Below are positions 1-29,228 of a stretch of 29,228 nucleotides of DNA, one piece after another. Position 1 is the first letter of the stretch. Each line of letters opens with the position of its first letter. This DNA comes from a virus. A model generated the notes under the pieces. The model worked only from the letters and a program-made list of their open reading frames with translations, was not told where the DNA came from and ran no database searches. The stretch lies in the IMG/VR virus record IMGVR_UViG_3300032323_003623, positions 1-29,228 of that record, one strand, 5' to 3'. The position numbers and the translations under genes were made by a program.

Positions 1-199
1 AGGATCCAAATCAGATCAGGATTTTCAAAATGGTCAGGGAAATTTTAATCCTTATATTTCTAATGCTGTAGAATATCAAATACTTCCTATAAGTCAAAAG
101 AACGTGGAAGCTAAGGAAATAAGATCGTACTGCACAGAATGCGGTACCAGAAACAAACAGGATTGGAAATTTTGTCCTACCTGCGGTAATAAGTTTTAG
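1..199 (+). CDS. Partial protein with C-terminal zinc ribbon
   Basis: This is the 3' end of a gene whose start lies before the window. Reading from base 2 gives about 65 residues ending at TAG 197-199. The last 25 or so residues hold two CxxC knuckles (CTEC and CPTC) about 15 residues apart, followed by GNKF at the extreme C-terminus. This is the classic layout of a short zinc-ribbon of the kind often found at the ends of bacterial and phage proteins. The part before it is Gln/Asn-rich and looks unstructured. The role of the whole protein cannot be told from this fragment; a nucleic-acid or protein-binding tail is the usual reading of such ribbons. A hairpin follows at 222-248. Confidence 0.75.
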   Translation, partial: GSKSDQDFQNGQGNFNPYISNAVEYQILPISQKNVEAKEIRSYCTECGTRNKQDWKFCPTCGNKF

Positions 200-221
200 T
201 TTAAATTATAATCTCGTGAAC

Positions 222-248
222 AAACCCCGTCTTATTTAGATGGGGTTT
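222..248 (+). terminator. Hairpin, probable terminator after the zinc-ribbon gene
   Basis: AAACCCCGTC at 222-231 pairs with GATGGGGTTT at 239-248 (one G-U pair) around a 7-base loop. There is no long T-run directly after it, so termination efficiency is uncertain, but it sits right after a stop codon and just before a promoter-like box. Confidence 0.55.
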
Positions 249-283
249 ATTGTGAAACATTTTTTAAACACGGGATACCTATT

Positions 284-295
284 TATATTTGTGTA
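284..295 (+). promoter_or_regulatory. Host-type promoter -7 box (TATATTTG)
   Basis: TATATTTG at 284-291 matches the Bacteroidota housekeeping -7 consensus TAnnTTTG and lies 16 bases before the ATG at 308. The 12-mer TATATTTGTGTA recurs exactly at 21861-21872, also just ahead of a small gene. No convincing TTTG/TTG -33 box is seen at the usual 19-21 base spacing. Confidence 0.5.
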
Positions 296-307
296 TAAAT
301 TAATATT

Positions 308-556
308 ATGGAAGACTTAAACAGAATTAACCAGGATTTAGAATCTATAGAGGATTTCGATGATCTTTCAGTCATGGCATTTAATGATCTTTTCAAGTGT
401 CTTATCGAGGGAAACCCCGGAAGAATCCTAAAAATGGAAGGCACTACGGAGATAATAAAAGAAATGATCGAGCATTTTACCGAGAGGGAAGAATATGAAA
501 AATGTGCTAAAATAGTCTCGATTTTAAAAAATACGAACAAATATCCGGATTTTTAA
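308..556 (+). CDS. Small hypothetical protein, 82 aa
   Basis: I do not recognise a family. The protein is acidic at the N-terminus, appears wholly alpha-helical and has no signal peptide or membrane segment. The C-terminal part, with EREEYEKCAKIV, resembles the short helical ends common in small phage proteins. The ATG at 308 follows a host-type TATATTTG box by 16 bases, with an A/T-rich leader and no Shine-Dalgarno sequence, which is normal for Bacteroidota. The gene sits between two transcription signals and is probably an early or constitutively expressed accessory gene. An open frame on the opposite strand (283-540) is its shadow. Confidence 0.65.
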   Translation: MEDLNRINQDLESIEDFDDLSVMAFNDLFKCLIEGNPGRILKMEGTTEIIKEMIEHFTEREEYEKCAKIVSILKNTNKYPDF

Positions 557-577
557 AGGAATTTATAGAGATCTAGA

Positions 578-584
578 ATATATA
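578..584 (+). promoter_or_regulatory. ATATATA box (putative phage promoter)
   Basis: GAATATATAAG surrounds this box, 27 bases before the ATG at 612. It is one of about ten exact ATATATA copies found in gaps between genes; see the finding on the late-promoter motif. Confidence 0.4.
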
Positions 585-611
585 AGCTGTAAAGAAATAT
601 AAAGTATTCTT

Positions 612-989
612 ATGCAGAATTTAAAACAGATGGAGGATTATAAAAAAGATAGGCTCTCCAAAGCAAATCAAGAAGCAGGTGACGAATCAGAATTAGATAT
701 GGATCTAATGGAATTACCAGATGATGAATTAGAAGGTGATGAAGAATCTACTTCAGATGAACCCCCATATACATTTTCTGCAGAGGTTCCTGGCCAATTA
801 GAGGTAGAAGCAAATGCTCCAAGGCCTTACATGGTAATAACAAACCTTAAAAAGATCGCAGATCATGCTAATCAATTAATTGGAATGGTTCAATCTTCAG
901 GTAAAGTTGAGCAGTGGTGTGTAGATCATATCACAACCTCCGCAGATGATATCGAAGAGGTATTTAACTATTATAAGTACAAAGATTAA
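612..989 (+). CDS. Acidic hypothetical protein, 125 aa
   Basis: No family is recognised. The first half is strongly acidic, with Asp/Glu runs between about residues 20 and 50, and is probably disordered. The second half, from about residue 70, looks like a compact helical domain. Such a highly charged N-terminus on a small phage protein is compatible with binding to a basic partner or mimicking DNA, but nothing shows this directly. It stands alone between an ATATATA box and a strong terminator at 1010-1037, so it may be a single-gene transcription unit. Confidence 0.65.
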   Translation: MQNLKQMEDYKKDRLSKANQEAGDESELDMDLMELPDDELEGDEESTSDEPPYTFSAEVPGQLEVEANAPRPYMVITNLKKIADHANQLIGMVQSSGKVEQWCVDHITTSADDIEEVFNYYKYKD

Positions 990-1009
990 TCTTATTTTAA
1001 CTAATATTC

Positions 1010-1037
1010 AAAAGCCTCGGAAACCCGGGGCTTTTTT
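1010..1037 (+). terminator. Rho-independent terminator
   Basis: AAAAGCCTCGG at 1010-1020 pairs with CCGGGGCTTTT (1025-1035, one T-G pair) across a very short loop, and the T-run continues to 1037. It is a textbook intrinsic terminator, 21 bases after the stop of the preceding gene. Confidence 0.85.
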
Positions 1038-1065
1038 ATTGTATAATAGTTAAATAAAAATACTA

Positions 1066-1335
1066 ATGAAAGACCGTAATTTTAGAAAAGTAAAGAATGT
1101 AGGAAAGGATCTACAAAGCCATTACAGAAAATACTTCGAAAGGAACGCAACAAAGTTCATCTGGAAATGGGAATATAAAATGGCAGATCTTGATACTATC
1201 TTTATAAACGAGGGGGAAGAGTATACACTGATAGGACAGGTAAGTGAATCTACCTTTCTTTTAAATAAAAATGATGATGAAACGCAATGGTTTGTAGCGG
1301 GACACATATTTCAAAACGAATTTACGAGAAAATAA
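1066..1335 (+). CDS. Small hypothetical protein, 89 aa
   Basis: I do not recognise this protein. The first 40 residues are basic (many Lys/Arg) and helical. The second half, from about residue 45, reads as alternating hydrophobic beta-strand-like segments, for example YTLIGQVSE, FLLNK and QWFVAGHIF. The ATG at 1066 follows the terminator at 1010-1037, and a TATAAT hexamer lies at 1042-1047, 18 bases upstream. The next gene begins with GTG only four bases after the stop, so the two are probably translated from one message. It could be a small nucleic-acid-binding protein, but there is no diagnostic motif. Confidence 0.6.
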   Translation: MKDRNFRKVKNVGKDLQSHYRKYFERNATKFIWKWEYKMADLDTIFINEGEEYTLIGQVSESTFLLNKNDDETQWFVAGHIFQNEFTRK

Positions 1336-1339
1336 AGGG

Positions 1340-1801
1340 GTGTCTTCTAGGATTTTTAAAAAAATAGGCAGTGAGGAAATCGTGGATCTTTTAGACTACG
1401 TTAGGTCTGTGATAGAAAAAAAACCAGGGACCAAGATTTATGTAGGTTGTGACAGCCAAAGCTACGCAAACAAAACTATCTACGTAACAACTGTTGTTTT
1501 TAGATACCACAACAGCGGTGCACACGTAATTTATAAAAAAGACATCGTTCCCAAAGTTAAAGATCTTTGGACTAAGCTTTGGGGAGAACTACAAAGATCT
1601 ATCGATATTGCTGGGTACCTAAAAATAGAGGGTGGAATAGAAATATATCAAATAGATCTTGACTATAACACAAATCCTAAACATAAATCAAATATGATAG
1701 TAAAAACTGCTATCGGATATATGGAGGGTATGGGATATAATTACGCAGTAAAACCACAAACCCTTATTGCTATTAGCATTGCCAACGAACTTTGCAGATG
1801 A
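1340..1801 (+). CDS. YkuK/DUF458-family RNase H-like protein
   Basis: The 153-residue protein matches what I know of the YkuK family (DUF458), which has a ribonuclease H-like fold. The N-terminal strand carries the IYVGCDSQ signature (Asp38). The following TIYVTTVVFRYH strands, a helix with Glu83 (ELQRSIDIA) and the Asp106/Asp108 pair in IYQIDLDYN supply the expected acidic residues, and the C-terminus has the family's KPQT...ANE end. The cellular substrate of the family is not established, so a nuclease role here is inference. The start is GTG at 1340, four bases after the preceding stop; no better in-frame ATG keeps the conserved N-terminus. The length is close to that of bacterial YkuK. 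Confidence 0.75.
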   Translation: MSSRIFKKIGSEEIVDLLDYVRSVIEKKPGTKIYVGCDSQSYANKTIYVTTVVFRYHNSGAHVIYKKDIVPKVKDLWTKLWGELQRSIDIAGYLKIEGGIEIYQIDLDYNTNPKHKSNMIVKTAIGYMEGMGYNYAVKPQTLIAISIANELCR

Positions 1802-1818
1802 AACAAATCACAGAAAAG

Positions 1819-1825
1819 ATATATA
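1819..1825 (+). promoter_or_regulatory. ATATATA box ahead of the lipoprotein gene
   Basis: GATATATAAGG surrounds this box, 24 bases before the ATG at 1850. The surrounding bases closely match the copy at 578-584 (both continue with AAG). Confidence 0.4.
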
Positions 1826-1849
1826 AGGACTAAATTAATAAATAAGAAC

Positions 1850-2038
1850 ATGAAAAAAGTATTAGGAATTTTATCAATTTTTGCAATTATGGTTTTAACC
1901 GCTTGCGGAAATAACTCAAACACAGAAAAGGCTGTAGCAGTAGATTCATCCGCTGTTAATTTGGATTCTACCGCGGTAACAGCTACGGATTCTACAACAG
2001 CTCAAATCCCAGCGGAAAGCGCAGTAGAAGTAAAATAA
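1850..2038 (+). CDS. Small secreted lipoprotein, 62 aa
   Basis: The N-terminus is a type II signal peptide: two Lys, a hydrophobic stretch (about residues 5-16) and the lipobox LTAC, giving a predicted lipidated Cys19. The mature part is only about 44 residues, rich in Ala, Ser, Thr, Val and Asp, and probably disordered. It should be anchored in the host envelope. Phage-encoded lipoproteins can act in superinfection exclusion by blocking receptors or DNA injection (as in T5 Llp), but no sequence match supports a specific role here. It has its own ATATATA box and its own terminator (2055-2081), making it an isolated one-gene cassette. Acquisition from the host is possible. Confidence 0.8.
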   Translation: MKKVLGILSIFAIMVLTACGNNSNTEKAVAVDSSAVNLDSTAVTATDSTTAQIPAESAVEVK

Positions 2039-2054
2039 TCTAGGCAAAAGATTG

Positions 2055-2081
2055 AAAAGCAGGTTTATACCTGCTTTTTTT
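2055..2081 (+). terminator. Rho-independent terminator after the lipoprotein gene
   Basis: AAAAGCAGGT at 2055-2064 pairs perfectly with ACCTGCTTTT at 2069-2078 around a 4-base loop, followed by further T residues. It separates the accessory cassette from the recombination and replication block. Confidence 0.9.
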
Positions 2082-2162
2082 GTGGGGTAAATTAAAATGA
2101 TTGTATAAAATCGGAAATCTAATCAGTCTGTAGTCTATAATAACCAAACAATTAAGAAAATT

Positions 2163-3344
2163 ATGGCTAAAGAAAAATCATCTGTTAAAAAAGAATTCTC
2201 GTTTTTAGACCTTGACAAGCAACTTTCGAAGATCGAAGGATTTGAAGCAGGGTCTATCTTAGAAGAAAACGAATTCTCTGAAGTTACTGAGTGGATTGGA
2301 ACTGGTAACTATGTTTTAAATGCTCAACTTTCAGGAAGTCTTTTTGGGGGTGTGGCTAATAATAGGTCTATGGGTATCGCAGGGGATCCACAGACAGGAA
2401 AAAGCTTCTTGTGTATGAACATAGTGAGGGAATCACAGAAACAAGGATATAACGTAATCTATTGTGATACTGAGGGTGCTATTGATAGATCAATGGCTAA
2501 AAAATTCGGGATTGATACCAATACTGTTAGATACCAACCAATTAAATCTATTTCAGATTTTAAAATATTTGTTGCAAACCTAGTTGATCAAATTAAGAAA
2601 GCTAGAAAAGAAGGAGCAGATCCTAAAATTCTACTAGTTCTAGATTCTCTGGGTATGCTTACAACCATGAAAGAATCTGCTGATGCTTTAAAGGGTAAAA
2701 CAGTGATGGACATGGGTATTAGATCCAAGGAGATGAGAGGATTATTCAGAGAAATCACATTAGATCTAACCGGTGTTAGAATTCCTTTGATCTGTACTAA
2801 TCACACAACAACTGCTGGAATAGGAAGCTTTATGACAACTAAAGAGGCATCAGGTGGTGATGGTCCTATTTTCTCTATGAGTAATGTTATTATGCTGTCT
2901 AAAGCACAGCTCAAGGATAGCAACGATAAGAAAACTGGAATTATTGTTACCTCCACGCCGAAAAAGACGAGATTTACTAGACCATATCCAACAAAATTCC
3001 ACATTTCATTCATTAATGGTATGAACCCATACGTTGGACTGGAAGAATTTATTTCTTGGGACGTGTGTGGAATAGAAAGAGGAAAGTTAGAGGTTGATAA
3101 AAAAACGGGTGAATTGGAATTCACACCAAGTGCTTCTTCCACAAAATGGGCGGTTGCTCACTTAGGAAAGTCAATATTTTCTTCCCAGTTATTTACTCCT
3201 GAGGTTTTCACCGAAGAGGTATTAAGAAAAATTGACGAAAAAGCGATTAAGCCACACTTCTTACTACCAGATCTATTCGATATGGAAGAACTTGATGCTG
3301 TTGTTAACGGCGAAGAAACAGAGGAAGAAGATGGACAAGAATAA
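2163..3344 (+). CDS. uvsX: UvsX/RecA-like recombinase
   Basis: This 393-residue RecA-superfamily ATPase is of the size of T4 UvsX. It forms filaments on single-stranded DNA and catalyses strand exchange in recombination-dependent replication and repair. The Walker A loop is GDPQTGKS (residues 74-81), the catalytic Glu region follows in DTEGA (about 102-106), and the Walker B strand is ILLVLD (156-161). Further on there is the RecA-like CTNHTT segment. The C-terminus ends in a very acidic tail, as in T4 UvsX. It heads a run that continues with a gene-41-type helicase and gp47/gp46, the same functional neighbourhood as in T4. The ATG at 2163 follows an A-rich leader; a 113-residue open frame on the other strand (2801-3142) is a shadow. 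Confidence 0.92.
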   Translation: MAKEKSSVKKEFSFLDLDKQLSKIEGFEAGSILEENEFSEVTEWIGTGNYVLNAQLSGSLFGGVANNRSMGIAGDPQTGKSFLCMNIVRESQKQGYNVIYCDTEGAIDRSMAKKFGIDTNTVRYQPIKSISDFKIFVANLVDQIKKARKEGADPKILLVLDSLGMLTTMKESADALKGKTVMDMGIRSKEMRGLFREITLDLTGVRIPLICTNHTTTAGIGSFMTTKEASGGDGPIFSMSNVIMLSKAQLKDSNDKKTGIIVTSTPKKTRFTRPYPTKFHISFINGMNPYVGLEEFISWDVCGIERGKLEVDKKTGELEFTPSASSTKWAVAHLGKSIFSSQLFTPEVFTEEVLRKIDEKAIKPHFLLPDLFDMEELDAVVNGEETEEEDGQE

Positions 3345-3624
3345 ATTAAAAATGAAATATCACATGGGTATCTGGAAAGACCTTCCAGCATACCCTACAT
3401 CTGAGGATATCATCTTTGAATTAAATAGTTATTTGATCAGAGATGGTAGACCACAGGGTGAATTTTCTGAACAAACCTTTAATTCTTTTTTCCCTACAGG
3501 CTGGGAAAAGAATAAGCACGGAGAAATAGTAAGATCCCTAATAGAAAATGGATCATTCGAGCAACAAAAATCAAAGTCTGGAAATAAAATAGTTTATAAA
3601 ATAAAAGATAACCCACACTATTAA
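3331..3624 (+). CDS. Hypothetical protein between uvsX and the helicase gene
   Basis: The best start is the ATG at 3331, which overlaps the last 14 bases of uvsX; the frame is open further upstream to 3232, but that part lies inside uvsX. A second ATG at 3352 is possible. The product has about 97 residues. The end, with GEIVRSLIENGSFEQQ and then a strand pair ending in KIVYKIK, looks like a small winged-helix-type fold, but this is only an impression. T4 has gene 40 in exactly this position between uvsX and 41; I see no sequence reason to call this protein gp40. Its overlap with uvsX suggests coupled translation. Confidence 0.7.
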   Translation: MDKNKLKMKYHMGIWKDLPAYPTSEDIIFELNSYLIRDGRPQGEFSEQTFNSFFPTGWEKNKHGEIVRSLIENGSFEQQKSKSGNKIVYKIKDNPHY

Positions 3625-3626
3625 AA

Positions 3627-4931
3627 ATGGTAAATTCTCATTTAGAAAATGTTTGGTTTTGTAGTATAGTATCTGACGCAATTTATATTGAGTCCGCTAA
3701 ACCATCCTTTTTCAAAGATCTTAGGTATCAAGAGGCATTCAAGATAGTAAAATCCTTCTGGAAAAAGTATTCACAAATACCTTCAACTCAACAAGTTAAG
3801 GAGATCGTGAAAATGCTAAAGCTGGGGGATAAACTTCCGGAAAATCAGGTCGATACTATTTTTGACATAAAACTAAATGAGTATGATCCAGAATGGTTAA
3901 GGGAAAATACCGAATCGTGGATAGAATGGAAGAATCTAGAGCAAAGTGCAATGGATGCCATTACGTATATCAAATCCACTGAGGTTAGTCCGGAAAACAT
4001 TAAAGATGTAGTTAACACGTTTAAAACGATAGTTAATGAGAGAAACAGCTTGGATTTTTCCTTCGATCTTGGATTAGATTTCACAGATCCGGATAACCAC
4101 AAACAACCAAGATCTAGCACGTTTTCATCCGGGTATGATTTTATAGATCTTGTGCTTGGCGGAGGATTTTCTGCAAAGAATCTTTACGTATTCCTCGGAC
4201 AGCCTAAGGTTGGTAAGACGTTATGGTTAGGTAACATAGCAGCTCAAGCAATCAGAGCATCCAATAACGTGGCAATTATCACCCTTGAACTTGGCGATAG
4301 AAAGTATATGAAAAGAGTTGGTGCTAACCTTCTGGGAATTAAAATGTCTGATTACAATAACGCAACAGAAGACGGAGAGATAATCAAGAAGAAAATCCGA
4401 AATATGGCATTTGACAACCTTTCTATTCCTGGACAACTTTATATTAAGGAGTTTGGAACTAGCCAGGCTTCTGTCTTAGATGTTGAAAAATGGTTAAGAA
4501 AGGTAGAGGAAGTTAAGGGTATTAAATTCAAGATAGTTGTTATTGACTATATCAACATCATGAAAAACTGGAGAAATCCTAACAGCGAAAATACCTACAT
4601 GAAGATCAAGCAAATTGCTGAGGATCTAAGAGCAATGGGTCAAAGAAATCAATGGGCTATTGTTACTGCAACACAGACTAAACAATCAGAGTTTGATGCC
4701 ACAGATCTTTCAATGAATTCAGCATCAGAATCATCCGGTCTAGTTGCAACGGTCGATGGTATGTTTGGTATCATACAAGATCCTTTAATGTATTCAAATA
4801 ACGAATATAAGCTTAAGGTCTTAGCAAACAGAGATGAGGGATATAAAAATTCATATAAGAAATTTACGGTAGATTATAGCCACATGAGGATCGCAGAGGA
4901 TCCCAACTCCCAAATAATGAATGAAAATTAA
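3627..4931 (+). CDS. DnaB-family replicative helicase (T4 gp41-like)
   Basis: The 434-residue protein has the two-domain plan of DnaB/gp41 helicases. A helical N-terminal region (about 1-140) leads through a linker into a RecA-like motor domain. The motor has Walker A GQPKVGKT (191-198), the catalytic Glu in IITLELGD (Glu221), Walker B IVVIDYIN (303-310) and a downstream ATQTKQ segment typical of motif H3. It would unwind DNA 5' to 3' at the phage fork as a hexamer working with a primase, which is not in this window. It starts two bases after the preceding stop, and its own stop overlaps the next ATG (TAATG). Confidence 0.9.
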   Translation: MVNSHLENVWFCSIVSDAIYIESAKPSFFKDLRYQEAFKIVKSFWKKYSQIPSTQQVKEIVKMLKLGDKLPENQVDTIFDIKLNEYDPEWLRENTESWIEWKNLEQSAMDAITYIKSTEVSPENIKDVVNTFKTIVNERNSLDFSFDLGLDFTDPDNHKQPRSSTFSSGYDFIDLVLGGGFSAKNLYVFLGQPKVGKTLWLGNIAAQAIRASNNVAIITLELGDRKYMKRVGANLLGIKMSDYNNATEDGEIIKKKIRNMAFDNLSIPGQLYIKEFGTSQASVLDVEKWLRKVEEVKGIKFKIVVIDYINIMKNWRNPNSENTYMKIKQIAEDLRAMGQRNQWAIVTATQTKQSEFDATDLSMNSASESSGLVATVDGMFGIIQDPLMYSNNEYKLKVLANRDEGYKNSYKKFTVDYSHMRIAEDPNSQIMNEN

Positions 4932-5389
4932 TGAAACAAAAAAAGCTAATAGAGGAGGTAGAATTACCCGAAACAGAAGCGATACCAATAGATCCCTCAT
5001 ATGCAGAGTATTTACAAGTAGAGGATACCTCAAAAGATTACAGATCTTTCAAAGCATCTAAAGATGAAGATGACGAAGATTATTTACATATTTCAGCATT
5101 AAATGATTTTGTTTATGAAATATTTCACAAATCAAGATGGTGTGCATTAGGACCGAATAAAAAAATACCTAAGGATTTAATTCCTTTTGTATTCCAGGAT
5201 CTTTTAGAAGAAATGGAAACAACGGAATTCACTATGGTAGAAAAATTCGTTTCTATTTGTGATTTTATGAACGTAGGCTATTTAAAGGCATACGAATTAA
5301 TCCACATGAAATACAAAGAAATTATAGTTAACGAAATGGATCAAAAATTTGGAATAGTTTCCAGAAAGAAGATCAAGAAAATATTCTAA
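4931..5389 (+). CDS. Hypothetical protein between helicase and gp47-like genes
   Basis: The 152-residue protein is not recognised. Residues 1-55 are acidic and probably flexible; residues 60-150 form an apparently all-helical domain (DFVYEIFHKSRW, FVFQDLLEEM, EKFVSICDFM), ending in a basic tail with KKIKKIF. There is no membrane segment. Its start shares one base with the stop of the helicase gene, and it ends one base before the gp47-like gene, so it is firmly inside the replication operon. By position it could be a helicase accessory or loader protein (in the role of T4 gp59), but this is inference from location only. Confidence 0.75.
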   Translation: MKQKKLIEEVELPETEAIPIDPSYAEYLQVEDTSKDYRSFKASKDEDDEDYLHISALNDFVYEIFHKSRWCALGPNKKIPKDLIPFVFQDLLEEMETTEFTMVEKFVSICDFMNVGYLKAYELIHMKYKEIIVNEMDQKFGIVSRKKIKKIF

Positions 5390-5390
5390 A

Positions 5391-6485
5391 ATGAATGTAT
5401 CAGAAGCAAAAAGGTTATGGATCATAACAGATACCCATTTAGGTATCAGAAATAGTTCGGAAGAGTGGATACAAATCATGAGAAAATACTTTTTTGAATG
5501 GTTTATACCCACGATAAAAAGAGAATATAAACCGGGAGACGTTCTACTACATCTCGGTGATGTTTATGATTCTAGACAAAGTATAAATTTAAAGGTATTA
5601 AACCTGTGCGTAGAAATATTTGGAGAATTATCTAAAACATTTAAAGACGGAACTTACGTTATAGTAGGAAACCATGACATATACTCAAAGGAGTCAAATG
5701 AAATTAATTCTCTTGCCTCTTTAAAATGGATTCCTAATATTCATATATTCGAAGATCCGTTAACCATTACATTTGGTAAAAGAAAAGCTTTCATGATGCC
5801 TTGGAGAGCTAACGAAGAAGTTGCTGTTGATCTACTTGCAGAAACAGAAAAACATGATTATTTATTTTGTCATTCCGATATTAGGGGATTAAGCTTTAAT
5901 AAATTTACTAAGATCGAGGATGGTATAAGCTATAATAAATTAGAAAATTTCGATCGTGTTTATTCTGGGCACATTCACTATTCACAAAATTTTGGAAAAG
6001 TAAGAATGCTCGGGTCTCCGTACCAACTGACAAGATCCGACATGGACAACAAAAAAGCTATTATGCTTTTAGATTTGGACACTAATGAAGAGACCTTATT
6101 TGAGAATGATTTTTCACCTAAATTTATAAAAATAGGATTTGATCAGGTTTTAGAAAAAACACCTGCGGAGCTTGAGATTTTATTCAGAAACAATTTTGTT
6201 GATGTTTTAATAGACCCTAAATTAGCAGTTAAAGCTTCATTAGGGATATTGACCGAAATGGTCGCTACGCAGCTTAAAACCACCTTTACGCCGATAAAAG
6301 AAATAGACACCACTAATCAGAATTTAGAGGAAGCACTTTTTAGCTTAGACGGAAAGAATTTTTCTATAGTAGACTTTGCGGATGAATACATTAACGCATT
6401 AGAAGAAAGCGAGGAGGTTAAGGATAAAATGAAAAAAACAATCAGGGTATTATATAAAAGAACCACAGATAAAGAATCGGAATAA
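5391..6485 (+). CDS. Recombination nuclease subunit gp47-like (SbcD/Mre11 family)
   Basis: The 364-residue protein is a calcineurin-type metallophosphoesterase with the Mre11/SbcD motif series. It shows DTHLG (Asp14, His16), GDVYD (56-60), GNHD (93-96), a single His161 in FCHSD, and GHIH (193-196). These residues bind the two metal ions of the nuclease. The C-terminal third (from about 235) would form the capping and partner-binding region. With the next gene product it makes the exonuclease that resects DNA ends and degrades host DNA, feeding UvsX. The stop codon overlaps the ATG of the gp46-like gene, as is usual for tightly coupled subunits. Confidence 0.92.
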   Translation: MNVSEAKRLWIITDTHLGIRNSSEEWIQIMRKYFFEWFIPTIKREYKPGDVLLHLGDVYDSRQSINLKVLNLCVEIFGELSKTFKDGTYVIVGNHDIYSKESNEINSLASLKWIPNIHIFEDPLTITFGKRKAFMMPWRANEEVAVDLLAETEKHDYLFCHSDIRGLSFNKFTKIEDGISYNKLENFDRVYSGHIHYSQNFGKVRMLGSPYQLTRSDMDNKKAIMLLDLDTNEETLFENDFSPKFIKIGFDQVLEKTPAELEILFRNNFVDVLIDPKLAVKASLGILTEMVATQLKTTFTPIKEIDTTNQNLEEALFSLDGKNFSIVDFADEYINALEESEEVKDKMKKTIRVLYKRTTDKESE

Positions 6486-8149
6486 TGAGATTAACCAAAA
6501 TAGAATGGAGAAATTTTGCATCTTACGGAAATAAGATACAAACCCTAACTTTTGACGAAAATACCGGACTATATTTAGTTGTTGGCGAGAACGGAGCAGG
6601 TAAATCAACGATCTCGGATGTTATAACATACGGGCTGTATGGGAAACTTGACGGGAAGAAATTAAAAGATATACCAAACAGGATAAACGGGAATGCCTGG
6701 GTAAAGATAACATTTATTTCTAACGGGGAAGAATATAGTGTAGAAAGAGGAATAGACCCATCTATTTTTAATCTTTATGTTAACGATACACTTTACGACA
6801 AAGCAGGATCTAGATCAGTACAGGACTATTTAACTGACGATATTATTCAAATTCCAAATTACGTTTTCAATAATACAATTTCGCTTTCAATCAACGATTT
6901 TAAGAGTTTTCTTAAAATGTCATCTGCGGATAAAAAATCAATCATCGATAAAATATTTGGATTCTATGTGATTAACGAGATGAGAGATCTTTTAAAGGAT
7001 GAGTCTAAAGCCATTAAGGAAAACATGGCTAGATTGAACGGAGAGATTGACGGTCTTACACGGACACTTTCCAGAACACAAGAAGAATTACAGTCCCTTT
7101 CCGAAAAAATAAAAGAGGATTCAAAGGGTAAAGCTGAAGATTTAGAAGAAAAGATCTCGAAATTTTCCTCGCTACTTGATATCCATAAAGAGAAGGTTTC
7201 TCAGTTTAATTCATTAGAAAGCGAGGTATCTAACCAGGTAAAATCAGCTTATCGTGCATTAACTACTTCAAAAGAATCCAAAAGAACCATAGAGCAAAAG
7301 ATTAAGCTCTATCAAAATGATAAATGTCCAACATGTACTGCAGATCTATCAGGATCTTTCCATCAGGGATTGAAAGATGAACTCAATAAACAATTATCAG
7401 ATTTTAATTCAGTAATAGATTCACATCAAGAAAACTACGACAAGGCTCTAGAAAAAGAGACCGAAATGAAGAAGGAAAAATCCTCCATAACAGAAAAAGG
7501 AAATAAGATCGTAGTAAATATAAATTCAATTAAAGAGGAACTTAAAAAACTAAAATCGGTATCCGCTGTACAGGGACTGGATTCTTTAAAAAAGATATCA
7601 GAAGATACCAGAGAAAGTATACAGGAATTCTCACAAGAGAGATCTAAAGAGGAAAAAAAATCCGAATGGATAAAGAAAATAGAAGACATATTAGGAGATA
7701 AGGGTGTTAAACAATTAGCATTAAGAACTATTCTTCCTTCCTTGAATGGCAATATAGCAGAACTGATGGGATCATTACACCTCCCATATACTGTGACTTT
7801 TGACGAGGATTTTAACGCATCAGTAGTTCATATGGGTGAAGAAATATCAACAGCAACACTTAGTACTGGTGAAATGAAAAAAGTGGACTTTGCAGTTTTA
7901 CTCTCTGTTATTAAATTAATGAAAATCAGGTTTAGTAGCATAAATCTTCTATTTCTTGATGAGATATTTAGTTCTGTTGACCCCGACGGGGTTTACACTA
8001 TTCTAAACACATTAAGAAAAATATGTGACGATTTGGGGCTAAACGTTTTTGTTATAAATCATGCCCCGATGCCAACAGAAATTTTCGATTACAAGATGGA
8101 GATCCAAAAAAGGAATAATTTCTCAGATCTTCTCATAGAGAAGGTTTAA
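6485..8149 (+). CDS. Recombination nuclease subunit gp46-like (SbcC/Rad50 family)
   Basis: The 554-residue SMC/Rad50-type ATPase is very close to T4 gp46 in length and about half that of bacterial SbcC. The N-terminal half-site has Walker A GENGAGKS (34-41). A coiled coil runs from about 170 to 400, with a zinc-hook CPTC at 281-284 at its middle. The C-terminal half-site has the ABC signature STGEM (460-464), Walker B LLFLDE (ending Asp492-Glu493) and the INHAP switch His near 525. It dimerises through the hook and powers the gp47-like nuclease. Between the coiled-coil arms there are only about 100 residues per side, so the arms are short. An antisense frame (7435-7752) is a shadow. Confidence 0.93.
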   Translation: MRLTKIEWRNFASYGNKIQTLTFDENTGLYLVVGENGAGKSTISDVITYGLYGKLDGKKLKDIPNRINGNAWVKITFISNGEEYSVERGIDPSIFNLYVNDTLYDKAGSRSVQDYLTDDIIQIPNYVFNNTISLSINDFKSFLKMSSADKKSIIDKIFGFYVINEMRDLLKDESKAIKENMARLNGEIDGLTRTLSRTQEELQSLSEKIKEDSKGKAEDLEEKISKFSSLLDIHKEKVSQFNSLESEVSNQVKSAYRALTTSKESKRTIEQKIKLYQNDKCPTCTADLSGSFHQGLKDELNKQLSDFNSVIDSHQENYDKALEKETEMKKEKSSITEKGNKIVVNINSIKEELKKLKSVSAVQGLDSLKKISEDTRESIQEFSQERSKEEKKSEWIKKIEDILGDKGVKQLALRTILPSLNGNIAELMGSLHLPYTVTFDEDFNASVVHMGEEISTATLSTGEMKKVDFAVLLSVIKLMKIRFSSINLLFLDEIFSSVDPDGVYTILNTLRKICDDLGLNVFVINHAPMPTEIFDYKMEIQKRNNFSDLLIEKV

Positions 8150-8158
8150 CAATTTTCA

Positions 8159-8165
8159 ATATATA
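8159..8165 (+). promoter_or_regulatory. ATATATA box very close to a start codon
   Basis: CAATATATAGGG surrounds this box and only five bases separate it from the ATG at 8171. If it is a -10 element, transcription would begin at or next to the start codon and give a leaderless message. Confidence 0.4.
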
Positions 8166-8170
8166 GGGAT

Positions 8171-8491
8171 ATGGCACTACTATCAAGAAACGATATAGAA
8201 AAATATTCCTATTTTTTTGTTACTAAAAACAACAAAAGGACCCTTTCTAGGATATCACTAAGTGAATTTTTTGTTTATAAATTTGAAAATCCGGTAACAG
8301 AAGAAAGGGGTAAAGCATATTTAACAGACGAATACGTCACTAGCGTTTATGCGATGTCGGACGATTTTTACAAAAAAGAGTCTTTTGCTCATCCTAAATA
8401 CACTAACCAAAAAAACCTACCAATCTCATTTAAATACACAGAGCTTCCTGTGACTGAGGTCAGTGTAGAATCAAGCAGAATAGTAAAATAA
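8171..8491 (+). CDS. Hypothetical protein, 106 aa, first gene of the virion block
   Basis: I do not recognise this protein. It is rich in aromatic and charged residues and is probably mixed alpha/beta, with no membrane segment or cysteines. It lies between the gp46-like gene and the gp15-like tail gene and starts five bases after an ATATATA box. The next gene follows after four bases, so it probably belongs with the virion genes and may be a small structural or assembly protein. The ATG at 8171 is the only methionine near the N-terminus. Confidence 0.65.
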   Translation: MALLSRNDIEKYSYFFVTKNNKRTLSRISLSEFFVYKFENPVTEERGKAYLTDEYVTSVYAMSDDFYKKESFAHPKYTNQKNLPISFKYTELPVTEVSVESSRIVK

Positions 8492-8495
8492 ACAT

Positions 8496-9293
8496 ATGAA
8501 TTTTCTAGACAAATTTAATAGCGATGATATATTTTTCAGAGGGATGATTATAGGTATGCTAAAGTCGTTGAATGAAAAAATCACGTATTTTCAAACAACT
8601 TCTGGAGGAAAAATACAGGAAATATACATTCCATTTTTTTATTCATTAGCTGGAGACGAGTCATTTCTTCAGGATTTTTACCTTAATTACGGGGATTGCG
8701 ACGGAAATCCTGCATTTGCCGAGGGTAACTATGATGTTATACCTAGGGGAATTTTAGAATACTCAGCCTCGAGAATAAACACTGCATCCTCTACAAATAA
8801 ATACGTAAGAGGAACCTACGAAAAGGAGATAGTACAAGATACGGGTGGATCTGAAATGAAGGCTTATTCTGCGTACTTATCCCCTATCCCAATCGAGGCT
8901 ACATTCAACCTAAAGATTAAGGTTGACACCAACACCGATGCTATGAAAATACAGGTAAGGGTAATTGAGGTTTTATTTAAAAACTTTGTTTATTATTTTG
9001 AGTATAATGGATTTAGGGTGCCAGTCCAGGTTTCTTTACCGGATCAGGTTCCTGAAAAAAGCCCAAATCAATTCAGTTTCAGTTATGGAAGTACTAGGGG
9101 GGAGGGTATAACATTAAGTTTATCAGTTAATGCAGAAACTTACATACCGCAATTGGACATGGCTACTGAAAGATTTAGAGGCAATTTAATGCAAGGGGGA
9201 ATCAGGGTTAAGACCGAACTTGGTGTAGTGCCTCCTGATAATTCAGCAATATTGAAAGGTGTGGATATTCTTTCGGATAATACTATCAGATAA
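8496..9293 (+). CDS. Tail sheath stabiliser/terminator, gp15-like
   Basis: The 265-residue protein has the pattern I associate with T4-type gp15, which caps the tail tube and sheath before the head is joined. There is an N-terminal helix, then an IPFFYSL segment, then VIPRGILEYSA, which parallels the conserved PRI-A-YISG stretch. The segment LSPIPIEATFNLKIKVDT parallels the MPVPYELTF-A-IWT segment, and the following helix (DAMKIQVRVIEVLF) matches the helix after it. The C-terminal beta-rich half is longer than in cyanophage homologues. The call rests on motif spacing and on virion-gene context, not on a search. A hairpin terminator follows. Confidence 0.65.
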   Translation: MNFLDKFNSDDIFFRGMIIGMLKSLNEKITYFQTTSGGKIQEIYIPFFYSLAGDESFLQDFYLNYGDCDGNPAFAEGNYDVIPRGILEYSASRINTASSTNKYVRGTYEKEIVQDTGGSEMKAYSAYLSPIPIEATFNLKIKVDTNTDAMKIQVRVIEVLFKNFVYYFEYNGFRVPVQVSLPDQVPEKSPNQFSFSYGSTRGEGITLSLSVNAETYIPQLDMATERFRGNLMQGGIRVKTELGVVPPDNSAILKGVDILSDNTIR

Positions 9294-9294
9294 T

Positions 9295-9323
9295 TACGGT
9301 CTTATAAGAACCGTGATTTTTTT
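9295..9323 (+). terminator. Hairpin terminator after the gp15-like gene
   Basis: ACGGT at 9296-9300 pairs with ACCGT at 9310-9314, with weaker inner pairing, and a run of seven T residues follows at 9317-9323. It separates the gp15-like gene from the neck-like gene, which has its own ATATATA box. Confidence 0.7.
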
Positions 9324-9328
9324 CGCCG

Positions 9329-9335
9329 ATATATA
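9329..9335 (+). promoter_or_regulatory. ATATATA box very close to a start codon
   Basis: CGATATATAGGAACG surrounds this box, six bases before the ATG at 9342 and directly after a terminator. Like the copy at 8159 it is followed by AGG and implies a leaderless or nearly leaderless message. Confidence 0.45.
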
Positions 9336-9341
9336 GGAACG

Positions 9342-11498
9342 ATGACAGATCCTATTATTTTTTCAAGCATAGGTAACTATAGAATAATTAGCTATAATTC
9401 CGCATTCAAAGACGTTAGCAGGTTTAGAGGGTGGATTATAGAAACTTCGGGCGAGGTTGAAAACTCTAGCTATCTGTTAAGGGAATTTCGCTGGAGCACA
9501 AACAACAGCAATTGGTCCTTGTGGATGCCTCTATTACAGGAAAATGTTGATGTAATAGAGCTGGATCCTAATAATGATTTTTATATTGAGGTCAAGTTTA
9601 CTGCTCATTCGGATGAAGATTCGAGTCCGTATTTTCCAGAGGGAACTAATTTAGAAAATCCGATAGTTTTAGAAAACTTCGATCTCGATCTACAATACAG
9701 AGAGATAGATTACAGAGATCTTGCAACCAAACCAGCTATTCTTTGCTCTAAGGAGCTTTATACAAAATCGGTAATATTTAACCAAAACTGTGGAGATAGA
9801 CTGTTTAAACCCTATGAGGTAAATAGGGGAATAAACATATATCAGGATCTAAGCAGAACCGTTAATACCCTTTTTGGACACGAGGTAAACTATTATTCGA
9901 TCCAGCCTAACGGAAGAGGGAAAGATGTTGTATTGAGAGAGTACAGTCTCTTTGACGTTGTTGCTGAGAAATGTGTTAAAGTAATGGTTCCTGGGAATAA
10001 TTTTCCAGACAATAAACCAATTTACGATACATTCGGTATACAATTTGAACAACCTCTAGAAGTACACATCGACAGAAAATATTTTGAAAGTATTTTTGGG
10101 AAAGGATCAGCACCTAGAAAAAGGGACATTATTTTCTTCCCTCTTACAAACAGAATCTACCAAATAGAATCAACATATCTGCACAGGGATTTTAATTTAT
10201 ATCCGGTATTTTTTAAATGTCAATTGATGAAGTATGAGGTTAAACAAAACACCCAATTCATTAATAAGACCGCGGAGAGCGAATTACACGATTACACAGT
10301 AAATACCAAGGATCTATTCGGGGAAGAAACACAAGAAGAAATAGAAAAGGTAACAAAACCTCGGCAGTATTTCGTTTCTTCACAGAGGAGAGCTGAGGAT
10401 CCTACTAGAAATTATATAGATCAATATTTACCTATTATAGAATTTGATCTAAATAATAATTACACAATAGTATTTAACAGCTATTATGATTTAGAAAGGT
10501 ATATCTATGATGATCCACTATCTACATCAAAGACAGAAGAACAGAGAGAAGCAGTCAGATATAAATCAGTACCATCCCTTGGCGATAATGACGAATTATC
10601 TTTTACGTGCTGGTTTAAAACAAGAAACTATGTAGACAAAACAAAGCTTGTAAATAAACCATCAGCAAAGCTATCGATATCTTCATATGTTCAGAATAGC
10701 GGAACTATAACATACTCATCATCAACACCCCATAAATTAAGTATGGCAGATGGGTATGTTTCTATATTTGCAGATTCAGCAAGATCTGGAGGATTCAAGA
10801 TCTTAAGTATACCTGACCAATATTCATTTAGAGTTGCAGATAATGGATCTGCAATATCGGGATCAATAGCAACTTGGAGATTCCAAAAAGCTCAGGCAAG
10901 AAATTTAATATATGGAAGAAAGGATGGGGAGGGTATCTCTATACAAATGATATGGTCAGGATCTAATCTTACACCAACAAGTACTGAATATTTACAAACA
11001 GGATCGTTTAGAATACTAATTAATGAATTAGAAATATTATCTCCTTTTGGTGCTGGTACTAATTCACCGATAGGGAATTTCATACCTACCCTTGATGATT
11101 GGTATGGATTTGTATTTAATTTCTCTAATATATTTAAACAGTATTCAATAAATGTTTGGCAAATGCTTTACGATCCAGAAAATCCTGATGCTCAAACATC
11201 AGATCTTGGTATAGTTCATTTTAAAGAGGGGTTAATTTCACAAAAGTATACATACCAGATACCTTCTGATATAGAACAAAGCAACCAAGTAGAAACTTGG
11301 AAAACTGATAATAACTCATATAAAATACTGGGAAGTCCTTTGTATTTAACGAACTTAAGAATCTTTCAAAATATGATTGAAAAAGAAAAGCAATCAGCAA
11401 TTCTAAATCAAAACGTAGTTGGAGATTCACAATTAGCAATAATTATCGATAATGCTAAGCCTGTTCTTAAACTTCCTAAAATAGCTAAAAACAGATAA
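9342..11498 (+). CDS. Large neck-like structural protein with LamG-like C-terminus
   Basis: The 718-residue protein appears to be a fusion. Residues 1 to about 310 resemble T4-type neck protein gp14: the FGIQFEQPLEVHIDRKYF stretch, then PRKRDIIFFPLTNRIYQIES and a closing strand set with FFKCQLMKYEV follow the order of gp14 proteins, where the RDIIFFPL segment is characteristic. From about 360 onward the chain is beta-rich with features of a concanavalin/LamG-type fold: DELSFTCWFK, FRILINELEI, DWYGFVFNFSN, SINVWQML and LYLTNLRIFQN. Inside it (about 440-520) is an inserted segment with PHKLSMADGYVSI and YSFRVAD, like a small domain seen in many tail proteins. Neck gp14 proteins are normally about a third of this length. 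The function beyond virion structure is inferred. Confidence 0.6.
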   Translation: MTDPIIFSSIGNYRIISYNSAFKDVSRFRGWIIETSGEVENSSYLLREFRWSTNNSNWSLWMPLLQENVDVIELDPNNDFYIEVKFTAHSDEDSSPYFPEGTNLENPIVLENFDLDLQYREIDYRDLATKPAILCSKELYTKSVIFNQNCGDRLFKPYEVNRGINIYQDLSRTVNTLFGHEVNYYSIQPNGRGKDVVLREYSLFDVVAEKCVKVMVPGNNFPDNKPIYDTFGIQFEQPLEVHIDRKYFESIFGKGSAPRKRDIIFFPLTNRIYQIESTYLHRDFNLYPVFFKCQLMKYEVKQNTQFINKTAESELHDYTVNTKDLFGEETQEEIEKVTKPRQYFVSSQRRAEDPTRNYIDQYLPIIEFDLNNNYTIVFNSYYDLERYIYDDPLSTSKTEEQREAVRYKSVPSLGDNDELSFTCWFKTRNYVDKTKLVNKPSAKLSISSYVQNSGTITYSSSTPHKLSMADGYVSIFADSARSGGFKILSIPDQYSFRVADNGSAISGSIATWRFQKAQARNLIYGRKDGEGISIQMIWSGSNLTPTSTEYLQTGSFRILINELEILSPFGAGTNSPIGNFIPTLDDWYGFVFNFSNIFKQYSINVWQMLYDPENPDAQTSDLGIVHFKEGLISQKYTYQIPSDIEQSNQVETWKTDNNSYKILGSPLYLTNLRIFQNMIEKEKQSAILNQNVVGDSQLAIIIDNAKPVLKLPKIAKNR

Positions 11499-11502
11499 AT
11501 TT

Positions 11503-12297
11503 ATGCCGAGAAGACCACCGAAGATTAAATCAACAAATCTAAGTAAAGAGGATGCGTTGAAGAAAAAACAGGAGCTTGAGGATCTTATTTTTAACAACGA
11601 AACACTAGACGGACTTGGGTCACCCGATATACCCCCGATGAAGCCTATGCGTGTTATGAATTTTGACAGTCTAAAAACCGAAGTAGAAACTGAATCTAAA
11701 AGTATATTGGGATCGTTGATTAAGTTCTACATGGACACCGATATTATAGACGAAAACGATTACATTCATTTTAGAGCTAAGATAGATGCTTTAAGTATAT
11801 CCACAATGGCATTTCAAATAAGAACTGCACAGCACGCTGTTACTAAAATGCTTGATGAAATAGATGCTGGGGGTCAATACCAGGCCAGGAATTTTGAGGT
11901 GTTAGCACAGATGCAAAACCAATTAATGCAAATGCCTTCTAAATTTCAGGCATATCTGGCTGAAATGGAAAAAACATACAAGACATTAAACACGGAGTCT
12001 AAAAATTCTGATAACAGACAAAAACCACTAATGACCGATGACGACGGCAATGCAGTAACTATTCCTGGTATATCAGGGGAAGGTGGATCTGTTAAGGTTC
12101 GGGGAAATAAAAATTTAATGGAGGGATTACAAAACGTTATTAAGACCGAAGTTATAGTAAAAAAAGCTCAGATTGTAGATGGACCCGATAAAAATCTTAT
12201 AGATCCCAAGATGAAAGATCTCATCACCCCGGAAGATGAGTTAAAACAAATGAAAGAGGAAGAAGCAAAAATCGAGCTTGACGAAGATCTATTTTAA
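11503..12297 (+). CDS. Candidate small terminase subunit (gp16 position)
   Basis: The 264-residue protein is hydrophilic. It has a basic, flexible N-terminus (PRRPPK), a central helical region (about 60-160) with a Gln/Met-rich stretch suited to oligomerisation, and an acidic C-terminal tail. No helix-turn-helix is obvious. It starts four bases after the neck-like gene and ends two bases before the large terminase, the place held by gene 16 in T4-type phages, whose small terminase is also a helical ring-forming protein. The call therefore rests on position and general character. It could instead be another neck or head-completion protein. Confidence 0.5.
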   Translation: MPRRPPKIKSTNLSKEDALKKKQELEDLIFNNETLDGLGSPDIPPMKPMRVMNFDSLKTEVETESKSILGSLIKFYMDTDIIDENDYIHFRAKIDALSISTMAFQIRTAQHAVTKMLDEIDAGGQYQARNFEVLAQMQNQLMQMPSKFQAYLAEMEKTYKTLNTESKNSDNRQKPLMTDDDGNAVTIPGISGEGGSVKVRGNKNLMEGLQNVIKTEVIVKKAQIVDGPDKNLIDPKMKDLITPEDELKQMKEEEAKIELDEDLF

Positions 12298-12299
12298 TC

Positions 12300-14108
12300 A
12301 TGGCAGAGGAAAAACAACAAAGTAATTATTGGACAAGCGCTCGTGTTCAAGAGATCATAAACAACGCTGATGAAAAGGGTGTTGATTTTAAGGATGTTGA
12401 CAATCCCTTCCACGAAAATGATCCTGAACTAAGAAGGGGAGGTATTCTCTTTGAATATACCGAGTGGGAAGTAGAGGAATTTAAAAAATGTGCTTCCGAT
12501 GTTACTTATTTTGCTAATACCTATTGTAATGCAATGACCGATGAGGGTATCAGAAAAATAACACTGAGAGATTATCAGGAGCAAATACTAAGTCAGTACC
12601 AAGAGCATAGATTTAATATATTTTTAAGCCCAAGACAAAGTGGAAAGACGGTAACATCTTCCATATTCCTTTTGTGGTATCTTCTCTTTAATTTTGACAA
12701 GAACGCAATGATTCTTGCAAACATTGGGGATACTGCAACAGAATTGATGGATAAGATCAAGATTATCATGAAAGGTCTTCCATTCTTCCTAAAACCTGGC
12801 GTATTTGTGTACAATGTTATGACCATGAAGTTTGATAATGGTTGCAGGATAATGGCTAAGACGACAACTAAACAGTCCTCTATCGGTTTTACTGTTCACT
12901 TCTTATACATGGACGAGTTTGCACACATTAACCCAAACTTTATCGGACAATTCTTTAAATCAGTATATCCGACCATTTCATCTTCAAAGATTTCTAGAAT
13001 TATTATTACATCCACACCAAACGGGATGAATAAATTCTATGAGATTTATAAATCTGCCATAGACGGAGAGAATGAATTTAATCCTATTCGTGTTGACTGG
13101 TGGCAAGTACCCGGAAGAGACGAAGAATGGAAAAGAAAAGAAATTGCAAACCTGGGATCAGAAGAAGACTTTAATCAGGAATATGGAAATCAATTTTTAA
13201 GTTCCTCTAAATTATTATTAGATTCATACACGCTCAAAAAGTTAAAAAAGACCGAGGTAGAATTTGTCCATAAGGAATTACTTCCGTTCCAAAATTCTAT
13301 TGTTGATTATTCAGATCTTAAATGGCATCCTAGCTTTGATCCAACCAATCTATGGGAGGATGGCGAAAATAAAAGATTTGTTATTTCGGTTGATACTGCA
13401 GGAGGAGGTGGAGGTGATTATACTGCAGTTAACATATTAAAGGTATCCCCTAAGCCGATAGCTCTTATTGAGGAAAAAAAGTTTTTCGAGGACGAGTCAG
13501 ACTTTTTCTCCCTTTTACAGGTAGGACTGTATAAATCAAACACAATCCAAATTGAGGAGTTAAAGGTTTTTTTAGAAATACTTTGCACTGATGTTTTTAA
13601 TCCCGAACAGATAAAGGTTGCAATAGAGGTTGATTACAGGGGGGAATACTTGATAGAAAAGCTTCTGCTTGGAGAAAAATTCTTCTCCGAAATGCTAGTC
13701 TTTACAAGACACACAGAGAGCTCAAGACAGATGAAAATGGGGGTTAAAATGACCCCAAAGACTAAAGAAAAATACTGCGAAGATTTAAAAATAAACACCA
13801 GAAATTCAAGAATAATTCCTACAGAAAAAGCAACAATAATGGAATTAAGCAATTTTGGGGAAACCAGTAAGGGAATATATCAGAGCCAGGTTGGTAAAGA
13901 TGACATAGCTATGACCCTTGTAGTTGCTAATTCTGTATTTGAATATCAGGATTTTAATTATCTAGTAATGGATATCTACGATACCATACCGGAAAAATAT
14001 AAAAATGCCATCAATAAAAAAATGAGCGAATCTGGGGAGAATGGCAGTATTGGCGATCCTACATCTAGGGAAATGGAAACATATAACGTTTTTAAGGACT
14101 TCTTTTAA
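12300..14108 (+). CDS. Large terminase subunit (gp17-like)
   Basis: The 602-residue packaging motor is almost the same length as T4 gp17. The ATPase domain has Walker A SPRQSGKT (110-117), Walker B FLYMDE (201-206, with Asp205-Glu206) and the coupling motif ITSTPNG. The C-terminal RNase H-type nuclease domain has its first metal-binding Asp at about 365 (ISVDTAGGGGGDY), a second acidic strand in VAIEVDYRGEY and a third in KDDIAM near the end. It docks on the portal, cuts concatemeric DNA and pumps it into the head. The gene begins two bases after the candidate small terminase and is followed by two ATATATA boxes around a hairpin. Confidence 0.95.
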   Translation: MAEEKQQSNYWTSARVQEIINNADEKGVDFKDVDNPFHENDPELRRGGILFEYTEWEVEEFKKCASDVTYFANTYCNAMTDEGIRKITLRDYQEQILSQYQEHRFNIFLSPRQSGKTVTSSIFLLWYLLFNFDKNAMILANIGDTATELMDKIKIIMKGLPFFLKPGVFVYNVMTMKFDNGCRIMAKTTTKQSSIGFTVHFLYMDEFAHINPNFIGQFFKSVYPTISSSKISRIIITSTPNGMNKFYEIYKSAIDGENEFNPIRVDWWQVPGRDEEWKRKEIANLGSEEDFNQEYGNQFLSSSKLLLDSYTLKKLKKTEVEFVHKELLPFQNSIVDYSDLKWHPSFDPTNLWEDGENKRFVISVDTAGGGGGDYTAVNILKVSPKPIALIEEKKFFEDESDFFSLLQVGLYKSNTIQIEELKVFLEILCTDVFNPEQIKVAIEVDYRGEYLIEKLLLGEKFFSEMLVFTRHTESSRQMKMGVKMTPKTKEKYCEDLKINTRNSRIIPTEKATIMELSNFGETSKGIYQSQVGKDDIAMTLVVANSVFEYQDFNYLVMDIYDTIPEKYKNAINKKMSESGENGSIGDPTSREMETYNVFKDFF

Positions 14109-14119
14109 CAAATTATTTG

Positions 14120-14126
14120 ATATATA
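14120..14126 (+). promoter_or_regulatory. ATATATA box, distal of two before the sheath gene
   Basis: TTGATATATACTT surrounds this box, about 70 bases before the sheath ATG and 11 bases after the terminase stop. A hairpin at 14133-14165 would lie in the 5' leader of any message started here. Confidence 0.4.
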
Positions 14127-14132
14127 CTTAAA

Positions 14133-14165
14133 GAGAAGGACTTTGAGACAACTCTAAAGTTCTCC
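14133..14165 (+). other. Bulged stem-loop in the sheath gene leader
   Basis: GAGAAGGACTTTGAG pairs with CTCTAAAGTTCTC through a stem with small bulges and an ACAA loop. There is no T-run after it (it continues CCTCAAAAA), so it is more likely a 5' leader or processing structure than a strong terminator. Its position between two ATATATA boxes ahead of a highly expressed virion gene is notable. Confidence 0.5.
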
Positions 14166-14174
14166 CTCAAAAAG

Positions 14175-14181
14175 ATATATA
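14175..14181 (+). promoter_or_regulatory. ATATATA box, proximal of two before the sheath gene
   Basis: AAGATATATACAAG surrounds this box, 17 bases before the sheath ATG at 14199. Confidence 0.5.
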
Positions 14182-14198
14182 CAAGTAAAAAATACAAA

Positions 14199-17100
14199 AT
14201 GGCAAAGAAGTTAACTCTGGATCTATCCGTTTTTAAAAGTTCTGGTGTCTACACCTTAGAATTTGACGCTTCTGAAAACATTGTAGTAAATCCTCAAACT
14301 GTTAGATTGGTAGTTGGTTTTTCAACTAAAGGACCTTTTAACACCCCGGTTTATGTACCTGACCTTCAGACAGCTATCAAAGTTTTTGGTGATATTGACA
14401 GAGCTTTAGAGAAAAAAGGATCATTCTTTCATCGATCTATATTCACGTGCTTAAACAGTGGACCTGTTTTTGCTTTGAATTTACTTAAATTAAATAATAC
14501 GGTTACAGAAACTGGAACCCCTGATGTAGCAAACGGCTCAGACGTTGCTAGATATAGAGCGTTTTCAATCGATACTGCGGAAGCTAATGGTGCGAACTCA
14601 ACAGCGGATTATACAAGATCCAATGCACTTTTGCCAAGACAGGATAAATTAGTTTCATCTTATTATAATAAAGAAAAATTCTGGTTCCCTGATCCGAATA
14701 TGCTTCTTGCCACAATAGATACCACGGAACAGTCCAAATTATTCAGCTTAGTCAATCTTAGTCAAAATCCGATTAGTATTATAATTAAGAAATCACTTGA
14801 TGCTAGAATTCCTATTAAAGGATTTGATATTACTGCTCAAGAGTACTTCGGAGCAAACAATGTTCCGTCCTTCATGAACCATAACGATTACATCTCAGAT
14901 TATTTTATAGATGTTATCGCAGTTAGTGGAAATTGGTCAAATTATTCAGATCTTTCTTTAGACCCTGTTTATTCTTCATATTTTACATCTAAAGGATTTA
15001 TAAAATCTAGAATTGATGATTTTCTAGCATTGAACGAGGTAAATGTTGTTCTTACGACTACGGGATGTTTAATTCCAGATTTTGCTGACCAAAACGGGAT
15101 CACTCAATACATCAAGACATTGATCAACAATCAGGTAGGTCAAACCGGAATTCTTTGCGCAGTAAACGAAGAAGCCCTTGATGATCTTGAAAATAATGAA
15201 TCTTTTATAGATTTAGTTGGACACCATTTAACAGGATCTCTAGATCCAGGATCTATCGAAATCAATAATATAGATTTCCTAAGCTACAGTGCACCTTTAA
15301 TTGCTGATTTTTCATATTCAGTAAATAGTCAAACTGTAAGTGATGTAGTTTCTCCAAATCTTCAGTTACTTGAAGTTGGAACAACGTACGAGGATGCTTT
15401 AGCAAATCCTGGAGTTAGCGGTGTTGATTCGGCAGATTTCCAGGCATACAATTATCAAAATTTAGATGCTGGATTACCTTATATACAAACTAATTTCCAA
15501 GGGGTTACAGCAGGTAACAGAAAAACTGCATTAAGAGAATTCTTAGCTGTAACATCAACTTCAACTGGTCCTAAATTTATTTTAGGAAAGGTTACTTCAA
15601 CCCTAGCAGGAAACGTAGAAGCTAGAAAATATTTTTCAGACGGCGATATAGTTAAATTAAGAGTAGAAGAAGTTAAGGAGGTTACAGTTGCACCAGGAAA
15701 TGTTCAGGTTAGAATTAAATGGTCACATCCATTATTTAAATCCACAACACATCTGGTTGAACCTTATGACGAAACAAACTTAGCTTCAGGAAAATATCAA
15801 TTTGGTAAATCAGATTACTTTGATATCGTAGATCCTATCGAAACTAGCCCAGGTACTTTAGGAAGTCCAATAGTTATAGGAAGCCAAACAATCGGTAACT
15901 TTAATTATTTTGGATATTCAGAAGCTAAAATCTTTACAGATTGGGAAAAAGGATTAATTAGCGATGGCGATGTTATACACAAAACCTACGACGGATCTTT
16001 ACTTCAATATATTAAATTAGAAAAATCTATTGATAGAGACGGATTCCAAGTTCTTGAGCTAAAAGCTTATGTAGATTCAGATTTAACCACTCAGGAAACT
16101 GTAGTAGGAACTGGATTAAGCTACCTTACAAATGCAACGGGTGTTGATGATACTATCGATCAAAATGGATATGATTTAAACATTGTATCTCTGGCAGGAA
16201 ACCTAAACCAATTTATAGAAATTGAATCTATACCTACCCCTAACGTTCAAGTTGAAATGACCTTAGCAAATGTTACTTCATCTGGATTAGCAGTTGGAGA
16301 TCTTTTAGTTTCTGAAGACATTGATCCTATCACAGGATCGAACAGATTGGCTAGAGTAATAATATCTAAAAGAAATACAACAGGACCTGGAACATACAGT
16401 ATATACGTTACAACCGATAGACCTATCAAGATCTACTCCGGACAAAGAGTTAACAAATTTAGACCAATTCATAAATTTGTAAATAATCTTAACTTTACAT
16501 ATCTTCCTGGATTCCAATTAAAGAATACACATAAACCAAACGGTAATGATGATAGATTGGATGAGATCCTAAACGTATTAACAGAAACAAATATCGCTAG
16601 AACCCTAGCAGATAGAAACATAATCACATTTAGATATGTTGTAGATACGTTTGATGGACAAATTCAAACAGATTCTAAACAGCAGCTAGCAAATCTTGCT
16701 AAAAATAGACAAAAATGTCTAGCATTAATTAATGCACCTTCAATGGAGAAATTTAAAAACTCCGTTGATCCTAGATTTACTACTGCACCATCTGCTACTG
16801 ATCCAGCACCTTTACTAAATGCAAGATATATTGCAGACGGAGGTAACCTTGATCTAAATCCTTCATTTAGATTTACACTACCTAGTGAAGATAACGGAGC
16901 TAAATTCTGCGGTGTGTTTGCTCCATTCTTAACTATTAGAGAAAATGGTAAAAACTTTAATATTCCACCGGCAGCTCACGTAAGTAACAATTTCATTAGA
17001 AAATTTGTTACAGGTGAACCTTATTCAATTGTAGCTGGTCAAAAAAGAGGGGTACTTTCAGGATCCAACCTAGTTGGTCTTGAATATGATTTCTCTCAAG

Positions 17101-17549
17101 AAGATAGAGATTTCTTAGAGCCATTTGGTATCAACCCTATAGTAAGAAAAAGAAATATCGGATTGGTAATCTTTGGTAATCAAACCGGATATCAAAGAAC
17201 TAACTCTGCATTTAATAACTTGCACGTTAGAGATCTATTGATCACACTAGAAGAAAGTGTAGAAGATATCTTATCTAACTACTTATTTGATTTTAACGAA
17301 GATTCAATCAGACTTGAAATTAAGACTATAGTAGATAACTACTTATCAGGAGTTAAGAACGTAGGAGGAATTTATAATTTCTTAACTATCATGGACTCTT
17401 CTAACAACACACCTGCTGTTATAGATCAAAATATCGGTATTATCGATATAATCATAGAACCAGCTAGGGGTATACATAAATTTATAAACAGAATGACAGT
17501 TGCTAGAACAGGTGGTATAGCTTCTGGTGGATTTATTCAATTCAGTTAA
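14199..17549 (+). CDS. Tail sheath protein (gp18-like), very large
   Basis: The 1116-residue protein is the contractile tail sheath. The C-terminal part (about 880-1116) holds the conserved sheath domain. It includes GVFAPFLTIRENG, PPAAHVSN, GINPIVRKRNIGLVIFGNQT, a long helix region with VRDLLITLEESVEDIL, and a final IDIIIEPARGIHKFINRM strand set. Arms of this domain link neighbouring subunits. The N-terminal segment (SGVYTLEFDAS, then VGFSTKGPFNTPVYV) is also typical. T4 gp18 has about 660 residues, so roughly 450 extra residues lie in the middle (about 350-800) and probably make surface domains. Two ATATATA boxes precede it, consistent with strong late expression; the tube genes follow. Confidence 0.92.
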   Translation: MAKKLTLDLSVFKSSGVYTLEFDASENIVVNPQTVRLVVGFSTKGPFNTPVYVPDLQTAIKVFGDIDRALEKKGSFFHRSIFTCLNSGPVFALNLLKLNNTVTETGTPDVANGSDVARYRAFSIDTAEANGANSTADYTRSNALLPRQDKLVSSYYNKEKFWFPDPNMLLATIDTTEQSKLFSLVNLSQNPISIIIKKSLDARIPIKGFDITAQEYFGANNVPSFMNHNDYISDYFIDVIAVSGNWSNYSDLSLDPVYSSYFTSKGFIKSRIDDFLALNEVNVVLTTTGCLIPDFADQNGITQYIKTLINNQVGQTGILCAVNEEALDDLENNESFIDLVGHHLTGSLDPGSIEINNIDFLSYSAPLIADFSYSVNSQTVSDVVSPNLQLLEVGTTYEDALANPGVSGVDSADFQAYNYQNLDAGLPYIQTNFQGVTAGNRKTALREFLAVTSTSTGPKFILGKVTSTLAGNVEARKYFSDGDIVKLRVEEVKEVTVAPGNVQVRIKWSHPLFKSTTHLVEPYDETNLASGKYQFGKSDYFDIVDPIETSPGTLGSPIVIGSQTIGNFNYFGYSEAKIFTDWEKGLISDGDVIHKTYDGSLLQYIKLEKSIDRDGFQVLELKAYVDSDLTTQETVVGTGLSYLTNATGVDDTIDQNGYDLNIVSLAGNLNQFIEIESIPTPNVQVEMTLANVTSSGLAVGDLLVSEDIDPITGSNRLARVIISKRNTTGPGTYSIYVTTDRPIKIYSGQRVNKFRPIHKFVNNLNFTYLPGFQLKNTHKPNGNDDRLDEILNVLTETNIARTLADRNIITFRYVVDTFDGQIQTDSKQQLANLAKNRQKCLALINAPSMEKFKNSVDPRFTTAPSATDPAPLLNARYIADGGNLDLNPSFRFTLPSEDNGAKFCGVFAPFLTIRENGKNFNIPPAAHVSNNFIRKFVTGEPYSIVAGQKRGVLSGSNLVGLEYDFSQEDRDFLEPFGINPIVRKRNIGLVIFGNQTGYQRTNSAFNNLHVRDLLITLEESVEDILSNYLFDFNEDSIRLEIKTIVDNYLSGVKNVGGIYNFLTIMDSSNNTPAVIDQNIGIIDIIIEPARGIHKFINRMTVARTGGIASGGFIQFS

Positions 17550-17573
17550 TTTGATTAAAAACACTATAGAGAA

Positions 17574-17580
17574 ATATATA
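17574..17580 (+). promoter_or_regulatory. ATATATA box ahead of the first tail-tube gene
   Basis: GAAATATATAAAAT surrounds this box, nine bases before the ATG at 17590. The leader after it is nearly all A, typical for efficient Bacteroidota translation. Confidence 0.45.
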
Positions 17581-17589
17581 AAATAAAAA

Positions 17590-18162
17590 ATGGCAGGATT
17601 ACCACATTATACATCTTCTAAGGCGGCGGTTAATAAGTTCGAACCGGTTTTCATGAACCAATTCGAGGTATTAATCTCCCCTCCTGCTGCTGTAGTAGCT
17701 CCACAGGGAAACCCAAATAATGGAAACATTTTACTAGAGCATGTGAAGAGTATAGAAGGATTAGGAGTTGATCAGAACCCAGGAGAGACCTTTCAACAGT
17801 ACAAAAATGCTAAAAGGTATTATGCAGGGGCAAAACCTCAACAAACAGGATTTGATCTATCGATAAACTTCGAGGTCAATCTAGATGAAAACAATTCAAT
17901 GTACGTTTTCAAAACAATGAGACAATGGGCGGATCTAATTTATAATCCACTTACTGGGGCTCTTGGTCTTAAAAGAGACTATACTGGAACTATAGTAATA
18001 AGTGTTTTTAATAAAGCGGGAGATGTTCACAGAAGAATAACTTGTAAAGATTGTTTTATTATGAGCCCCTTATCTCAAATGGATCTAAACTATACAAATC
18101 AAAATTTATTTACCTTAAGAGTTCAGTGGGCAGTTGATTATTTTGATGACGTATTCTTATAA
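17590..18162 (+). CDS. Tail tube protein (gp19-like), copy 1
   Basis: The 190-residue protein has the size and layout of T4-type tail tube protein gp19, which stacks in rings to form the inner tube through which DNA passes. The FMNQFEVLISPP strand near the start, the RQWADLIYNPLTG segment (about 112-124) with the following strand TIVISVFN, and the closing DYFDDVFL are typical. The gene follows directly after the sheath, as in T4 (18 then 19). A second gene with the same N-terminus (MAGLPH) and the same segment order follows 12 bases later. Overlapping frames were not seen. Confidence 0.92.
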   Translation: MAGLPHYTSSKAAVNKFEPVFMNQFEVLISPPAAVVAPQGNPNNGNILLEHVKSIEGLGVDQNPGETFQQYKNAKRYYAGAKPQQTGFDLSINFEVNLDENNSMYVFKTMRQWADLIYNPLTGALGLKRDYTGTIVISVFNKAGDVHRRITCKDCFIMSPLSQMDLNYTNQNLFTLRVQWAVDYFDDVFL

Positions 18163-18174
18163 TAAAATTAAAAA

Positions 18175-18753
18175 ATGGCAGGATTACCACATTTTACTAG
18201 TGCAAAAGCGGCAGTAAGTCTATACGAACCGGTATACTTAAATCAATTTGAGGTTATAATTCAACCTCCCGCTGCGGTTTCTAACCCTGCAGGTAATGCT
18301 GGAAGAAGCTTATTGGTTGAAAATATCACACAAATATCAGGGCTAGAGGTTGACAAAACACCAAGCCCGGTAGAGCAATTTTACAAATTTGCAAGAAGAA
18401 GATATGCAGGTGCTGGGGTAGAACAAACGGGGGCTAAACTTAGAATTAACTTCCAAACCAATTTAGATGATAATAACTCCAATTATGTCTATAAAACATT
18501 AAGACAATGGTCAGATTTAGTTTATAATCCTTTGACCGGTGCAATGGGAATTAAATCTAATTATGCTGGAGGTGCTTATGTCCTAGTTAGCATTTTTAAT
18601 AAACAAGGAGATGTTTTTAGAAGAATGAAATTCTTAAACTGCTTTCCAACAAAACCTATTGATCCTATGCCTTTGAGCTACGAGAACGTTGGCTCATTAT
18701 ACCAAATAAGTGCAGAATTCAGAGCGGATTACTTCGAAGACGTGTTTAACTAA
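18175..18753 (+). CDS. Tail tube protein (gp19-like), copy 2
   Basis: The 192-residue protein is a clear paralogue of the preceding tube protein. It shares MAGLPH, LNQFEV, PPAAV, RQWSDLVYNPLTGA, SIFNKQGDV and the ending DYFEDVF. The two differ most in the region of about residues 37-75 and near the C-terminal third, where loops would face neighbouring rings or the sheath. It may alternate with the first copy, form the distal or proximal end of the tube (as gp54 does as an initiator in T4), or be a specialised cap. Its leader is A-rich with no separate ATATATA box, so it is probably co-transcribed with copy 1. A terminator follows at 18779-18808. Confidence 0.9.
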   Translation: MAGLPHFTSAKAAVSLYEPVYLNQFEVIIQPPAAVSNPAGNAGRSLLVENITQISGLEVDKTPSPVEQFYKFARRRYAGAGVEQTGAKLRINFQTNLDDNNSNYVYKTLRQWSDLVYNPLTGAMGIKSNYAGGAYVLVSIFNKQGDVFRRMKFLNCFPTKPIDPMPLSYENVGSLYQISAEFRADYFEDVFN

Positions 18754-18772
18754 TCTAAAATATTCAAGAAAG

Positions 18773-18779
18773 ATATATA
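18773..18779 (+). promoter_or_regulatory. ATATATA box abutting a terminator
   Basis: AAGATATATAAAAGG surrounds this box, which runs straight into the hairpin at 18779-18808. If it is a promoter, the first transcribed bases lie inside the terminator stem. Confidence 0.3.
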
Positions 18780-18808
18780 AAAGGCTTATCCTACCGGTAA
18801 GCCTTTTT
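18779..18808 (+). terminator. Rho-independent terminator after the tube genes
   Basis: AAAAGGCTTA at 18779-18788 pairs perfectly with TAAGCCTTTT at 18798-18807, followed by further T. It is a strong intrinsic terminator that ends the sheath-tube unit. Confidence 0.9.
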
Positions 18809-18855
18809 ATATGCCCAGCATCTAAGAAGCCACCACTATTAGCAAATGGACGAGA

Positions 18856-19110
18856 GTGATAGTAAAAACCATAAAAAAATTAAAAGAAAAAGAAAAAAGG
18901 TTAACCTTTTACAAAGATACATCTCTTATGTTAGCGATGTTCTTTCTCCCGCTTGGGTACGACGCCCTGTTCAAACTAATAATGGACCTGAGTGGTTCAT
19001 ATTGGGTTGCAGATGTAATCTTCTATTCAATTTCAGGATGTTTTTGGTTATCGTATATCTTGCTTACGAGGCATTTAAATAAAAATCCTAAATCTTCGTC
19101 TCGTTTTTGA
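18856..19110 (+). CDS. Small membrane protein, 84 aa
   Basis: The product has a basic N-terminus (about residues 1-25) and two hydrophobic segments, roughly 24-43 (SLMLAMFFLPLGYDALFKLI) and 50-71 (VADVIFYSISGCFWLSYILL), followed by a short polar tail. It therefore looks like a two-span inner membrane protein. The start is GTG at 18856. An overlapping frame from ATG 18846 to 19082 encodes an Arg/Lys-rich product without coherent structure, and I regard it as the shadow. A holin or holin-like role is possible for a small two-span protein in a late block, but no lysozyme or spanin gene is nearby, so the function stays open. Confidence 0.65.
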   Translation: MIVKTIKKLKEKEKRLTFYKDTSLMLAMFFLPLGYDALFKLIMDLSGSYWVADVIFYSISGCFWLSYILLTRHLNKNPKSSSRF

Positions 19111-19163
19111 ATTATATTTTATCCTAGATACTACAATTAAAGATAGATAAAATATAAAAAGTC

Positions 19164-20144
19164 ATGGATAATAATTTAGATCAAATCGCTTTAGAGCACC
19201 TAAGTAGAAAAGAACAAGAAAGTGGTCTTGACTATTCCGATCTACCAAAAGAAACACCTGCCATTAAATCCTTAGGGAAAGCATCTTACGTTGAAGAGCT
19301 AGCATCCGTACAAGGGATGGAATCCCCGTGGAAAAAACTTCCAATAGAAAATCTTCCATCCGGTGGATTTGGATATCCCCCAGGAATGGAAATGAGTATC
19401 AGATCAGCGGAGGTTGGTGAAATCAGACATTTTTCTACCATAGACGAAAATGATCCAATAAATATTGACGATAAAATTAATCATATAATTTCTAAGTGCT
19501 GTAATCTTAAATGGACAGAGGGGACTTTAAATTATATGGACATCTATCAAGAGGATCGGTTTTATCTATTTATGGCGATAAGGGACTTAACCTTTGTTAA
19601 GGGCGAAAATAGAATTTTTATCCCGGTTAAAAAAGATTGTACTAAAGGAGATTGCCCTATACCATCAGATATAGAATTAACATCAGGAATCTTATCCTCT
19701 TTTAAATTAGATCCTAAAATCATTAAATTTTATGATAACGAAAACGGATATTTTAATTTAGTTCCAAAAAATGGAGATCCCGCTATCCAGTTGTTTATCC
19801 CAACTATTGGGGTTTCTACTAAAATCAGAAAAATCATAAAAGATAAGGCAAGAAGCGGGAAAAAATACGATCAGACTTTTGCTAAGATTTCTCCATATTT
19901 GATTCCAAATTGGAGGGATCTTGATGAAAAAGCATACGATGAGTATGAATTTAATTCTAAAAATTGGACATACACACAATTCGTTTTAGCTGATAGCATA
20001 TCAGAACAGATAACTTTCGCAACAAAGAACACACTAGAAATAACTTGCAGTAAATGCAGTGCCGAGGTCACTGCTCCCATTCGATTTCGCGGAGGAATCA
20101 GATCCCTTTACATTATTTCAGATATCTTTGGACAATTACTTTGA
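19164..20144 (+). CDS. Baseplate hub protein (gp26-like family)
   Basis: The 326-residue protein fits the T4-type baseplate family that includes gp26. It has LPSGGFGYPPGMEM (about 65-77) followed by a REV-like helix region (RSAEVGEIRHFS), the IDDKINHIISKCC helix (about 101-113), a DRFYLFMAIR helix, and near the end a CSKC pair (295-298) before a short Arg/Gly-rich tail. In T4, gp26 acts in assembly of the central hub. The next gene resembles gp51, so the 26-51 order of T4 is kept. Cys159 and Cys164 may pair with the distal CxxC to bind zinc. A TATAAAAA stretch lies just before the ATG. Confidence 0.75.
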   Translation: MDNNLDQIALEHLSRKEQESGLDYSDLPKETPAIKSLGKASYVEELASVQGMESPWKKLPIENLPSGGFGYPPGMEMSIRSAEVGEIRHFSTIDENDPINIDDKINHIISKCCNLKWTEGTLNYMDIYQEDRFYLFMAIRDLTFVKGENRIFIPVKKDCTKGDCPIPSDIELTSGILSSFKLDPKIIKFYDNENGYFNLVPKNGDPAIQLFIPTIGVSTKIRKIIKDKARSGKKYDQTFAKISPYLIPNWRDLDEKAYDEYEFNSKNWTYTQFVLADSISEQITFATKNTLEITCSKCSAEVTAPIRFRGGIRSLYIISDIFGQLL

Positions 20145-20322
20145 AATTAAGCTCAAGTTTGCAAAAGACCATAACATTTCATTCTCTGAGCTAGAAAAAC
20201 TTCCTTATTTCGAATATCAAATTCTCCTAGAAAAACTCAATAAAGAGATCGAGGAGAAAAATAAAAAGATAATGAAGGAGAAAGACGGTATGGTTCCCCT
20301 ATTTAATTTAGGTAACTCCTAG
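20128..20322 (+). CDS. Baseplate hub assembly protein (gp51-like)
   Basis: The frame is open from GTG 20059 but the likely start is TTG at 20128, giving about 64 residues beginning with Met-Asp-Asn-Tyr-Phe-Glu. The upstream 23 codons lie entirely inside the gp26-like gene and read as an unstructured shadow. The protein is a small helical one (YFEIKLKFAKDHNISF, then LPYFEYQILLEKLNKE), with a Lys/Glu-rich middle and a short VPLFNLG end. This matches small T4-type hub catalyst gp51 in size, helical character and position directly behind gene 26. The start overlaps the gp26-like stop by 17 bases, which suggests coupled translation. Confidence 0.65.
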   Translation: MDNYFEIKLKFAKDHNISFSELEKLPYFEYQILLEKLNKEIEEKNKKIMKEKDGMVPLFNLGNS

Positions 20323-20331
20323 TCCCCTTTA

Positions 20332-20338
20332 ATATATA
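20332..20338 (+). promoter_or_regulatory. ATATATA box ahead of the Pro/Ala-rich gene
   Basis: TTAATATATACAGG surrounds this box, 19 bases before the TTG start at 20358. Confidence 0.4.
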
Positions 20339-20357
20339 CAGGAAATAAGTTCCAATT

Positions 20358-21830
20358 TTGGCAGATTCATTAGAAACAGAACAAGGTAGGTTTGAATACT
20401 ACAAGAAAAAGCTCGAGGAAGAAAAAGCTAGTGTCCCTCAATTAACCGAGGCTTCTCCCAAAGCTGTAGAGTTAGCAATGCATGAGGCAAATGGTGACAT
20501 ATTTCCGCCTATGGGTTTTATAAATTTTAATAAAGTTCCAGAAGGTGTAGACCCGGAAAAATTTATAGGATATAAGGTCGATGATATTCTTAGAGGAACA
20601 GTCAAGTACCTCGAAGATTTAGGAGAACAACCGCCAAGATATTTGAGTGGATGGGGTATTGCAAATCTTCCTGTTTTTAAAGATTCTGAAGCAGCTAAAA
20701 ATCTGGCTACAATAACTAAAACGGATTATAGCAAGATCTCACAGGAAATTTATAATCTAGAAGACGGGGATGAAGCTGATTTCAATAATCCTGCGATGGA
20801 AAAATTGAACTCTAAGGATCTTCAGGATCTTTTAGATTCGACTATGCTAAATTTTCTTAAGGAAATTGGGGTTAAAAGATCAGGGGGTGGTGTGTCTAAT
20901 GATGATTTTATTCTAGAGAAATCACAAACAATTTATGATTTTTTGGGTAAAGCAAATACCCCACCGCAGCCGGAAGCCGTTCCTGCTCCTACGCCGGATA
21001 TTGTACAACCAGCTGAAATAAAAGAAAATACTCCGCCAAAAGTTACAGAGGCAGAGAAAATGGAACCGATTCCAGTCTCACCTGCTCCTGCTGCTCCAGC
21101 TATTCCAGTATCTCCCCCTGCTGCACCACAGAATACCCCTGGATCTATAGCAGTATCCCAGCAGCAAGACGTAAAAGTTAATATAGTAGAAAAAGCTCAG
21201 CCTCCTATAGAGCCAGCAAGACAAGAAGTAAATGCTCAGGAGAATGTAACGATAACAGAGACTACTAATACAGCAGCAGAATCTCTTAGTGAAACGTCAC
21301 CAGGCGTGAGCACACCTTTATTAGATATTTTGGGGGCTAGTTCAGGAATGAAGAGCGAGGATATCGCTAAAATGTTTCAGGAAGAAGGAGGCATGGAAAA
21401 ATTGCAACAGGGATTGGATCTTTCCTTTCCAGGTGCCCCGGAAAATGTAGAAGCACAAATTACAGCAGCGGTTAATCAAACTACAGGTGCTGCAAAAATA
21501 GAAACACCTTCCACTGCACAGGCTGCAATAAAAAGGTCAGAGCCTGCTAAAATGGCAGAGCCGGTAGAGCCTGCTCCGCCACCTGCTGCTCCGGCGGTAC
21601 AGCAAGAAGTTGTTGCTCCTACTAAGCAAGAGGATACCCAGATAAACACAGCAACGACAGAGGCTGAAGCGAAATCAAAAGAAATCACTCCCGAACAGGA
21701 ACCTAATTCTCCGGGGGATAATAAAGATCAGGTACAGACCAATGATGAGTTACTCAAAGTCATGAGGGATGTTTTGAAGGCATTGCAGGGTCCTTTAATA
21801 GTTACTGACGGAAAACAATACTTTTCCTAA
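20358..21830 (+). CDS. Pro/Ala/Glu-rich virion-block protein, 490 aa
   Basis: The start is TTG at 20358; it gives MADS, like the MA starts of several neighbours. Residues 1-200 look folded and mostly helical (for example FEYYKKKLEEEKASV and DLQDLLDSTMLNFLKEIG). Residues about 205-445 are low-complexity, rich in Pro, Ala, Glu, Thr and Gln with PAPAAPAIP-like stretches, and must be disordered. The last 30 residues form a helix (NDELLKVMRDVLKALQG) and a short strand end. I do not recognise it; T4 has hub gene 27 in this position but no gp27 features are visible. A flexible linker between two ordered ends would suit a scaffold, tether or length-setting role in the hub, but this is inference. Confidence 0.65.
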   Translation: MADSLETEQGRFEYYKKKLEEEKASVPQLTEASPKAVELAMHEANGDIFPPMGFINFNKVPEGVDPEKFIGYKVDDILRGTVKYLEDLGEQPPRYLSGWGIANLPVFKDSEAAKNLATITKTDYSKISQEIYNLEDGDEADFNNPAMEKLNSKDLQDLLDSTMLNFLKEIGVKRSGGGVSNDDFILEKSQTIYDFLGKANTPPQPEAVPAPTPDIVQPAEIKENTPPKVTEAEKMEPIPVSPAPAAPAIPVSPPAAPQNTPGSIAVSQQQDVKVNIVEKAQPPIEPARQEVNAQENVTITETTNTAAESLSETSPGVSTPLLDILGASSGMKSEDIAKMFQEEGGMEKLQQGLDLSFPGAPENVEAQITAAVNQTTGAAKIETPSTAQAAIKRSEPAKMAEPVEPAPPPAAPAVQQEVVAPTKQEDTQINTATTEAEAKSKEITPEQEPNSPGDNKDQVQTNDELLKVMRDVLKALQGPLIVTDGKQYFS

Positions 21831-21860
21831 TTACGTTTTTTTATTTCGAAACTTTTCTTG

Positions 21861-21872
21861 TATATTTGTGTA
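21861..21872 (+). promoter_or_regulatory. Host-type promoter -7 box (TATATTTG)
   Basis: TATATTTGTGTA is identical to 284-295. It lies 15 bases before the ATG at 21888. A small GGAAAA/TTTTCC stem (21810-21827) and a T-run at 21836-21843 upstream may terminate the virion transcript. Together they suggest a switch from the virion unit to a unit read by the host polymerase. Confidence 0.5.
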
Positions 21873-21887
21873 GTATACTAAAAGGAG

Positions 21888-22136
21888 ATGGCGCAAATAA
21901 AAAAAATCTACACAGTTACAGAAGATTTAAGAAAAATCATCTCCGATTTTTTAGAAAGTCCCTTTGATAATACAAAGGAATCGATCGAATTGATTAAAAG
22001 TAAAGAGTCATTTACTGAAGACGAAATAAATCAAATTATTAATCTTCTTGGTAAGTTTCCCGCTTATTTAGTTTACCCCATAATAGATTCATTTAAAGGA
22101 AACTTAAAAATAGAAGAAATTGAGCAACCAGAATAA
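21888..22136 (+). CDS. Small hypothetical protein, 82 aa
   Basis: No family is recognised. The protein is helical and acidic (EDLRKIISDFLES, then FTEDEINQIINLLGKF), with no membrane segment. It follows a host-type TATATTTG box and begins the unit that contains the deaminase and sigma genes. AAAGGAG touches the ATG at 21888 too closely to act as a Shine-Dalgarno sequence. The dCMP deaminase frame starts at TTG 22120, overlapping its last 17 bases. Confidence 0.65.
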   Translation: MAQIKKIYTVTEDLRKIISDFLESPFDNTKESIELIKSKESFTEDEINQIINLLGKFPAYLVYPIIDSFKGNLKIEEIEQPE

Positions 22137-22590
22137 CTACGCTAGGCACACTGAGGATAATTGTCCAGATTTAAAACAATTCAATCTGGATGTTGTATAT
22201 CTAAAAATGGCAAGGGAATGGTCTAAGAATTCTCATTGTAAAAGAAGTCAGGTAGGATGTTTGGTAGTTAAAAATAAAACTATAATTTCTGATGGATATA
22301 ATGGAACACCAACCGGATTTCCTAATATTTGCGAGGATCTAGAAAATAACACATTAGCATCAGTTCTTCATGCGGAAGCTAATGCTATTACTAAACTAGC
22401 AATGAATACTGTTTCATCACACGGGAGTACTATGTACGTTACTCTTTCTCCTTGTTTTGAATGTTCCAAATTAATTATACAATCAGGAATTAAAAGAATA
22501 GTATTTTCTGAATTTTATAGAAAAATTGAATCACTAGATCTGCTTTCACAAGCGGGTATAGAAATTGTTTATATTAACTTACAACCCTAA
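22120..22590 (+). CDS. dCMP deaminase
   Basis: The 156-residue enzyme is of the zinc-dependent cytidine/deoxycytidylate deaminase superfamily and would convert dCMP to dUMP for dTMP synthesis. The zinc site is complete: HAE (84-86, with Glu86 as the proton shuttle) and PCFEC (111-115). The N-terminal SQVGCLVV strand and the GYNGTPTGFPN loop (59-69) are characteristic of dCMP deaminases rather than cytidine or tRNA deaminases. Phage enzymes of this type are often allosteric with dCTP/dTTP. The start is TTG 22120, overlapping the preceding gene; a later start would leave out only weakly conserved residues. It precedes the sigma gene by 12 bases. Confidence 0.9.
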   Translation: MSNQNNYARHTEDNCPDLKQFNLDVVYLKMAREWSKNSHCKRSQVGCLVVKNKTIISDGYNGTPTGFPNICEDLENNTLASVLHAEANAITKLAMNTVSSHGSTMYVTLSPCFECSKLIIQSGIKRIVFSEFYRKIESLDLLSQAGIEIVYINLQP

Positions 22591-22602
22591 ACCAAATTAG
22601 CC

Positions 22603-23226
22603 ATGGCAAAAAGCATCCAGGAATTAGCAGAGAAATTTTTAGAGACCTCGCAAGAAAAAGATTTTAAATCACTTTATGACAGAATTAAGCCTGGATTGCT
22701 TAACCACTGTAAATCAATTTTAATTGATGAGGAGGTTGCACAGGATGCTGTTTCTAAAACGTTTGAAAAAATATGGGTTAAAGTTGCTCAGTATGATCCG
22801 GCAAGGGGAAATTTTTCTACATGGGCATACAACATAGCAAGAAATGAATCTTTATTAATCAAGAAAAATTCTAAAAAATTCACTCCTTTAGTTTATGAGT
22901 CCGTTGAACTTGACGGAAGGGACTACGATGAATTTATTCCTCTTTCCCACATTACACCAGAAGATATTTTTGCAGAACCTGAGTGGGAGATAAATAATCA
23001 GGAAGGGGATTTTGATGATTTGTATGAGGTTGTTCTTGAAAAAATGAGACATCTTCCTGCAATCTACAAGGATATTCTTATGGACCGAGAAATTCATAAA
23101 ATGAAATATCAGGACATTGCAGACAAGTATGATATGAAAAAGCGCGCGGTTGCAACAAGAATAAGAAGAGCAAGAATTAAAATCAGAGAAATGTTTCCTG
23201 GTATTAAATTAAATTTTATAGATTAA
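22603..23226 (+). CDS. ECF-type RNA polymerase sigma factor
   Basis: The 207-residue protein has both parts of an extracytoplasmic-function sigma factor. Region 2 (about 21-90) shows EEVAQDAVSKTFEKIW and then NFSTWAYNIARNE, the part that contacts core polymerase and melts the -10 region. Region 4 (about 140-196) has LPAIYKDILMDREI followed by a helix-turn-helix (MKYQDIADKYDMKKRAVATRI) and a basic recognition helix end. The linker between (about 92-138) is acidic. In T4 the late sigma gp55 lacks a normal region 4; this protein has one, so promoters it reads should have a -35 region as well. It is the natural candidate for reading the ATATATA boxes in this window, but that link is inference. 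Confidence 0.88.
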   Translation: MAKSIQELAEKFLETSQEKDFKSLYDRIKPGLLNHCKSILIDEEVAQDAVSKTFEKIWVKVAQYDPARGNFSTWAYNIARNESLLIKKNSKKFTPLVYESVELDGRDYDEFIPLSHITPEDIFAEPEWEINNQEGDFDDLYEVVLEKMRHLPAIYKDILMDREIHKMKYQDIADKYDMKKRAVATRIRRARIKIREMFPGIKLNFID

Positions 23227-23227
23227 T

Positions 23228-23689
23228 ATGATTTCAAACACTTTTAAAATTTTCGGGGTCATTCAAGATATTAGAAATTATTTTTTTCTAAGGAGAATAA
23301 TCAAAAGGGAGATGATGAATTCCCCGCTTTGGTCCAAAAACAATCTTAGGGTAGATTGGATAGGCAGAATCTATACTGTTATGAATCTTCCACCAGAGGT
23401 TACTATGGCACCGGATCTTCCGAAAGAGCTCTGGCCAGCATATTTGGTTGATCAGTCCAAGGGATTAAACGAGTATTTAACATCCCTTAATTTACATGAG
23501 ATTATAATACCTGAATATAAGGAAATCCCAGAATCTACCTCTTATTTGTTAGTTTATTATCCATACTTTAGAAATCTTACCCTGTGGTGGATTATTTCAA
23601 GAACTATTTTTTGGAGTAGCGCTATAATAATAGAAACAAAAACCCATTGGATATCAAGCGGGTTTAATTGGATAATATCATTTTTTTAA
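23228..23689 (+). CDS. Hypothetical protein, 153 aa
   Basis: I do not recognise this protein. It has a basic helical N-terminus (about 15-30), a VDWIGRIYTVMNLPPE segment (about 43-58), a central Pro/Leu-rich part with LNEYLTSLNLHEIIIP, and a strongly hydrophobic, Trp/Ile/Phe-rich C-terminus (about 105-153). The end could be one or two membrane-associated segments or the buried core of a virion protein. The start is ATG 23228, one base after the sigma stop, and the stop abuts the TTG of the next gene. Its place in the sigma-nuclease run suggests co-expression with them. Confidence 0.7.
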   Translation: MISNTFKIFGVIQDIRNYFFLRRIIKREMMNSPLWSKNNLRVDWIGRIYTVMNLPPEVTMAPDLPKELWPAYLVDQSKGLNEYLTSLNLHEIIIPEYKEIPESTSYLLVYYPYFRNLTLWWIISRTIFWSSAIIIETKTHWISSGFNWIISFF

Positions 23690-24436
23690 TTGGAATCAGA
23701 AGAAATTGTAAGAGAAAGCCACCCGTGGGGTAGAGCGTACGTTGTAACTAGATTGGACGGCACCAAGCTGATTTTTCCATCGGTCACCACTGTTTTAAAG
23801 CTCATTACTGAGCCTAAATTCAAACCATTAAGAGAAAAGTTCGGAGAAGCAAGATGGCAAAAAATACTCGATGATGCATCATTTAGGGGAACTGTTATGC
23901 ATAATATGCTTGAGCATTTTCTTTTAGAGTATGCAGAATCCAGATCAGTAGAAAAGAGCTTAACCATTGCACAGGATATAGCAAAAGATGAAGAGGTAAG
24001 TTCGCCAGACAAGTTACCACTGATTAAAAGGGGAAGGGACCTCTTTTGGAATTTTTACCACGAGGAATTTTGGGGAGGAATAAAGAAAGTATTACATAAT
24101 GAGCTTTTTTTGTGGACCGATTTTAGAGGTGGTTGGGCAGGTGCAACTGACTTTATTTATTTAGACCTTAATGATTTAACGGTTGTAATAGATTTTAAGT
24201 CATCGAGTTCTCCAAAAGACGAGGAAGATATTTTATCATATAAATGTCAGATATCTGCCTATATGTTTGCTTATGCTGAAAGATATGGGGTAATTCCAGA
24301 TAGAGGAGAAATATGGATAGCAAATGAGAAGGATTCAAAACTACAAAGATTTGTAGTTACGAAAGATGAGTTTAAAATATACCTCAGAAAATTCTTAGAA
24401 TTGCTTGCCGAATTCAGGGAAATAAACGGGATTTAG
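23690..24436 (+). CDS. RecB/Cas4-like PD-(D/E)XK exonuclease
   Basis: The 248-residue protein has the motif series of small RecB-type nucleases: an N-terminal PSVTTVLKLI segment (30-39), the GTVMHNMLEHF helix (67-77) with His71 and Glu75, then GATDFIYLD (151-159, Asp154), VIDFKSS (166-172, with Asp168 and Lys170) and a helix with Gln187 and Tyr191 (QISAYMFAY). This would be a metal-dependent DNA exonuclease or endonuclease, acting in host DNA breakdown, recombination or repair. The start is TTG 23690, directly after the preceding stop with no gap. An antisense frame at 23686-24012 is a shadow. Confidence 0.85.
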   Translation: MESEEIVRESHPWGRAYVVTRLDGTKLIFPSVTTVLKLITEPKFKPLREKFGEARWQKILDDASFRGTVMHNMLEHFLLEYAESRSVEKSLTIAQDIAKDEEVSSPDKLPLIKRGRDLFWNFYHEEFWGGIKKVLHNELFLWTDFRGGWAGATDFIYLDLNDLTVVIDFKSSSSPKDEEDILSYKCQISAYMFAYAERYGVIPDRGEIWIANEKDSKLQRFVVTKDEFKIYLRKFLELLAEFREINGI

Positions 24437-24464
24437 TGAAACTTAACCCCCGTAAAAACTAAAA

Positions 24465-24472
24465 TATAAATA
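24465..24472 (+). promoter_or_regulatory. TATAAATA box (T4-late-like)
   Basis: TATAAATA, identical to the T4 late promoter core, lies 11 bases before the ATG at 24484. In such AT-rich DNA a single match can arise by chance. Confidence 0.3.
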
Positions 24473-24483
24473 AAATTAAAAAC

Positions 24484-24936
24484 ATGTCAGAAGAAGTTTT
24501 ACAAGATGTAGTTATTGACGAAGCTAAAGTAGCTGCACTACAAAAAGCATTAGAAGCTAAAATGTCTGAACTTTCCAATAAAGTTTATGCTGTTTCTATG
24601 AATGCAGAATCTTTAGAGGTTTATTCTAAAGTTATTGAATCAATTACATGGAAAGGTAAAGAAGGATTAGGAGTTTTAGAAATTACTAAGAAGTTAAAAG
24701 AGGTTACCAAAAATGGTATATCAAACGATGCAATCTTTCTAAACGCACTTACAATAGAAGCAAGTCATTATTTCCTAAACAGATACGAATCAAAAGGAAG
24801 TGATGATGCAGAAAGATTTATTGATTTATACAAAAAATTAGAGCAAGCACTGTCTGCAGTTTCGCAAGATAACAAAGATTTAGAAGATCTTAACAAGGAT
24901 TTAGCTGCTGCACAACAAGGATTAGAGGCGGTATAA
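24484..24936 (+). CDS. Helical hypothetical protein, 150 aa
   Basis: No family is recognised. The protein is almost entirely helical and has no membrane segment or Cys. The N-terminal helix (about 13-35) and the C-terminal one (about 115-147, with DNKDLEDLNKDLAAAQQ) look like coiled coils flanking a compact middle part. The A-rich leader and codon choice suggest good expression. It is a single-gene unit between a TATAAATA stretch and the terminator at 24962-24994. A virion or chaperone role would fit but cannot be shown. Confidence 0.7.
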   Translation: MSEEVLQDVVIDEAKVAALQKALEAKMSELSNKVYAVSMNAESLEVYSKVIESITWKGKEGLGVLEITKKLKEVTKNGISNDAIFLNALTIEASHYFLNRYESKGSDDAERFIDLYKKLEQALSAVSQDNKDLEDLNKDLAAAQQGLEAV

Positions 24937-24961
24937 GATAATTTTTCATATTTGTTTATAC

Positions 24962-24994
24962 AAAAAGGTCCATTCTTAAGAGTGGACCTTTTTT
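24962..24994 (+). terminator. Rho-independent terminator
   Basis: AAAAAGGTCCA at 24962-24972 pairs with TGGACCTTTTT at 24983-24993, followed by more T. A CATATTTG sequence just upstream (24947-24954) has one mismatch to the host -7 box. Confidence 0.9.
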
Positions 24995-25000
24995 CTGTGG

Positions 25001-25007
25001 ATATATA
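25001..25007 (+). promoter_or_regulatory. ATATATA box ahead of the membrane/coiled-coil gene
   Basis: TGGATATATATTG surrounds this box, right after a terminator and 24 bases before the ATG at 25032. Confidence 0.45.
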
Positions 25008-25031
25008 TTGATTAAGAAATATAATGAAAGA

Positions 25032-26432
25032 ATGAAAGAAAACAAAATTTTCCCGTGGGTAGTAGCTATTGCAGCAGCTAGCATATCCTTTTCCGCAGCT
25101 TTCTATTCTATTTTCGGTATAGGTAAGATGTTCGCAGGTGCTTCGACCAACGTTATGGTTATGGCAGCGAGCTTAGAATTTGCTAAATTAGTTATTGCAT
25201 CATTTTTATATAGATTTTGGGAGGATGTAAACAAAGCTTTAAGAGCATATTTGGTGATTGCATGTTTTATTCTAATCATAATAACATCTGGTGGTATCTA
25301 CGGATTTTTGTCCTCTGCCTACCAGGAGACCGCAAATAAAGTAGAAAATCTTGATAAAAGTACTGCTGTTCTTGATAGACAGAAGGAAATGATCCAGAGA
25401 CAGTTAACACAGGCAGAAAAACAATTAGAATTTAAAAGTACCAGACAAAATACCCTATCTGATATGAGAAATAGGCAGCAATCAAATGCTGATAACCTCA
25501 TTTCACAAAATAAGTCAGCTTCCTCCGTTAGAACACAAATGAATTCTTTAAGCAAAGAATCTAAAACATTGGATGATGATATTAAAATCTTACAGGATAC
25601 AATATCCTCTAAAAATCAGCAAATAAGTGAGATAGAAACAAAGATTCTAGAAGCTTCCACTAATAATGATCTGGCAGCCGAGGTTGGTCCTCTTAAGTAC
25701 ATAGCTAAGCTTACAGGTAAAACCTTAGATGAAGTAGTCAATTGGTTTATTATTGCCTTAATGCTTGTGTTTGACCCATTAGCGATCGCACTAGTTATTG
25801 CTGCTAACTTTGTTTTTTCATACACTAGTAAAAATAAAAAAGATCCTGAAAAGGAAGAAATTCCAGATGCTCCGAAAGAGGAAATTAAAATCTTTGAGGA
25901 GAAGAAAGAAGAAGAGATAGAGGAGGTAGATGAAATAGAAGCAGAATTTGAAAAGGAATCAATATTAAAGGATGTGGAAGAATTAGAAATCCTTAGTTCT
26001 ATATTTAAAATAGGAGGTACACCTATTAAAGAGATCGAAGAATCTAACGACAATTATTTTCAGGAAGAAAACGACGAGACTAAAGTAGAAGAAGAAATTA
26101 CACAGGACGTAAATGAACAAGAACCAGATTTAGAAGAGTTTATAGAAACGGACACCGAACAAATTGATGAAGCGGTTGAGGATCCTGTATTTTCTCCAGA
26201 TATACGTAATGAAGACATATATTCACCAGATTTAACGAATGAGGAGGAGAATGTGGAAACCCAGGATCTTGAGGAAAAAGAAACATCTACAGAAACCGGA
26301 GAAGATGGAGAATTTGGGGGTTATAAACTAGGAAACGTTTATAAAACAAAAAGGAATATTAAGGATTACGAAAATTCGAAAGATATACCACTAGATCTTT
26401 TGGTTACTAAGGGAGATCCAACAAGATTATAA
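25032..26432 (+). CDS. Membrane protein with long coiled coil and acidic tail
   Basis: The frame also opens at TTG 25008 (8 residues more), but ATG 25032 is preferred because it lies at a normal distance from the ATATATA box. Using the ATG start the protein has 466 residues. Three hydrophobic segments (about 8-30, 38-60, 71-93) are followed by a coiled coil of about 100 residues (100-207, with Gln/Lys/Glu heptads). A fourth hydrophobic segment follows (about 237-263), then a long, very acidic Glu-rich tail (about 270-430) and a short basic end. The coiled coil thus sits between membrane spans, so its two ends are held at the membrane. The family is unknown to me. Roles such as a membrane-anchored scaffold or superinfection immunity are possible but unsupported. 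Confidence 0.75.
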   Translation: MKENKIFPWVVAIAAASISFSAAFYSIFGIGKMFAGASTNVMVMAASLEFAKLVIASFLYRFWEDVNKALRAYLVIACFILIIITSGGIYGFLSSAYQETANKVENLDKSTAVLDRQKEMIQRQLTQAEKQLEFKSTRQNTLSDMRNRQQSNADNLISQNKSASSVRTQMNSLSKESKTLDDDIKILQDTISSKNQQISEIETKILEASTNNDLAAEVGPLKYIAKLTGKTLDEVVNWFIIALMLVFDPLAIALVIAANFVFSYTSKNKKDPEKEEIPDAPKEEIKIFEEKKEEEIEEVDEIEAEFEKESILKDVEELEILSSIFKIGGTPIKEIEESNDNYFQEENDETKVEEEITQDVNEQEPDLEEFIETDTEQIDEAVEDPVFSPDIRNEDIYSPDLTNEEENVETQDLEEKETSTETGEDGEFGGYKLGNVYKTKRNIKDYENSKDIPLDLLVTKGDPTRL

Positions 26433-26440
26433 TTTATAAC

Positions 26441-26995
26441 ATGCCAAACGTATTGTCAACAGATCCTAGATTTATTAAGTATGCTAATTGTAATCCAGAA
26501 AAGCAAAAGAAAATAGTTTTTGAGGGTTCCTTTTTAAAAATTATTATGGGATCCCAGGTTTTAGACATGGTGGATCTTTCTAAATTTTTTCACCCAGCAT
26601 CCATAAATGGAGGTAGTTTTAAAAAAAGAGTTTATATTCCATCAGGTGGATCTTATAATCTATATGGTGGAAATATTGCACAGGATCAGGGGGAAGTCTC
26701 TATGATTGTTATTAGGGTAAAGTATGACCCTTCTCTTCCAGAAGTAGAAAAATTAATCTATTGGGAGTACGAAGGAAATTTATCCCCATGTAAAAATCTT
26801 TTATTTTTAACAGGTAAGACATTAGATCACGTAAAACACCATGGCTGGGATTTAGAACCATACTCACCAGAGACATCTACATTTTCTCCGGTTCTAAGCC
26901 CCCAACCCACATCTCCGGATTTTAGTTTAGGTGGGATAATACTAAAAAATACAACATTAAAAGAGGTTGAAGTGGAAATATTAGTAATGAATTAA
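26441..26995 (+). CDS. Beta-rich tail-fibre-associated protein A
   Basis: The 184-residue protein is beta-rich and has no signal peptide. Its order of segments (a SFLKIIMG strand near 30, RVYIPSGGSYNLYGG around 62-76, VIRVKYD, a FLTGKT strand and a last GGIILKNTTLKEVEVEI strand pair) is repeated by the next gene, so the two are paralogues. By its position before Gly-Thr-Ser-Gly-containing fibre-like proteins I infer a distal tail or fibre role. The stop codon overlaps the next ATG (TTAATGG). Confidence 0.65.
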   Translation: MPNVLSTDPRFIKYANCNPEKQKKIVFEGSFLKIIMGSQVLDMVDLSKFFHPASINGGSFKKRVYIPSGGSYNLYGGNIAQDQGEVSMIVIRVKYDPSLPEVEKLIYWEYEGNLSPCKNLLFLTGKTLDHVKHHGWDLEPYSPETSTFSPVLSPQPTSPDFSLGGIILKNTTLKEVEVEILVMN

Positions 26996-27627
26996 TGGCA
27001 AAAGCACCACTCATATGTCAAGCAGATCTAGCTAACACCCTTATAGAGGGGGGTCATTTTGATAAATGCACTCTGTTAGTAACTAAAGATTCAACGGTAG
27101 TTAATTCATTTAATTTCTGTGATTTTTCCTTGGACATAGACGAATTTTTCACACAGAATTTAACACTGGGTCCGGGAAGTGCATTTCTTCTGGATGACGG
27201 GGGTTTATCTAATTCTTTTGGAGAGGTTAAATTTCTTTTAATTAAGGTTTCATACCCAACAACTTTCACAAGGGATAGTGACAAATATATTGATCTAATA
27301 CACGAAAGCTCAACTTACCCGATTGGAGAATTACATATATGGACAGGAAATCCGGGTGATTCTGCAGGAATGGGAATAGCAGTGTCTCCTTCAGGGGATC
27401 CACAATATAGTACAGGAGGGATAGTATTACACAATCCACACTCAAATTCAGTCAGCATTAAAATTATAGTGGCATCAAGTGCATCACAGGGAGTTTCAAC
27501 AAATACCGGAACATCAGGAACTGGAGGAAATGGAACCTCAGGAACGAGTGGTTCTTCAGGAACTAGCGGGGTAATTGGTAATGCGGATTATAATGGAACA
27601 AGTGGAAGTTTAATAACAATATTATAA
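26995..27627 (+). CDS. Fibre-associated protein B with Gly-Thr-Ser-Gly tail
   Basis: The 210-residue protein repeats the fold order of the preceding product (TLGPGSAFLLDD, FLLIKVSY, ELHIWTGN and GGIVLHNPHSNSVSIKI). It then adds a C-terminal stretch of about 35 residues rich in Gly, Thr and Ser (GTSGTSGSSGTSG at about 181-193). Such repeats are common in fibre proteins of Bacteroidota phages and form flexible or collagen-like stalks. The paralogous pair probably arose by gene duplication followed by gain of the repeat tail. It ends 12 bases before the next fibre gene. Confidence 0.7.
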   Translation: MAKAPLICQADLANTLIEGGHFDKCTLLVTKDSTVVNSFNFCDFSLDIDEFFTQNLTLGPGSAFLLDDGGLSNSFGEVKFLLIKVSYPTTFTRDSDKYIDLIHESSTYPIGELHIWTGNPGDSAGMGIAVSPSGDPQYSTGGIVLHNPHSNSVSIKIIVASSASQGVSTNTGTSGTGGNGTSGTSGSSGTSGVIGNADYNGTSGSLITIL

Positions 27628-27639
27628 GACAATAAAAGA

Positions 27640-28707
27640 ATGGCATATTCCAATATATCAATACTTACGGATCAAAATCTTTCTTTCCAGGTATATGATT
27701 TTATTCAATTATCACACGATGCTAATAATTATATTATAGGTAGAGTAGTTAGTTATAATCCATCTACCGGTGATTTAACATTTACCCCTATTAAATTTTA
27801 CGGATCAGGATCTTATAACACATGGAATATTTCGTTGACCGGAGACCCTGGCGAAGGATTAACTGGAACATCCGGAACATCCGGAACATCCGGAACATCT
27901 CTGAGGGTTTCTAATTCTGGACCTGATAGAGTATTAAGATTAGGTCCAGATGGACAAATAATTTATGGTGCTACAAATTTAACTTTTGATGGACGTACGT
28001 TATCGATAGATCCTTTTGAGTACAGTACAGGTGAAAATCCCGTTTATAGAATTGTTTATCATAGCGATGGGACTGCAGGAACCGCTGGTATAGTCATAAG
28101 AGGTCCAATTCCAGGACAACCATATTCAGGGATAGTAGAAAACAGGGTTCCTCACGAATACCAGCATCAATTCGTGGTAGGAGGAAATAATATAGCACAT
28201 ATAGATTCCCAGGGATTACACGTCCAACAAGCTTTAATAGCAGACGGCGAGGTTTATTTCGAGGGAATAGAAGAAGGTAATTCAGAAACCAAATTTTTGG
28301 TTTGGGATAATTCAACCAGCGGAAATGGATTGGTAGGAAAAGTTAAATGGAAAACAATTTCAGGATCTCCTGGGGGAAGTGGATCTTCAGGAACATCTGG
28401 AACCTCCGGGACTAGCGGATTTCTAAAAGACTGGGAAACTGGAAACGAAATAATAGTAAATAGTAATGAGCAATTAACGTTTTCCGGGGACTATGTTTTA
28501 GAAAATTCCGAGATGCTAATAGAATCAACCGAAACTGAAATTGAATATTCCACAAATAAATACTTCAAAAAAGAAGGAAAAATATTCATAGGAGGTAACC
28601 TATTAGTCAAAGACAGTTACATAGAAAACAATGGTTTAATAAGTGTGGGCGGTCAAGTTATACTAATGGGCAGCTCACAAATAGAAGGAACAGGAATAAT
28701 AATATAA
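27640..28707 (+). CDS. Tail-fibre-like protein with two Gly-Thr-Ser-Gly linkers
   Basis: The 355-residue protein is beta-rich and modular. Residues 1-70 form a small domain (FQVYDFIQLSHD, IIGRVVSYNPSTGDLTF). A GTSG linker (about 75-87), encoded by four tandem 9-base units, separates it from a middle domain (about 88-245, with RVLRLGPDGQIIYG and IDSQGLHVQQ). A second GTSG linker lies at about 248-262, before a C-terminal domain of repeating short strands (LLVKDSYIENNG, GGQVILMGSSQIEG) that looks like a beta-solenoid or trimeric fibre end. Role: host-binding fibre or adhesin, inferred from this layout. The next gene starts six bases later. Confidence 0.75.
   Translation: MAYSNISILTDQNLSFQVYDFIQLSHDANNYIIGRVVSYNPSTGDLTFTPIKFYGSGSYNTWNISLTGDPGEGLTGTSGTSGTSGTSLRVSNSGPDRVLRLGPDGQIIYGATNLTFDGRTLSIDPFEYSTGENPVYRIVYHSDGTAGTAGIVIRGPIPGQPYSGIVENRVPHEYQHQFVVGGNNIAHIDSQGLHVQQALIADGEVYFEGIEEGNSETKFLVWDNSTSGNGLVGKVKWKTISGSPGGSGSSGTSGTSGTSGFLKDWETGNEIIVNSNEQLTFSGDYVLENSEMLIESTETEIEYSTNKYFKKEGKIFIGGNLLVKDSYIENNGLISVGGQVILMGSSQIEGTGIII
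27865..27900 (+). repeat. Four tandem 9-base units (GGAACATCC)
   Basis: Three exact GGAACATCC units plus one GGAACATCT lie end to end, encoding Gly-Thr-Ser repeats. Related Gly/Thr/Ser-coding stretches lie at about 27535-27570 and 28377-28421. The number of units could change by slippage. Confidence 0.9.
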
Positions 28708-28713
28708 AAAGAT

Positions 28714-29228
28714 ATGCAATACATTCAATTACAAGGGCAAAACCCCTCCGAAATGGACACACCACTGAGTGGTAGTTATAATTTATTCGCAGATAGCCTA
28801 GATGGCACTATTAAAATGATAGACAGCGAGGGTAACTGGTACGGAAGCGGGGGAGGACTAGTAGAGGTTACTTACTCGGCATTAAGAACCTTGGGGTCAG
28901 ATAATGCTTTAGTTCCAGGAACTTACTACCTAATTACGGATTTTAAAACTTGCTACGACCAACCTGACTTTAATGATCAGGGTATTGAAATTACGACTGG
29001 CAACTATAAGCAAGCAAGTGTTTCTCCGATAATCGTATTTGCTATAGATCAAAATTCATTAGCAGCTGATGCATATCAACCTGAATTTCCAGGGGATAAG
29101 ATTAGATATGACATCTCATTCAATCGAACCGAAGTAACTGATAGTCCTGCATTTGGTAGAATAACATACAGAAAAGATGATCGAGGAAATGAATTCGATT
29201 ATGATTTTAGAACGGTTCTTTTTAAAAG
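28714..29228 (+). CDS. Adhesin/tail-fibre-like protein, partial
   Basis: The frame runs from ATG 28714 to the end of the window without a stop, giving 171 residues plus a partial codon. The visible part begins with MQYIQLQGQNPSEM, then a short NWYGSGGGL segment, then a folded domain (GTYYLITDFKTCYDQPDF, about 71-88). It ends with ITYRKDDRGNEFDYDFRTVL, a segment I associate with Bacteroidota phage fibre proteins that continue into a beta-helix or receptor-binding end. It follows the previous fibre gene after six bases and is most likely the large distal fibre or adhesin. The C-terminal receptor-binding part is outside the window. Confidence 0.75.
   Translation, partial: MQYIQLQGQNPSEMDTPLSGSYNLFADSLDGTIKMIDSEGNWYGSGGGLVEVTYSALRTLGSDNALVPGTYYLITDFKTCYDQPDFNDQGIEITTGNYKQASVSPIIVFAIDQNSLAADAYQPEFPGDKIRYDISFNRTEVTDSPAFGRITYRKDDRGNEFDYDFRTVLFK

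Follow-up and report, generated by a model that had tools for sequence, protein, structure and literature searches.

Which promoters does a phage-borne ECF-type sigma factor read in a phage of T4 type, and at what stage of infection? The question arises from an ORF at positions 22603–23226 (+ strand) of a 29-kb IMG/VR virus record carrying T4-type genes (uvsX, DnaB-like helicase, gp46, gp47, terminase, sheath and tube); we refer to the whole 29,228-nt stretch as the window. Tandem tail-tube-like paralogues (17590–18162 and 18175–18753, both phrog_32623) and fibre-like genes with GTSGTSG low-complexity repeats (26995–28707) are also seen in it. A sequence-only reading of this DNA had cast the sigma factor as a late-gene switch in gp55's place, reading recurrent ATATATA promoters with a classic −35 contact. 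Comparison with relatives, among them contigs of 219 and 245 kb that are for the most part colinear with the window (~69–77% DNA identity), points to another assignment: the ECF (group IV) sigma is probably the phage's middle-gene sigma, with a gp55-type sigma on the late genes. The sigma proteins were established by homology and the motif classes by statistics, position, conservation and gene association; from sequence, we infer which sigma pairs with which motif, in what order they act and that the host core is used.

The window encodes a two-domain ECF-type sigma factor

The ORF has an ATG start and encodes 207 aa. Its Pfam matches to Sigma70_r2 (residues 24–83, E 2.8e-13) and Sigma70_r4_2 (residues 143–193, E 2e-8) both lie above the gathering cut-off, its score with the NCBIfam sigma70-ECF superfamily (TIGR02937) is 69.8 bits (cut-off 42.9), and the PHROG 'RNA polymerase sigma factor' matches it with E 2e-20. 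The best NCBIfam subfamily is Sig70_bacteroi1, yet the score falls under that subfamily's own cut-off. In the AlphaFold model, helical sigma2 (residues 5–89) is joined to sigma4 (137–196) by a linker of 47 disordered residues (91–137), within the limit of about 50 residues given for ECF sigmas (PMC8103513). Foldseek with this model retrieves ECF sigmas (SigW, SigE, SigH) as the leading PDB matches, and in a sequence-profile search SigW is the best PDB match. Sigma2 and sigma4 are the only promoter-binding domains, which assigns the protein to group IV (ECF); later ECF definitions retain the two-domain criterion alone, the CGT −10 being an older hallmark since dropped (PMC8103513). The Pfam region 4 match also sets it apart from gp55, which lacks that region. 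Pfam, NCBIfam, PHROG and AlphaFold thus bear out the earlier identification of a phage-encoded two-domain ECF sigma.

The homologue search that the same reading had called for yielded 23 viral relatives in IMG/VR, 61–99% identical. Among the genome sequences found, full-length identity is ~31% at best, and the sigmas of Lak and other huge phages are only 24–33% identical. Some of these phages have several region-2 matches, not all strong: five in LR756500 and four in Lak-B2.

A second, gp55-type sigma is encoded by relatives

A Pfam region 2 scan of ten relatives detected the window-type sigma in all ten and, in nine, a second region-2 gene ~10–16 kb downstream of the first. Its 118-aa product belongs to the T4 gp55 family (phrog_234, E 6e-17) and has region 2 only; it shares the core with T4 gp55 (32% identity) and lacks the C-terminal tail, which in T4 binds the clamp (PMC7892883). 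The gene lies past the position matching the window's end, and the absence of gp55 from the window is uninformative because the window stops short of the gene's place. A gp55 homologue in nine of the ten relatives tested runs counter to the notion that the ECF sigma stands in for gp55. One of the ten relatives scanned (G005; L027 1165–1869, − strand) has, as its third sigma, a distinct two-domain protein of 234 aa.

Following the sequence-only reading, gp33 and gp45 were also sought. For gp33, the search gave one weak profile hit (phrog_254, E 0.0037, in a relative), by which the 152-aa protein encoded at 4931–5389 (+) is a candidate gp33-like coactivator, not an established one: HHalign against six gp33 sequences returned 0.4% probability (with shallow alignments), and the AlphaFold model had no PDB fold match. 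Four families were searched for the gp45 clamp, none giving a match above cut-off: phrog_223 (run without a positive control), PF02916 and PF00712 had no match, and PF09116 had one marginal sub-cut-off match inside the DNA-polymerase ORF of one relative (G001). Since a clamp loader is present in relatives, a divergent clamp likely exists.

In T4, the middle programme diverts the host sigma by means of MotA and AsiA. Searches that did detect the T4 proteins returned neither above cut-off from six phage records of this study, the 219 and 245 kb contigs among them. Genes 43 and 44/62 of T4 depend on MotA, and the uvsX and gene 55 middle promoters are MotA-dependent (PMC6024815).

Single-box late promoter candidates precede virion genes

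GA(A)TATATA occurs seven times on the + strand of the window and never on the − strand, and all seven copies are intergenic (chance placement ~4e-10). Its significance derives from this position and strand rather than from the raw count, which is unexceptional in an AT-rich window (7, against a simulated mean of 2.4 and maximum of 8). Clade-wide, 56 upstream regions contain GATATATA where 5 would be expected (first upstream set), and the box commonly lies 24–33 nt ahead of the start codon. The recurrent non-host box of the sequence-only reading is thereby upheld.

The window copies of this class 2 motif, all on the + strand, comprise GAATATATA at 576–584, upstream of ORF 612–989 and present in 7/7 orthologous upstreams; GATATATA at 1818–1825, upstream of ORF 1850–2038; a box at 9328–9335, upstream of the neck-like gene 9342–11498 (neck/Hc2 match); two boxes, at 14119–14126 (conserved in 8/8 genomes) and 14174–14181, upstream of the tail sheath gene 14199–17549 (phrog_34521, E 1e-111); and boxes at 18772–18779, upstream of ORF 18846/18856 (6/6 genomes), and 25000–25007, upstream of ORF 25008/25032–26432 (11/13 genomes). 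The annotated genes of this class are virion genes (sheath, neck-like, fibre).

Promoters of the gp55 type are expected to have a single −10 box and no upstream −35. Alignment of 70 late sites revealed no −35 element: upstream columns reached at most 0.14 bits (99.9% null, 0.135), and the slight excess is T-richness ~10 nt upstream of the box. The GATATATA boxes look like T4 late promoters that gp55 would read, and a sigma without region 4 suits a box without a −35. Reading of ATATATA promoters by the ECF sigma through a −35 contact finds no footing in these 70 sites.

A two-block motif with an ECF-like −35 marks replication and nucleotide genes

A further motif, class 3, has the form TTGGAAACT-N13/14-nnnTATAAT. 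Upstream regions came from the window, from seven longer relatives and from six shorter loci (302 after deduplication), and the model was refitted with late boxes masked. Scores above 10 bits were obtained for 47 of the 302 against 2.2 in simulated upstreams, which capture coding and terminator structure only in part, and for 41 against 2.7 when gp55 genes were left out; most sites are no more than 35 nt from the start codon. In a held-out test that was only partly blind, the motif having first been noticed in data that seeded the models, the distant lineages gave 6 hits above 10 bits against 0.4, the top four being gp55 upstreams, and the window with G002 gave 7 class 3 hits against 1.05.

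Four of the five class 3 hits in the window fall in + strand intergenic DNA just ahead of starts. One is TCGGAAACC-N13-TTGTATAAT at 1017–1047 (+, 19.3 bits), upstream of ORF 1066–1335 and present in 7/7 orthologous upstreams. Another, TCGGAAATC-N13-GTCTATAAT at 2111–2141 (+, 17.7 bits), precedes uvsX (2163–3344; phrog_97, E 1e-55) and is found in 5/7 genomes, and a weaker site, AGTGAAACT-N13-AACTAAAAT at 24435–24465 (+, 13.2 bits), lies upstream of ORF 24484–24936, whose orthologues have a listed class 3 site in only 1/10 genomes. Elsewhere in the clade the motif precedes a 179-aa gene (4/4), thymidylate synthase (4/5), the clamp loader (2/2) and DNA polymerase, the last in the single genome where that gene was scored. 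Where class 3 genes have an annotation, it concerns DNA or nucleotides; a Fisher test on annotated genes carries little weight, as these are very few and were chosen post hoc.

Three control phages, unrelated or distant (T4, PTm1 and crAss001), had no class 3 hits within the 31–50 kb sampled of each and no two-domain sigma match in a genome-wide region 2 scan. A distant relative's 31-kb contig (L136) has class 3 hits, yet no two-domain sigma is encoded on it.

The −35 block GGAAAC resembles ECF boxes (SigW TGAAAC, RpoE GGAAC), the published −35 boxes being ATTGAAACCTTT for SigW and GGAACTT for RpoE (PMC8103513), and the −10 is TATAAT or TAAAAT, not the classic ECF CGT. We pair the ECF sigma with class 3 because its region 4 should need a −35, of which class 3 alone offers an ECF-like version; this pairing draws on the −35 resemblance and on co-occurrence within one clade. 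The part of the earlier proposal that gave the sigma a classic −35 contact is accordingly probable, through GGAAAC; the part that placed this contact at ATATATA promoters finds no support, these having no −35.

Upstream of gp55, a small conserved ORF encloses the class 3 match in at least 6 of the 11 genomes examined, and the gp55 promoter, which had at first ranked highest among class 3 cases with 9/10 genomes, was downgraded on that account. In one relative (L107, ~9700–10003) this ORF, which by eye looks like a coiled coil, runs up to the gp55 start and spans the class 3 match. The motif is still kept upstream of gp55 in L129/L130 and in G003 (L132/L133), which are without the small ORF. 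The gp55 gene is thus possibly also under class 3 control, at a site confounded by the small ORF.

The sigma operon has overlapping host-type and ECF-type sites

The sigma gene is preceded by an 82-aa ORF (21888–22136, +), the first of the operon, with no match in a PHROG search, and by a dCMP deaminase gene (22120–22590, +; phrog_174, E 5e-50), and is followed immediately 3′ by a 153-aa ORF (23228–23689, +) with neither a PHROG nor an NCBIfam match. A co-transcribed cognate anti-sigma and positive autoregulation are both common, neither universal, among ECF genes. No anti-sigma family match was obtained with PHROG or NCBIfam for the neighbours at 21888 and 23228.

Upstream of this operon, a class 1 promoter, early and host sigma-A-like (CGTTTTT-N20-TATATTTG, 21832–21868, +, 12.6 bits), overlaps a class 3 site (TTCGAAACT-N14-GTGTAGTAT, 21845–21876, +, 17.0 bits), each present in 7/10 genomes. 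Through the latter the sigma is predicted to autoregulate its own operon. The overlap suggests an early start of the operon that then sustains itself, as argued for phage 7-11; in phiEco32 and 7-11 the phage sigma gene has both host-type and phage-type promoters (PMC4331800).

Class 1 has the form ACATTTTT-N20-TAnATTTG and scores above 10 bits in 25 upstreams against 0.4 simulated. A window example, AAACATTTT-N19-TTATATTTG at 255–291 (+, 23.0 bits), lies upstream of ORF 308–556 and is found in 6/7 genomes. One relative, G003, keeps the sigma and class 3 and lacks class 1 sites scoring above 8 bits. The host −35 is TTG; in the TAnATTTG promoters at 255–291 and 21832–21868 of the window, a conserved (A)CATTTTT block occupies the −35 position. 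The class 1 −7 box, TAnnTTTG, is the one known for Bacteroidota sigma-A (PMC9723704), and since the phage sigma also resembles a Bacteroidota ECF subfamily, the host is probably a member of the Bacteroidota.

Discussion

We propose a relay of three sigmas. Class 1, including the promoter of the operon 21888–23689, would be read by the RNA polymerase of the host carrying the primary sigma of Bacteroidota. The ECF sigma, on the host core, would then read class 3, region 2 contacting the −10 and region 4 the GGAAAC −35, so that its own operon is amplified and genes of replication, recombination and nucleotide metabolism are served: uvsX, DNA polymerase, clamp loader, thymidylate synthase and possibly gp55 are turned on. 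The gp55-type sigma would in turn read the single-box GATATATA promoters of virion genes. A middle role for the ECF sigma is suggested because class 3 genes overlap the MotA-dependent genes of T4 and the six records searched yielded neither MotA nor AsiA.

The late-switch proposal drew on the presence of a two-domain sigma and an ATATATA box in one genome, and TA-richness is indeed common to the late boxes and the −10 boxes of class 3. That the ECF sigma reads the ATATATA promoters with a −35 contact is nevertheless quite unlikely: no −35 is conserved over the 70 late sites, a gp55 homologue exists in relatives, and the two-block class 3 motif, which sits at replication and nucleotide genes and at the sigma operon itself, is a better match. 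Assignment of the ECF sigma to the early, class 1 promoters, with class 3 left to a host ECF sigma or to reading with an activator, would account for the conserved block that class 1 has in place of the host TTG and for the class 1 site at the sigma operon; we judge it unlikely, however, as the class 1 −7 box is that of the host sigma-A (PMC9723704), G003 retains the sigma and class 3 in a genome devoid of class 1 sites above 8 bits, and an early sigma would be unable to switch itself on in the first place.

The class 3 box could also be read by a host ECF sigma. If the phage sigma mainly redirected host regulation or physiology while the phage middle genes were read otherwise, its resemblance to a Bacteroidota ECF subfamily would be understandable, and phage sigmas that alter host dormancy are known in Bacillota (PMC9429907). 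We find this very improbable given that the sigma is kept in 10/10 relatives scanned, colinear with core replication and virion genes, and that many class 3 sites lie in the phage itself. The evidence favours the ECF sigma as probable middle-gene sigma.

Compared with ECF sigmas such as B. subtilis SigW and E. coli RpoE (TIGR02937; Bacteroidota TIGR02985), the window sigma is alike in having sigma2 and sigma4 and a ~47-residue linker, as well as a predicted GAAAC-type −35 and predicted positive autoregulation, and differs in being phage-borne, in having no recognised adjacent anti-sigma and in its TATAAT-like −10. Two features of T4 late transcription recur in the relatives, a gp55 homologue and late promoters that consist of one box with no −35, but their gp55 is only 118 aa and is devoid of the clamp-binding C-terminal tail, and the two-domain sigma is an addition outside the T4 late system of gp55, gp33 and gp45. 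With the MotA/AsiA middle system the gene sets overlap (uvsX, gene 43, gene 44 and possibly gene 55), whereas here a phage sigma is proposed instead of an appropriated host sigma, MotA and AsiA being undetected in relatives. In phiEco32 and 7-11, too, the sigma gene has host-type and phage-type promoters and middle genes are under a phage sigma; these phages are not T4-like, however, and use one phage sigma for middle and late genes, in contrast to the second, gp55-type sigma found here.

Minimal and fuller sigma types, together with gp33, have been reported in jumbo phages of T4 type including Lak and PTm1, and the accessible part of that account of these Group 2 phages assigns the two sigma types no promoter classes and no middle role (PMC7824862). 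Our Pfam region 2 scan found no sigma in PTm1, with a model that barely detects T4 gp55. Sigma-encoding jumbo phages of T4 type are thus already known, and, within the searchable literature, what appears new is the assignment of promoters and the middle role proposed here.

Somewhat speculatively, a T4-type lineage may have captured a host-type ECF sigma that replaced MotA and AsiA, giving a relay of host sigma-A, ECF sigma and gp55; with the late sigma stripped of its clamp-binding tail, late transcription may follow this cascade rather than the replication clamp, a scenario we regard as rather doubtful. If these phages do rely on their own sigma for the same genes, the MotA/AsiA layer would be replaceable while gp55 is kept, and the three motif classes would make the early, middle and late genes of a large group of uncultured phages predictable from sequence.
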